Below are positions 1 to 64,000 of a stretch of 64,000 nt of DNA, piece by piece (position 1 is the stretch's first letter; every line of letters begins with the position of its first letter). Location: assembly GCA_012862575.1 (NCBI GenBank), contig BLSF01000013.1, forward strand, positions 186,001 through 250,000, given 5' to 3'. Under the pieces are notes generated by a model. It searched no databases. It saw only the letters and a list, made by a program, of their open reading frames with translations, and was not told the origin of the DNA. The stretch comes from Parietichytrium sp. I65-24A. Lineage: Eukaryota > Sar > Bigyra > Thraustochytrida > Thraustochytriidae. Both the position numbers and the translations under genes were made by a program.

Positions 1-2345
1 ACTTGAGCAAGAAGATACCAAAGGCGAGGCCAATCACTGCTTTGTCCGGCTTTTGCGACTCGGAGGCATGCTTGGACTCGGAGCTACGCTTTGTTTTCTT
101 CAAGTCAAATCGAAATGCAAGATGCCTCCAGGACGAGATGTATGACAGCGTTGGATTTTCCACCTCAGAATGCCTTATGTTTGCTATTTTACAGCCTGAT
201 GTTCAGAGTCCATTTATTAGGCCTCCGGCACCTCCCAAGGGAAAGGAAGATGACGAAGAAGAAGAAGAAGAAGAAGAGGAGGAGGAGGAGGAGGAGGATT
301 GGGCGGGAGACGGCGGTCGTGAGACCACACGAAAATCGGAGCCGGCGAAAAAGAACGAGAAGGCAAAGTCGAAAGCCAAGGAGGAGGAATGGCCATCTTA
401 TATTGACAAAGTCGACTTTGAAGCGGTACCGCGGAAAGTGTATGAGATCCCATTGCGGACGCGCATAGGCTATTCATATCATAATCTCATCTCTCTCGAC
501 CATGACCGGCTCATTTTCATTCGCTCGAAAATTATGGGAAACCAAAATCCAATTCACCCAAACTACGACTCTGAAGATGATTGGGATAAGTCGCAGGCCG
601 GCGATTTAGTTTGCTTTTATTTCTCTACTCGAAAACAAATTGTCATTCGAAGCGGGGACGTTGTGGGGGTGCAAATGTCAATGTCGGGAAATGCGTTGCT
701 GCTTACCTGCATGGACGAAGATGAGGTGGAGTCTCTCAGGTGCTTTTCCGCTGACTTTGACAAAGAAACGGATTGTTTAGCAGATGATGACGACGACGAC
801 GACGCCTTCGAGCAGGTGGACCCGCAGCATCTATCTGGAGACGTCGGCCCAATCAAAGGGTATGGCGAGGTCGACCTAGAGAGTAGAATAGTCTTGAGCG
901 TCGAGCCCGCACTTGAATGGCCGCAGATGCTCGCAGAGGTATGGGCAGCGACACTTGATCAAGCATTCCAGTTGGAGCACATTCGCAAGCCGAGCGCTTT
1001 GACATTTGAGAGGTACCGCGCTAGACTCGAATCTGTGCGCTCCAGGAGCTGTTTTTACGATCTCGTAACTGAGTGTCTTGCAGAGTACGGGATTTCGCAC
1101 ATGTACATGGCTGATGGCGACTACAATGTGCTCGGTCGCGCACCCGTTTACTCTGCCGACCTCGGTCGCCTTGGCATACAAGGATCTTATTTAAAGAATG
1201 GCACCTTCCAGGTTGAGTACGTTGTAAAAGGGAACTCATGGTCCTTAGTGGCTGCCGGCCCAGTTTCTGCGGTTCTTCACCCTGGTGATCACATCATCTC
1301 GGTGAACAATCGATCTGTGAAATTCAACCTAGATAGCTTGCTTATTGGCTTTGTTGGCCGCCAGGTTCTTCTCGAAATCGAGCGACAAGAACTCACAAAG
1401 CCGTTGCACTACCGCGTAACGTGCGTTGGCGCTGCTCGCGAAGCCAATATGATGTACATCGACAAGGTGGAGGCCAAGCGTCGGTTTGTTCGTGAGACAT
1501 CCAATGGAAGATGCGGATACATTCACATACCGTCCATGAACACTAGAGGTTTTACATTTTTCACACAAGCGTTTTTGTATGAATCTCAGCTGGACTTTCT
1601 GATTATCGATGTCCGCGGAAATCCAGGTGGATGTCTGTCTGAGCAATTGCTTGAGAAATTGAGTAAAAAGAGGATAGCTGAGTGTCAGCCAAAGCACGGA
1701 AACTCGTATCCGTTTCCCATCATACCGATGCAAATGGTGCTCTTGGTCGACGAAGCTTCGAGCAGCGATGCTGAAATTTTCGCGTACTCGTTCCGGGAAC
1801 TGAACTTGGGCAAAGTTGTCGGAACCACGACCTGGGGAGGCGTGACCGGTATTTCAACTTCGACCTATCTCGTCGATGGCTCGTATATCACACACCCAAC
1901 CATCTCATTCACTGGGTCGGTACGGAAGAGTCAGCTCGAAAATGTTGGCTTTGTCCCTGACCACATCGTCGCTTCGCCTCCCATTGATCCTTTTAATCGC
2001 AGTCCCTTTTGCACATCTGACCCACAGCTCGAATATGCCCTATCGTTGCTCAAGAGCGAGTCCTCAGACGGTTTTGCGCCGTCCGCCAATGCAGAAGCCA
2101 TGATGAACCCTTTCGCACTGCCTTCGCCAAATCCCATCAAAATATCCAAAAGGAACCAGCGATCAAAAGCCAAGACGAACGCCAACAATTTGGTTGCAAA
2201 GAAAGGTTCAAAGCAAAGAAGAGGCAAAAACAGCCAGCTCAGTTCCGGCGAGCAAAAGCAAGACAAGTCGCATCAAGAGAATCAGACACGTTCCCAAAGC
2301 TCGCGAGGCAAGAAGAAAACCCAAAGTCTCCGCAGACGTCGATGA
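1..2345 (+). CDS. Tricorn-like serine protease (peptidase S41 family), 5' end outside window
   Basis: The open frame runs in from the left edge and ends at TGA 2343-2345; its first in-window codon is not a start. About 780 residues are visible. Around residues 65-160 are a PSPF-like motif, a run of about 15 glutamates and a lysine-rich linker, where tricorn proteases pass between their two propellers. A PDZ-like region (about 400-470) and an S41 protease core (about 500-655) follow. All expected catalytic residues seem present: Ser365-His366, Ser588-Asp589 in a SSSDAEIF motif, the WGGVTGI loop, and Glu646 in LENVGFVPD. In the family these enzymes cut peptides released by the proteasome. The Lys/Arg/Ser-rich tail (about 715-780) is an extension I do not know from the family. 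Tricorn proteins are about 1,070 aa, so the first propeller probably lies upstream. Tricorn is mainly archaeal and bacterial, so a eukaryotic copy is unusual. Confidence 0.85.
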   Translation, partial: LSKKIPKARPITALSGFCDSEACLDSELRFVFFKSNRNARCLQDEMYDSVGFSTSECLMFAILQPDVQSPFIRPPAPPKGKEDDEEEEEEEEEEEEEEDWAGDGGRETTRKSEPAKKNEKAKSKAKEEEWPSYIDKVDFEAVPRKVYEIPLRTRIGYSYHNLISLDHDRLIFIRSKIMGNQNPIHPNYDSEDDWDKSQAGDLVCFYFSTRKQIVIRSGDVVGVQMSMSGNALLLTCMDEDEVESLRCFSADFDKETDCLADDDDDDDAFEQVDPQHLSGDVGPIKGYGEVDLESRIVLSVEPALEWPQMLAEVWAATLDQAFQLEHIRKPSALTFERYRARLESVRSRSCFYDLVTECLAEYGISHMYMADGDYNVLGRAPVYSADLGRLGIQGSYLKNGTFQVEYVVKGNSWSLVAAGPVSAVLHPGDHIISVNNRSVKFNLDSLLIGFVGRQVLLEIERQELTKPLHYRVTCVGAAREANMMYIDKVEAKRRFVRETSNGRCGYIHIPSMNTRGFTFFTQAFLYESQLDFLIIDVRGNPGGCLSEQLLEKLSKKRIAECQPKHGNSYPFPIIPMQMVLLVDEASSSDAEIFAYSFRELNLGKVVGTTTWGGVTGISTSTYLVDGSYITHPTISFTGSVRKSQLENVGFVPDHIVASPPIDPFNRSPFCTSDPQLEYALSLLKSESSDGFAPSANAEAMMNPFALPSPNPIKISKRNQRSKAKTNANNLVAKKGSKQRRGKNSQLSSGEQKQDKSHQENQTRSQSSRGKKKTQSLRRRR

Positions 2346-3415
2346 GTAAGAGTCATTAATAAGTCTCATACAACCTGCGGCTTATGTGGGTACTATTGAC
2401 GCCTCCGGATGCCCCCGAATTTCCCACATCGCAAATCATTTTCAAAATTCGTATCCAAAAAGTGGGCAGAAAAACCGTTCCTTAACGTACCAATTATCCC
2501 TGGTCTTAATAAAAACCGTTCACGGAATTTGAAGCAGTGAGCGAACCACAATGAACAAAAAGGAACATGCCAAATCTGGGGCGCTAAGGCCCTGGTTACC
2601 TGTCGACATAGCGCTCATGTGTACGTCCTCATTCATCCTCTCGTCGAAAAAACAACAACCAACAACCACAGAGCAAACAAAAAACCAAGCGAACCAACAA
2701 CGAACGAATGAATGACAGATGCGTGACCAATAGCAGCGTTGCCAACCATCCCAATCTCAATCTGTCTCTCAACACACGCCACTCACAAAACTGGCAAAGA
2801 AAGGGCAAGTTGCGCAAGTTCAGGTCAAAGTCATCTCAACTTTATTACATCATGTAGTTGAACGCGGCAAAGCGCACGTTTTTCTTTGATTCTTTCGACG
2901 CTTTCGACTTTGATTTCAATTGATTGACGTTCGAAATCGATCAATCAACCAATGCATCACAGCAGCAAAAGATTAGACAAAAGAGCAAAAGTGCAAAAGT
3001 GCAAAAGAGGAAGGAAGGGAAGCACGAAACAAACAAAGAGAGCTGCACTTTGGTTTTGGTTTTTGAATTGACCAAGTAACGCACAACCGGTACTCAGTAG
3101 TGTCAGTACTCGAGTAGCAAGGAGTGAGTGTGTGGGACGGTGAGTGCCACTAGGAAGAGGGAGACCCACATTGCGTAAAGGTTGGGAGCATTGGAGGACA
3201 AACTTCCAAAGGCACTTGAACGTGCTGACGAGCAACGCGGTAGCGACGAGGCGTTGTGCACAGTCGGTGTGCAGGGTGGAAGATACGGGAGGAAGAGGGA
3301 GAGGGAGAGGTCAGGTCTCAAGTCGAGTCGTCTCGTCTCGTCTCGTTTCGTTGGAGAGAGAAGAAGAGGCACTTGCCGAAACATAGTGGCAGTTTGAAGT
3401 GCTCGAGAGGAGACG
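2346..3415. other. Spacer: tricorn-like 3' end and SMC4 promoter/leader
   Basis: An AATAAA lies at 2508-2513, a plausible cleavage signal for the upstream gene. Near 2988-3010 GCAAAAGT is repeated. From about 3280 the strand becomes purine-rich, with a short (TCTCG)n run at about 3327-3350, just before the SMC4 start. No coding frame is convincing. Confidence 0.5.
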
Positions 3416-6400
3416 ATGGAGGAAGAAGGCGAACAAACGCAGACGCAGATGCAGGCACAGCCTCCGGCGGAGCAGATGGTGCACGAGAGCCCCTTCCCGG
3501 GGTCGAGGTTGATGATCCGCGAGATGGTACTGGAGAATTTCAAGTCGTACGCCGGGGTCAAGCGGATTGGGCCATTTCACAAGTGCTTCTCGTCGATTGT
3601 GGGGCCAAATGGGTCGGGCAAAAGCAACGTCATTGATGCGATGCTCTTTGTCTTTGGAAAGAGGGCCAAGAAACTGCGTCTAAACAAGGTTTCGGAGCTG
3701 ATTCACAACTCGACCGAATTCCCCAATCTTGAGTATGCCAAGGTCACGGTCCATTTCCAAAACATTGTTGACAAGCCAGAGGACCCAGAGAACGACGATG
3801 ATGAGGGCTTTGACGTAGTCCCTGATTCCGGCATTGAGGTCTGCAGAGTTGCTTACCGCACGAACAAGTCCGACTATTTTGTCGACGGAAAGAAGAAGAC
3901 GTTCACAGAAGTAACCAACCTTCTCATGACTCGCGGTATCGACCTTCAAAACAATCGCTTCCTCATTCTTCAGGGCGAAGTTGAGCAGATCTCACTGATG
4001 AAGCCCAAAGCACCTACAGAGCACGAGGACGGATTGCTCGAGTACCTCGAGGACATTATCGGCTCTAACAAGTACGTGGAAGAGATCGATGTGGAATCGA
4101 AGCGAGTCGAGGAACTCAGCGAAGCGCGCAATGACAAGCTTAATCGCGTCAAGGTCGTGGAGAAAGAGAAAAATGGCCTGGAGGAAGCAAAAAACCAAGC
4201 CGAAGAATATCTCGACAAGGACAAGCAGCTCGTACAGAAGCGAATGCTCCTCATTCAAGCAGAGCTGCTCGAGGCGCAAGAGGCAATGACCGCTCTGGAA
4301 CAGAAGCGGGACGCCTTGATGGCGCGTATTGCGGAGGAGCAAGCCGTAATTGACGAGAATTCTACAGCTCGCAAAGCTCTTGAAAATGCCTGCTCCGCAG
4401 CACAGAAAGAGCACAAGCAGCTTCAAGATGACCTTCGAAAGAAAAAGGCAGAGTTTGCTGATCTCGAGCGCAAGGATATCAAATCCAGAGAAGACTCCAA
4501 GCACGCCAAACAAAGTATCAAGGAGCTCGAAAACACTCTCGAGAAGCTTTCCAAGAAGCAGATGAACCAAACGGCGAACGCCGAAAAGATCCAACAGGAA
4601 GTCCTCCCAAGCCTCGAACAAGAGGCCCAAGAGAGCAAAGCAAAGCGCGACGAACTTGAAGTTGAATTGGAGAGCCTTTTTGAGTCATTCAAAGGTGAGA
4701 CTAGCACACTTCGCGCTGAACTGGAGTCCAAGCAAGGTGGTCTAGCGCAGTTGAGTGATCAGGTTGCCAAAGCTAAGTCCAAGCTGGATGTCGTTCAGAC
4801 TGAGATTGACTTGCTTCAGCAATCCTCGAACGAGGGCAAGCAGGAGCTCGAGAGCACGAAAGAAAAGCTTGAAGAGCTGGAAGTTTCCCTCGCTTCCCGC
4901 CCCAAGGAGCTGGAGTCCGCCAAGAAGGATCTTGTGCGCTTTGAGAGTGAGCTGGATAGAGTTCAAAAGGACCTTGATCAAGTTACCGAGCAAGAAAAAT
5001 CTCTTGAGGCCCAAGTCCGAACTGCTCGTAATCGCACCGAGAGCGCCAAAGCACAACTTGCGTCTTCCTCCAACAAGGACGTGCTTGTAAAAGAGCTCGA
5101 GAGGGCCAAGGCAAAGTCAGGCAACCCTATCAGCGGTGCTGGGCTTTGCGGTCGCCTGGGCGATTTGGGATTCATCGAGAAAAAATACGACACGGCAGTG
5201 TCCACCGCGTGTGGAGGCCTTGACAATCTCATCACAGAGACAACCAAGGGAGCCGAGACGTGCGTCAAGTACTTGCGGGACTTCAACCTCGGCCGAGCGA
5301 CATTCGCGATCTTAGAAAAGCTCCAGCACTTGACCTCAAAGATGGACCGAAAGCTAGACACCCCGGAGGGCGTGCCAAGACTCTTCGATCTTATCGAAGT
5401 GAAAAACCCAAAGTATCGAGTGGCATTCTACCACAGCCTGCGTGATACTCTCGTTGCCACAGACCTTGACCAAGCAGTTCGCATCGCATATGAGGGCGGC
5501 AAATGCGTGTGGAGGGTCGTCACCCTCAGAGGCGAGGTCATTGACACGTCTGGTACCATGTCCGGTGGTGGCAACCGAGTCAAGCGCGGGAGAATGAATA
5601 TTTTATCTTCCGCACATCACTCGGCTTCTACTGAAATGGACACGGAGGACGACGTAGGGCTCCTCAGCGCAGACCAAGTTGCAGAGCTTGAATCGTCTAC
5701 TACCGCTTTGATCGACGAGCTCGCCAAGTGCCGCGCCTCGCGCATCTCCCTGACCAAAGAGAAGCAAGGGCTGGAGCGTCAGATCGCCCAACTAGGCTCT
5801 GCAATTCCAAAGATGGAAATGGAGCTAAGTGAGCTTGAGAAGCAAAAGGCCCAGTTGGCGGAGAACTTGAAATCGTTGGCGTCTTCGAAGAACATTTCCA
5901 AAGAGGACGCCAAGAAGGTAGAAAAGCTTCAAAAGGAACGCGATCAGTGCGCAATGGAGTACAACGAGGTGAAGGCCGAACTCGCTGCACTGGAAGCGGA
6001 GACGTCCGAACTACATCGTCGCATTGCGCAAGTCGGTGGTCCCAAGGTGAAGAACTTGAAAGACATGATCACCTCCCTGGAAAATGCCCTTGAAAAGAAC
6101 CGCAAGGCAGTTGGCAAGGCAAACAATGACATCAAGAAGGCTCAAGCAAATGCAGAGAAGGCGAGCGCTTCGCACGAGGAAGCCAAGCAAGAACTGCAAG
6201 AGACACAAGAGCGCCTCGAAGCCATTTTGAAGGAGTTTTCCCTGATGGAGGAGGCTGCAGTTGGGATCATGGCCGACGTGGAGAAGCTCGAAGCCGAAGA
6301 GGCTAGCAAGAAAGAGTCTGTGGACGAGTTTGTTAAGCAACTCCAAGAGTACAAGTCCAAGACAAATAAGACTGAGAAGGCTCTGGTGGAGATGAAAAAT

Positions 6401-7411
6401 CAGCTCACGGCTTTCGAAGACGACATCCCTCGCAAGAAAACTGTCCGTGACGGCCTCGACGCGGAGCTACTCAAGTGCAACGATCGACTCGAAGACATTC
6501 TCAGTGTCCGCAAAGAAGCCTACGGAGAGGACCCTCGCCCCGTTTCTGAAAGGGAACCTCGCCACGCCTCCGACGAAAATGAGATGGAGGAAGATCACGA
6601 CGAGGCTCAAATGGATGAATCGAAAGATTCTCATGAGAACAGACTTCATCCTGACGAGGAGCAACTTCGCGCTATGGATAAGAAGGAGCTGGGCAAGGAA
6701 ATTGGTTTGCTGGAACGTGAGGTAAACGACTTGAAAAAGGCAGTCAATATGGGAGCCATCAAGGAGTTCTTGGAGCGCGAAAGAGAATACACTGGGCGCG
6801 TTGAAGACCTTGACCAAGCCACGCTGGCCCGCGATCAAGCTCGAGATGCTTGCGAAGCGCTGCGCAAGAAGCGTCTCACAGAGTTCATGGCTGGCTTTTC
6901 TCAAATCACGATCAAGCTGAAAGAAATGTATCAGATGATTACCCTCGGTGGCGATGCTGAGCTCGAGCTTGTAGACAGCTGCGACCCTTTCTCGGAGGGA
7001 ATTGTGTTCAGTGTGCGGCCTCCGAAGAAGAGCTGGAAAAACATTTCCAACTTGTCCGGGGGCGAGAAAACACTCAGCTCACTCGCTCTCGTGTTTGCAC
7101 TTCATCATTACAAGCCTTCCCCTCTCTTTGTAATGGACGAGATCGATGCTGCGCTTGACTTCAAAAACGTTTCAATCATTGCAAGCTATATCAAGGAGCG
7201 TACCAAGAATGCGCAATTTATCATCATATCTCTGCGAAACAACATGTTTGAACTCGCGGATCGCCTAGTCGGCATCTACAAGACCCACGATGCTACGAAA
7301 ACGATTACAATTAACCCAGCTAAAGTTGTCAAAGCTTCGATGCAACGAATGCAAAAGGAGCACAGTCCTGCGAAACCTCTCCGGTCTCCGTTGCAGCCCC
7401 TCAATCTGTAA
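3416..7411 (+). CDS. SMC4: Condensin subunit SMC4 (structural maintenance of chromosomes 4)
   Basis: Single-exon gene of 1,331 aa, within the usual SMC4 size. SMC4 pairs with SMC2 as the ATPase core of condensin, which compacts chromosomes for mitosis. Walker A is GPNGSGKS at residues 63-70, followed by the FVFGKRAKKLRLNKVSELIH stretch typical of SMC4. Long coiled coils flank a hinge at about 555-690 (SGAGLCGRLGDLGFIEKKYD). The C-terminal head carries the ABC signature LSGGEK (1213-1218), Walker B LFVMDEIDAALD (about 1237-1248) and a D-loop/H-loop region. An acidic insert (about 1040-1080) interrupts the second coiled coil. ATG 3416 is the first Met in frame and fits the family N-terminus. 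Its 3' end faces that of RPT1. Confidence 0.97.
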   Translation: MEEEGEQTQTQMQAQPPAEQMVHESPFPGSRLMIREMVLENFKSYAGVKRIGPFHKCFSSIVGPNGSGKSNVIDAMLFVFGKRAKKLRLNKVSELIHNSTEFPNLEYAKVTVHFQNIVDKPEDPENDDDEGFDVVPDSGIEVCRVAYRTNKSDYFVDGKKKTFTEVTNLLMTRGIDLQNNRFLILQGEVEQISLMKPKAPTEHEDGLLEYLEDIIGSNKYVEEIDVESKRVEELSEARNDKLNRVKVVEKEKNGLEEAKNQAEEYLDKDKQLVQKRMLLIQAELLEAQEAMTALEQKRDALMARIAEEQAVIDENSTARKALENACSAAQKEHKQLQDDLRKKKAEFADLERKDIKSREDSKHAKQSIKELENTLEKLSKKQMNQTANAEKIQQEVLPSLEQEAQESKAKRDELEVELESLFESFKGETSTLRAELESKQGGLAQLSDQVAKAKSKLDVVQTEIDLLQQSSNEGKQELESTKEKLEELEVSLASRPKELESAKKDLVRFESELDRVQKDLDQVTEQEKSLEAQVRTARNRTESAKAQLASSSNKDVLVKELERAKAKSGNPISGAGLCGRLGDLGFIEKKYDTAVSTACGGLDNLITETTKGAETCVKYLRDFNLGRATFAILEKLQHLTSKMDRKLDTPEGVPRLFDLIEVKNPKYRVAFYHSLRDTLVATDLDQAVRIAYEGGKCVWRVVTLRGEVIDTSGTMSGGGNRVKRGRMNILSSAHHSASTEMDTEDDVGLLSADQVAELESSTTALIDELAKCRASRISLTKEKQGLERQIAQLGSAIPKMEMELSELEKQKAQLAENLKSLASSKNISKEDAKKVEKLQKERDQCAMEYNEVKAELAALEAETSELHRRIAQVGGPKVKNLKDMITSLENALEKNRKAVGKANNDIKKAQANAEKASASHEEAKQELQETQERLEAILKEFSLMEEAAVGIMADVEKLEAEEASKKESVDEFVKQLQEYKSKTNKTEKALVEMKNQLTAFEDDIPRKKTVRDGLDAELLKCNDRLEDILSVRKEAYGEDPRPVSEREPRHASDENEMEEDHDEAQMDESKDSHENRLHPDEEQLRAMDKKELGKEIGLLEREVNDLKKAVNMGAIKEFLEREREYTGRVEDLDQATLARDQARDACEALRKKRLTEFMAGFSQITIKLKEMYQMITLGGDAELELVDSCDPFSEGIVFSVRPPKKSWKNISNLSGGEKTLSSLALVFALHHYKPSPLFVMDEIDAALDFKNVSIIASYIKERTKNAQFIIISLRNNMFELADRLVGIYKTHDATKTITINPAKVVKASMQRMQKEHSPAKPLRSPLQPLNL

Positions 7412-8117
7412 ACTAAAAAATCAATCAATGAATCGATCAAAGAACGAAGTGGAATTCGGTTCTGTATTTTCGATTTCCTCTTCTTGCTGCTCTCCTTCAA
7501 CAGATTCTCCTTTTGTGGCATTCCTTCCTAAATACCTTTTCTCGCGTGAAGATGACAGTAATTGATGTTAAGTTGGCGGTGACCTGCATGCTTTACGGGG
7601 GGTCAGGGATCTTTGCCCTATGAACAGAGCACCCTCAGTGAGCAGCATTTGATGGGTTGCACATACAATTGACGATATATACCAAAATCTTCAACTCTCA
7701 GCAGCCAGAAGACTGCGGACGAGTTAATTCTCTCCAAGCGCCATGGCAAAGATTTCTCTTTCTCAACGTCAACTACTTTTATTCGGGAACCAAGGCTTAC
7801 GCAGCCGACGACTTACACACCCAAACGGCAAGCACATTCCTTCATTCCCACTCAATGTGCTGAGTAGAAAGCTTTATAAACCGATTGTCCTTGACATCTT
7901 GTGGACACGAAAGGAGCTCAAATAAACACCCCTTTACGAATTTTCGGGACATACGCGCGCAGTGTCGATTCATAGGCGAAAGTATATTTTTGATTTCATA
8001 AACGAGCGCATCAGCTGGATCGAAGAAGAACGCAAGACCTGGATTTTGCTTTTCAGAATGAAAGTAAAAGTAAAAGTAAACTCTGTATATTTTGCGGACG
8101 GCACAGCGGGTATATAG
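7412..8117. other. Convergent 3' spacer between SMC4 and RPT1
   Basis: Both flanking genes end here. AATAAA at 7921-7926 could serve the plus strand, and TTTATT near 7777 could serve the minus strand. A small AAAGTA direct repeat lies at 8060-8080. No coding frame stands out. Confidence 0.5.
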
Positions 8118-9505
8118 TTAATTGTATACCATGTACTTTGGAGTTGCGCTGAACTTGCTGTATCCCTTGATGACCTTGTTGATAGCCTCCAAAAGATCCT
8201 TCTCAGTGATTTGCTTCCTGCGGGAACGGATTGCGAACATCCCTGCCTCTGTGCATACTGACCGAAGCTCCGCTCCTGTTGTGTTTGGGCACAAACGTGC
8301 CAGCAGTTCAAATCTGATATTTTTCTCGGCGTTCATGCTCTTGGTGTGAATCTTAAAAATATGAGCACGGCCTTCAAGATCCGGCAGCCCAAACTCTACC
8401 TTGCGGTCCAAACGGCCAGGGCGCATGAGAGCAGGATCCAAAGTATCCGGCCTGTTTGTTGCCATGAGAACCTTGATGTTACCACGAGCATCGAACCCAT
8501 CCAACTGATTTACAATCTCAAGCATGGTACGTTGAACTTCGTTATCGTTGTTCCCGTCGCCACCTTCACGCGAGCCACCAATCGCATCGACTTCGTCAAA
8601 GAAGATGATGCAGGCCTTCTTGGAGCGAGCCATCTGGAAAAGCTCGCGCACCATTCTTGCGCCTTCACCGACGTATTTCTGAACAAGCTCGGATCCGATG
8701 ACGCGGATGAAGGTTGCGTCCGTTCCATTCGCGCATGCCCGAGCAGACAGCGTTTTCCCGGTTCCTGGAGGGCCGTAGAGCAGAATTCCCTTTGGTGGGT
8801 CAATACCGAGGTTGACAAACCTTTCTGGATGAAGAAGAGGGAGCTCGACAACTTCTCGAAGTTTCTCAAGAGACTCTTTGGCGCCTCCAACATCGCTATA
8901 GGTCACATTTGGTTTCTCCTCAACAGTCTGGGCCCGCAACAAACGCACAGTTAGTTCGATCCGCTTTTTCTCTCTCTTTCTCTTGTCCAGATTCCTAGCC
9001 TACCCTATCTCAAACTCACCATCATTGTGACCGAAGGATCAATTTTCGGTGGCAATGGGATCTGGATGCTATATTTGCTTCTATCCACTCCCACACGCAT
9101 TCCCTCCTCGATATCAGTCGGCGCCACTTTGTCCCCAAGCGCCACCACGAACTTTGCGATCTGCTTGACATTGATGAGATACTTGGCCTCGTCCGTGCCG
9201 GCATCGATGATCTTGGTGCATCTTGCCACCTGCAGCGGCTGCTCTTCCTGCATCATCTGCTTGTCCGCAACGATATCCCACAGCGCGGGTGGGGCCAGTC
9301 CGGTGTCGCTCTCCTTTACTCCCGCGAGCTCATTGACGCGCTTGAGGATGGTCTCCACCTCCTTCTCGGCCTTCTTCAGCGGCAGCGTGTACGCGCCCAG
9401 CCCGTACGATTTTAGCAAAAAGATGTCCCCCGCGTCGAGCGCAGACGTCTCCTTCTCCTTCTCCTCCTCCTCTTCCTCCTTGCGCTCCTCCTTCTTAGCG
9501 CCCAT
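8118..9505 (-). CDS. PSMC2: 26S proteasome regulatory subunit RPT1 (AAA+ ATPase), two exons
   Basis: Coding exons are complement 9020-9505 and 8118-8927, joined over a 92-bp intron (donor GTGAGT at 9019, acceptor CAG ending at 8928). The join gives [19 protein letters not shown], matching the RPT1 family order, and a 431-aa protein (human RPT1 is 433). RPT1 is one of six ATPases in the base of the 26S proteasome; they unfold substrates and feed them to the 20S core. Visible are an acidic/Lys N-terminus, the OB-domain segment ending in PLPPKIDP, Walker A GPPGTGKT (214-221), Walker [10 protein letters not shown], an arginine-finger region [18 protein letters not shown], and a C-terminal tail ending MVYN. 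I chose ATG 9505 (MGAKKEE) because the longer in-frame N-terminus has no family match. Confidence 0.97.
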
Positions 9506-10793
9506 CTTGCACCGCCTGCACCGTCCGCTGCTCAAACTTCTAAACTTGAAAAAAGTTGTAAAGTTGCAAAGTTGTGACACACACACAATACAAACACAAA
9601 ACCGCAGATGAGAAAACAACTCTGTCAGTCAGCAACTTGTTGTTTTTGGTTGTCTCAACCTCCACCGAGCGAACCTACCTTTACGTGAAACTTCAACTTG
9701 ACCAAACGAGCGTCCCTCTCTCTCTCTCTCTCACACAAAATCTCTGTTTCTGTTTCTCTGTTTCTCTGTTTCTGTGTTTCTGTGTTTCTCTGTTTCTCTG
9801 CTGCTTCGCTTTCTTCGCGTTCTTCGCGTTCTTCCTTGACTTGCTTCGCTCGTGCTCCTAAGTTGGCGTCTACTTGGCGCTTACAACCGCTTCCTTTTCT
9901 TCCCCGCCTTCCTCCGGTTCTTCACCCGTCAGATTTGCTCCTTTTCGTTCCCTGAGAGGCGCGACCTCACGCTAGTCGGGGTGGTTAATTGAGATGGTAA
10001 GATTTAGTGTTGACAGAGCTCAAGTTCTGCTGGATGCTCGTTCTTGTTCCTCGACGGCAGTTAGTGATGGGACTATGGGAGAGTCTAAAGGCGGATTGGT
10101 AATGATTGGTATGCGAGGATTCGTCAGTGCTAGAAGTGCTAGTGAGTGGAGATGGAAGGGAGTGGGGTAGTGTTCCGTATGCGACTCTTAGATGGTTTTC
10201 ACCAGTTTTCACCATCGCGGTACTACGAGTACCGAACCGTCGTAACGAGAGGTCCCGAAATGACGCGCGAGCAAGTGCGCCAGCCTGGCTGGTAAAACTT
10301 GGTACGAAGGACTAACAGCAGTCCTATCAACATCGCCTTATCAACCTTAGTCCACTCCCCTACTTCCCCAGATGTTCTATTCAACTACCAGTGCTCAGCT
10401 AGGCTAGCTAATCCTCTAAGCTAGTTTTAAGATAGTCCCAACTTGGGATCTACTTCGCGAGCCTACCTATGACTAAGAACGCCATGTAGCACTGTTCAGG
10501 CGCTAGTGGAGCGAATACTGCAGCAGGTAAGATCAAACAGTTGTGAAAGAAATCTTCTTTTGTCAGGCGCCTAGTCCTATAGCAAGTGAGTAGCAAGGCT
10601 ATTACCTGAAGTAACGAAGTCGAGGATGTGAGCGAATGTGAGCGAGAGTGCAAGTGCAGAGTGAAGATAATGATAGAACAGTGAGACAAAGGTGAGCGAG
10701 CAAGGCGTTGTCAGACCCGAAACATAAAACGCGTTTGATTGTAGCAATTGTTGGCAAGTTGGAAAGTAGCAAGTAGCAGAGTTGCACGTGAAA
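9506..10793. promoter_or_regulatory. Divergent promoter region between RPT1 and the cyclophilin
   Basis: 1,288 bp separate two divergent start codons, so both promoters must lie here. A simple pyrimidine repeat (TCTCTG/TTTCTG units) fills about 9716-9800, followed by TTCGCGTTC-type repeats to about 9840. I see no recognisable core promoter motif and no convincing coding frame. Confidence 0.45.
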
Positions 10794-11480
10794 ATGAGGG
10801 CGTGTTTGGCTATTCTTGCGAGCCTTGTGGCTGTGGTGTCAGCGGCGGACCCAAAGGTGACTGTGCGCACATACTTTGACATTGAGATTGACGGAGAGGA
10901 TGCTGGCCGCATCGAGTTTGGGCTCTTTGGAGACACCGTCCCTCGCACCGTGGAGAACTTTAGGGCGCTCAACACTGGAGAGCGCGGAACCGGAAAGTCT
11001 GGCAAGGCATTGCACTACAAGGGATCCGCATTCCACCGCATCATCCCTCAGTTTATGCTCCAGGGAGGAGATTTTACCAGCGGAGACGGCCGTGGAGGAG
11101 TAAGTGTATAAGTGTACTGCTGATGGGGTGCGAGGAAGGTTCTGGTGATTTGTCATTTCAATGTTAGAGCTAACGGCTTTTGCGTTGCGCGTGTTCAGGA
11201 ATCCATCTATGGCAACCGCTTCGATGACGAGAACTTTTTGCTCAAGCACGACCGCCCATACCTGCTCTCGATGGCAAACGCAGGACAGAACACCAACGGA
11301 TCGCAGTTCTTCGTGACCACTGTCAAGACCCCATGGTTGGACGGAAGGCACGTTGTGTTCGGCAAGGTCCTCAGTGGAGAGGACCTCGTTGCCAAGATCG
11401 AGGCCCTCGGTACCCAGTCCGGCAAGCCAACCAAGCGTGTCGTTATCAAAGACTGTGGTGAGCTTCCAGTCGATGCTTGA
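10794..11480 (+). CDS. Secretory-pathway cyclophilin (peptidyl-prolyl isomerase, cyclophilin B-like), two exons
   Basis: Exons 10794-11099 and 11199-11480 flank a 99-bp intron (GTAAGT ... TTCAG) and encode 195 aa; the junction restores GRGG|ESIYG. Residues 1-17 ([17 protein letters not shown]) look like a cleavable signal peptide, so the protein should act in the ER or be secreted. It is a single cyclophilin domain catalysing cis-trans isomerisation of Xaa-Pro bonds. The core [16 protein letters not shown] contains the catalytic Arg and the Phe/Gln that line the active site; the Trp and His of the cyclosporin/substrate pocket appear in [11 protein letters not shown]. The end (GELPVDA) has no KDEL-type retrieval signal. 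I started at ATG 10794; a TTG 12 bases upstream is in frame but unlikely. Confidence 0.95.
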
Positions 11481-11739
11481 GTTGACGAGCGCTTAATGGA
11501 TGCTTATCAGCGAGTGTACCTGTACCGGCCATTTGCGCAGTGTGGTTTCCCTGCTGCCACGTACTCTCGAGCAAATGAGCAAGAATAGATTCAACTATTT
11601 TTCACAAAACTCGGATCAAATTAATTTACCATTCCAAAGATTACATTTCTTCTACTGTTTGCCTGAAGCGGAAGGTTGGGTCCCATGTTTTCGCGCATTC
11701 GCACTACTTACGCACTACTACTATTCAGCCTGCAACTTC

Positions 11740-13038
11740 TCACGAAATTAACTTGTGCGGGTTTGCATTGCAGCGATTCCGCTCGCCCGCGAAAGCTTGT
11801 ATCACAGAGCAATGCGGTGTGAAATGTCTCCACTTTTCAACATTCATCTGCGATGTCGAGCTGCCCCCAGGTGGATCGCTCTGCTTTTGCTCTCTTCCCC
11901 CGCGGGCGTCGAACCACAAAGGTCCGGACTGGAAAATCTCGTCGGGGGCTTGGCTTTCTATGATGAAGCACAGAGCCTTGCAAGCGTTCAACAGGTGCTC
12001 GTCTTTTGGGAAGGACAACGGGAGCACAAAGTACCGCCGCACAAACTCCTCCTTGTCACAGATGGCGAGGCTGAGCAAGATGCTTATTGTTTGGCGGTCC
12101 AATAGAGAGTCGAATGCGAAAGGGTGGACGACAAACTTTCCCGATGCAGAGCAGTAAATAGGCGTAAAGTATGGCACAATGCGGCACCCGTCACGCGCAG
12201 GGACCACATTGGTCTGAAAGATTCGCAGGGATCGAAGTTCCGCGGCTGGTCCTCTATTTGCGAATTCGCTGACCGGCGAGAATGTCGTGGAAACGACGTC
12301 TGACTGCGTATTGAGGACCAGTTTCAGCGTACATGCTGTAATGAGTGGGCCGTGCGGCCCCTTCCGGTCTTCTTCGTTCCCATTGTGCGAGCTGTCATTC
12401 ATGAGACCCGCGCAGAGCATTTTGATCATAAACCGATGCTCAGATTCCATGAGATGGTTTAGAATCTCACGGAGAATACTTTCGCATACTCCGTCTTTAT
12501 CTTCATAGCCCCCCGAGATATAGACGTCCACTAGCGGCCCGGTCTTCCGGCGCGCAGAGCCGCGCCCAGTATTCAGTGCAACGTTTGAAACGGGTTGCAA
12601 GTACCCTTCCGTTTTCGAGACACCATTCGAGATGGCAAAGTCAGAAAGGTTTACCAATTCGGCGCTGAGCGTTTTTACGCCAGCGACAGCTGATGCAGCA
12701 GTGCCAATTTGAATGCATCCGTACTTTCCTGTTTGACAGCAGCACATCCAGACTCCAATGGAGGTGTCTAGACCGGATGTGCCGAGATATTTTACTGGAT
12801 GCCGGCGAGGTTCAACAATGGCATACTCAAACGGGCCAATCACGTGGACTACTGCATCGTCGTGCTGGCTCTCCGCGTTCGGGGGAGAGGCCGGGTGCGA
12901 GCTCTCTGTGTCTGTTTCCAGTCCGTCGACTCCTGGTTGTTCGGGTGGCGTATCGAAGAACTCGCCAACGTACAGGTCCAGCTGGTCATATGCTTCTTCA
13001 AGCACCCTGACCCCGACGATGCCAGCATTCTCAATCAT
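11740..13038 (-). CDS. Protein N-terminal asparagine amidohydrolase-like (NTAN1 family)
   Basis: 432 aa from ATG 13038. By-eye alignment follows human NTAN1 through its length: FEYAIVEPRRHPVKYLGTSG, VDVYISGGYEDKDG (human LEVHLVGGFSDD), and FIIESQAPDEIFQSG (human FLKKHPSPAHTLFSG). NTAN1 converts N-terminal Asn to Asp and so feeds the Arg/N-degron pathway in the cytosol. Human NTAN1 is 310 aa; here the extra length is an acidic Ser/Pro-rich segment (about 30-65), inserts near 140-155 and 215-235, and a C-terminal tail. In my alignment the catalytic Cys75 falls on Ser93, so activity is uncertain. The gene is divergent from PSMB2. Family assignment is moderately sure, substrate less so. Confidence 0.72.
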   Translation of the reverse strand: MIENAGIVGVRVLEEAYDQLDLYVGEFFDTPPEQPGVDGLETDTESSHPASPPNAESQHDDAVVHVIGPFEYAIVEPRRHPVKYLGTSGLDTSIGVWMCCCQTGKYGCIQIGTAASAVAGVKTLSAELVNLSDFAISNGVSKTEGYLQPVSNVALNTGRGSARRKTGPLVDVYISGGYEDKDGVCESILREILNHLMESEHRFMIKMLCAGLMNDSSHNGNEEDRKGPHGPLITACTLKLVLNTQSDVVSTTFSPVSEFANRGPAAELRSLRIFQTNVVPARDGCRIVPYFTPIYCSASGKFVVHPFAFDSLLDRQTISILLSLAICDKEEFVRRYFVLPLSFPKDEHLLNACKALCFIIESQAPDEIFQSGPLWFDARGGREQKQSDPPGGSSTSQMNVEKWRHFTPHCSVIQAFAGERNRCNANPHKLIS

Positions 13039-13112
13039 GCCTGGCGGGATCTGCTCAGCTCCAACCAAGAGCTGCGGGCCCCGACACAGCTACACAGCTA
13101 CGCAACTACACG

Positions 13113-13180
13113 GCGCACCGACTGTACTGGCGCACCGACTGTACTGGCGCACCGACTGTACTGGCGCACCGACTGTACTG
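13113..13180. repeat. 17-bp tandem repeat, four perfect copies
   Basis: The unit GCGCACCGACTGTACTG occurs at 13113-13129, 13130-13146, 13147-13163 and 13164-13180 with no mismatch, then decays into GCACACAGGCACACAG. It lies 75 bp upstream of the NTAN1-like ATG, inside its likely promoter or leader. Identical copies point to recent expansion or slippage. Confidence 0.95.
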
Positions 13181-14160
13181 GCACACAGGCACACAGATCC
13201 AAAGCCAAGTCTCAAAAAATCAGAAACAACAAAGTTTGCAAGCAAAGTCAGGCAGCCACCACAGTTTCACAAAACGATCCTCCGACTCCCACGGCTCACG
13301 GCACACTCGCAAACGCGGTGATTGCAGCTGCCGCAGATGTGTCGCAGTCTCGTCACTGCAACTTGGACAATCTGCGCTGCTCTCTTTCCCTCGTTCCTGG
13401 TCTGCCGTCCATCTGTCTCTCTTTATCTCTTTGTTCAAATGTTCATCGACAACAACATTGGCATGTGAATGAATGAACTTTGGCTACTTTTTCCCTCTGT
13501 CAATGACACTGACTCACAGTGTTACTCACTCTACTAGGGTACTACCCTCAATCAGTACCAAAAAGTAAAAACACACTATTGACGCTCTTACCCATTTAGT
13601 TAAGATGCCCCCACTTACAGGCGGCTTGTCTTTCTCAACCGGTACCGTATTATTAGTGATAGCACTCTATACTGGAATGTCTGTTAGTCCTTCACGTAGA
13701 GGACTAACGACCTGGGACTAAGTGATAGCTGGGGATAGTAGTCGTATAGAGCCAAGATGAAATTTCCTTGGCTTCCGTACTACGAAATTCGATAGTTACG
13801 GCACACTAGTCAAGAAGGAACAAAACCCTCAACGTGAAGACACGTACGCTTCCTTAATCTCTACCTCCCGGCAAACGCGTGCCGCCTATAGAGTCCCGCG
13901 CACTTCGCTTAACTTCCTCTCGTACTTAAACCACTTCTCCTCGCTCCCTTCACTAATTACGTCCCATCCTTCCCGCTTACATTAACAATAGCTGCCAGAC
14001 CTGTGCGTAGCAAACACATATCCAACCTGGAGGCCAACTGCGGCAGCCTCTATCCCGTCAAGGATAAAGTGGTTCGCAAGGAATCGAGGAATCGCAAGGA
14101 AGCTGTGTGATTCCATCGACGTTGAGAGATTGACAAAGAGAGAGAAAAAGACAGAGTGAC

Positions 14161-14182
14161 AGAGAGAGAGAGAGAGAGAGAA
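14161..14182. repeat. GA microsatellite in PSMB2 leader
   Basis: About 22 bp of (AG)n, 180 bp upstream of the PSMB2 ATG, within a longer purine-rich stretch (about 14130-14360). Confidence 0.85.
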
Positions 14183-14363
14183 GAGTCCATAGTGCGAAAG
14201 ACAAAGTGGACGAGAAACAAGAAACAAGAGAGACAAGAGACAACAAGTGGAGAATTGGAGAATTGGAGAGGGGACTAGCGGGATAGGAAAGTTGGAGAGT
14301 TTTTGAGTTTGTGAGATTGGATCAGGATAAGGTGGGCCGAGAGAGAGGGAAGAAGATAAGAAG

Positions 14364-14954
14364 ATGGACGTGGTGATCGGTTTCACAGGGAAGGACTATG
14401 TGATGTGCGTGGCAGACATGTCCTCGAACAGGAGCATATTCACGCTGAAGAGGGACGAGGAGAAGATCTCGCTCGTGGATACGCGCAAGGTGCTGGCTTC
14501 CGGCGGAGACCACGCGTCCACGTCCGCGTTCACAGACTTTGTCGCGAAGAATTTTGCGCTCAATAATCTTCGCACCGGATTGGAGCTGTCAACACACGCG
14601 GCGGCGCACTTTATTCGCAATGAGCTCGCCAAGGCCATTCGCAGTAGGGGAGGCCCACACATGGCCAACTCCTTGCTTGGAGGATTCGACGACGACGTTG
14701 GCGCGAGCTTGTACTACATGGACTATCTTGGCTCACTCGAGAAGGTTGACTTTGGAGCACAAGGATATTGCGCATACTTCAGTCTGAGTTTGCTTGATCG
14801 CCACTGGAAGAAAAACATGACTTTAGAGGAGGGGAAAGAGCTCGCCAAGGTCTGCATCGAGCAGTTAGCCACAAGGTTCATCATTAATAATCCGCGCTAT
14901 AAACTTGTCGCAATTGGACCTGAGGGCAAAATCCTTGATGAGATCATCTCATAA
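14364..14954 (+). CDS. PSMB2: 20S proteasome subunit beta-4 (beta type-2)
   Basis: Single exon, 196 aa (human PSMB2 is 201). Beta-4 is one of the non-catalytic beta subunits of the 20S core, so a missing N-terminal catalytic Thr is expected. The sequence follows PSMB2 end to end: start MDVVIGFTGKDYV, then STHAAAHFIRNELAKAIRSR, the strongly conserved GASLYYMDYLGSLEKVDFGA (human PALYYMDYLAALAKAPFAA), LSLLDRHWKK and the final helix with EQLATRFIINNP. ATG 14364 matches the family start. It lies 5 kb from the RPT1 gene of the same complex, on the opposite strand. Confidence 0.97.
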   Translation: MDVVIGFTGKDYVMCVADMSSNRSIFTLKRDEEKISLVDTRKVLASGGDHASTSAFTDFVAKNFALNNLRTGLELSTHAAAHFIRNELAKAIRSRGGPHMANSLLGGFDDDVGASLYYMDYLGSLEKVDFGAQGYCAYFSLSLLDRHWKKNMTLEEGKELAKVCIEQLATRFIINNPRYKLVAIGPEGKILDEIIS

Positions 14955-15416
14955 TGTGCAGCACAAGGGAGAAAGACCAGACACTACCACTTCACACTCG
15001 GCCACACCCCCCAAAAAAAAGGAGTTGTATCATGCGATCATGCGAATTTTCGTGTCTCTCTCGTCATTCCATCCACGTCCTAATCTTTCGAGACTGCACG
15101 CTCTCTTGATAGCTTACAGTGTAAAATTTCTTGCTTGCATCGCTTCTTTCAATTTATAAAAGAAACACTTTAGAAAAAAAAAACGCAAAATACTTTTTCA
15201 TGAGTGAGAATACGCTCACTTGCAAGCGCTGAGAGACATCTGTTTTTAAACTCTCATGGGTAAATTAACGTTGGCGGAGTAACACTTGTGTCGTGTGAAG
15301 TGATTAAAAGAGGAGCTTTTCTCCGGTTTGTATTGTAAAACTTGTGGCAGAATGCAGTCAACTGTGATTTAGACCATTGCAAAACGTTTAAATTGGAGGT
15401 GAGAAATGATCTTGCT
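14955..15416. other. Convergent 3' spacer PSMB2 / CC2D2A-like
   Basis: The 3' ends of two genes face each other. The spacer is AT-rich, with A-runs near 15006-15018 and 15173-15183. No gene is seen. Confidence 0.5.
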
Positions 15417-18400
15417 TTACGACAGCATATTGTACTCGTTCTGTGCTTCGAGCTGGCCTTGGTCTGGCTTTGGAAAGACAACCATAATTCCTAGGTAGAC
15501 AACGCAGACGCTGCTCGGGTATGCAACCATCTTGACTCCGACTCCAAAAGACTCCCGCCCGTTATGTGACTCTTCGTGAATATTAAAGGCAATTTTGTTG
15601 CCCTTGTTGTCAAGAGTTCTCCGCCGAAGTACAATACGACGAACCTCCTTCGGATCAGAGGTATTAGCTTTTACAAAGTGCATCCTCACTGTATAGCCCA
15701 GAGGCGTCTTGGAGTGCAACTTTCTGAAAGCGGCCTCAAAGGCTTTCTGCGCTCTGTCGCCGTTACTCTCAGGAAGCCAGCGCCCGGTTTTGCCCTCCGC
15801 AACCCATCCATTAAGAGCAACTCTGTCAGTCGTGTCAAGCTTATGTTTGGCCTCCAGCAAGTCCTGGATCAAACGTGGTATGCGTGTGGCTGCTTCGGCA
15901 AAGCGGGTAACGACGTTGTGGCTGTTGCGAAAGTTCTCTATTCCGCTCATGATCTCCAGCGTAATACTGTTTTGGAGGTCTGTAAGCTTTTGCTCGGTGA
16001 GTTTTGGACCGAGAGTTCGTCCAGAATAATGCGAGGTAAACACGGTCATTTTTGTCTTGCTGTCTTGTTTCACCATCGGAAGCCATCCAAATTTCTCACC
16101 CTCCTCAATATCATACGTCATCTCACACGGGTGCAGCGCGTCTTGCACATTCACCCAGAGGTTGCGATGGTTGAACACGTAGATGAGCTTCTGATAAGGC
16201 ATTTCATAAAAGCGCCCGTCTCTGGTTCTCTTGTTGTGCTCCTTGATCCACTCCTTGCGGGACTTGAAATCTTGGCGTTTCTTCTTGTACAATCGTTTTA
16301 ACTTTCGTTGAGCTTTTCGAGCCTCGTCCAGTTCATTATCTGAATCGCCTGAGCTAGACTCTCCTTCAAGCTCATCATCTTCGGGAGAGTTGAGGTCATC
16401 GCCGTCAAGATTGCCACCTTCGGGACCCGTGTGAAGGCCTCCCGCAGGGCTTTCGCCTTGCCGAGACTTGTGGTTTTCAGGGTTGGTCTCTGGGCTGACT
16501 CCGCCATGCTCGAACTTGTGTTTTGGCGAGTTATACTCCTCAAAAGTACCGGCACCAAGTTCGAATATCTCATCAATCGGGACATACTGATCGGTGAGGT
16601 CTTCGTGGCGCTCGTGTCGTGAAGCCTCGAGCATCTCGTCCTCTGTATACTCTCTGGCGTCTGCAAAGTCGGCGTTGAATGCCGTAGTGCCTTGGTCCTC
16701 TTGCAGATGGTCTCGAATTTCGCGCTTGTTCTGGGTGGTCGTTTGCTTTTCACGCTTTACGTGCATGAATTCCTTCAGGAGCTTTTCATCATCCTGGCCT
16801 GCCCAGCGGTTTGGCAGTGGAGGATAATAAGCACCATGAGGGACCTCCCAAAACTTAACTGCCCCGCCAACATTGTCAAGCCCAATTGAGAGGTGGGGAT
16901 CTACATACTTTGCTTTTCCCAGATTCTCGCCTTCGGCGTCTTCGTTGGCTCGTGCAAAGTCTCTCCTAACGCAGCTCAGGGAGTTACTGTGCCTCGTCAT
17001 CAACCAAACGTGAGGCTCTAGGACGAACTCTTTCGAATTTCTAATCCTCGATTCATCTGGGTCGGCGTCATCGTCCGAAATATCAGTCCCCTCTTCGTCC
17101 TTGTTCTCTTTTTCGTGTCTCTCCTTGCTCCCCATTTTCCTGCGAGCGTACCCGACGCACACATAGCTATCGGCAGAGAGCCCGAGAAAGAGATTGCAGA
17201 GCAAGAGGACGTGAGACTTCACGTCGCCTTTCTTCATAGAGAGCAAAAAGTCGGGAGACAGCCAGGTGTATGGATTGATGTTGACCGCTCCATCATAAGC
17301 GTTGTCCGACCCGTTTCCATCAAACTCGATGGCTCGAACAAAATGTGCCGCTTCAAACAAAAGGTTCGGTTTCTCGGAGGACCGAATTGCAAGTTTGAGT
17401 ATCTCAGCTTCAAAGCCATTCTGCAACATGGCCTTTGGCGGGGAGATGGGCTGCAGATATGTGGGTAAGAAGTGTGTCTCCCCGTACTGGTTGATTGCGC
17501 ACATTTTTGGCATCTTCATTCTTTCGAAGATGCTTTCAAGTTCGTTTGCAGCGTTCGCGTTCTTGCTCAGACTCTTGTAGAAGCCACGGAGCGATACACA
17601 GAGACCTTCGTCGTGGCACTCTTTACAAATTTTGCGCCTAAAAGTCGTTCCATCAGTGAGCTCAACGGAGTAACATATACACTGCGTGAGCAAGTCCTTC
17701 TCCTTCAGGCGCATGTTTGGAAGAATCAACAGGTCGCTCCCTTGCTCCTCCTTTTTGGCCTCGTCGAACTCTTTCAGATCGCCATTTGGACCGCGAAACC
17801 AAGCAGAGATTTTGACAAATGAATCAATGCCGTTGGGGAGCCCTTCCAGTCTAAGTTCGTCCGAAAATACTCTGGTTTGAATTTCCTCCTCCCTCCAGCG
17901 CGCTTTGAATCCTATCCAACGACTTTTGGCACCAACCCTCTTTCGACGAACGGTCATTGTCCTGGGTCGCATAAGCGGGGCATCGGTGTCATCCATCGAG
18001 CCGGTGATTTGATGCAAATATAGTTTCGCCGTTCCCAGCAAGTCACTGGAACCTCCCTCGTCCGCATCCCAGACTGAGATGCGGACAAATGGGTAAGCTG
18101 ACAACTCCTCCGCGGTGATCCTGTGGGGGTCGAAGCTATGTATCCTAAAGTACAGGGTCTCGTCGAAGATTGGGTCCAGCGTTTCAAAAATTGTGCGGGT
18201 TTTCAGTCGTTGCCCTCCCCAGGTCACGGTGACGTAGGGGTCTGATAGGCCATTTGCATCAGCTCCGATGAGATCACGCGCTGCGACCACGTTTATAGCG
18301 AGATAGGAAAAATGGTATGGAGCAAAGTCTTTGAGCTCAGGCGGAAATAATTCGCCTACTTGAGCAAATTCGCGATGCAGCCTTGCAGGGCGGCGGATGC

Positions 18401-19948
18401 CTTCATACACGAGTGTCCAAGGGTTTTTCAAGAGCTCGATAAAGTCGATTGGCTCCTCGGCATCAATGTCAACGGAGCCATAAACTTGACCAACCTTTTT
18501 ATAGTCACCGTATGGCTGAACATCGAATGGGGAGCAAGCTGCGCTGCAGTAATTGATACACGCAGATGCGCGTCCGGAAACTTGCCGCAGTACGAGTTTC
18601 GAGCTTAGAAAACCATTCTCGACGACCATCGACAGCGGAATACGGGCTTGGCCGAGCAGCTCGTTGTTGACGAAGCTTGCGGCGTTGTACAGATCGACGT
18701 AAACTGTTCCCTCCTCCAGGTCAAGGCGTGTTCCAGTGAATCGAAGTCCGGCAACCTGCCCGACATCCATCTTTGCCATCTCTTGCTGCTTGACAGATAA
18801 TCTCTTTTTTCTTGATGCGGCCTGACGCAAGGGGTTCATGGCCGAATGCAAGCCAAACCTGAGCCAGGGATACAAGAGAACCTCTTGGCTCGCGTCTTGG
18901 GGTTCGGCCTTGGCGTACCACGGCAGGAATATCGCCGTCCAATTTTGGAATCTGACGGTGTACGAGAGCACCTCCTGAAAGACGCACTGAAACTCCAAAG
19001 AGCCGATGGCCACCTTTTCTTTGCGACCTTTCCGGCGTATTTCTGTCTTTATGTCCCACTCGGTACCCTTCATGTTCATCTCACCGCAGGCAATATCTTT
19101 AAGAGATTTCTCCGCCATTGCAAGGTACTCATTCGGTGCATACTCGTGCCATATCCACACTTCCGCGTGTAGAACCTTATCATAGAGGTCAAAGTATGAC
19201 CCCCTCCACGAAAATTCGATCGAATCGTTGAACTCGACGGGCTTTCCTTTCTCCACGTCTTTCCTTACTTGTGAGTAGCTAACAATTCCGCGCGTTCCAG
19301 ACTTTACCCACTTCCAACGCCGCTTCTGGTCTACTGGCCGTCCGTGCTTGTCTTTTTTCTTCTGGCCGGATGCCTTGACCCGTAACAACTTTTTACTCAG
19401 TTTAAAATTCCAGCCAAAGTTAAAGCAGACGAAAAAGTCTCCCAAGTCGCCGTGGTTTGTGTATCTTATTCCTCGAAGACGGACTCGCCATGTCCGACTA
19501 CGAGCCAGATTCTGTATATCCTGAGAGTCGCGGTCTTTCGCTAAATTATAGTAACGCCCGAAGCGGGACGGGTCGCTCTCATCTGCAAAGTGTTCCTTTG
19601 CCCACGCCAACGCCTCGGGCGACAGCTCCCCGTCGTCATCGTTCGCATCGTTGCCCATATCCCTGGATACGACGACCGGCATGAAGTCAGTGTTCGATCG
19701 ATCGCAAGAACAAGAAAGCAATAGTCTTCGAAACCCACTTACTGTACAAAATCATCCAACTCTTCGGCGTCATCTTTCTCGCTGTCACCGTCGCTGCTAC
19801 TCTCGTCTTCCTTCTCGCGATCCTTGTCCTTATCCTTCCCTTTCTTGCCACTATCCGCCTCGGATTCATCGCGTTCTGCGGTGCCAAACGGATTTCGTAG
19901 CACGCTCGTTGTTCCGCTCAGCGGATTAAACGCACCAGCACTAAGCAT
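15417..19948 (-). CDS. CC2D2A: CC2D2A-like protein (C2 domains plus transglutaminase-like fold), ciliary transition zone; two exons
   Basis: Exons complement 19743-19948 and 15417-19662 flank an 80-bp intron (GTAAGT ... CCAG) and encode 1,483 aa; the junction is ELDDFVQ|DMGNDAND. Exon 1 is an acidic, Lys-rich leader. Residues about 80-500 include C2-like strands; a clear C2 domain covers about 520-650 (AARDLIGADANGLSDPYVTV). Next come LPTYLQPISPPK, FLLSMKKGDVKSHVLLLCNL and YVCVGYARRK (about 840-910), matching the CC2D2A region before and within its inactive transglutaminase-like domain. That domain resumes near 1240-1263 with IYVFNHRNLWVNVQDALHPCEMTYD. An acidic, disordered insert (about 1010-1200) splits it. 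CC2D2A sits in the MKS module at the base of cilia, gating protein entry. Human CC2D2A is about 1,620 aa. Coiled coil is weak here. Confidence 0.75.
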
Positions 19949-20111
19949 TTTCAGCGTTTCAAACTCTCAACCAGAGAAGTTTCCCTTTGACCAAAAGCTC
20001 ACCTCCGACCGAATTCGCCTCAAACGGGCTCCAAACGCCGACCAATTCTGTCTCGAGTTCTCCGGGCTCCCAGTCAACTTCTCCTCGTCCTTTTGATTGG
20101 TTGATTAAAAT

Positions 20112-20291
20112 ATGGATCAAAGCCGAGATACTGCGAGCTCCAAGTCTGCAAAGTCCGCTGAGAGGTTCAATGACGACGTCGCACAAATACAGTTCACTGT
20201 CTGGTCTGCGCTGCGCTCCAAACGCCGACCAATTCTGTCTCGAGTTCTCCGGGCTCCCAGTCAACTTCTCCTCGTCCTTTTGATTGGTTGA
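20112..20291 (+). CDS. Short open frame from first duplicate copy (MDQSRDT...)
   Basis: From ATG 20112 the first copy reads 59 codons. The first 27 residues (MDQSRDTASSKSAKSAERFN and on) have the Ser/Lys/Asp composition of a real protein start; the rest crosses the 21-bp spacer and re-enters the second copy's noncoding part in another frame, so it is probably not translated as shown. It is divergent from the CC2D2A-like gene, 163 bp away, a normal place for a gene start here. No function is recognisable. Confidence 0.2.
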   Translation: MDQSRDTASSKSAKSAERFNDDVAQIQFTVWSALRSKRRPILSRVLRAPSQLLLVLLIG

Positions 20292-20298
20292 TTAAAAT

Positions 20299-20378
20299 AT
20301 GGATCAAAGCCGAGATACTGCGAGCTCCAAGTCTGCAAAGTCCGCTGAGAGGTTCAATGACGACGTCGCACAAATACA
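20299..20378 (+). CDS. Putative first coding exon of an unplaced gene (second duplicate copy)
   Basis: The same 26-codon start as in the first copy, but followed at 20379 by GTNAGT, which fits the GTAAGT donor of the other introns in this window. The CC2D2A-like donor has the very similar context ACAGTAAGTG. I therefore read this as a plausible 80-nt first exon. I could not find a matching downstream exon in 20382-23251, so the rest may be lost in an assembly join at N20381 or too short to see. Function unknown. Confidence 0.35.
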
Positions 20379-20381
20379 GTN

Positions 20382-22782
20382 AGTGTTACTTTATATCAAA
20401 CGCCTAGGACTTCCACTCTTAACTCTGCATACTAAAAGAACTAAAAGAAGCCAAAACTCTAAGCGGATTAGGTCAACGAAGGGTCTTCCGTGACGGCGAA
20501 ATGGGGTCCTATCGATCGTTATTAAGCCGTACTGACTGTCAGTATATGTCAGTGTACGGATAGCACTCGCATAGTACTCACTTAATGAAATTAAAAGAGT
20601 GCTAGCTGACTTACCTGACTGTGAAAGTGTTGCTTCGACCTGGCGATTCTCACTTCAGGTCAAGAAAAAAATGTCAGAGTTCACTGTCAAATGTAATCAA
20701 TGCGAAATTTCTTTTCCTTTGTATCCTTTCACTGAACAGCAAAGAAGAGAAAAATGAGATGAAGGAAGTTTGCCGTTTAGTTGCAACGCTGGGGAGGTCG
20801 AGGGACCACGAGACATTCCAGTCAAGATTTAACAAAAAGCTGTTTTCAATTCACACGTGAGTCGCACGAACCACCGGTCCCTCTCGCGATCATGATGGGT
20901 CCCCCGGCGACTGATTCTCGATCCTCAAGTTGCCTCAACTCTAGCTGTGTCGACGACGTCTGGCCTCACTGGTCTCACTGGTCTCAAGGGCAGAAGCTGA
21001 GCGAGGGAAGCGAGGTCGCTGGAATCTTTTGAGTCCTTCTGTTTCCCACCAACTCATTTCATTCTCGGGTTGAGGGTTGCAAATGAGTTCGCCACACCGT
21101 TCAAAGCTTCACTGTCAGTACTGTACACACTTGCAGCGCGCGCACAGCTGAGGCTCCTGTCAGGGGACGCCGTGGGGATAACTCATGGTTCGAACATTCA
21201 ACGTGGCGAGTTAGCTAGCGAGAACTGTCTGTCGCGCTGGCGCCCATCAGAACCGGGACTACTACTGAGTACTGTGTAGGTGGCGGCCGCGCAGACAGCA
21301 CAGACAGCGCAGACCTGAGAGATGATCTCGCCGTTCGGGTTCGAGTAACTCTTTGGAGACTTTCAGAATTTAGAATTCAGATCTTTCAGAACTCGAAACT
21401 CTGGTGACCGACCTTTGTATTTCATCATCTCTCCGTCCCGACACTGGCTCTTCTGGCTTTGATTCTTTCGCTGCCCAGACTTGTCTCGCGCTTGATGCAT
21501 CCACACAACTTGGAGTTGCAACTTGTAACTGTTTTCACAGGCACTGACGTGAGTGAAAGTTGTCTGGGAAATGCGGGTGTGATGTGGTGATGCGTGTGAT
21601 GCGTGTGCTGTGTGCGATTCTCCTTTTTTACATTTCATCCAAGAGTTCCGGGAGGATTGATTGGGTTGGTGGATCGAACGAGATACAAGTGTTCAACGAA
21701 CGTTACAGCAGTTGACAACTCGAACTTATTTTGTAAAATGAATCCATTGAAAATCTTGATCCTCTTTTCGTTTCAGAGAGATCAGAATTTAGAAGAATGA
21801 AGTTGAAATAATTCATTCACTGTCACTCAGCCAGTCACGTTCTCAAGTAAAATAAATGCACTGTTAAATTGAATTCTATGATTTTTACTTTAAATTTTAC
21901 TTTTCATGTTCATGTGAAGAAAACTTGAAGATCTTTCGGTCCTCCAGCAATCTCCGAAAACCGCTTCTGCTCTGTTCAGTTTTGCTCTGCTCTGTTCTGT
22001 AGGGCCTCAGAACCCATTCCATTCATTTGGCAGCACACAACAACAACATTCTCAACTGATTCTCGTCTCACCGCCATTTTCATCCCACAACACATCTTGG
22101 TGCGCATTCCAACTTCAAGACTCACTCTACTTTGAAACAATGTGGAGGTTCTATCACTCAACTACCTCTCGAGCTAATCTACGGTTTTGAGCACATTGGC
22201 ATTACCAGGCAAGTCAGTTAGACGTTTGCGATAAGGTGGGGTAGCACCTGCACGCTGACAACCAACTTCACGGACCCAGCACACGCTACCATCTCCAGTC
22301 TTCGTGTCCTGTGTTATCACCTTACTACTACTTACGCCAAGTTGAGAACCTCGATCCGCACCAGGATTTTTGTCCGCCTTCCCTTACCACTTGGCCTAGG
22401 CAGACCAGACTGCTGAGTCGCATCTACAGTGAAGAGCACAATAAAAGCTAATTGCTTTATGAGGCGCACATCGTAGCCAACAGCTATACACAGCTACTCC
22501 CTACTCCCACCAGCCACCCTTAAGGGCACTATCTCCTACCTTAGGCGCTATGACATGCATAAGATCGCCTTAGAGGAGGTTGATGCGGTGAAATCTAACC
22601 CCGTTTACCTCTCGCGACGTAGGGCCGATTAATCCGGCGTAGTAACGGGAAAGGGGAAGGAGGTGGAGGGAAAGAAAAGGAGAAAATCAGAAAAGACAGG
22701 AAAGCAAAACAACGAGAGACAGCGAAAGAGAGAAAGAGAGAAAGAGGGAAAGACACACAGGAAGAGCAAGAGCAAGAGAGAG

Positions 22783-22819
<37 letters not shown>

Positions 22820-23251
22820 AAGAGAGAAGGCGTCAACTTGAGAGAGGCGCTAGTAACGTATTGCAAGGAAGGTGAGAAAGGTGAGGAAGGAAAGTGGCAA
22901 AGACCCAACGAAGTGCGAGTAGTGTGCTGACAGTGGGCACGTGAAAGTACTCTCCGACAAGACAGCAGACAGAAGAGTGCGCCGTCTCCCAGTTCTCTAT
23001 CTGGAATACTTGGAGTTGTTCGTTGTTTGGCCAGTGCGGACTCGCGTGTGTGAACTCTGATTTTGGTGCCCCGAGCTTTGGTTTTTGGTGATCGACTGCC
23101 TTCCTTCATTCCTTCCTTCATTCATTCCGTCTCGTGGTCGTGTGTGAAAGGAAAGCGTTTGAAAATTGCTTTCGGGTAACGAGTTTCTCGGGTCTGGACT
23201 GAGGCAGAGCGGGGGCTGATCCGCCTGCGTGTGGAGACGGAGATTCACGCA
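20382..23251. other. 2.9-kb stretch without a recognisable gene
   Basis: No frame resembles a protein. The first part (20400-20620) is rich in GTACT/AGTAC words like other spacers. AGAATTCAG-type words occur near 21364-21380. A purine-rich tract with a GA microsatellite fills about 22680-22830, in the likely leader region of the F-box/WD40 gene. 22200-22640 is unremarkable low-complexity spacer. Confidence 0.4.
22786..22818. repeat. GA microsatellite
   Basis: (AG)n inside a roughly 150-bp purine-rich stretch with GAGCAAGA units, about 430 bp upstream of the F-box/WD40 start. Confidence 0.8.
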
Positions 23252-24889
23252 ATGCGGCAGGCCACTCTGGCGGACGCGCCTCTGGCGGCCGAGTTCAAAC
23301 TGTGCAAGCGGCCACGCGGATCCAGCGTTGGCACCGGAGAGGTTGAATTCGTTAGAACTGAGTTGAGGACCAACGGACGGGACGATGGAAGAAAGAACGT
23401 GCCGCTGTCGCGCCTTCCGCACGTGCTGATGGACCTGATCTTGGCATTTCTTGACATTGAAGATGTCTGCGCGTTTGACGCCACTTGCACGCTTGCTTTG
23501 ACATACACTGTTTCGAGGTGGGGCTCTTTTATGAAATCCAGGTTCTCGTTCCTCGGAGAACACTTCGGCATCAATGATGAGTCTTTGCAGAGATCGTCGT
23601 TCGCATACTTGAAGCGACTCCAGCTCGCGTGGACCGGGCCGATAGACAGCGCAAAAGGGACACCGTTGGATAGCAAGGAGAAGTTCGTCCACAGTTCGTT
23701 CACCGTTTCAACGCCCAAAGCTCACGTATCCTGCCTGGCTCTGAGCGAGCACGAAAAATATAGGGAGTTTGGAACTCCATCATTTGCTGTTAGCGGCGTT
23801 TGCAATGGTAAAGTCGTGGTGTCCCTTTTGAAGCAGGAGCAAAGCTCAAGTTTGGATTTAGGAACCATTCCGAAATGTATTTCGGCGATCGGGTGCTACG
23901 GAGACGCGACAGTTGTAACAGGGTGTTCGAATGGACAGGTTAAATTCCTGGTGCACCGAACCTCGATGCAGAGCGCCTTGGAGGCGCGTGAGCAATCAAT
24001 GTTACCCAAGAAACTCGGGTCGAAATGCCGCAATGAACTCATCGAAGATGGCTCACTGGAAGTTGTCAAAACCCTCAATGTTGGCGTCGGTGAGTCAGTG
24101 CGGGCCCTCACAATCTCTTCGCAGTTCGACAAAATAGGCGTCGCACTTAGCACGACCTGCGTAGAAGTTGACTTTGCGTACGCCAAACCAACTGGCGGAG
24201 TGGCTGTGTTTTCAAATCCTATCGTTGGGTCGTGCAACTTTGAGAGTAGCAAGATCATGGTGGCCACTCGCGAATCTGTGCAGGTGTGGGACCCGCGCAA
24301 AGCGAAAGCTTCTTGTCTAATTGAGTTACGGGATCCGCGAAAGTTCATCATGCACATAAATGCCGAGAGGAATGGACATCACTTTGTTGTTTCTGGCGGC
24401 GTTTGTGCTGACCTCTACGATCGGCGCAAGCCTTCAATGCCTATTTCAAAAAAGGTGCTGAGAGCTCCCATCGCAAGCTCCTACATGGACGGCATGAAAG
24501 TTGTGACCTCTTCCAGAACTGGAATATTTTCAGTTTGGGACTACGGTCTGACGCAAAAAGTGAAGGACCTCCAGTTTAGGTCCTTGTTTGCACAGCCACC
24601 GCGTCGAATCTCCTCGCAGTACACCGGGGCGATGGACTGCTCGGACTCTATGGTTGTCGGGGCGTCTCTTAATTCTTGCGGTTTATCTGTTTGGGATGTG
24701 GATCCCGGTTGGCAAGGTAAGCAACCCCGAGCCTTCGAGGAGATTTTCACGCCAAAGTTGAAGCGAGTTCCTCAATGGCGACAAGATGTCCAGTCCGACA
24801 TCTATCTCCGCGGTTGTAGCGACTTGAGCGCACCGATGACGTATAAACTGCCCGAGAGCGAGAGCATGCCGTATTTTCAAGAGAGCTAG
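23252..24889 (+). CDS. F-box / WD40-repeat protein
   Basis: 545 aa from ATG 23252 (an in-frame GTG 21 bases upstream is less likely). Residues about 55-100 form an F-box: LSRLPHVLMDLILAFLDIED followed by a Cys/Leu-rich helix and SRWGSFMKSRF. The rest is a beta-propeller of degenerate WD40 repeats; the best are SRTGIFSVWDYG and NSCGLSVWDVDPG, with a VQVWDPRKAKA repeat midway. F-box proteins of this plan are substrate receptors of SCF (SKP1-CUL1) ubiquitin ligases: the F-box binds SKP1 and the propeller binds substrate. I cannot assign an ortholog, so the substrate is unknown. The C-terminal 40 residues are outside the propeller. Confidence 0.8.
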   Translation: MRQATLADAPLAAEFKLCKRPRGSSVGTGEVEFVRTELRTNGRDDGRKNVPLSRLPHVLMDLILAFLDIEDVCAFDATCTLALTYTVSRWGSFMKSRFSFLGEHFGINDESLQRSSFAYLKRLQLAWTGPIDSAKGTPLDSKEKFVHSSFTVSTPKAHVSCLALSEHEKYREFGTPSFAVSGVCNGKVVVSLLKQEQSSSLDLGTIPKCISAIGCYGDATVVTGCSNGQVKFLVHRTSMQSALEAREQSMLPKKLGSKCRNELIEDGSLEVVKTLNVGVGESVRALTISSQFDKIGVALSTTCVEVDFAYAKPTGGVAVFSNPIVGSCNFESSKIMVATRESVQVWDPRKAKASCLIELRDPRKFIMHINAERNGHHFVVSGGVCADLYDRRKPSMPISKKVLRAPIASSYMDGMKVVTSSRTGIFSVWDYGLTQKVKDLQFRSLFAQPPRRISSQYTGAMDCSDSMVVGASLNSCGLSVWDVDPGWQGKQPRAFEEIFTPKLKRVPQWRQDVQSDIYLRGCSDLSAPMTYKLPESESMPYFQES

Positions 24890-25343
24890 TTTGCTAGAAC
24901 AGTACGGAAAGAGCTGCGCTTAGGTATGCGGGCAGTTTTCACCGTCACAGAGAGTTTGCTCTGCCTTCAAGGCTGGTAGGCGGTGTAAACTTTGAACATG
25001 CTAGTCTCTCAGTGTGTCATTGCGACGACATTATTCAAAGTTTTGTTTTTTGATTTGATTTGATTTGATTTGATTTGATTTGATTTGATTTGATTTGATT
25101 TGATACAAAAAAACACAGTTCTGCATTGTAAAAGAAAAACACTTTCCAAAGAGGTAAGATTTCAATTTTCTCGACATGATGGGCGCAATAAATCTCTTCT
25201 GCTCATATTCTCTCTTTCCTGTTCGTCTTGCTCGCTACGCTTGGACAGTCGGATAAAAATTTTCACCTGCAGTTCAACATTTTCTTATTTCACGTGAAGT
25301 TTATCTTGACAGTAGATGGTAAACGTACACATCGAGCCCGGAT
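24890..25343. other. Convergent 3' spacer with TGATT pentanucleotide repeat
   Basis: 3' ends of the F-box/WD40 and hydrolase genes meet here. About 54 bp of (TGATT)n occupy 25051-25104, roughly 11 copies. A shorter (TTTGA)n occurs again near 39841-39860. No gene is seen. Confidence 0.6.
25051..25104. repeat. (TGATT)n pentanucleotide microsatellite
   Basis: Nearly perfect TGATT repeat, about 11 copies, just downstream of the F-box/WD40 stop codon. Confidence 0.9.
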
Positions 25344-26156
25344 TTAATGCTTGGAAACTTGCGCACTCGTTTTCGCCAGAGCGGCGTTCAAAAAGGCACG
25401 AATGGGCTTGTGTAGCTTTTTCTCGACACCGCCCCAAAAGTGGTCCGCCTCTGGCACGACGTGCACCTCCGCCGTGCCCTGCATTCTCCCTGCAAACGCC
25501 TTCAGCTGCGGAGAGCCTGCAAATTGGTCATTTTCCCCGATGATGAACATCTTCGGGAGCGGGCCATCCGCTCTAGCGTACAAGGATCCGAGTGCGCACT
25601 GAGCCACGCGGCCGTACGGGTACGATATCGCCACGTACGCGTCCAGAAGAGCGTTACACGCGCATCCGACGGCTGCCCCGAAGCTGTAGCCCACCAGGCA
25701 CACCTTCTCTGCTCCCTGTTCCCGCGCAAATCGCACCGCAGCCTCCACATCCGCCACTTCCGCCTTGCCACCCCAGCTGGCCGTCCCCGCGGACCTGCCA
25801 ACGCCTCTAAAGTTGAGCAGCACCACGCTATAGCCGCTCGCCGCCAGCATGGCCCCCACCGACCGCACCACATTGTTCCGCGAATCCCCGCCGAGCTTTG
25901 GGTGCGGGTGGGTCACCACTGCCCACGCCCCGCCACCCTCGACAGCGTAGCCCGCCGTCCCCGAACGCAAGTTGACACCGCCGTTGGTGCTGGCAAGCGC
26001 GGCGACATCTCCATCTCCATCTCCATCTACATATGCATCTGCATCTGCATCGGCATCTGCATCGGCGCCAGCGTCAGCGCGAGCTCCCGCGGGAGCTTGG
26101 AAGTGAACCTCGAGCGACGTGCCGTCGGACGCGGACAGCGTCGCGCGCTGGAACAT
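25344..26156 (-). CDS. Alpha/beta hydrolase of the bacterial-type COG2945 group
   Basis: 270 aa from ATG 26156. The fold's elements appear in order: THPHPKLGGDSRNNVV (oxyanion region typical of this group), LLNFRGVGRSAGTASWGG, the nucleophile elbow GYSFGA with Ser158, acid Asp210 in GENDQF and His239 in EADHFW. Proteins of this group are serine hydrolases of uncertain substrate; no signal peptide is seen, so the protein is probably cytosolic. Residues 28-50 are an odd Ala-Asp/Gly-Asp repeat coded by GCATCT/CCATCT units (DNA about 26005-26070), probably a slippage-derived loop on the surface. The group is mainly bacterial, so old transfer is possible, but base use is like the neighbours. Confidence 0.88.
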   Translation of the reverse strand: MFQRATLSASDGTSLEVHFQAPAGARADAGADADADADADAYVDGDGDGDVAALASTNGGVNLRSGTAGYAVEGGGAWAVVTHPHPKLGGDSRNNVVRSVGAMLAASGYSVVLLNFRGVGRSAGTASWGGKAEVADVEAAVRFAREQGAEKVCLVGYSFGAAVGCACNALLDAYVAISYPYGRVAQCALGSLYARADGPLPKMFIIGENDQFAGSPQLKAFAGRMQGTAEVHVVPEADHFWGGVEKKLHKPIRAFLNAALAKTSAQVSKH

Positions 26157-26580
26157 GGTCGATTTTCGTGCTGCGCTGTGCGCTTGCAAGTTTGGGAGAG
26201 ACCTTGTTGGGTCTATAGGTAAAGGGAGGTGGCAAAGGTGTGCAAGGGAGGAGTGTGGGTTTGTGCTGTTTGTGCACGAGCATGCGCAAGCGCAAGCGCG
26301 CGAGTGCGTTGGGACTGGGTTGGGAGTGGAAGAAGAGTTTGGATGTCAGATTTGTTGGTGTGTTTTTCGTTGTGGCTTGGTGTTTGTGCGCACGGGCAAG
26401 CGGGGTGCTCCGTGCTTGCTTGCTTGCTAGTCTCAAGCAGACAGAGCTTGGTTCCGCGAGAATGCGAAGTGATGCGTTCGCACCCAACCTTCCGAAAGGG
26501 TTTGTTTACGCTGCACTTCGTGGCTCCACTGATGCGTGACCTTGCACAGAGAAGAATGTTTGCAGATGTTGGCGTGCCAT
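26157..26580. other. Spacer between K+ channel 3' end and hydrolase start
   Basis: Both flanking genes run leftwards, so this holds the channel's 3' UTR and the hydrolase promoter. It is GT-rich with GCGCAAGC and TTGCTTGC short repeats (about 26285-26300, 26416-26428). No gene. Confidence 0.45.
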
Positions 26581-27942
26581 TCACTGGGAGGTGTCCGGAG
26601 CAACTTCCGATGATTGTTGAGACTGCTGTGACTGGTTTGGTGGTGCCGTCGGGATGGACTGAAGGTCTCTCTGGCGACTCTGGTATGCCAGCTTGACAAG
26701 CTCCTGCAGCTCGAGGACCATCTCCTCTTTGGAGATGTCTATGAGCTCACCGATTTCTCGCAGGAACTCGCCAGAGCTACGCTTCACGATGTCCTGGATC
26801 TCCATGTTCATGGTGTCAAGTCCACTACGCCGCTCTTTGAAGTGATTCTTTAGCAACATCACCCTCCCTCGCGCGATTTTGCGCTGTTTCTTGAGCTTGT
26901 CGTATTCCACGCTAAAGTTGGTGCTAATAATTGTGATGGGGATAGCCTGAAGATTTGAAGAACACTGTGAGCCAAGCCGCCGTCAAACTAAAGGAGAGTA
27001 TGTCATACGAAAACTTACCAACACGAGAATGCCAGTCAAGCTGGTTACACTGGCCAAAAGCTTTCCCTGGGGAGTAGTCGGTACCACGTCACCATACCCA
27101 ACAGTGGTCATGGTCACCAGACACCACCAGAAAGTCTCTGGAATGCTTTGAAATGGGCTTGTACTGTTGTCTTCGCGAATGTACTCGCCGTATTTGCCTC
27201 GTGAGGGATCAAACTCGCCTCTTTCAATAAAAAACATCGCACTACTGAAGAAGACGCAACCGATCATCATAACGAACAAAAGCATAGTCAGAGGTTGCAA
27301 ACTCTGACGCATCGCTTCCATAAAAATCCGAATCCAGCTCAAGTACCGTGAAATTTTGAATACGCGAAACACGCGGACCAGTCGTACCACACGAAAGACC
27401 GCGGAGTTTCCACCGATAAACGCGATGTAATGCTCCAAATAGAAAGGGAGGATCGCCAGGAGATCGATTGCGTTGAGAGGACTTTTGAGAAAATCGACCA
27501 AGTTCGGGCAGGTCAAAAAACGCAGCGAGTACTCTGTCGTGAATAGAATTACATTCGTCAGTTCAATGACGCCCCATATTGACACCGCCCCGTCCTCAAC
27601 GCTTTCAGATTCCGAGTAAAATTGTGGAAGACTTTCCAAGCAAAACACGACTACCGAAAACGTTGTCAGCGCGATGAGGAATAGTGAGTATACCTGTGCA
27701 AGGGGACCGGACGAGGGGTCATCCAAAAATATCCATAACTTTTGCCTAATAGTGAGAGTTTTGATCTCATCGTCGACGAGCTTTCTCGAATTTGCTCGAG
27801 GGACCTCATTTCCGCTCGAGTCCTCAGTCTCCGAGGCACGCGTACCAGACCTGCTCGCAGGACCGCCTTTGCTGCCTGCCTCGCTCCTCTCGCTCTCGCT
27901 GGGCACGCTCTTCTCGGCCACCGGATGGATGGTCGCCGACAT
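26581..27942 (-). CDS. Voltage-gated K+ channel (Shaker-type six-transmembrane), two exons
   Basis: Exons complement 27019-27942 and 26581-26946 flank a 72-bp intron (GTAAGT ... TTCAG); the join GILVL|AIPITIISTNF restores the conserved end of S6. The protein is 429 aa. After about 70 hydrophilic N-terminal residues come S1 (FLIALTTFSVVVFCLESLP), S2-S3 (NPL/SPLNAIDLLAILPFYLE) and an S4 with regularly spaced arginines (VFRVVRLVRVFRVFKISRY). Then S5, a pore helix and filter TVGYGD at 280-285 (K+ selective), and S6. Four subunits should form a depolarisation-opened K+ channel in the plasma membrane. There is no T1 tetramerisation domain; the C-terminal coil (about 320-400) may help assembly instead. 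Confidence 0.95.
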
Positions 27943-29040
27943 TGCGACCGGCGGCCCTTTCTATTCCTGAACAAGCCGGTCGTTCAGCCCTTGCGCTCTA
28001 TGGCGCTTTGCTGCTGTTGCCGTGTCCAGCCGTGCCGGGCCAGATTCCCCAGTAGGCTTCCGCAGCACTTTGCCTGCAACATGCATATATATACCACAAA
28101 CGCGGCACTTTTGAATACGCAAAGCAATGGTACCGGTAATCGCATATACTAGTTCAACGTTATTGCTGCTGCGCTGTCTTTCGCCGCGCTTGTCAGCCTG
28201 ATGAATCACAAACCAACCAACCAACAACACACAGACAGTTCAACAACCCGAACTCGTCCAAGCCCTGCAAAGCTCGATATTACCAGCTAGCTTCCGCCCG
28301 CAGATCAGTCAAATGTCAAAGCGCTGTTATAAAAAGAAAACACCACGTCCATGCCCTCTTTCTTTTCTTCACGGATGGTAGCACTACATACATGCATGGA
28401 GCTTCTCGTTGCAGACACGAACAAGACAGACCTCTCTCTACCTCATCATTCCATCTCGCGCTAAGCGAACTAAATAGACCAAGCAGACCAAGCAAACCAA
28501 GCAGCGAGCAATGCAATAACTATCGCGACAGTCGGATGAGTCGGATGACATCGGATGACTGTCATCGCCTCTCCCTCTCAACCTCCACGTTTACCTTGAC
28601 ACCATCCGAGTCCCAACCAAAGTTAACGGCTAGATCACACGTCACCAGCACACCTCCCTCACGCTCTTTTTCCCCCTTTGTACGTACTTTGCCCGTCACC
28701 GAGACAGCCTTGTCACGCTCGCTCGCCACGTAGGCGGCTCTGTGACGTGGTGCCGGTGGTGTGCGAATGAGTTGCGGAAATTGCCAAGTCGGAAAATTAC
28801 TTACTGTCTTGAACTTGCCAGAGCTTTGCGCGACAGACTCAACAGACCCTCCCTCCGCATACCTCCGCATGCGCGAGCGTTAACGGAGGCGAAGAGCACG
28901 GGAAGAAGGGTTCCGCGCACCTCTTGTGAACCGCAGAATCTGCCGGGTTAGGTGAGCTCAGCGGGTACCTGTAGGCAGCGCTGAAGAAACGGCCTTTTGT
29001 TGCGGAGGAGAAGTGTGAAGTGTGAAGTGTAAAGTGTGAA
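27943..29040. promoter_or_regulatory. Divergent spacer K+ channel / DCAF12-like
   Basis: 1.1 kb between divergent ATGs. A TATA-like stretch (CATATATATACC) lies near 28083-28095. Short CCAA(C/G) repeats lie near 28205-28220 and 28475-28500. Three near-copies of GTGTGAAGT sit directly before the DCAF12-like ATG (29011-29040). No convincing coding frame. Confidence 0.45.
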
Positions 29041-30291
29041 ATGGAGGAGAAGGAGGAGGAGGAGCGCGATGTGAAGGCAACGCGGAAGAGTCAGAGCATG
29101 GCGACGGTGTCGAATAAGAGGCGGCGCGACTCGATTTCAGACGCGCGGCTGTGTGAGCTGAGAGGGAAAAGACGGAGTCGAGGTGTTTTTGGGACAGTGG
29201 AAGGTGCAGAAAGTTTTGTGCGAGCGCTGCGGGGCACGGTACTGATGAGCTCTGACGGTGACTTTGACGACGGCTCCTCGAACATTGGCAAGATATTCTG
29301 CGCAAGATGGCTCGAGCAAAACCGGGTTCTGTTGGGCGGTAAGTGTGGCAACATCGTGGCCTTCGACCCGTTTGACGCTCTCAAGTGCAGGGAATTCCAG
29401 CCACCGAGAGTCGAGCTGCCCCGAACAGACTCAGTCTCGCTATGCAGCGAGCAAGGTGGCGTTCACTCCATCCAAGTCTCTCCGAATGGCGAGCTCTTTG
29501 CGTCTGCTGGAGTAGGGGCTCACTCCGAATGCGTGGGTATCTTCCAGCGCTCCTCCCTCAAGCCCATGTCCGTTTCGCCTCAGGAGCACACCGATTGGAT
29601 TTTTGGTCTAGACTGGTTGTCAGACGCAAGTTTTATAACGGGCGGCCGCGATGGTCAAGTCATACTTTGGAAGGTTGACGAATCGGCTGGCACTTCTCGA
29701 GCAGTATGCAAGATTGCTAAGGATATCGCCACGGGAGCTTGCGCAAGCAGAGTGCGAGACTGTAGTGCTTTCAAGCCTACCGGCGGCGGGGACCGGGAGC
29801 GGTTTGTTACCCTCTGCCCTGGTGGCCAGAGCGGGGCTATCAAAATGTGGAAAGCTGCAGAGTCCGACTTGAGACGTGAAAGGGTATTCGCCGTTCCCGG
29901 AAGCTCGCGTTTTACGCCAATTGCCCCTTGCATCAAAACTTACGAAACGGATGAAAACTTATTTTGCGCAGCTAGAGGCCACTACGTGTACGTATACGAC
30001 TCTCGCGAGCGAGGTGACTCTCCTAGCCTCTCAATGTTCACGAGCATTGCCGGGCAAGATGCTTCAATGCGCTCATTGTCCGCCAGGGGGAATTTTATTA
30101 CTTGCGGAAATGCTAATGGTGTCATGTCCTTTTTGGACAATCGAAAGCCCGATGCCGTCCTCTCGCGGCTCTTTCAGATGGACGATGCTATCTTTGCTCA
30201 TGATTGGGATCCACTCGGGTCGACATTGCTTTACGCTGGAGGGGGTTTCAACGTCTCCAGCAACAACAAGTTTGCCGCGGTGTTATATTGA
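29041..30291 (+). CDS. DCAF12: DCAF12-like WD40 protein (CUL4-DDB1 substrate receptor family)
   Basis: 416 aa, single exon (human DCAF12 is 453). The basic N-terminus (KRRRD near 27-31) is followed by a seven-blade WD40-type propeller. Diagnostic stretches match DCAF12: GGVHSIQVSPNGELFASAG, HTDWIFGLDWLSDASFITGG with RDGQVILWKVD, and near the end SMRSLSARGNFITCGNANGV and DPLGSTLLYAGGGF. DCAF12 docks on DDB1 in CUL4 ubiquitin ligases and recognises proteins with acidic C-terminal degrons. Here the N-terminal DDB1-binding helix is plausible but not clear, so the ligase role is inferred by family. Alternative: another WD40 scaffold. It shares its upstream region with the K+ channel. Confidence 0.72.
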   Translation: MEEKEEEERDVKATRKSQSMATVSNKRRRDSISDARLCELRGKRRSRGVFGTVEGAESFVRALRGTVLMSSDGDFDDGSSNIGKIFCARWLEQNRVLLGGKCGNIVAFDPFDALKCREFQPPRVELPRTDSVSLCSEQGGVHSIQVSPNGELFASAGVGAHSECVGIFQRSSLKPMSVSPQEHTDWIFGLDWLSDASFITGGRDGQVILWKVDESAGTSRAVCKIAKDIATGACASRVRDCSAFKPTGGGDRERFVTLCPGGQSGAIKMWKAAESDLRRERVFAVPGSSRFTPIAPCIKTYETDENLFCAARGHYVYVYDSRERGDSPSLSMFTSIAGQDASMRSLSARGNFITCGNANGVMSFLDNRKPDAVLSRLFQMDDAIFAHDWDPLGSTLLYAGGGFNVSSNNKFAAVLY

Positions 30292-30592
30292 CAGCAGAGA
30301 TTGACGACTAGAAATGAATTTCAGTACAAATTGCAGTCTGGAAGAAAAGGTGTCTTGATAAAGATGCACGGATCCTACATGCGCTGCCATTTGACTTGCT
30401 GTTCAAGCTTTTCCCTTGTAAATTTTTTTTCTTTGCAAAAGAGAAAGACATTGTAAATTTCATAGAAAACATAAAAAGGCAAAGATTCAGTCAAATGTAT
30501 ATATGTATATTCATCTGGAGGAGTTAAGGTAGCACGTGCAGCTCAAACGAGGCTCCAGCAGGAAAGAAACAAACACTACAGTTCCGATCCGA
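30292..30592. other. Convergent 3' spacer
   Basis: 301 bp between the DCAF12-like stop and the stop of the TIR-like gene. It holds a T-rich run at about 30424-30433, AAATTTC-type AT-rich words and TATATGTATAT near 30500. No gene. Confidence 0.5.
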
Positions 30593-32239
30593 TCATACGC
30601 ATTTGTAAAACATGATTTGTGCAACTCCGGAGCCTCCTTGCCCACCGAGGGAGCCCGAGCCAAGATACGGCTGATCGGAGAGGAGATCAATATTTTGACT
30701 TTCTGAAGGTGGGTAGATGTAGCCAAGGTCGTCAAAGCTTGGGGGATCTTGAACGTTGCCAACTGTCAAGACATCGATTCCAGTATAATTTCCGCTTTGC
30801 GAAACCCAGGAGCTACCCCCTCCACCACCTGCGTAGCTCGTGTCTGAGCCGCCGCCGTAGTAACCGCCGCCGCCTCCACCGGCACTTACAGTCCCGTTGA
30901 CAAGAGTTCCATTCACGTACTCTGGAGCAGGTGCTGATGCACCGGCCAAGTATCCTGCGTTTGGGCCCCCGGCGCTCTGTGTTCCGCCCTGCACCATCGG
31001 AGCCCCTTGAAGTAAGTATTTCATGCAAACTCGCCCAGGCTCACCGGAGACGCCTCCACCAGCCCCGCCGTGCGCGGGGATTTCTTCGTCACAGTCTGGA
31101 TTCCCAGCGCCTCCGCCACCACTCGCGATGGACACAAGATAATCGTTCACGTAGACCCTAGATGACCCACCGGCAGAACCACCGTTCGTAGACCCGGCCC
31201 CGCCGTCGGGAAAAGAAGTACTCTCGCTCTCTGGCAGCCCTCCGCGCCCAATTTCGACTTTGAGTGTGTCTCCATCTACGAAATCAAATCTCGCTCTCAC
31301 GTAGGCGCCAGGGCCACCAGCGCTCTGTACGGTTCCGTTTGTGGAACCTCCACCACCAGCTCCGAGCATGCGCAACTCTACGCCAATCACGCTAGACGCG
31401 TCCACGGACGAAGAAATCTGGACGGTTTGAGCGCTACCGGGAAAATTTGCGCGAATAGTGTGATTATCCAAGTACATGATACTGAGCCCTGTACAAGAGG
31501 CGGTGATGGGTGACGTTGGCTGCGGAGTTGGGGAAGAGGATGGAGAGTCGCTTGGAGTTTGCGTTGGCGCCCCAGTGATGAGCGGGGTTGGTGAGACAGT
31601 GGGCCTTGGAGTTGCAAGCGCGTCATTCCGCATCTCGTGTGTGAGAACCAAAACGCACGCCGGGATTGCGACCGCAGCGAGCGCAAAAATTATGATACAC
31701 CAAAGCTTGGGATTCCGCCATCCAATCACGGTCGTCCCATTCGCGATGGGGACCGGCTTGCTACTTCTCCTCGCACTACTCTTTGATGTCAAACTCCGTC
31801 TGGCGAGTCGATTGAGCGAGATAATACGATCAATCATCATCGTCGCCTTTGGTTCACGGAGGCTGAGTGGAATAGCAAGGCTTGTCTTGATCATAGGTAC
31901 CAGATCTGATGGCATACGATTTGTGTAGAGGTAGAGCATGGGAGCGTCGTTCATGCATTTGATCCCCCCGCATCGAAGGTCCGTCTCATAGATGATGCAG
32001 TATGGCTTGCGTTCTCGCTGGCATCTCTGAAGCTGTCTGTGCACAAACGCGCAATCCAAGAGCTTTTTTGTCAGAAACAGTACCACGGACTTTGATGGAA
32101 TTCCGTCCTCGCTTGCGTTCGCTTGCATCACCACCTGGTACCCCTTCTCTCGAACCATGGCGGCCAGTCCCGTGGCTCGTGGCACGCCATCCTTCTCCAC
32201 GAGAAGGAGCACGTCGCATTCTAAGATGCCGCCGATCAT
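30593..32239 (-). CDS. Membrane protein: TIR-like cytosolic domain, one TM helix, Thr/Pro stalk, glycine-rich ectodomain
   Basis: 548 aa from ATG 32239 (an in-frame GTG lies 30 bases upstream). Residues about 5-125 resemble a TIR fold: a first strand CDVLLLVEKDG, a middle SKSVVLFLTKKLLDCAFVHR segment like TIR strand D/helix D, then KPYCIIYETD. One hydrophobic helix follows at about 180-200 (WCIIIFALAAVAIPACVLVL), preceded by basic residues, so the N-terminus should be cytosolic (type II). Residues about 210-245 are a Pro/Thr/Ser stalk; the remainder is outside and Gly-rich (GAGGGGSTNG, GGGGGGYYGGGSD), with several N-glycosylation sequons, like the glycine-rich region of ALK-type receptors. 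It may sense a ligand and signal through the TIR-like part. TIR identity rests on pattern only; NADase residues were not confirmed. Confidence 0.6.
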   Translation of the reverse strand: MIGGILECDVLLLVEKDGVPRATGLAAMVREKGYQVVMQANASEDGIPSKSVVLFLTKKLLDCAFVHRQLQRCQRERKPYCIIYETDLRCGGIKCMNDAPMLYLYTNRMPSDLVPMIKTSLAIPLSLREPKATMMIDRIISLNRLARRSLTSKSSARRSSKPVPIANGTTVIGWRNPKLWCIIIFALAAVAIPACVLVLTHEMRNDALATPRPTVSPTPLITGAPTQTPSDSPSSSPTPQPTSPITASCTGLSIMYLDNHTIRANFPGSAQTVQISSSVDASSVIGVELRMLGAGGGGSTNGTVQSAGGPGAYVRARFDFVDGDTLKVEIGRGGLPESESTSFPDGGAGSTNGGSAGGSSRVYVNDYLVSIASGGGGAGNPDCDEEIPAHGGAGGGVSGEPGRVCMKYLLQGAPMVQGGTQSAGGPNAGYLAGASAPAPEYVNGTLVNGTVSAGGGGGGYYGGGSDTSYAGGGGGSSWVSQSGNYTGIDVLTVGNVQDPPSFDDLGYIYPPSESQNIDLLSDQPYLGSGSLGGQGGSGVAQIMFYKCV

Positions 32240-33839
32240 CCTGCCCTGCCAAGAAACGAGGACGAGCACTGGCGACTAAAAACCGTTTTTGGCCCGACTC
32301 AAACAATCACAGACCGACCAACCGACTTGTCGCCCACTCCACGACTTTCACCCTTTGGCGTTACTCGTCACGCAGAGCTAGTCGATCGAGCCCTCGACCC
32401 GGAACTGGAACTGCCCCACAAATCAGCGCCAAGCAGCGACCGAGCAACCCTGTCTCAAGTCTCTCAAGTCCAAAGCTCGCGCGTCAACCGACAGGCCAGG
32501 TATTGAGAACACTGTACACTGTGGGTTGCACAATCCTCCCACTTCCTCGTCTTACTCGCTAGCTAGCTGGCGTAGAGTCCAAGTCGCTCTCAGCTCTGGA
32601 CGTTCGAAGTGTCAATCGCTGTCTATCACTGTTTATCTGTGAATTTGTGAATCTGTGGGCTTGCCTCTGCGCTCTGTTAGACATGTTAGACAGCTCCAGA
32701 CAGAGTCTTTTGTCTGCACTGTCTGCACGGCCACTTATGTCATTATCTGACTGTGAGGCCACCCAAAACGGCTTTTCAATTCATTCTTTCTTTCTTTCGT
32801 TTTTTGTTTGTTTGTCTTTGGCTCGTTGCTCTCTTTGTGCTAGTTTGATAACTTTGATCATTGTTTGGCGACCCAAATGCTCCCCCTCGGACTGACTCCC
32901 TCTTTACCAGTAACCACATGTAACCAATGTAACCATTCGCGGTTTCATGAGCGTTCGTCTTTCGTTTCTCAGAAAGGCTTTCGTTCCTTCGATTCTCCCG
33001 TGGCTATGATCTGCTATAATAAAAGCAATAACCATTCTCGTCCCACCTTCGTCTAATTGCACAGGAGTGTAAAGTTAAACCTAACAGACGCCTGTACAGC
33101 CAGCCTGTACACAGCCGAGATTTTTCCTACTCCTGGTATGGTTAGACGGTGTGTTTCTCTTCGAATAATCTTCGAAAATGGATTGGTGGAATTTGTTCTT
33201 GACATGATCAGCGTTGTTTCAAATTGTGGTTTTGATTAACAGTAAAACTGAATCTGTAAAAACTTGATCTCTCATTCGCATAAGAATTGATGAAGAAGAA
33301 AAATGTTGAACTGCAAGTTGGAATTAAAAAACCATTTGCCAACAAACAACTGAAAAGTGACAGTGAACAGGAGCAGTAGCAGGAACAGATTCCAGTCAGC
33401 AGAGTCGCTTTCCTTCCTTCCATCCATCCATCCATCCATCACCGACAACTTGCCGCGAAATTACCACGCACACAGTCATTCTTCCTCTGTCCATGCCTTT
33501 TCGCTGCATCGAGATCCATCAGATCAACAGATCCATCACGCCCATCACGCCCATGACCTCTCTTCTTTCCCAACACATTCCAGTTCGCGTCACGTCCTTC
33601 TTGCCAGCATCGCGAAGCTCGCGGAAACCGGAGGACGAGAGGACGAGAGGACGAGAGGACGAGAGGCACTTGTGTTTGGACGATGTTCTCTGGCAGCGAG
33701 GACCCTCGGCGAATTGCAAACCACCGACTCGAAAGACGAAGCGAGCTCTTCGAACTCTAGAGGCTAGTCTAGCTCTAGAGAGAGAGCAGAGCAGGAGGAG
33801 AAGCAGCAGACGTCCTGTCCTCTTTCTTCCGCGCAGGCC
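32240..33839. promoter_or_regulatory. Divergent spacer TIR-like / class-IV aminotransferase-like
   Basis: 1.6 kb between divergent ATGs. Simple repeats: (CATC)n at about 33417-33440; an 8-bp GGACGAGA unit in about four copies at 33632-33663; and a CTAGAG-rich patch at 33758-33781 before the downstream ATG. No convincing gene. Confidence 0.45.
33632..33663. repeat. 8-bp GGACGAGA tandem repeat
   Basis: About four copies of GGACGAGA, 180 bp upstream of the aminotransferase-like ATG. Confidence 0.85.
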
Positions 33840-34806
33840 ATGACGTCCCCATCTGACTTCGTGCGGGAGCACTGCGTCCCCGGCGCGACGTACACGTGCT
33901 TCCGCGCGGATGCTTTCCAACACAGCGAGGACACTCTGCACTTGCACGCCAGGCGGCTGGCCGCGGCCCGTCCCCGCGCCCCCTCGCACGGCTTCCTCGC
34001 CCGTCTGGAGGCGACTCTGCGCGGTATGTGCGCGGACACCTCGGTCTCCGCGGACACCGTGGTGGTGGCTGTGTGCGCCGCGGACGCCTCGGAAGAGGAC
34101 GGCGTGCGCGTGAGCTGGGCACCGCTGTCGGCTGGGACGGGGCAAGAGTGCGAGCTGGTGCTGGTGACAGACGCAGCGCGCAGGTGCGCACGGGACGCGT
34201 GGTGCAAATGGGCGTCGTGGGTGGTGGAGCGCGAGCCGCTGGAGGCGGAGAAGAAGCAGGCCGGCGCGCAGGAAGCGGTGATGACGGACGCGGAAGGACA
34301 GACGACGCTCGAGGGGCTGGTGACCAATTGGTTCGCGGTGACGCGAGACGGCGTGGTGCAAACCGCGTGCGACAACGTGCTGCAAGGGTCCATGCGCGAC
34401 AGAGTGTTTACCGCGTGCCGCGAGCTCGGAGTGCCGCTGCAGCTCACCGCACCCAAGGTCGAGGACGGTGTCGCAGGCTTGTGGGCGGACGCATTCCTGA
34501 CTAGTGAGTTGCTTGGATCAAATCGATCCGTGCTCCATGTGTTGTTGCATGGCGACGCGTGAATGGTTCTGACTTGCTTGTGGTGTGTTTGTGTGTTGTT
34601 GCTCTGTCCCGCTTGACGATTGGCGTGGATAATGGGACGATGTTCACCGGATGCGATGATAACAATGACCAGGCGCTGTAAGACCAGCGACTCGCGTTCG
34701 GAGCGTGCTGTTCAAAGTCCAGGCATACCCGGGGGGCAAATTAGTTCGGCTCCCTGGGCATCACGTCGTCGACCTCATCCACCAACACCTGCTTCAAAGT
34801 GGTTGA
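33840..34806 (+). CDS. Class-IV aminotransferase-like PLP enzyme, two exons
   Basis: I propose exons 33840-34503 and 34688-34806 with a 184-bp intron (GTGAGT ... ACCAG), 260 aa; without the splice the frame runs on to 34562 with no family match. The pattern fits class-IV PLP enzymes (D-amino-acid/branched-chain aminotransferase, aminodeoxychorismate lyase): GATYTCFRAD start, CKWASWVVEREPLE with candidate PLP lysine Lys123, TLEGLVTNWFAVTRDG, a VLQGSMRDRV helix and WADAFLT. Exon 2 supplies YPGGKLVRLPGHHVVDLIHQ, the expected C-terminal part. Exon 1 is GC-rich, more than its neighbours. The exact reaction cannot be told; family members make or use branched-chain, D-amino or p-aminobenzoate substrates. 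Confidence 0.68.
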
Positions 34807-35064
34807 CGGAATTTATTTACTTCGCTCATTGTTCCCCTTGTTGCCTTGAGAGCATGAATGCGTAGAGATCAGTTCCAGGGAAATTCAAAGAAAGTGGGAA
34901 AAATAGGTACAATATCTCAAATTTTGAATAAACTGAAAGGAAATAATTGCACAATTAGGTCGTTGCACATAATAAGAAGCATCCACCTACGTGCTGGTAT
35001 GGAACATGAAAAATCGGAATATGTACAAAAGGAGGGGGAAAGAAGCTCCACACAAAACGAATGA

Positions 35065-38000
35065 CTATGCGCTCGCGTCGACGAGAACGGACGGCGACGA
35101 CGAAGATGAGGACGATGCTAGCAAGCTGCGCGTCAAATTCCGAATGTCCTCTGCTTCGCCCACGTGCGTGTCCCTGATTCGATGCATAAGCTCGATCAAA
35201 TGGTGCCTTCGGATGAGAATGGCCATTGTCTTTGGCGATGACTCCACCATCCCCACGAGAGCCTTTAATGCGGCCTTGACGACCTTCGGCTTATCTAGGT
35301 ACATCTCCAGTGTTTGCACAACAGGAATGTAAAGCCTCCGTTTGACGAGGTGCCCTCTGCACACTTCAAAAGCGGAGAGTGACGCCAGCACTGTGCATCC
35401 TTTTTCCACGACGAACTCGCTGTCGGTGTGGGCTTCGAGTGCTTTTATGACGCTGTCCAAACTCGAATTGTGAACAAGCTGCAGGGCACGATCTTCACTG
35501 GCTGCGAGGCGACTGAAAAAACCGCAGGCTTTTTCCTGGACAAGAGCATTCTCAATGTTTGTCTCCATCGCGTTTCTAACAAGCGCAGGACAATCCATGT
35601 CAAACAAGATCTGGTGAGACACTGAAGAGGCTGCAAGCGCGCACAGGAAACCGCACCCCTTGACCTGGATGGTGTCGTGCTCAGGGAACTCCGTCAGAGC
35701 GGCCACCACCGAATCTAGCGCCCCTGAGCTGATTAGAGCAGATGCGCTTCCACTGTCTAGCGCTAGGTTCCAAAGTACGGCGCAACACAATTGCAAAACC
35801 TCTGCGTCCTGATCATGAACCTGCATGACGGATACGATCACTTTTGCAGCCCCGGTTCGAGACAAGGACGACTTGTTCTCCTTCGCATATGATATTCTCC
35901 ACAACGCAACACAGGCCTTCTTGAGCACGGAGGGCTCGGGCTGTGCTCTAAGAGCATTGAGAAGGCTGTCAGCCGCTCCTAACCGCATCAACCTGACCTG
36001 GATATCCTTTGACTGCGCAATCCGGCCAAGAAACATGCACGCACGATCTTGCACAAGGGACGCCGTAGGGTGTCTTCGCATAGCCCTCAAAACCCCCTCC
36101 GGAGCTCCCAGGTCCATCAAAGTAGCGTTTTCTGGGCCGCGCTCTGCCAAGTTGCTAAGGATTCCGCATCCGTGCTGCTGAATAAGCGGAGTCTCCAAAT
36201 GCGTCTTCATGCACTCTAAAACTAACTGTGGGGTGTTCGTTCTCATCCACTCGCCCAAATGAGAAGTGAGACTAGAAAGCAACCAAAGAGCGCCAAAGCA
36301 TTTAATTACCACCCTCTCCTCCATCGAATGCTGTTGCAGAGTGGTGGTCAGCTGCTCACCTACACCACATTTCATCATGTTTGATTGCAAGTCTTCTTCA
36401 GAGCCCGCCAGGACCCACAACAGAGCACAAGCACCATGTTGTAAACGAGACTGATGCGGATGAGTTTGCATCGCAGCCAAAATGTTGTCGACTGCGCCTA
36501 GGCGGAGGATCCTTGCACGGTTCTCTTCCATCAATGCCAGGTTGCATAGAGCGCCGCACGCATACTGCTGGACCAAGTCATCCTGTAAATGCGCTTCCAT
36601 ACCAGAGAGAATGCTGTCAATGAGCCCTTGGTCAACCATTCGACCTTGGTTCTCTCTCGCGAGTGCGAGGTTTCGAATTGCGGGAAATGCTACCTTTAAG
36701 ATGTCAGCCTTCTCCACATTTTCGTCTACGATGCTTTGCAAAAGGCTCGCAGCACCTAGATTGACGAGGGACACACGATGCGTTTCGCTCGAGAGCGAGA
36801 GGTATCGGATCGTGTTACAAGCATGGCGAAGCACACGCGATACACCTGGGTACTGGCTTCCTGCCGCTAGTACTTCCTGGACAAGCCCGTATGAAAACAC
36901 AGCCTGTTCTGCCTGATTATCGCAAGCCGCAATACTGGATGCTGCAAAACAGCCTGCTTGAGCGACCAACGCGTTCTTGCGATTTCTGGACATGATTGTG
37001 ACTGTGCCGCGCAAGCAAGTGTCGATCTGCTGAGCCAGGTTCTGCTGAGTTGCTACTGATGCAATAACCTGTTTGTCAATCTGCAAAAGATATCCCACCG
37101 TTTGCAATACCCGTGAGCCTAACCCAGGTTTGGTATCCTTACTGTTCAGCCGTTTCCCCAATACATCGAGAGCACCGTGCTCCAACGCTACCTTGCGGAC
37201 GAGCTTTACTTGCTCAGAAGCTTGAGACGCATGGTCCGAGTCTGCCTTGACAAGATGGATCAAGCGATCCAAACCATTTTCGAAGGTGCTCGCTTTTCGA
37301 AAAATATTCACTGCTGCTACGATTGACTCCTTGGTTTGACGGACAGGCTGAGCACCGTTGGGAAGGACCTCAAGTATTGTCCCAGCCCCGGAGCTGGCTC
37401 GCATAGATCTTCTCCCTGCTGAATTGTGAAGAGCGGAGAGTTCGTTCTTTGAAAACCCGACGTGCAAAAACGACAGCAATCCGCGCATAACCCTCGTAGA
37501 CCGCCTCTTGGAAATTTTCGCATCTAGCTCAGTCAGCACATCCTTAATATGAAGGCGATTCTGGTAGGACTGACTCCAGCAAGCTTTCATCAAGGAGACC
37601 ATCCAGGGCTTGATGTTCTTGCCGCGGTCGATTCGCGGTCGCTTACCTTTTTTGATGGTGGTAGCGACCCATTGTCCGTCTTCGCCTTCCAGGCCCCATG
37701 GGATTTGACGGTGTGCTAGCTCCCAGCACAATATCCCGAAAGAGTAGACGTCTGCTCTTGGCGTCCAGAGAGCAGGTTCTTGAATTACTTCCGGGGCGAC
37801 GTGCGCCCAGTGATAACCGACAGCTGCCGGCTGCGAAGGATAGCGAAGGCCTCCCATGTCCCCAAATCCAAAGTTGCCAACTTTGACTGAGCCCATATCC
37901 GCGCTCAAATAGACGTTCCGCGAGCGGAGGTCCCCGTGAATCACATTGTGTTCGTGCAAGTATGCGATGCCAGACGCCACTCCCTTGGCCAGTTTATTAA

Positions 38001-39027
38001 TACCTTCGGGGGATATAACGTGCTCAGTATCGTGCAAGAGGAAATCTAGACGGAACTCGGAGCGCTCCGAGACAAGAACAAGCTCGTTTTCAAGATATGA
38101 AAGGCCATAAACCTTGCAAACGTTTTTGTGACTGAGGGTTGGGAGCTTTGCTCTGCAAACTCGCAGCTCTTCGTCGAATGCAGTGTAGATTTTGCTTGGT
38201 AGTCTCTGGATGGCTCGTCTGATCATCACCTTTTCTTTGCCAAACGTTCCGGCGAAAACCTCCGTGAATGCCCCACTCTCCAAGCTCTTTGCGCCGAGGT
38301 CCACTTCAAGCGAGGCTGGAGGAAGGGTAATGTCTTCGTCACTGACATCGATGCGCGAAGACTTGACAATGTCTTGTAGCAGAACTGAGAGAGTTTCGCG
38401 AGGATCGCTTAAGGCTTCTCGAACATTTTCTTCATCTGTGGAGTGGCATAACTCGATAAATTTTTGGGAACTCTCACTCTCGAAAGCCGGTTTTTGAAGC
38501 CCTTCCAACAATTCGTTCAAGTCATCCGCAAAATCTGCAAGATCCTCCTGTTCGTCCTTCTTCAGCTGCAACAATTTGGGCAATAGCTCGCTCAAACTTT
38601 TAATTTGGCGCCGAGAAGAGGATCGTCTGCGATTTACTGATTTTCTTCTGTCTGCCTCGCATAAAAAGAGCTCCGAGGCGCACTCCTTCAAAAAATCAAA
38701 GGCCTCCTCCATCACGTGGCCCGCCGTATCCTGCTGCCGAAATCGAATCGCCATTCGGTGTACCGGGCACATCACATGTGCAATGCGGCCAGCCCTCAAG
38801 AGCTTTGCAAAATGCAACTCCAGCGATTCCAAAAGCTCCGCATGCTGCGCCGCTGCGGCTAGCTCTGAGGCCTGTCCCTGCTGACCACTGGGCTTCTCGT
38901 GGTTGTGCTGATCCAAGCTTTCGAGCTGCATTTCCAGCACCTGCATCGCATCTCGCACACGCGCGCAGCTATGCCGAAGCATCTGCGCACCCGCAAACTC
39001 CTGGGCCGCTCCATGGCTAAACATCAT
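35065..39027 (-). CDS. ARM-repeat protein with TKL-type pseudokinase domain
   Basis: 1,320 aa, single exon. Residues 1-140 are helical. A kinase-like domain covers about 240-510: Gly-rich loop SGAFTEVFAG, then VMIRRA where the ATP-binding Lys is Arg270, HGD in place of HRD with Asp366 kept (VIHGDLRSRN), and NFG in place of DFG (Asn385). APEVI, DVYSFGILCWELAHRQIPW and KACWSQ are TKL-like. Loss of both Lys and DFG-Asp suggests a pseudokinase that binds or scaffolds rather than phosphorylates. From about 570 to 1,300 run roughly 14 armadillo-like repeats (pattern GAVDNILAAMQTHPHQSRLQ, GACALLWVLA), a binding solenoid. No catalytic or targeting motif lies outside these. I recognise no named ortholog. 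Confidence 0.85.
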   Translation of the reverse strand: MMFSHGAAQEFAGAQMLRHSCARVRDAMQVLEMQLESLDQHNHEKPSGQQGQASELAAAAQHAELLESLELHFAKLLRAGRIAHVMCPVHRMAIRFRQQDTAGHVMEEAFDFLKECASELFLCEADRRKSVNRRRSSSRRQIKSLSELLPKLLQLKKDEQEDLADFADDLNELLEGLQKPAFESESSQKFIELCHSTDEENVREALSDPRETLSVLLQDIVKSSRIDVSDEDITLPPASLEVDLGAKSLESGAFTEVFAGTFGKEKVMIRRAIQRLPSKIYTAFDEELRVCRAKLPTLSHKNVCKVYGLSYLENELVLVSERSEFRLDFLLHDTEHVISPEGINKLAKGVASGIAYLHEHNVIHGDLRSRNVYLSADMGSVKVGNFGFGDMGGLRYPSQPAAVGYHWAHVAPEVIQEPALWTPRADVYSFGILCWELAHRQIPWGLEGEDGQWVATTIKKGKRPRIDRGKNIKPWMVSLMKACWSQSYQNRLHIKDVLTELDAKISKRRSTRVMRGLLSFLHVGFSKNELSALHNSAGRRSMRASSGAGTILEVLPNGAQPVRQTKESIVAAVNIFRKASTFENGLDRLIHLVKADSDHASQASEQVKLVRKVALEHGALDVLGKRLNSKDTKPGLGSRVLQTVGYLLQIDKQVIASVATQQNLAQQIDTCLRGTVTIMSRNRKNALVAQAGCFAASSIAACDNQAEQAVFSYGLVQEVLAAGSQYPGVSRVLRHACNTIRYLSLSSETHRVSLVNLGAASLLQSIVDENVEKADILKVAFPAIRNLALARENQGRMVDQGLIDSILSGMEAHLQDDLVQQYACGALCNLALMEENRARILRLGAVDNILAAMQTHPHQSRLQHGACALLWVLAGSEEDLQSNMMKCGVGEQLTTTLQQHSMEERVVIKCFGALWLLSSLTSHLGEWMRTNTPQLVLECMKTHLETPLIQQHGCGILSNLAERGPENATLMDLGAPEGVLRAMRRHPTASLVQDRACMFLGRIAQSKDIQVRLMRLGAADSLLNALRAQPEPSVLKKACVALWRISYAKENKSSLSRTGAAKVIVSVMQVHDQDAEVLQLCCAVLWNLALDSGSASALISSGALDSVVAALTEFPEHDTIQVKGCGFLCALAASSVSHQILFDMDCPALVRNAMETNIENALVQEKACGFFSRLAASEDRALQLVHNSSLDSVIKALEAHTDSEFVVEKGCTVLASLSAFEVCRGHLVKRRLYIPVVQTLEMYLDKPKVVKAALKALVGMVESSPKTMAILIRRHHLIELMHRIRDTHVGEAEDIRNLTRSLLASSSSSSSPSVLVDASA

Positions 39028-40500
39028 CCACCTTCCACGTCGCGAACTTTCGTTCGGTTAGGTTAGGCACCCGCTGCTTTCAGTCCGCCTTTCGTTCTCG
39101 GACCGCCCTCTCCTTCAGCGTGCCAGAACGCTCATGTCCTGTCTACCGTGGGAGACCGGGTTTCGTATTGCGTATTTCGTATTTCGGCGGGCGAGTTGCC
39201 GCTGAGTAATCCGAGCGACGAAGGACAGAGGACGGATAGGTCTTTAACGCGGTTCCGACCAGCAAGTGGCAAGAGGCAAGCGACAGACCTCCCTCCTCCC
39301 GTCCACCGCTTGTTTGAACGTGTTGACTATTGTTGACTGAGTGAAGCCCAACAAGCTCGGGACAATCCTACTCCTTGGTCTCACTGGGTGACAAACCAAC
39401 AAACAAACCAACAAACAAACCAACAAACAAACCAAGACTACCGTGAGTCGCCAACCAAACTTGATTGATGGGGCAGGCAGTCTCGCCTCAGACGGGATAG
39501 CACGGGCATCAGTAGATGCAGTGTCTCCACAAAGGTCTCTCACTCACACTCGAGATGGGTCATACGTCTCTCGTCTCCATACTATGGTACCGGTACTGGT
39601 GTGTGTCACAGTTGAAGCTAAACATGATGATGCATGATCATCAATCATCTCTCTCTTCCGTTGATTGTGGCTGACTCAGAGGCTCAGAGACTAACTACTT
39701 GCTGCACATCTTCCTTCTTCCGTACGTTAGAGTGCTCGACTGACCAGTGAGTTGTCTGAATTCACATGCCAGATGCCGATGCTCAGGACTGCGAGACGAC
39801 GAGTTGATTTTTATATGATTTGAATTTTGATTTTTTCTGTTTTGATTTGATTTGATTTGTTTCGTTTTTTGTCCATTATGGCAGTTGTGACTGCAGTCTG
39901 CAGAAGCTTTAGATTTATAGAATTTAGGATTTTTTTTACGGACCTACCGTGGGCCACATTCCGACACGGTTAGCGAACGCACGCTACTAGAGTATAGTAC
40001 CGAGGGTTGGTCGCCATCCAGTCTCGATTCCACTCCTAAGGTTCCGGCCGTCAAGATTGTTAGGACACCGCCATACGATTCGTGACCTTCCCGACTGGCG
40101 AGACGGTCTAATGTATACAGTACAGTACTCAAAGTATCTTTCAAACGAAAGTTCCGAGTAACCAGATATCAGTTCAATGCATAGATGACAGTGGTGACAA
40201 AGAACGGAGCATCCAGTGGCTAATTTTTTATTCGGCTGGCCATAAGAAAGGAAGTCGTGCAGTCTCTTTCGTTGGAATGGGCGGCAACTCGGGCTTTGAA
40301 TTGGAGGAGGCTTTTAGGCTTTTGGAGAGATGATGAGATCGGGAAAAACCGGTTTTCTTCTGTTGGCACTGGCAGGTCTGGCAGGATTCAAACCCGTCGC
40401 TACTAGGAGTAAGCTATAAATGGGAAGCTAAGAGAAAGGTCGGTTACGACCGTTGGTAATGAAAGAGAACGTTGTGAATAATTGAAAGTAAATAGTATTG
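39028..40500. other. Spacer: ARM-pseudokinase promoter and EF-hand/TPR 3' end
   Basis: Both flanking genes run leftwards. A 12-bp AAACCAACAAAC unit repeats about 3.5 times at 39391-39434. A GGTACCGGTACTGGT word lies near 39586-39600, and TTTGATT repeats at 39841-39860. No gene or RNA is supported. Confidence 0.45.
39391..39434. repeat. 12-bp AAACCAACAAAC tandem repeat
   Basis: About 3.5 perfect copies in the upstream region of the ARM-pseudokinase gene. Confidence 0.85.
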
Positions 40501-43500
40501 TCATTTCAACCAATCCGCGTTCAAAACGTCTTCTTTCTGAGTTTGTTTTTCCTCTTGAACGAGGTCCATGAGTTCTGACGAAGTTGCAGTCGAAGCTAGA
40601 AGCCTGTTGAATTTGCAGATAAGACGCTTTCTTGCAGGGGTCACCGCAGATTTAAAGTGCAGCAGAATTGCTTTACCGGCTGTAAAAGCCTCTTTCGCCT
40701 GCAAAAGGTCTCCAGAGTTAAGATAGGCTGCGCCAAGGCTCTTATACGCAAGGATAAGCTCATCAGAGTCTGCGCTGCTATCGTCCTTGAGAATGTTTAC
40801 GATGCGATTCCAAATTCTAATCACCATGGCGCTTTCGCCGGGCACCTGCGAGAGGCAATCGATTGCTTCGCGGTAGCACTGAATGGAAGGGAGTTTGCTG
40901 TCACTATTACGAAAGCAGTCTGCAGCCAGCTCGAAATTATGAGCCGCATCTTTAAAAGATTCCAAGTCTTTAAAGAGCTTGCCCATGGCTTTTGCAGTAA
41001 CGCATACAAGTTTGCCGTACTCTCCTTGCAAGACGCGAGCATTGTGAAGGACCACCACAAACTCTTCGCAAGCTTCCTCAGGTCGGTTCGCCTTTCGATG
41101 CAACTCCGCAAGAGCAAAGTGGGCTTCCGTAACCTCCAGTGAGTCATGGGTCCATATTGACTCAGCAAGGGCAAGATGCTGCTTAGAGAACTGGATCAAC
41201 TCCCTTCGGTATTCTCGAAGCAGTGCACTCGACGAGCCACCGCCAAATTCCTTCCGTTTCCTCGTTCTCAACATAGATATGGCCGCAAGTTCTGCACGCT
41301 CCCTCGATAGATTCTTTCGCTCCTTTGTCTCCGAGCTGGATTTGGACTCTGGCTCCGCAAGCATTTGCCTGACGATTGTTTGAATTGCAGCTTTCCCGCT
41401 TCTGGAGCACAAATATCGTTCTATCATTTCCGATAGCTTTTCCTCCGTAGCTCTCTCTTCAAGCGTGACCTGAAGCTCTCGAAGTTTTGACATGCACCAT
41501 GTTATACGAGTCAGAGATGCATGTGCCCCGTTGTGATCGGCAGCCATCATCTTGAGTTCAAACGCAGCTTCAAGATTTTCGCTAGCCATGGCGACAGTTG
41601 ATTTGCTGAGCCTTTTTTTACTGTTGCTGGCAAAGATCATGGCAGCCAAACCAAGGTTCATCTTGCACTCTGCTTCGAGATCATCCTGAGAGAAGTCTAC
41701 GGCGTGGTCCTTCAACAAGGTGAGAAACTCCTCCCAGGAAATTGTGTCGTGCTGTTTGAGCGAGGACACCAGAGTAGGAAAATGCTTGAATCGGGAAGGC
41801 ATGAATGAGTCGATGCTGAGGGCGTTTCCTAGTGAGCTGCAGTCACACATGTGATCAACACCTTTCAATGCTGAGATGACAGAGTCCTCCGTTCCGATAG
41901 ACACAGCTGTGGACGTGCGGCAGGTGACAAATATTGCGCGCAAAGTATTCAGTTCGCTCTCCGAGAACCAATCTTCCAGAGCTTGTCTCAGAAACTTTTC
42001 GAAGCCCTTTTCTCTGCGAAATGCATGTATCAAATCCTCCCAGGAGAACTCTGATTTGGTGCTCTTTTCAGAATTGTTGCTCAACGGAAAGCCATTCAAG
42101 TATCCATACAATTCATCTTCCGGCTCAGTAGCCTGGAGCGCTCTCCGGAACGCTTGGAATGGAAAGTCGCCATCGAGATAGCACTGCTCCAAGAGGGTAG
42201 TACACAGCGCTTGCGCTGAGACTTTCTTCTGTCCACACTTTATTTGAGCAGACGCAAAGCTACTGCGAAGCATGGAAAGGGTAGTCTCTGGATGCTCGTA
42301 ATCATCAACGAAACGAGGAATTGGTTCGCTATCTTTCGCTCCTCGTGGAGACTCATCTTGCTCTCGTATGGCTGAGATAAGGCTCAACACGCGCGTCGAA
42401 ATTTCCTTCGCTTCCTGTAAGTTGCCGCCAAGGGCTTGGAATCTCAAGAGCCTTAAGAATTCCTGCACAACAAATCCCGTTGGGAGTTTGTTTTGTCGCC
42501 TGTCTAAAACGGCTTTCTTCAACGTTGGAGCGGTCTTTGCGGACTCGTGGTCAAGCAAGAGCTGCTCTACATAGCTCACAAATTTTGCTTGCGCGTCCAC
42601 CAACTTTGGTGAGAATCCGTTCGGAAGCCCAGTGCACATGGCCTCCAGTCTACATTGGAATTCAAGACGTTCAATTCGAATTTGCTCTCGTTGAACGTCG
42701 CCCTCAAGTTTGGCTCTGAGGAGCTCTTCGTCCTCGCTTGATTCACTGTGGGAGGCCAATTGTTTTGAGCCTTGGGAGCCCTTGCGTTTACCTTTAACCA
42801 CAAAATTCCGAACCAAAACGTTGTTCTTGTGGTGCAAAGGGACTTGCTTCCGAGGGTAATCGTTGCAAGTTTGGGCAGCGTAGCCGAGATATTTAACGAT
42901 GGCATTGGTTTTCGTGGCGCTTATCAGGCGCTTCTCTTCCTCCGAAAGCGTTTTGCTTTGAAGCAAACCTTTCGTAGTTTGTAGTATACCGGTGAAATTA
43001 TTTTGCTTTCCCTTTTTCCCATGTGGAACGACTTTGTGATTTTCCACCTTTGAGATTCCTTTGGAGGGGTGCTTGACCACAACTTGCTTGACATATCCTG
43101 CGCTGGTGTAAGAGTGCCGCACGAACGCGCCGTTTCGAAGCACATCTTGCTCTTCGCGCTCGGCTTGAGCACGCGCTTCGGCTCGTCTCTCCTTTTCCTT
43201 CTCCCCAAGCGTGTACCCGGCAACAAACGGACCATGTTTGGCGACGTCGTGAAATGCTATCGTTTCGTCTGGCGAGGTACTCAAGGTGGTGGCCCCGTCT
43301 CCTGCTGGTGTGTCAACGCCTTCTCTAGTAAACCTTCCACGCGAATCAAAGTCCTGATCGATAAAACGCATGAATTGGACATAGTCTATGAACCCACCGC
43401 CTCTGGCACCACCGAAAGATGCCATTACCCTTTCCACATCCTCCTCGGGCATTTTGGGAACCCCAATGTGAATCAAGCCTTGACAAAACTCATCTCGAGA

Positions 43501-44463
43501 CAAGAGCCCATCCCTATCAGAGTCAAAATGGTCAAAGCTCTCGCGAACGTCGACACCGTGTTCCGCTGCGACGTGTATCCTTGACCTTATGGATTTGATT
43601 AATTGCGCCACCCTTTTTTCGCCGGCTGTACTCTCTGAGTCAACAAAAATCCCATCGATATCAACTTTTGACTCTAGAGCACTTGTGCACGAAGTCTCTG
43701 ACGAATGACTTGAAGCGAGACTCGGCATTTCGTTCGCGAATGATGGGCTCAGACCATCGATTTGCAGCTTTACGGTGTGCCCTCCGTCCGTGGAAAAGGG
43801 GAATTCCTGAATCGCACCCACCTTCTCTTCTCCTATGTATGATTTTGATTCGAGGCACTGTGATTGCGTATCGGATAGTTGGGAGCTGGACGACGTCAGT
43901 GTTGGGTCGATAATAGACAAAAAAGTGACATAATTCACCATCTCCGGTGAATCTTGCTGCTTGCCTTCTGGCAAGCCTCTCGCGGTCCTCTGCTGCGGCT
44001 GAAGAAATCTTCGCTCCAGCGCTGCCATCTGCTCTTCATCCAGATTCAAGTTCAGGGTAGTGATTGCCTCCTCAAAATTTACTTGAGGAACAAGACCTTC
44101 ATAATACACATCCTTTGACTGGAGCTGAGCTTTCAATCGCTCAAATTCCTTTGGGTCGTGAACTCTCTCTTGCACGACATGCAGAAGAGCAAGCTCGAGG
44201 TGACTCTGTCGGAAATATAGGACGGCTTTTGATAAGAGCTTGACCCTCTCACGTCTGCAAGTGGGTGCCTTTTCTCGGTTCAATACCTGCACAAGCTGAC
44301 TTGCGACTGAAGCTCTTTGCCGGCTTGATTTTGTCGCAATCTTGAGCTTTTTCAGGGCCAACATACCATCCTCCACTGATACAGGAAACTTATTGCAACT
44401 CTCCTTCAGCGCCGCCATGCAAGTCTCGGGGTGCTCCCAGCATGCTATCCGCAGCTCCTCCAT
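40501..44463 (-). CDS. Large EF-hand and TPR-repeat protein, function unknown
   Basis: 1,320 aa, single exon. One canonical EF-hand loop, DSDRDGLLSRDE at residues 314-325, is followed by a degenerate second loop (FGGARGGGFIDYVQF). An earlier degenerate EF-like pair lies at about 125-190. The middle (about 430-1,090) is helical and highly charged without a domain I can name. Residues about 1,100-1,290 hold four or so TPR motifs (HFALAELHRKANRPEEACEE, AAHNFELAADCFRN, AYLNSGDLLQAKEAFTAGKA). This suggests a Ca2+-responsive scaffold. It is divergent from the STK16-like kinase (933 bp apart). TPRs in flagellar or trafficking proteins fit, but no localisation signal is visible; no ortholog recognised. 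Confidence 0.8.
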   Translation of the reverse strand: MEELRIACWEHPETCMAALKESCNKFPVSVEDGMLALKKLKIATKSSRQRASVASQLVQVLNREKAPTCRRERVKLLSKAVLYFRQSHLELALLHVVQERVHDPKEFERLKAQLQSKDVYYEGLVPQVNFEEAITTLNLNLDEEQMAALERRFLQPQQRTARGLPEGKQQDSPEMVNYVTFLSIIDPTLTSSSSQLSDTQSQCLESKSYIGEEKVGAIQEFPFSTDGGHTVKLQIDGLSPSFANEMPSLASSHSSETSCTSALESKVDIDGIFVDSESTAGEKRVAQLIKSIRSRIHVAAEHGVDVRESFDHFDSDRDGLLSRDEFCQGLIHIGVPKMPEEDVERVMASFGGARGGGFIDYVQFMRFIDQDFDSRGRFTREGVDTPAGDGATTLSTSPDETIAFHDVAKHGPFVAGYTLGEKEKERRAEARAQAEREEQDVLRNGAFVRHSYTSAGYVKQVVVKHPSKGISKVENHKVVPHGKKGKQNNFTGILQTTKGLLQSKTLSEEEKRLISATKTNAIVKYLGYAAQTCNDYPRKQVPLHHKNNVLVRNFVVKGKRKGSQGSKQLASHSESSEDEELLRAKLEGDVQREQIRIERLEFQCRLEAMCTGLPNGFSPKLVDAQAKFVSYVEQLLLDHESAKTAPTLKKAVLDRRQNKLPTGFVVQEFLRLLRFQALGGNLQEAKEISTRVLSLISAIREQDESPRGAKDSEPIPRFVDDYEHPETTLSMLRSSFASAQIKCGQKKVSAQALCTTLLEQCYLDGDFPFQAFRRALQATEPEDELYGYLNGFPLSNNSEKSTKSEFSWEDLIHAFRREKGFEKFLRQALEDWFSESELNTLRAIFVTCRTSTAVSIGTEDSVISALKGVDHMCDCSSLGNALSIDSFMPSRFKHFPTLVSSLKQHDTISWEEFLTLLKDHAVDFSQDDLEAECKMNLGLAAMIFASNSKKRLSKSTVAMASENLEAAFELKMMAADHNGAHASLTRITWCMSKLRELQVTLEERATEEKLSEMIERYLCSRSGKAAIQTIVRQMLAEPESKSSSETKERKNLSRERAELAAISMLRTRKRKEFGGGSSSALLREYRRELIQFSKQHLALAESIWTHDSLEVTEAHFALAELHRKANRPEEACEEFVVVLHNARVLQGEYGKLVCVTAKAMGKLFKDLESFKDAAHNFELAADCFRNSDSKLPSIQCYREAIDCLSQVPGESAMVIRIWNRIVNILKDDSSADSDELILAYKSLGAAYLNSGDLLQAKEAFTAGKAILLHFKSAVTPARKRLICKFNRLLASTATSSELMDLVQEEKQTQKEDVLNADWLK

Positions 44464-45396
44464 CCTCAGCCAGCGCTCTGCAACCCTTTTTTCCTCTTGC
44501 TCGGGTAAAATCCGCCGAGTATGCCCACGTCGCCTACCCTCCGACCGTCACCACTCGACCTTTGGTCACCCGTGGCCAACCAGCTCCTCCGCGCAAGTCT
44601 GAACTGGGCGTTTTATGCGCTTTGTAAATCCAGGCAATTGGCTTTGGTAGTCGACTTGCTCGCTCGTCAGTTGAACAGCCCAAGGGCGAAGGCCGTTCTC
44701 TCTCCACCTTTCACACCTGAGACTTGACATCAGAATTCAGAATTCAGAATTCACAACAAAGAGGTTGCAGCTTTTATGAGTGGGTCGCCTCATAGCGTCC
44801 TAGTCACAATGTGTGTCTTCCACAATGGCTTGTCCCTTGAGGATGAATATAGATACATAAATGATATATATACATAGATATATCGATGAACGCGGGGGGT
44901 TGAAGAGGTTGAAGGAATGCATGCACCAACTAGAAATATGCATGTATGCATGTGCATGAATTCATGGAAACGTGAAACTCGCGTTCGATTCCATTCCACA
45001 CGCGCTTGCTCTTGCTCTTGCTCTTGTTCGTGGTGACTCATGGTTCATGCACGAGTGGATGTGGATGGACTTGTACAAAAAGAAAAAGGGCCGTTGAGTT
45101 TCGGTTCTTATTATTATTCCTTGTTCATTCATTGCGGAGAACAACCGAGCCTAATGATGTTCTTGAGAGCTCGAGGCACGAGATCGTTGTTCCTTATAAT
45201 TACGATCGACGAGAATCTATAGATGTAAGGGTGATCGTACTACAAGGTATCCATCCAACACTTTGACGTCAAAGTGTCCGCGGTGAGGACGGTGTAAAGT
45301 TCTCTCACTCACTCAAAGTCGCGTAAGCTGCATTCCAAACATAGATACGTATATGTTACTTGGATTCGGGAGGGCTTCACGCTGGACCTTGAAAGT
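44464..45396. promoter_or_regulatory. Divergent spacer EF-hand/TPR / STK16-like
   Basis: Holds CAGAATTCAGAATTCAGAAT at 44731-44750 (listed separately), an AT-rich stretch with TATATATACATAGATATATC near 44863-44883, and (CTTGCT)n near 45003-45027. No coding frame is convincing. Confidence 0.45.
44731..44753. repeat. CAGAATT tandem, also dispersed in other spacers
   Basis: Three copies of AGAATTC in 23 bp. A two-copy version lies at 62015-62032, and related words occur at 21364-21380 and, on the other strand, at about 47311-47325. All are in noncoding spacers. Confidence 0.8.
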
Positions 45397-46962
45397 ATGG
45401 CGACGGTAGCTGTCCTGTATACCTTCGCGAGCGAGTTGCGAGAGTACGCACTGCAGAGAGAGGAGAAAGGTGCCTCGGGGAAGAGCTCTGATCAGGTGAG
45501 GGCGAATGCGTACTCAATGCGGCTAAAGGATGAGGAGATGTTCAAAGACCTTCGAAACAAGAGCAAATATTATGTACAGGGAGAGGTGATCATGAACAAG
45601 TTTGTGTTTGACAGTGCAGAGGACTGGAGGTTTTTTGTACTTCAGGACGTTCCCAAGTCTAAGGGTTTCATGTGGCTTCTGCTTGAAAAAGATGAGCAAA
45701 TTGCCGTTGAGGATAACCTTATTCAGATGCAGGTAGTCGGAAAGGACGAGTTCCCCGTGCTAGCACATGATCCAGAAGAGGTCTGGTGGCAGTCCAAGAC
45801 CGTGGACGCAGAGCAGGGAGCGGATAGAAGCGCCTCAGGCGCTCGTAGTGGTGGCCAGCATCACAGAGCGTCGAGCGCTGGTGGCACTGTCCCAAATGTG
45901 GCAAACCTTGGAATAAGTAGTAAAGCTGTCCAAGACAAACTTCAGAAGACCTCCCAGGAAGTCGCCGCTGGTCTCAGCGGATTTGCCAAATGGGCGAAGA
46001 AAGGCCTCGCGGCTGCGACGGACGCAATGTCTATGACAGAGACCCTAAAACTCCAAAACCGAACCGTGACCATACGGAAGAAGATCGCCGAGGGAGGCTT
46101 TAGCGAGGTATACATGGTGAAGTGCAATAATTCCGGGGAAGACTTTGCCCTCAAACGGTGCTTGGCACACTCTAGAGAGGACTTGACCGCGCTGAAGCAA
46201 GAGATTGATCTGCACCACCGCGCAAAGAGCGAGTATGTCATGAAGCTAATAGATCACGCTGATGAGCAGAGTAATCGTGTGCGTGGGGCTAGGGATATCT
46301 TGATGCTCTTCCCTCTGTATAACGACGGGTCGCTCTTCGATCAGATGGAAGCTGCAGTTAAAGAGAATCGGTCCTGGCCATACCCAGAAGCTGCCGCAAT
46401 TTACTTTTCTATCGGCTTGTTGAATGGCCTGAGCGCTGTGCATGAAGCCGGCTTCGCCCACAGGGATATCAAACCTCACAACGTGCTATTAGCCCTGAAC
46501 AAAACTCTGCCGAACGGGGTGCAGCTTCCTCAGGACTATAAAGCCATCACTCCGGTCTTGATTGACTTGGGTTCAGCCGCTCCGCGGAAAATACATATTA
46601 CTTCACGAAAGGAGGCTCTCCTTGCAGCTGATGAGGCAAGCGTCAAATGCTCGGCTGCCTTTCGTGCGCCCGAGCTCTTCGATATTCCGAGCGTACCATA
46701 TACTTTGACAGAGAAGGTGGACATCTGGAGTGTTGGAACAACGATTTACTCGATGACATACGGCAAGTGCTACAGCCCATTTGAGCATCCGACCTACGGC
46801 TTGCAAACCTTGGCGATTCGGCAGGCCAAGGTCAGCTTCCCAGATAGTTCACAGTACTCTGACTCTTTCAAGAAAATATTGCAAAAGATGCTCGCCAAAG
46901 AGCCGGAAGATAGGCCGTCGATTCAACAGCTAATCGGGGCATTTGAAAAGATCTCGTCTTAA
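45397..46962 (+). CDS. STK16-like (NAK family) Ser/Thr protein kinase
   Basis: 521 aa, single exon, ATG 45397. Residues 1-160 hold an uncharacterised domain (YYVQGEVIMNKFVFDSAEDW) not part of human STK16 (305 aa). Residues about 160-205 have an amphipathic helix (LSGFAKWAKKGLAAATDAM). The kinase domain runs about 210-520: Gly-loop EGGFSEVY, Lys253 in FALK, catalytic HRD 355-357 in FAHRDIKPHNVLL, and DLG (390-392) in place of DFG, the form also seen in STK16. The STK16-specific run of a Ser-Arg-x-Ala motif before FRAPELF is present. All catalytic residues are intact, so it should be active. STK16 kinases act at the Golgi and in trafficking. Confidence 0.85.
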   Translation: MATVAVLYTFASELREYALQREEKGASGKSSDQVRANAYSMRLKDEEMFKDLRNKSKYYVQGEVIMNKFVFDSAEDWRFFVLQDVPKSKGFMWLLLEKDEQIAVEDNLIQMQVVGKDEFPVLAHDPEEVWWQSKTVDAEQGADRSASGARSGGQHHRASSAGGTVPNVANLGISSKAVQDKLQKTSQEVAAGLSGFAKWAKKGLAAATDAMSMTETLKLQNRTVTIRKKIAEGGFSEVYMVKCNNSGEDFALKRCLAHSREDLTALKQEIDLHHRAKSEYVMKLIDHADEQSNRVRGARDILMLFPLYNDGSLFDQMEAAVKENRSWPYPEAAAIYFSIGLLNGLSAVHEAGFAHRDIKPHNVLLALNKTLPNGVQLPQDYKAITPVLIDLGSAAPRKIHITSRKEALLAADEASVKCSAAFRAPELFDIPSVPYTLTEKVDIWSVGTTIYSMTYGKCYSPFEHPTYGLQTLAIRQAKVSFPDSSQYSDSFKKILQKMLAKEPEDRPSIQQLIGAFEKISS

Positions 46963-47789
46963 AAAACTCGCTCCTTGTCTGTTCGTTCTCTGGGTACAGT
47001 TTTGGAGATTAAAGGTTCGTGCCTCTTTTCCAGTACAGTACACAACGTAAATACCCATTCCTTTTGAAAAACCGCTGTGAACTCGAACGCAGCCTTTTTT
47101 TCCTTTTCTTTTCTGTGAAAGAAAACGTTTAACTTGGTGCTTGCATTCATTTCGGGACAACACACTTCGGTCTGCTAGTGCACGAGAAGCAAGCACTAGG
47201 CTAGAGCACGTCCTCGGGTCTCTACGCTGCCTTACTCTGAGTTACACATTGTACGATAAAGGATTAGAATTTAGACTTTAGAAGATTCGTTTTGAGCGAG
47301 GGAAGATACATCTGAATCTGAATTCTGAACTCTGGAATGTGCGTTTTTCGCAGCATTTGGCGATTACAAAAACCGCAACAATAGCTTGAAGCTGACCGCC
47401 AGTGAGACGGTGAAGCCGGCCATAGTATTTTTCGGTCGGTCGGTTTCTTGGCCGTCAAAACTCAGAATCAGAACTCTTGCAGTCAGCCGGGCGAGGTCAA
47501 AAATTTAAGAATGGCAGAGTGTCGAAAACAGCTTTGAATCCGACTTTGAAGGGCCTACTTGGGACGCACAGGTTGTCAACTTGCACAAACTGTATTGGCA
47601 GTCGAGCGAGTCGGAGACGCCTCCCCTGGGAGAGGGGCCAAAGGAGCCTTGGTCGCCAGAACAGCGCGACATTGAGCGCCCGAGACGTGAGGAGAAGGGA
47701 GCCCTGGTCGCCAGAACTGGGAGACATTGAGCGCACGAGACGTGGGGTCACTCGCGCTGGTTGGACTTTGAGCATGCGGCTAAGGAAAA
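46963..47789. other. Spacer STK16-like / SPX gene, with 55-bp imperfect duplication
   Basis: Both genes run rightwards. TCTGAATCTGAATTCTGAA lies near 47311-47329. A 55-bp imperfect tandem duplication (47643-47752) ends 37 bp before the SPX ATG. No separate gene. Confidence 0.5.
47643..47752. repeat. 55-bp imperfect tandem duplication in SPX leader
   Basis: 47643-47697 and 47698-47752 share GGAGCC, TGGTCGCCAGAAC, GACATTGAGCGC and CGAGACGTG with about six mismatches in the first 50 bases. It is an older duplication than the 166-bp one at 20028. The two copies lie in the likely 5' UTR. Confidence 0.85.
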
Positions 47790-49106
47790 ATGAAGTTTGG
47801 GAAGCGTTTGATGGAAGACCTGATGGAACCGGGCTGGGAGCAGTATTACATCGAGTACTACACTTTGAAAAAGCTGATTGTCGAGATAGTGGACGCTCAG
47901 AGTGTGGGCCGAGACAAGGAAGCAGGGCTGGTCAAGGCATTTTTCAGCAGACTGAGCAGAAATCTGCAATGTTCACAGAAGTTTGCGAACGGAATACTCG
48001 TGGCTGCCAAAGCAAGACTGCCACACATAGAGGAGAGCGTTGGGTCTTTGCGGCACATTAGTATGGAGACGCACATGGAGGCCGAGGGAATCCTGGACGA
48101 GTTTGTAGACTGGAGCGAGAGCGTTCAAGCCCTCGTCAAGTTTTGTGTCACAAATCGAACGGGGCTGCGGAAAATTGTGAAGAAGTTAGCGAAAAACTCC
48201 ACCATATACATTGACGAAGAGGAGGTCGTCAAGTTTGACGCCTTCGCTGAAACGAGAAATGAAGCTGACGAGTTAGTGCGTCGCTCTAAAGACCTGGAAC
48301 TTCAACTAAATATGGCGTGTACGGAGTATTCGGTGCACGTTCGTGTGAAGAGAAGCTCAAGATCCATGGAAACCGAACGGCTAAAACTCAGGCGGGTGGA
48401 AAATTTTGAACGAGAAATCGTAAGAGCCTTTCGCATTTTCTTGCCAAATCTATACTTTGAGTTCCATCCTCTGCGTCTCCTGTTGGCAAGCTGGTGTGGG
48501 TTTGCATTGTGTGGCGCAGCGACTGTTTTTGCGAGTGATTCCCCTTTTGTAAATTTGCTCCTACTCGATTTGCGAACTCCACTGCTCGGCAGTTCCACTG
48601 TCTTGCTTTGGCTTTGTATGCTTGCGCAACATAATGTCGTCCTCGCAAAGCTTCAATACGTTCATCTCGGAACAAGCAGATGGACACATAGAGGGTCAAT
48701 CTTCTGTGGCTCCATGTTTCTCCTCCTAAGCAACCATTTGTTGGAGCCTGAACCGCGCGGCCACCACGGAGGCTTGAGCAGCTCGAATGTGGCTACTTTC
48801 GGATGGATTCATATTCTACTAGAGTCTCGGACTCATTTGCGCTGTGATTTATGTAACGTTTGGTTGAAAGCTGGATACATTGTCTCTTCCTGCCTGTTCA
48901 CGTTGGCCTCTCTGCATAGGATGGTGGATCCCAGGCTCATGAGCATCCCAGGATGGCTGCCTGCTCTTGACATGTGGCACATACACGGATGCTTCTTGCT
49001 GTACACAAGTCTGTATTTCACAAACTTTCGGCAGATTATTGTTGAAGCCCAGATACGGCCCAAGCCGGCTAGAATCGCCAGTCATTCCCTTTTCTATGTA
49101 AAATGA
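47790..49106 (+). CDS. SPX-domain multi-pass membrane protein
   Basis: 438 aa. Residues 1-170 form an SPX domain: start MKFGKRLMEDLMEPGWEQYY with YYTLKKLI, and a basic cluster KIVKKLAKN late in the domain, as in inositol-pyrophosphate-binding SPX proteins. Five or so hydrophobic segments follow: LLLASWCGFALCGAATVFA, LLGSSTVLLWLCMLAQHNVV, SIFCGSMFLLLSNHLL, WLKAGYIVSSCLFTLASLH, and MWHIHGCFLLYTSLYFTN. SPX domains sense phosphate status; members fused to membrane domains move or regulate phosphate (XPR1/SYG1, VTC, PHO87-like). The membrane part here is shorter than the EXS domain of XPR1 and I do not recognise its family. It could be a divergent EXS relative or a new SPX membrane type. Confidence 0.82.
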   Translation: MKFGKRLMEDLMEPGWEQYYIEYYTLKKLIVEIVDAQSVGRDKEAGLVKAFFSRLSRNLQCSQKFANGILVAAKARLPHIEESVGSLRHISMETHMEAEGILDEFVDWSESVQALVKFCVTNRTGLRKIVKKLAKNSTIYIDEEEVVKFDAFAETRNEADELVRRSKDLELQLNMACTEYSVHVRVKRSSRSMETERLKLRRVENFEREIVRAFRIFLPNLYFEFHPLRLLLASWCGFALCGAATVFASDSPFVNLLLLDLRTPLLGSSTVLLWLCMLAQHNVVLAKLQYVHLGTSRWTHRGSIFCGSMFLLLSNHLLEPEPRGHHGGLSSSNVATFGWIHILLESRTHLRCDLCNVWLKAGYIVSSCLFTLASLHRMVDPRLMSIPGWLPALDMWHIHGCFLLYTSLYFTNFRQIIVEAQIRPKPARIASHSLFYVK

Positions 49107-49402
49107 TTGATGTCATCTGTGAACTCGATAGTTTCACTTCTTCTTCTTCTTCTTCTGGTTTCAATTGAACAACAAAGTCAAGCGGTGTCGCTCAGTCAAC
49201 AGCGTGTAGCAAGCAACAACACTCTCCTTCACCCACACACACTCGAGACAAAAGTGTATCTTGGCCCTGACAGCATTTAGCCGAGCATTCGTACGAAAGG
49301 GTGACAGAAAAAGAAACTACGATGCTTGCGTTACTGCCAAGAGATATGTTAACTGTAAGTACGGTGACAAAATGAGCACGACAAAGCCGGGATTACTATT
49401 AT
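49107..49402. other. Convergent 3' spacer
   Basis: 296 bp between SPX and DNAJC25-like 3' ends, with (TTC)n near 49138-49158. No gene. Confidence 0.5.
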
Positions 49403-50422
49403 CTAACTCTGTTTTTCAGACTTTTTCCAACGCATGTACTGCTTGAAGCGTTCTGGATACTTTTCACGAAACAGATTTTCTTGAAATCGCTGATAGTTCT
49501 CGCGATGCCAGCATTCCATTTCAATAAGCTGTTCAAATTCCTGCTCGTTGAGCTCGTCGCGTAGGGCTGCTTCAGAGCGACCGATGGAAGTTTCGAGAAG
49601 GTAGATCTTTTCTCCCCGATCCAGCGGAAGCTTTTTAATGGAGTGGCGATAGTACCAGTTGAGGTGGAAAAAGAGCCACTTCGGCAGGGAATAGGGTAAT
49701 TTGAGGATCTTGACGAAGAGAAGATCCTGAATTTGCGGATATCTGTACCCACCTTCGACTTCCACTGTCTGGATCAGCTCATCTCCAACTTCTTTTTCGA
49801 GAACGGCAAGTCTGGCTTGATCTACTTGCAACTCTTTCTTCTGGTCTTTCCTGTTCTTTGCCTTGGACGCCTTCGTGGCAGTAGATTGAGTCGCACTTTG
49901 TCGCTTTTCTTCGTCCAGTCTCTCTTTCGCTTGTTTTCGCACCTCTTGGATGAATTTTGGATTGTACTTGCGCAAGTTGTTCTTGCCGCTGCGGTACATC
50001 AAGACTTGCAGCACCCACTGTAGTGCTGACAAACCGGCCACAATGGACGGAAGAACAACCTTCAGATCTGCTCGCGGAGCGTATACCCTTGTGAAGTATC
50101 TGTAGGAGTTTCCGAGCACTTCCTCGGGGTGGTCTCTGGCATAATGATATTCCTCGCGCGTGCTGTCGTCAACAAGCACCTCATATGCCCGCGCCACCTT
50201 GGCAAACCTGTCCGCGGCGGCTGGGTCATTTCGATTCCTATCAGGGTGAAGCTCTCTACTGAGCTTCCTGTAGGCGTTCTTGATGTCGGCTTTGCTCGGG
50301 GACTCGTACCTGTCCAGCCCGAGCAACGAGTAGCACTCGTCCGGTTCGCAGTACATCTGTGCCACCGACGACTGCACGAGGCACGTCACCGCGACGCCCA
50401 GCCACAACGCCCACGACCTCAT
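49403..50422 (-). CDS. DNAJC25: DNAJC25-like J-domain membrane protein
   Basis: 339 aa from ATG 50422 (human DNAJC25 is 360); an in-frame TTG further upstream is rejected. Residues 1-21 are a signal peptide or signal anchor (MRSWALWLGVAVTCLVQSSV). The J domain (about 30-95) has CYSLLGLDRY and the HPD motif in ELHPDRNRND, which stimulates Hsp70. REEYHYARDHPEEVLGNSYR and APRADLKVVLPSI match the DNAJC25 linker; the latter begins a TM segment (VVLPSIVAGLSALQWVLQVLMY). GGYRYPQIQDLLFVKILKLP and the final WHRENYQRFQ ... RWKKSE also follow DNAJC25. The J domain probably faces the ER lumen. It is divergent from the PH-LIM gene. Confidence 0.93.
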   Translation of the reverse strand: MRSWALWLGVAVTCLVQSSVAQMYCEPDECYSLLGLDRYESPSKADIKNAYRKLSRELHPDRNRNDPAAADRFAKVARAYEVLVDDSTREEYHYARDHPEEVLGNSYRYFTRVYAPRADLKVVLPSIVAGLSALQWVLQVLMYRSGKNNLRKYNPKFIQEVRKQAKERLDEEKRQSATQSTATKASKAKNRKDQKKELQVDQARLAVLEKEVGDELIQTVEVEGGYRYPQIQDLLFVKILKLPYSLPKWLFFHLNWYYRHSIKKLPLDRGEKIYLLETSIGRSEAALRDELNEQEFEQLIEMECWHRENYQRFQENLFREKYPERFKQYMRWKKSEKQS

Positions 50423-52816
50423 CTTTTGACTGGCTCCTCTGCCCTCCGAATCCGCAACCCGTCCACCTATCCACAAGGCCGCCGAAGACCTTTCGAGCGA
50501 CCGGCACAACTAGTTTCTTCAACAACTGCTTCGACTGCATCGATTGGTCCGAGGTAGTTTCCAAGCGCCAAAGTCTGCAGTTCGGAATCAATGTTCTCTT
50601 TCGTTCCTTGCGACCTTTATGTCTAGTCATGGCCTCGCGCCTATGCTGCCATCCATCAAGCTATCCGCTATCCTCACCTCACTGTCGATCAACTACATCT
50701 GCATCTACCTCCTTGACGCGTCGATTATCGTCGATACCAAGCTCAAAGTTGCTCACTGTCAATCAAAGTTCAAAGTTTAAGTTTAGCGCGGGACTATCCG
50801 TCGCAGTCAGAGTACGAGCGCGCGAGTTGGAAGTAGGACGCGAAAGGATCGCTGGCCAGTGTGTTCGCCGATTTTACAGTGTTAATACCGAATCCCGACT
50901 CTGGAAGTCGAAGTGGTGCTATGCGCAGTTTCTGAGTTCTTTCAATCCAAAGTAGGCCGACCAGAGCTGTTGTGTTTTCTGTCACGCGAGCCGGGATCAG
51001 GACGGCTCTCCTCCATCAAGCAAGACGGCAATGCCTGCCTCTACTCCAAGCGCTGCCTGCCCGCCTTGAAAGTTGAGTTGGGTTGAGACCGAGTTCGATC
51101 GGCGGGAGCTGTTTCGTAAGGATCATCGTCGTGATGGCAGCTGTTCGCAGTTGCGAAGATGCTCAGTGTTTGGCGTTTTGAGCAACAGTACCGGTAGCTG
51201 TAAAAACGGCCCGGAAAGCGCTGCAACACCAAAGCTCCAAGTTCTGAAGTTTAGAGTCACATACACGCCAGCACCTCAACCACCACCAAAACCAAAACCA
51301 AAACCAAAACCAAACCCACGAACCGCACTCCAGACAAGCCGCGGTCTTTCTCTCCGCGCAGGATCATTTTTTTAATCACACTTGCGGAACTTGCGGAAGG
51401 CCCAAGAGACCTCGGGTCTCTGGTGGCGACGATCGTGGAGTGGTGCATGCACACACTCAGCTTTCCTGATTAATCATCAAATCATTATGCCGGGATGCAG
51501 GCACAGGAACGACCGCCACGCTTTGTACGAAAATAAATGTACATTGGCTGAGCCGCGTGGCTCCCGAGGCTGTGAGTTTGCAGTGATTCTGTTTTCCGTT
51601 TGACCGAATTCGAACTGCCCCGTGCAACAGTCTCAACAGTCCTGATAATTCACATTTTCACGTGCGCGATACGGCTTGGTCAGCGGGAAGCGTAGTCTCG
51701 CGGGGGGAAATGGGTGTGCGACGAGTGCGAGTAGGAGGCGACTAACAAAAGGTTTCGGCACGGACAGAAGGCAGAAGCGAGTGGTGTTAGATCGGAGCTA
51801 GACCTCTCTCTCCTCTCCCACGCATGCACACACACGACAACTCACTTTTTGCTCCTTTTGCTGTTTCCGGTGGCTTGCCGTATAAACTCCTGTCAAAGGG
51901 TGGCGGTTCGAGGCGTTGCACGGCGCTTCCCGAGCGCCGCAACGCGTTGTTTTCGCAGCAATCACAGCAACGAAACCTTTCGTGGGTTTTCCATGCGGCA
52001 GACAAAACAAAAACAGACAAAGCAAACACCGGTCAATGATGACTAGGCAATACAAACATACAGTAGCGAAGGCGAAAGGGAAAGTAAGCTTATACACAAG
52101 TCAACAACTTCTAACGCTCATCATGAGCCCTCCCTCCCTCATGGTCTCTCTCTCTCTCTTGCGCATTCGCGAATTTTTTATTCAAAAACAAAACAAGTTC
52201 AGAGTATTTTTGGAAGAAAAAACAAGGAAAAAGAAAAGGAAGCCGGCTGTGAGCTTATCTCCTTGCGCATACAGCCACTAGCGCTCTCCTCCTCATCCCT
52301 CGCTGAATGAAAGGACTGGGAAGCAAGGACAAGGGAGAGTGAGGGATGAGCATGAGCGAGCGAGCGAGTGACTAAAATGGGCACCACATGGCACTTCCAC
52401 TAGGGTATAGGCTACCAACTACTATTACTTAGTACCAGAGTTGCGTCTTATTTCGGGGGAGTCGCGAGTGCTTAGTCCTGTCTACCAATAACACGTACGA
52501 CTCCATCACATGTGACCAAGTGTGCACTGAGCACTGCATTAGATCACATCATGAACATCAATGTCATTATCACACCTATCTATCACTTCACTCTGTCACA
52601 TCGCACATCGCACGACGCGGGACGGGACGGCGCTGCAGGATATAGCACCGCGGGAGTAGGCGGGTTGGCAACGTGGTACGGAGCGCCTTTGATTCCAGGG
52701 CAGCGCGAGCGTTGGTGGCGGCGGAGTCAGCGAGCGGAGGCTCTTGACGCTCTCGTGGCTGTTGTGACTCTCGGGGCAAGGTCTGGCGTGTGCACTTTGC
52801 GAAGAGCGGGAAGAGA
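50423..52816. promoter_or_regulatory. Long divergent spacer DNAJC25-like / PH-LIM, no gene
   Basis: 2.4 kb with no convincing frame. (CCAAAA)n lies at about 51284-51316, (GAGC)n at about 52354-52369, and TCTC runs at about 52145-52160. GTAC-containing words near 51187 and 52500 resemble those in other spacers. The first 200 bases upstream of each ATG are the likely promoters. Confidence 0.4.
51284..51316. repeat. (CCAAAA)n hexamer microsatellite
   Basis: About five copies of CCAAAA ending in CCAAACCCACG. It is internal and short, so not a telomere. Confidence 0.85.
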
Positions 52817-55003
52817 ATGGCAGGAGACGGGCTGCTGCACTCGGGCGTGCTGGAGGTCAAGTCGGGCAAGTGGCAGTCGAAAGAGTTTGAGGTGTACCCG
52901 GGCAAGCTGGTGTGGGTCAAGGAGGATGGGAACAAGGACGGCCAGCTTGGGCTGGACAAGTCCAGCGAAGTGAGGGCACTGAAATTTGGGCTGAAAAAGT
53001 TCCAATTCGAGCTGGAGTCAGAGGGCCGCACACTCAAGTTTGCGGCCAGCGGGGACGCCGAGCGGCTGGACTGGATTCACGCACTAGAGTCCGCTTTTGC
53101 AAGTGCACCAGCCAAAAGTGAGTCCAGCCGCGCATCTAAGCGCGTGTCAAAACGCGCTTCAAAGCGTACCTCCAAGAGGGCTCCTGCTCAGGGTGCAGAC
53201 ACCAACAGAATGACTGCAATTATGGAAGAGCAGCGCAAGGAGACAGAGTCAAAGGCCAAGCATTCTGGAGGCCTCGAGTCCATCATCAGCAGCTTCGAGG
53301 CGCCAGCATCCGGAGATGCTCCGAAAAAGTCTGCGGACGACGAGCCAGTCACTGCCGCTTCGATTCTCGCTGGCTTAGTCGGTCCTGCCAAGCCAGCAAG
53401 CCCAGGCTCTGGAGTGGAGGAAGATGTCTCGGAAGGGCGGCTCAGTGCTGCGGAGCGTATCCAGAATAAACTTCAAGGGCATGTGAGCTTCGTCGGCAGT
53501 ACCCTTCCCAAGTGCGCGGTGTGCAACAAGAAGGTGTACGGAATCGAGCAAGTACTAGTGGACAACAAGAAGATGCACAAAGCCTGCTTCCGATGCACTG
53601 ATTGCAACTCCAAGTTGCTTCCAAGCAACTTCAGCGAGCTGAACGGCAACTACTATTGCCGGGTGCATTACCTTTCTCACCTTCGAGCCGAGCGCAAAAA
53701 GAGTATTGCACCAAAGAAGCCCATCTTGGACCAATCTGATTTGGAATCTGCGGAGTCACTTCTACCTGAGACTATGTCTCCATCAGCAGAAGCGCCAAGC
53801 ACACCATCATCTTCCATCCTCTCCAAACTTTCAAAGCGCATGTCCCGTGGAATTTCCCTCAAGCGCGAAAGTGTGGACAAATCGAAGGCAGCTTCCGCCC
53901 CGCCGCCCCAGGACGAGGAGAGCGAGGAGCAGGAAGAAAAGGTCCCTGAGTGGAAGAAGGAACTCGAGGAAGCAAAGTCGCAGAAAAAACTAGATGAAGC
54001 CAACGACGAAGAGAATGAAGCCGGCGAGGCAGAGTCTGAAGCACCTTCTAGGCCATCTCCAAAGAAGCTCAGTCTCTCTCGTTTGTCCGTGAAAATGATT
54101 TCATTCGGAGGACGCCCAACCGGGTCTGTAAAGCGGGTTGTTGAAGACGAAGAAGAAGATGACGACGAGAAAGAAGCTGACACCCCTCAATCAGACGAAG
54201 ATGGCGACACTCGTGAGTCTGTTTCGCATAGCGAGGACGAAGACGATGACCAGTCAGACGGAGATGAAGAGGACGAGGCCCAAGAAGCGGAAGAAAATGA
54301 CGAGCGGGATTATGACGATGAGAGCAATAGCGAGGAGGAGAGAGGGCGGTATGAAGAGGAAGACTATGAGGAAGAGGAGGAGGAGGAGAAGCCTGTAGTC
54401 ACCCAGCGTCGCTCCAAGCGCCGCATCACGCTTGTGAAGGAAAAGCAGGAGACCGAATCTGGCCCGATCTCCCATGTCGTACTCGCTCGCCCAGTCCTTC
54501 GAGGACGACCAAGACGCAAGCCTCAGGTTGGCTCGGCCGAGGCTACTGTCGTGAAAGGCGCCAAGGACGTCCAAGAACGCTTGACTCATCCGTTCTCCTT
54601 CAAGCTCGATTGTGGAGGCGGCCTTCTTTTGACAATGTACTGCTCATCACAGAGCGAGCGCGAGGTCTGGGTGTCTCGGCTCGCAAACGCCGTACACGTG
54701 AAAGAACTCGAGGAGAAGCTTAAGCGTGCGCAGCGCATTGACATGATGAGTGCGCTGCAGGCTCAAGCAGAATTGGAGAACTTCAGAAAGACGGCGGATT
54801 TGACTTACTCTGGTTACATGGAGAAGCTTGGCAAAGGTAAAAAAGTCAAGTGGGAGAAGTGCTTTTTCGAGCTGAAGAGCGATAAGCTCGAATTTTCTCT
54901 CGACAACAAAAAGAAGAAGAAGAAGAAGCCGACAGTAGTTCCTCTCTCTCCAGCTTGTGCTGTGCTGGACATCCAACACAAGATTATCAAGGCACACGTC
55001 TAA
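52817..55003 (+). CDS. PH-LIM-PH adaptor protein with acidic centre
   Basis: 728 aa from ATG 52817 (an in-frame GTG lies 27 bases upstream). Residues 1-95 form a PH domain (LLHSGVLEVKSGKWQSKEFE, WIHALESAF end). Basic Ser/Lys repeats follow (SKRASKRTSKR). One LIM domain lies at about 233-285 with its zinc ligands in order: C233, C236, then His-Cys, Cys-Cys and Cys-His pairs (CFRCTDC, YYCRVH). A long Glu/Asp/Ser-rich region follows (about 370-540). A split or partial PH domain covers about 545-632 (ending VWVSRLANAV), and the start of a third covers about 665-728 (YSGYMEKLGKGKKVKWEKC). The last PH looks cut by the stop. This suggests a membrane-phosphoinositide and actin-linked adaptor; no ortholog is recognised. 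Confidence 0.85.
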   Translation: MAGDGLLHSGVLEVKSGKWQSKEFEVYPGKLVWVKEDGNKDGQLGLDKSSEVRALKFGLKKFQFELESEGRTLKFAASGDAERLDWIHALESAFASAPAKSESSRASKRVSKRASKRTSKRAPAQGADTNRMTAIMEEQRKETESKAKHSGGLESIISSFEAPASGDAPKKSADDEPVTAASILAGLVGPAKPASPGSGVEEDVSEGRLSAAERIQNKLQGHVSFVGSTLPKCAVCNKKVYGIEQVLVDNKKMHKACFRCTDCNSKLLPSNFSELNGNYYCRVHYLSHLRAERKKSIAPKKPILDQSDLESAESLLPETMSPSAEAPSTPSSSILSKLSKRMSRGISLKRESVDKSKAASAPPPQDEESEEQEEKVPEWKKELEEAKSQKKLDEANDEENEAGEAESEAPSRPSPKKLSLSRLSVKMISFGGRPTGSVKRVVEDEEEDDDEKEADTPQSDEDGDTRESVSHSEDEDDDQSDGDEEDEAQEAEENDERDYDDESNSEEERGRYEEEDYEEEEEEEKPVVTQRRSKRRITLVKEKQETESGPISHVVLARPVLRGRPRRKPQVGSAEATVVKGAKDVQERLTHPFSFKLDCGGGLLLTMYCSSQSEREVWVSRLANAVHVKELEEKLKRAQRIDMMSALQAQAELENFRKTADLTYSGYMEKLGKGKKVKWEKCFFELKSDKLEFSLDNKKKKKKKPTVVPLSPACAVLDIQHKIIKAHV

Positions 55004-55273
55004 AGAGCGCGCTGTTGACTTTGAATACCCTCCAGAACGAACCATATCCAGTTGTGTGGTCTCTGTCCACCTCACTAATCTGCTGTTGAAGTCCTATTGA
55101 AGATGAGGTTCACCATTCACAACTATAAACCCCTGATCACAAGAGAAAGAAAAACACATGTTCACTTTGTTGACCCTCCCAATTTCTGCCAGCAAAGGAG
55201 CGAGCAATTTTACCTACACAGATTTCATTTCCTTTTGGTCTTATGCAATATATTTTCTAAGAAGAAATGGCTC
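55004..55273. other. Convergent 3' spacer
   Basis: 270 bp between PH-LIM and TRAIP-like 3' ends; AT-rich at about 55240-55270. No gene. Confidence 0.5.
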
Positions 55274-56530
55274 TTATCTCCCCCAACGCCGAATCCAACG
55301 AAGTAGTTTCCAAAGCATCTTCATGGATATTACGCTACAGAGGGGAAGCAGCAGGGGGCGTTTCAGTTTCAGTCTGCGGTGATTTTTCGGTCGCGGTCTA
55401 GCGAGAAAACTCTTTTGCTTTTGCCATGAAGCCTTTCGGTCTGGCGCGTCCGGTATGATCAAAATTTCTGGTGCCTCCTCAATTTTCTTAGGCAAACGCT
55501 GCGCCGCCTGTGAATCATCTTTCGCGAGTCGCGCTCGCTTAACTGTACGTGTGTCAAAGGAGTTTGAACGGGAAGGAACAGAGTGGTTGCTGTCGAGCTG
55601 TGTTTCGAGAATCGAAGCGGGTTCATAAAGAGCTTTAGCATGCTTGGTCACGCTTTCGAGCCTCTCCTTTCGACGCAAAGCGCTTTGCTGAGACTTGTGA
55701 AGCTTAACCTGCAGAGTTTTGTTCTCCAAAGCAAGAGCATCCTTGCGCTGTTTCAAACGACGGTGTTCGCGCATGAGAACCTTGGTTGTGACGTGCATGT
55801 GCTGAAGCTTTGCCCGAAACTCCTCTAGCCCAGTGGACATGTCAACAAAGTCAATCTCTGGCTTGAGCTTGCTTTCTTCGGGGTCCAAAGCCCATGCTTC
55901 GGCGGTTTCGAAAACTTTGACAGTCTCCAGCCTTGTTTCCAGTTCTTTGCACCTCCTTTTCGAGTTGTTCAATTCAGAATTGAGCTCAAAAATTTGCGAA
56001 TCCCTCACAAGGAGCTCAGATTTTGCCCCAATCAATTCCGCCCGTATCTCCCTCTTCTCACTATGCGATACTGAAAGTCGATCTTCCACATCATTGATGG
56101 ACTCCTTTAATTTAGTAATCTCCACGTCTCTCCCTTTAAGCTCGGCGGCATCCTCTCGACGCTTATTAAATAGCCATCTACAAAGCTTGTAAATTTTCTC
56201 CGGATTTCCTTTGTACGATTCAAGCAGCGCCTCAGCCTTGGAGCCTGCTTGCACAGCCTGCTCAATTTCGTCCACCACCGCGTCGCACTTGTCCAGCTCC
56301 AAATACAGCGGAAATACCTCTCGCATCGGCGTCCGGCACTCGGGACACGTCATGTTGAGCCCGCTCGAGTGGCATGACGACGCCCATGATATGATACACT
56401 TTGAGTGGTACACGTGTCCGCACGCCGTCACTTTGACCTCTGCGCCAGCCCCGTAGCACATGATTTCCTGGCAGATGCTGCACTTTGGCGCCGACACAAC
56501 CACGTTTTCAGACTCATCATCACCACCCAT
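55274..56530 (-). CDS. TRAIP-like RING-H2 ubiquitin ligase with coiled coil
   Basis: 418 aa, ATG 56530. A RING-H2 finger lies at residues 17-65: C17, C20, C37, H39, H42, C45, C62, C65, with a long first loop. Coiled coil fills about 75-310 with heptads and a second block (TTKVLMREHRRLKQRKDALA). TRAIP has this order (RING, coiled coil, then a PIP box at the end); I see no clear PIP box here. TRAIP ubiquitinates the CMG helicase when forks converge. Other RING/coiled-coil ligases cannot be ruled out. The last 30 or so residues (RLKLKRPLLLPLCSVISMKM) look unlike protein of this type and may reflect an unseen splice near 55320-55400; a candidate junction has a poor donor (GTTTTC). Confidence 0.7.
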   Translation of the reverse strand: MGGDDESENVVVSAPKCSICQEIMCYGAGAEVKVTACGHVYHSKCIISWASSCHSSGLNMTCPECRTPMREVFPLYLELDKCDAVVDEIEQAVQAGSKAEALLESYKGNPEKIYKLCRWLFNKRREDAAELKGRDVEITKLKESINDVEDRLSVSHSEKREIRAELIGAKSELLVRDSQIFELNSELNNSKRRCKELETRLETVKVFETAEAWALDPEESKLKPEIDFVDMSTGLEEFRAKLQHMHVTTKVLMREHRRLKQRKDALALENKTLQVKLHKSQQSALRRKERLESVTKHAKALYEPASILETQLDSNHSVPSRSNSFDTRTVKRARLAKDDSQAAQRLPKKIEEAPEILIIPDAPDRKASWQKQKSFLARPRPKNHRRLKLKRPLLLPLCSVISMKMLWKLLRWIRRWGR

Positions 56531-57169
56531 CTCTCCGCGCTCCCCTTCTCCGCTTTCACGCCCGCATGAAAACTCTTGTCTCCGCCCACATGCACACTAA
56601 CTTGTGCTTGCGCAAAGCTGAGTCGCTCTGTACCCGAGTACCAATTTTTGAAAAATTTTTCCCTATCTATCTGTCATCATCAACTGACCTTAACCCATGT
56701 TCTATAGCATAGAGCGCCACACCACGCTCCCGATTATGGCAGCGTAGCTATGACCACATTTCTGCGGGCGACATACAAGACCCAGAGCAACTGCACTGCC
56801 CAAGACGAGGTCAACGAATTGGCCTTGTGGTAGATTGATTGCGAACTCTTGCATAAATTTCGATCGAGGGACCAATCTCTGATCGTTCATTCATAGCAAG
56901 CCAAATATCACCGGCGGCTATGTACGCGGTGAGTCGCAAAGTGACCTAAGACCAGCGGGCGAATCGTGGAAAGGGCCGGCCTATTGGTTTCGCATTTTCA
57001 AGAGAGGATGGAATCGACTTTGGAAACAAGGAGCAAAAGGAAGTTAAAGCTGCGCATAAGGGTACGAATCAAAACAGGGATCATTTATTTCATGGTTTTC
57101 TGTTATTTCTCGGAAGGAAGCAATAAAACGTAAAGTGAGTGTTTTCTAAGCAAGACAGAAGCAGGTGAG
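56531..57169. other. Spacer: TRAIP-like promoter and downstream gene 3' end
   Basis: Both flanking genes run leftwards. CAATAAAAC lies near 57120-57129 on the plus strand. No gene or RNA is supported. Confidence 0.45.
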
Positions 57170-58894
57170 CTATTCATGGTACACAATTCCGGAATAGTGA
57201 GGTTCCGGCAAGACAGGATGGATCACGTCGCCACTGTTCGATATTTGTGGCGGCGCGTCACAAGGGAAGCTGGTACGAGTACTAGCAGGACTCGTTCGCA
57301 ACGACTCCTGTGGGTACTTCGGAATGCCATATACGATAAAGCACTCCAAGTCCGGGTCGTATTTAAAAAAAAGACGCATTACAACAGCAGGGCGATTTGG
57401 ATCAGAGTGCTCGACTGAGATTTCCGTAACTTCCACGGTCCCGTACCCGTCGGCGTTCCCGTGGAAGATGCAGTTGTTGTAACTCTTGTATCCCAGGGCT
57501 CTGTAAAACACGGCTTGAAGAATCTTGGCGATCTCCGAGCCGCGCAGCATCTTCCACTGGTACTTTGTATGGTCAGCTCCAAGTATTTTGACAAAGTCGT
57601 CGTTGCAGTACATGCAACGGTTCCGACCACGCATTGCGACAAAGCAAATGCCGTTCTCAGGCTTGATGTCGTTTCTTAGCGCATTCTCCAGAATTTTGAT
57701 TTCCTTCAGGCGACGCGGCGTTAAGGCGACCTCGGCGGGTACATTCATCAGCTTTCTGTAGTTGGAGTAGAGCATGTCATAAAGCTGCATGATGTAACTT
57801 TCGGGGGACTCGCTCAAATCGGTAGATCCTCCCGCGGACAGAAAATTCTCCGGAAGTACACGAGATGCAAACATTTTCTGACTAATCCAGTTGAACGGGG
57901 TCCAAGCAGGCGCCATGTCGACGTTCTTGTGGTGTTCAGCGTGCTTTGCCATTCGCCGGTCCAAATCCTCATCAGGTGTGAACTTGGTAATGTAGTCCGG
58001 CCTGCTCCGCTTCACTGCAGCAACTGAGTCGGCATTCTCCAAGTTGCGCTTGTATCCAGCCGCCATGGAGGTGGAGTAGGAGCTTGAGTTGCTTTCGCCG
58101 TGAACGGGCAGGTACGGTTGTGGGGCAGGGACTGGCGCCCGAGCAGACGGGTTGATCATGAGGCTCTGAGACTCCTCATTCTCATCAAATAAACTTGTAG
58201 CTAGATAGTCCATGAAAGAGAATTTCCTACTTTCTCTGTCAGTGCTGCCTCGTAGAGCAGCTTCCACTTGAGAAGGGTTTGAAGCATAGTAGTCTTGGGA
58301 GGTGTGCTCGCTGTAATTGTGCTCATCAATGAGTGGCATGACCCCAAAATCGGAGTTTGGGGCGCAGGACTCCTCCAAGATGTAGCTGTCCGCCACAAGC
58401 CCAGGAACGTCAGAAATCGGTGTTGGGGCTATGGCCGGACGCGGTGCTGTGTTTGAGGTATGACTGCTGGACTCCCAGTCGAATGAGCGAATAGATCGCC
58501 TGATTTGCTCCATAGCAACGTTGCATGCCCACGGCTTCTTGCCCAGCTTGGAGATAGCATTTCGAAGCATCTTCGTTAATGTGGGTGGAAGCTCTTCCGA
58601 GCGGGCCGCGTAACCCGGACCAGCGGGTTCCACCATCCGTTTCACAGCCGTCCGATATTGACTGACAGTGAGATCTGAAAAGCAATTTTTCCTGATCCAC
58701 AAAAAGAGAGCATCGCCCTCCACCACATTGTCCACGTAAAGCCTGTCCCCTGTTTCGGCGGTTACGGTGCAGGCCTCTACCACCCAATCAGCTTGAAGCC
58801 ATCCTCGAGGAAGTTGTCCTTTCCTGCCAGACTTTTGCATCATGCGCTTATCGCAAATACCAATCGGGTCAATAAGGAGCTCCTCGAACATCAT
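57170..58894 (-). CDS. Protein of unknown function with PAS-like C-terminal region
   Basis: 574 aa from ATG 58894 (tandem Met codons). The N-terminal third is mixed helix/strand (PRGWLQADWVVEACTVT, YRTAVKRMVEPAGPGYAARS); the middle (about 160-340) is Ser/Pro/Asn-rich and probably disordered, with a possible nuclear signal KRSRP. From about 350 a conserved-looking block starts: APAWTPFNWISQKMFASRVL, YIMQLYDMLYSNYRKLMNVP and GICFVAMRGRNRCMYCNDDF, then FVKILGADHTKY, and strands VEVTEISVEHS and VVMRLFFKYDPD. The last part has the size and pattern of a PAS fold and could be a transcription regulator. This is weak, and I recognise no family. Confidence 0.65.
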   Translation of the reverse strand: MMFEELLIDPIGICDKRMMQKSGRKGQLPRGWLQADWVVEACTVTAETGDRLYVDNVVEGDALFLWIRKNCFSDLTVSQYRTAVKRMVEPAGPGYAARSEELPPTLTKMLRNAISKLGKKPWACNVAMEQIRRSIRSFDWESSSHTSNTAPRPAIAPTPISDVPGLVADSYILEESCAPNSDFGVMPLIDEHNYSEHTSQDYYASNPSQVEAALRGSTDRESRKFSFMDYLATSLFDENEESQSLMINPSARAPVPAPQPYLPVHGESNSSSYSTSMAAGYKRNLENADSVAAVKRSRPDYITKFTPDEDLDRRMAKHAEHHKNVDMAPAWTPFNWISQKMFASRVLPENFLSAGGSTDLSESPESYIMQLYDMLYSNYRKLMNVPAEVALTPRRLKEIKILENALRNDIKPENGICFVAMRGRNRCMYCNDDFVKILGADHTKYQWKMLRGSEIAKILQAVFYRALGYKSYNNCIFHGNADGYGTVEVTEISVEHSDPNRPAVVMRLFFKYDPDLECFIVYGIPKYPQESLRTSPASTRTSFPCDAPPQISNSGDVIHPVLPEPHYSGIVYHE

Positions 58895-59436
58895 CTTTTT
58901 GGGCAGTGCGCTCCGCGCGGTGCTCTTATTAAAATGAAACACGGGCCCTTGCTCAGCACTCACCAAGCACGGACTGGTGTTTGGTGACTGCTCGCAGAAT
59001 CGAGCGCTCGATAAAATGCACAATCAAAGCCGATGTTCGGATCGAATTGCGAGCATTCACGGCTGCGGTGACCTATGTATGTGTGTGTATGTATGTATCA
59101 GCTCTGTTTTCCTTTTCACTTTCAGCCGTTGCCCCTCACTGAGCTCTGACAAAGTGTTTGTGAGTGTCTCGGAAGGCAAAGAGAGCTTGGCTTCAGACTA
59201 TTTCCCTCTTCGACTCCTCTCCAAGCCAGCCTTGTCTCTCTCCAGTGTACTAAACCGGCACGGCTTGAACGCTCAAAAGAAGAGGTTCTTGCTGAGGAGT
59301 TCCGGTGTGTCAGTGCCGACTGGGAGGAGAGGTGCTGTCGCCGAGACTAGAGTTTAGGGCCTTTCTTGGTCTGCCTCTTTCTGAATTCTTGATCCTGAGT
59401 CTCTGTGCTGCTTCCTTCCTGCTGCGCTCGCCTGCC

Positions 59437-59465
59437 TGACTGACTGACTGACTGACTGACTGACT
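59437..59465. repeat. (TGAC)n tetranucleotide microsatellite
   Basis: About seven perfect copies in the gene-free right end. Confidence 0.9.
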
Positions 59466-59644
59466 GGTTGATTGGTCCAGTGAGCCACCCTCTCTCCACT
59501 GCAACGCCGCGTCTGCTCACTCACTCACCTGCCTTGGTCCTCTTTCTCCTTCGTGCGTATATAAAAGTTATATATGTGTATAATTGTATGCATGCTTACA
59601 TGTTTTCTACGCTGTGCCATGAGCTGCGATACTAGCACTACTTT

Positions 59645-59650
<6 letters not shown>

Positions 59651-59680
<30 letters not shown>
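59651..59680. repeat. (TC)n dinucleotide microsatellite
   Basis: About 15 perfect copies in a pyrimidine-rich stretch. Confidence 0.9.
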
Positions 59681-59682
<2 letters not shown>

Positions 59683-62600
59683 GGTTTGTATTGGTTGGCT
59701 GAGTTTCCTAACTGCTAGTGGCTTTCCTCCCTTCCAACTTTCTCCTTCTGTGACTGGGTAAGAGTACTGAGTACCACGTTCCTTCCCTCCTGTCTCTCAG
59801 ACGCTCCCCCTCTCTCTCTCTGTCTTTGGTCTCTCAGTGCTGGCGATGCTAGCTAGCTAGACCGGTTGTGAGGGCCGCGGCAGGAGAAAGCGGTGCCGGC
59901 CGGTATACAGTGAAACACAGAGAGGAGGAGAATGTGCGATTCTTTTCTTTTTCTTTCTCTGAGAAGCCTCGACGTTGTGGAGTTTCAACCCTTTCCTTTA
60001 GCGCCCTCACAATTGAATCCCTCGCCCTCTGTAGACGACGGAAGATGTATTATAATTAAGTGTGATGTTCCCTCCTTCTCCCTCCTCCTCTTGCTACCCT
60101 GTCTCTCTCATCTCCTCTGTAGGGCCTCTGGTTGTCTGTGAGGGGGTTACTAGATTTTATGGCCTCTTCTACCAGGAGTCAGGGTTATCAGTCTCTACTA
60201 TTCAGAGACAAGCGAGAGACTGGCGGGAGGACAGTGGGGAATAAATTGACGGTACTGTTACAATGCTTGGTTGTGAAGATCGATCACTCGTTAAACCAAT
60301 GCATATTCACCCAGAGAACCTGTCCTTTGAGTAAAAGTTAAGCCCATTTGCGAATGTTTCTTTTTCACTGTCAATGATGGGCTTTGCTTGTTTGTTTGTT
60401 TGTTTCTTTTGTTTGTTTGTTTCCACGGAACCAACGCTCATCTCAGAAAGTTGCTTAGCGCTAGTCCAAAAGTCGGTGGACATAGTCGCAAAAAGTAAGA
60501 CCCTGTTATGAAACGATTTCGTGTTTGTGAGATTTCTCAGCCACACGTGTACTAGCACTAGCCACTGACGATCATAGTCTGGACTACAGGTACTGTAGCG
60601 GAATGGTTTGGAACACAACAACACATCGCTCTCGTTTTCAGCGTGAGTTGTCAAAATTGTCTTGGCAACTGCGGCCTTTTCAAAATTAAAAACGCTCAAT
60701 GAACCATTTGAAAGATAGAATGATAGGAATTCAGGACCTGATAAATGCAGCTCGAAAATCATGGAAGTGGGAGAGTAGATCGTTTGTTGATTCTGTGAAA
60801 GTCAGGGGATGTGGTTGGCTGGTTGGTTGGTTCACTCATGTTGGGATAGAAGCCGAGTAACAATCTATGTAGAGCCGAAGTATGGAGAAGAGAATGTATG
60901 ATACTGATTACCGAGTACTGGTACTGTACTATTGCTAACTAATATCGCGCCAGTAAGCTCGAGCAAATTTGAACGTCTTCCGATGCGGTTTCCGAATGCC
61001 GAATAGATCTATAGATCTGTGCGCTTCGAATCAACTCACATTCACCGTCGTCTTGCGCGGCAGTCGACGTGCCAGGATTAAAAGAAAGGGCATTTTGCAG
61101 TTTGCGGCAGGTCCGTATGTTTTTCCAACTCGTGATGGAGCACCTGCGCACGACGCCTGCAAGTTCGGTTGTCCATGGATTGCGGCGCAAGTCCTGCAAG
61201 TGGAGGACTCTGTTTCCTTCCTTTGAACGTCATTGAACATCATTGAACCTTTGAACTTGAAGAGGCAGCTAAAAGCAAGTGAGCGACCCCGTGCGTCCCA
61301 AGAATTCCCAAGAAATCCACGCAACACGATGATCCGTTCGCTGCCGGCAGAGCTGAGCAACTGTAGGAGAGGTCAAAAACCAAACTGTCGTCCCTCGCAG
61401 TCTCTTAGCATGAAATTTCCCGTGCCTAGCGAAATCGGCAACATCCTACTAGATGACGGACAGCGGAGCTACAAGTCATGGCGCATTGCTAGGAAGAGGT
61501 TCACTCAGTCGGCTCTAATTCGCTTTCTCACAAGTGCACATGTGTGTGTGGTGAAGTGTGCTTTTTCAGGCTCTCTGCATTTGCAGCATTCAGAACTCCT
61601 TGCCAGAAAAGCTCATCGTCAGAAGCGGAAGGAGCCAAACTCTGAGGTAACTTATACACAGTAACTTAGATGGCAGACAATTTCTTTTCATGCATGAGTG
61701 TGAGGGCGTCTAGAGCCATAGCCTATCTATCGACTTCGTTTTCAAGTATGTGTATAGTACTCTAGTATTAGTGCCATACTGTCAGATTGGTTTTGCAAGT
61801 GTGCGAAAAAGATTCGGACTAACGAGCCCGAAAGAGGGTCTTGTCAGTCTTGTCAGAAAGAGACGGGAGCAAGGAAGGGCCATGCGAAGCATTTTTTCTT
61901 TTCTCTAATTATAAATATGCAGTGTTGTTAATCATCGAATTGCGCTCACTTGCAAACAAAAGGAAGCGTCGCGGTACAATTGAGCGCCTGGTACTCAGTT
62001 CTCATGTCAGTCGTCAGAATTCAGAATTCAGATTACCGGGAGGGAACCTAGGGAGCAGTAACTTTCGTAGTTGTCTTGGGAGTTGGAAGCGTGCCATTCA
62101 CAAAACTCGCCTTCTATGTCCCTGGCGTGCACGTTCCACTGATTGCCAAAGAATAATAATGACATTGCGTGAAAAGCCTGAAACATGAGCACTAGCCAAG
62201 AGAGAGAAAAGGTTGGAATTTCAACCTAACCTGTGATGAGGGCCCCGAACAGATCAGAAAAAAAAATTAAAAAAAAAGCCGAAATTGCGCGTTTAGGGGC
62301 CAAGGAATCAAAAGAATGTCAAGAAGATCTCACCACCTTCGCTTCTACCGGGCTTTCAGAATAAACAGATCCCACCGACTACACTACGACTCCCTTCATT
62401 CATTAATTCCAAGTTTTTTAAAATACTGCTTTTGCGAATTTGGCTCGAAAAGCCGAAAGGCAACACTCTCAGTCTGCATTCGAGACCGCAATTCACGGAG
62501 GTCTGCTTGGACGTGCACAGTGCTACAATACCACGGTTGTTGGCAACAACAACCACAACGTCTCACTGGAGCGCTAGTGTAAATAATGCATTTGCGCCAG

Positions 62601-64000
62601 CCCTTCACCTCCTCAAAATCTTCCTCCCATTTCTTCCCTTCACCCTTTCTTCTTCCTTCTGACCCGAAGAGGTGGGACCACCCTATGTTTAGTCAAGTCA
62701 GGCTATAAATCTGCGAAGGTACTCTACTCAAGCCTAATGACAACTGCTATTTTACTTCTGTCAAAGCCTCGAATCGAGCCTTTTCGTTTGTCGAGAAATG
62801 CGGCGCAGTCTCAGGGTGTGCATTCTCTGCAATGTATTTTTGTTCATTTTTGCCTTCAAGAAATGGCTCTTTTATCCCTCCGCGGCCTGCGCAGAGAACG
62901 CGCTTGATGCCGCTTGCAGAGTTTAGGACTTTGCTGGTTGATAGTATACTCGGGAGCAAGAGTTGTTGCAACTGTGGTCACTTGGAGCTTGGAAGAAGGG
63001 CGCGCTCGTGTTCGCCCATGTTCGCCCTGACGAGACCACGTGACGCTGAGGCATCAAAGGCAAGGCTTGCTCCAATGGCAAACTTTCCCATCTAGTAGAA
63101 TTGCTTTTTAAACTTTTAAAAAATTGAAAATTGAAAAGAAAGAAGGTAAGAAGGAAAACGAAGAAACAACTGCTTGCCCGCTCCCAACAGAGAAGACAAG
63201 ACCCTCTCACGAAACGAAGCCTTTTCAACCTTGGCAAAAGAGAAGGGTTCGAGCCCACCTCGTGTTGCAAGTAGGCTCAATCAAACATTTTGCGTCCGTC
63301 TGTACTCCTCGCCCAAACAAGGTGCGTTCCAGGACGCGGCAATCTTGCCAAGTTTTGGCACGATCACTATGGAGTAAAGTCTATGACACAAGGTTCGAGA
63401 ATCGAGATGTCCAGCGCCGCAAATCAGACCGAATTGCGTTCAGATTCTCCGACTTTACTTGTTCGCCAAGCCGTCCTTTTCCGATCGCTGTCTCGATCAT
63501 CAAACACACGTCTGCGTACGGTCATTCAAATCAAAGGGTCTTCATGCGGAGGCTTTGACAGGCACTCTGCCACTAGTACGTGCAGCGCTGACGGCGGACT
63601 GTGGACATATGCGTCGTGTTCGCACACGAGAACCTTGGTTTCGTTGACTCGGATCCCCCGAACTACTTTTTGGAAAGCATGAGAACATAGAGGCTGCAAT
63701 AGAACCCGCCAGTCGTGAGCGGGTACTAAAACCCGCAGTACTCACAGAACGTACTTCACTAAGCCTTGAACAAATCCAGACCGCTTGAAACTGGACCTTT
63801 CTTCCCTCACCTTCTTGCGCCCTCGTATTGGCGTCCTTGTTGCCCAACGCAAAGCCTTTGACCTTGCGAAAAGATGATATTGCCATGCTGACAGGAAGTT
63901 CCCGCACCTGCACACTCTCTGCGACTCTGGTGCGCAGCGCGGCTTGCGTGATCAGGAGGCGAATGTGTGGAGAGGTTTGCCAAACTTGAGTTTCACTCTT

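What the first reader, a model, noticed from the sequence alone, without database searches (positions are those of the whole stretch)
30593..32239. TIR-like / TM / glycine-rich ectodomain protein: possible undescribed receptor plan
A cytosolic TIR-like domain, one signal-anchor helix with basic residues before it, a Thr/Pro stalk and a glycine-rich, sequon-bearing ectodomain occur in one 548-aa frame. Seen: the segment order, hydrophobic helix and Gly-rich runs. Known: TIR domains signal in immunity or cleave NAD+, and ALK-type receptors have a glycine-rich ectodomain. Inferred: ligand sensing outside, TIR signalling inside. I know no described receptor with this order.
Basis: partly seen in the sequence, partly recalled or inferred. 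Interest (0 to 1): 0.85.

Follow-up and report, generated by a model that had tools for sequence, protein, structure and literature searches.

The report
Membrane protein pairing TIR, ALK-like domains
A single-celled eukaryote encodes a membrane protein with a worn-down immune-type (TIR) domain inside the cell and a glycine-rich domain like that of the ALK receptors outside, a combination that suggests an unfamiliar receptor plan, although its function is untested.

Summary
The 548-aa frame (30593-32239, minus strand) is real and ordered as described. Its ectodomain is not mere low complexity: it matches Pfam ALK_LTK_GRD at E=1.8e-15, and six shuffles match nothing. One helix follows a basic linker, so a type II topology (N-terminus inside) is likely. 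The N-terminal domain has no Pfam TIR match, but a profile of nine TIRs from the same genome scores it 24.6 bits against at most 8.2 for shuffles: a very divergent TIR. It lacks about nine residues around the BB loop, and the catalytic Glu is Gln. Of 29 other TIRs readable there, 28 keep Glu; the exception, L037, is also anchored by one predicted helix. Best reading: a type II, Toll-like receptor whose inactive TIR scaffolds contacts with other TIR proteins. The glycine-rich module is not ALK-specific: a second gene here carries it without a helix, and a fungus is reported to have it. Structure predictions were too poor to help. Ligand, partner, expression and relatives in other protists are unknown.

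The parts
30593..32239 (-). whole coding sequence, 548 aa, no intron needed
31820..32239 (-). residues 1-140: divergent TIR domain, about nine residues lost around the BB loop, catalytic Glu replaced by Gln (residue 69)
   Evidence: profile 24.6 bits against a shuffle maximum of 8.2; hhalign probability 93.6; alignments; no Pfam TIR match
31706..31849 (-). residues 131-178: basic cytosolic linker (11 K/R, 1 D/E)
31637..31705 (-). residues 179-201: transmembrane signal-anchor helix
   Evidence: Kyte-Doolittle maximum 3.01, positive-inside rule
31502..31636 (-). residues 202-246: Thr/Pro/Ser stalk
   Evidence: 60% S+T+P; weak matches to Pro/Thr stretches of other proteins of this genome
30596..31501 (-). 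residues 247-548: glycine-rich ectodomain with five sequons and four Cys (249, 383, 405, 547)
30791..31375 (-). residues 289-483: stretch matching PF12810 ALK_LTK_GRD
   Evidence: E=1.8e-15, model 12-203 of 243; found again in the whole-genome search, E=1.6e-13

Best explanation
This is a type II, single-pass surface protein built as a receptor. Shown by sequence: an N-terminal TIR-derived domain, a basic linker, one hydrophobic helix, a Thr/Pro stalk and an ALK/LTK-type glycine-rich domain. Inferred: the glycine-rich domain, perhaps closed by a Cys249-Cys547 disulfide and N-glycosylated, binds a ligand or a neighbouring surface and clusters the protein. Clustering brings the cytosolic TIRs together. 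These probably cannot cleave NAD+ (Glu to Gln, BB-loop region shortened) and act as a scaffold that recruits other TIR proteins. The likeliest partners are the Glu-bearing Roc-COR-TIR proteins, whose TIRs form the same subfamily. It would work like a Toll-like receptor turned end for end.
For: GRD at E=1.8e-15, over the curated cut-off, with 0 of 6 shuffles matching. A profile of nine TIRs built without the window gives 24.6 bits; of 2000 shuffles, 1383 were reported and the best had 8.2. hhalign gives probability 93.6, E 2.1e-7; of 737 open frames scored, the window's frame has 21.5 bits, the 28 frames above it all lie at TIR_2 places, and the best frame outside such places has 5.0 (places by my arithmetic). 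The tree puts it with the nine TIRs of that profile (93/87, below the program's star), on a very long branch. Topology signal is strong. The catalytic Glu is kept in 28 of the 29 other TIRs with a letter in that column; the window (Q) and L037 (K) lack it, and each of these two has one predicted helix.
Against: Pfam finds no TIR in the window protein; the best match of residues 1-140 is a sub-threshold Chp1_domII (16.2 bits, cut-off 27). Some accepted TIR_2 places score lower with the profile than the window, two of them (L014 10.8, L009 6.9) near the shuffle maximum, so the profile is narrow. Another TIR protein with predicted membrane helices (L014, two) keeps the Glu. Many of the 29 TIRs are near copies, so the Glu count is not of independent cases. 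Codon usage does not support residues 131-246. No relative of the whole protein was found, so conservation is untested. No expression, ligand or partner data.
Confidence: 0.5

Rival explanations
1. A surface adhesion or coat protein: the glycine-rich domain glues the cell to a surface or matrix, and the degenerate TIR only anchors or sorts the protein and sends no signal.
For: The TIR has lost the Glu and part of the BB-loop region and sits on a very long branch. The GRD family occurs in fungal proteins whose function could not be guessed (PMC4859500 passage) and in a second gene here without a predicted membrane helix.
Against: The TIR-derived frame has stayed open and its codon usage fits coding. 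It still aligns to the TIR profile from residue 41 to 139.
Confidence: 0.25
2. The N-terminal domain is another small alpha/beta domain (for example of the Chp1 domain II kind) whose likeness to TIR is coincidental; the protein is then a type II GRD protein with an unknown cytosolic domain.
For: No Pfam TIR match at E<=1; a sub-threshold Chp1_domII match to residues 9-60, 16.2 bits with cut-off 27. Identity to the genome's TIRs is 16-22%. tblastn finds another TIR place only at E=0.19. No TIR among the 50 Foldseek rows shown.
Against: 24.6 bits with the in-genome TIR profile against at most 8.2 for shuffles. Frames outside TIR_2 places score at most 5.0. The aligned stretch runs over most of the domain, 41-139 or 17-140.
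Confidence: 0.17
3. An enzymatically active membrane TIR that cuts NAD+ or makes a nucleotide signal through residues other than the usual Glu.
For: TIR domains are often enzymes (established knowledge), and 28 of the 29 other TIRs with a letter in that column keep the Glu.
Against: The window has Gln there and is shortened in the BB-loop region.
Confidence: 0.06

Closest known systems
Toll-like receptors (LRR-TM-TIR)
   Same: single-pass membrane protein with a cytosolic TIR and an extracellular recognition domain
   Different: Type II order with the TIR at the N-terminus, no LRR match, glycine-rich ectodomain. PMC6040629 (passages) reports the LRR-TM-TIR order as unique to choanozoans in its data set.
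ALK/LTK receptor tyrosine kinases
   Same: glycine-rich domain of the same Pfam family outside the membrane
   Different: No kinase, EGF-like or MAM match. The ectodomain is C-terminal and the cytosolic domain is TIR-like. PMC10605310 (passages) lists the ALK/LTK parts.
Roc-COR-TIR proteins of the same genome (L011; by eye also L022, L026, L033, L034)
   Same: nearest TIR subfamily
   Different: The TIR follows Roc and COR-A (tested in L011 only) and keeps the catalytic Glu; no hydrophobic segment at 1.7 or more in the frames seen except 1.79 in L033 (several frames are cut).
TM-TIR protein at L037 (C28)
   Same: TIR of the same subfamily, one predicted helix, catalytic Glu lost
   Different: helix before the TIR, short N-terminus, no glycine-rich domain in the frame
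TIR-STING fusions
   Same: TIR joined to an unrelated sensor in a few eukaryotes
   Different: STING is a cyclic dinucleotide sensor (PMC10732462, passages) and intracellular (recalled); here the other half is extracellular

Membership tests
TIR domain family | match to a curated TIR profile | tested here: not met
   no PF13676 or PF01582 match at E<=1 for the window protein; its place is not in the genome-wide lists
TIR domain family | homology to accepted TIR domains by a more sensitive method | tested here: met
   24.6 bits against at most 8.2 in shuffles; hhalign 93.6%; tblastn alone is weak, E=0.19 to a TIR_2 place
TIR domain family | flavodoxin-like fold | tested here: inconclusive
   AlphaFold single sequence pLDDT 43; no TIR among the 50 Foldseek rows shown of 84
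NAD+-cleaving TIR enzymes | catalytic Glu in the helix after strand C (place recalled; PMC6040629 passage, says a conserved Glu is needed in SARM1) | tested here: not met
   Gln at the aligned column
Toll-like receptor | LRR ectodomain, TM, C-terminal TIR | tested here: not met
   no LRR match at E<=1; TIR is N-terminal
ALK_LTK_GRD domain family (PF12810) | score over the curated cut-off | tested here: met
   58 bits, cut-off 24.5; shuffles 0 of 6
ALK/LTK receptor family | cytosolic tyrosine kinase | tested here: not met
   no kinase match in the protein at E<=1
ALK/LTK receptor family | fold of the TNF-like and glycine-rich unit and binding of an ALKAL-type cytokine | not testable with these tools
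   model pLDDT 34.7; no binding data
Type II single-pass membrane protein | one helix with the positive side at the N-terminus | tested here: met
   by hydropathy and charge only; no dedicated topology predictor was run

The most novel reading that the evidence does not exclude
An undescribed class of protist surface receptor: an end-for-end Toll-like receptor in which an ALK-type glycine-rich ectodomain is wired to a catalytically dead TIR, which switches on Glu-bearing Roc-COR-TIR (LRRK-like) effectors by TIR-TIR contact. In this lineage the single-pass membrane-anchored TIRs would have become scaffolds while the cytosolic ones stayed enzymes, as a parallel to animal TLRs and SARM1.
Probability: 0.28. 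Interest if true: 0.78.

Novelty: new variant of a known kind. Interest (0 to 1): 0.55.

Why it matters
If right, it shows membrane TIR signalling outside the animal and choanoflagellate lineage with a different ectodomain and the opposite topology, and a loss of TIR enzyme activity on membrane receptors there too. It would also support the view that the ALK-type glycine-rich domain is a broader extracellular module than ALK itself, which bears on what the domain first recognised.

Tried and rejected
Tried without result: PDB sequence search with the whole protein (0 matches at E<=1), with the ectodomain (0 at E<=10) and with the two-sequence GRD alignment (10 matches; the top five are antibody single-chain fragments, best E 0.0025, which I take as matches of glycine-rich stretches). 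PDB search with alignment A1 retrieved TIR structures (77 sequences at E<=1, 60 shown), but eight of its nine rows are accepted TIRs, so this says little about the window's row. Relatives in viral contigs and in bacterial and archaeal contigs: none confirmed; the GRD patterns were glycine runs that fit 599 and 589 stretches. NCBIfam gave one sub-threshold match to the stalk (9.6 bits, cut-off 1100) and PADLOC none. Rfam on the window: nothing at gathering scores.

Considered and rejected: active NADase (Glu lost, BB-loop region shortened); low-complexity artefact (shuffle controls); ALK relative (no kinase; the GRD is in other kinds of protein); a missing N-terminal exon for the TIR (strand A, by eye, begins within ten residues of the ATG, and an in-frame stop lies 13 codons upstream; an upstream exon cannot be excluded without transcripts).

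Script error: one search read minus-strand loci on the wrong strand; its numbers are not used, and one search replaces it.

Papers: search listings and passages only, no whole paper. Ten paper searches were made. Three returned no paper. The others list only the best rows (15 of 58, 12 of 23, 8 of 16, for example). No listed title or abstract start names a TIR and GRD combination; bodies were not read through. This is one open-access library, so absence from print is not shown.

Full report
What is there. The minus-strand frame 30593-32239 encodes 548 residues from an ATG, with an in-frame stop 13 codons upstream. The window lies in a 42.5-Mb genome of 172 contigs (G000, contig C13); a eukaryotic small-subunit rRNA match on C16 shows that it is a eukaryote. 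The genome size, the Pro/Thr stalks and the 3' end of its rRNA made me think of a labyrinthulomycete, but that is recall, not a test. PMC12258536 (passages) gives 30-60 Mb for thraustochytrids, which fits and proves nothing.

Coding. Other frames of the stretch hold 11-22 stops. Codon usage trained on five neighbouring open frames favours this frame over the whole gene and over residues 1-130, 247-398 and (narrowly) 399-548, but not over the short linker (131-202) and stalk (203-246), whose composition is biased.

Ectodomain. Pfam gives ALK_LTK_GRD at 289-483, E=1.8e-15, 58 bits with a cut-off of 24.5, and Gly_rich_2 at 7.1e-6. To test for composition I made ten shuffles and scanned six, three full shuffles and three that keep every glycine in place; none hit any family at E<=1. 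The whole genome has two GRD places, this one and one on C15. The C15 frame is 1809 aa and has no predicted membrane helix (best hydropathy 1.25); its scanned 923-aa part has TRAF-type zinc fingers (PF02176, over the cut-off), the GRD, and a sub-threshold WW match. PF12810 rang in 0 of 14 control genomes, PF21722 in one, Methanosarcina acetivorans. PF12810 is reported in three proteins of a nematode-infecting fungus with no hint of function (PMC4859500 passage). So the module is broader than ALK. The four ectodomain cysteines (249, 383, 405, 547) would allow a disulfide that ties the ends of the domain together; this is inference.

Membrane helix and topology. Residues 179-201 have the only strong hydropathy peak (3.01). 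The 48 residues before it hold 11 K/R and 1 D/E, the 45 after it 2 K/R and 3 D/E. By the positive-inside rule the N-terminus is in the cytosol. Five sequons lie in the ectodomain against 1.88 expected (p=0.026), a weak support; two lie in the part taken as cytosolic. No dedicated topology predictor was run.

N-terminal domain. Pfam has no TIR match; the best match is a sub-threshold Chp1_domII. The own genome holds 38 TIR_2 places, 37 of them over the cut-off. A tblastn of residues 1-133 found one other place, weakly (E=0.19), and that place overlaps a TIR_2 place, L023. A profile of nine TIRs of that kind, built without the window, scores the window domain 24.6 bits; of 2000 shuffles, 1383 were reported and the best had 8.2. 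hhalign gave probability 93.6. Against 737 open frames from the window and the loci then held, the window frame scored 21.5 bits; the 28 frames above it all lie at TIR_2 places, and the best frame outside such places had 5.0. The nine profile members are among those frames by construction, and some accepted TIRs score below the window (L009 6.9, L014 10.8), so the profile is narrow. I conclude that this is a TIR of a very divergent kind, with 16-22% identity to eight of those TIRs. AlphaFold on the single sequence gave pLDDT 43, and none of the 50 Foldseek rows shown (of 84) is a TIR; with so poor a model this neither supports nor refutes.

State of the active site. I aligned the window with 30 TIR places of the 38; the other eight were not used. 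The catalytic column has Glu in 28, Lys in L037, Gln in the window, and no letter in L035, a cut frame. Many of the 28 are near copies of each other. About nine residues around the BB loop are missing in the window and four in L037. L037 has one helix by hydropathy (3.03) followed by a TIR; its frame has a short N-terminus and K/R after the helix. So the two single-helix TIR proteins seen are the two that lack the Glu. I noticed this after the fact, on two cases. L014, with two predicted helices, keeps the Glu. Many frames were cut at locus ends, so other helices may have been missed.

Relations. The tree joins the window with nine TIRs, six of them a cluster (82/85) with L023 and the Roc-COR-TIR frames. 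The support of the ten-row group is 93/87, below the program's star; the smallest starred set that holds the window has 12 rows. The program warns that the window's branch (3.83) is too long for a safe place. L011 was tested for Roc and COR-A; for L022, L026, L033 and L034 I judge the likeness by eye from their sequences. COR-A was also found in L008, L016 and L025, whose TIRs fall in the other part of the tree.

Mechanism. The parts fit a type II surface receptor whose ectodomain clusters upon binding and whose inactive TIR recruits other TIR proteins. In animals TLRs signal by TIR-TIR contact with adapters (PMC6040629 passages), and LRR-TM-TIR is reported there as unique to choanozoans in that data set. 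ALK and LTK carry an EGF-like, a glycine-rich and a TNF-like part outside and a kinase inside (PMC10605310 passages). This protein is neither. The paper searches, made in one open-access library and seen as listings only, named no such combination. No eukaryote collection was on hand, so relatives in other protists may well exist.

Verdict. Observation confirmed; interpretation partly supported. A new variant of a known kind (membrane TIR receptors), with a real chance of being a new class. Interest is limited by the single gene, the weak TIR signal and the absence of any functional or comparative evidence.

Noticed in passing
L008-L037 (G000, 30 of 38 TIR_2 places): The genome has a large TIR repertoire: COR-A with TIR (L008, L011, L016, L025; Roc itself found in L011), ankyrin-TIR (L019, L029), TIR with an NPHP3_N NTPase (L017, the only one of its 12-row tree cluster that was scanned), and others.
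   Followed up: partly
L037 1309-2022 (C28): Short frame with one strong hydropathy peak (3.03) followed by a TIR that has Lys at the catalytic column.
   Followed up: partly
L053 / L007 (C15): Second GRD gene, 1809-aa frame without a predicted membrane helix, with TRAF zinc fingers; EF-hand-like and ankyrin-like stretches in its first half were seen by eye only.
   Followed up: partly
35065-39027 (-), 40501-44463 (-), 45397-46962 (+): Neighbours: a kinase with armadillo-type repeats, a protein with EF-hand matches and weaker TPR matches, and a second kinase.
   Followed up: no
29041-30291 (+): WD40 protein, best Pfam match the DCAF12 propeller (2.1e-22), convergent with the finding and about 300 bases away.
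   Followed up: no
L004 (C45): By eye: signal-like start, Pro/Thr-rich ectodomain, one helix and a kinase-like stretch, so receptor-like kinases with similar stalks may exist here; not tested.
   Followed up: no
L067 (C16): The small-subunit rRNA match runs to the end of the locus, and a stretch that looks by eye like a copia-type retroelement lies just upstream.
   Followed up: no
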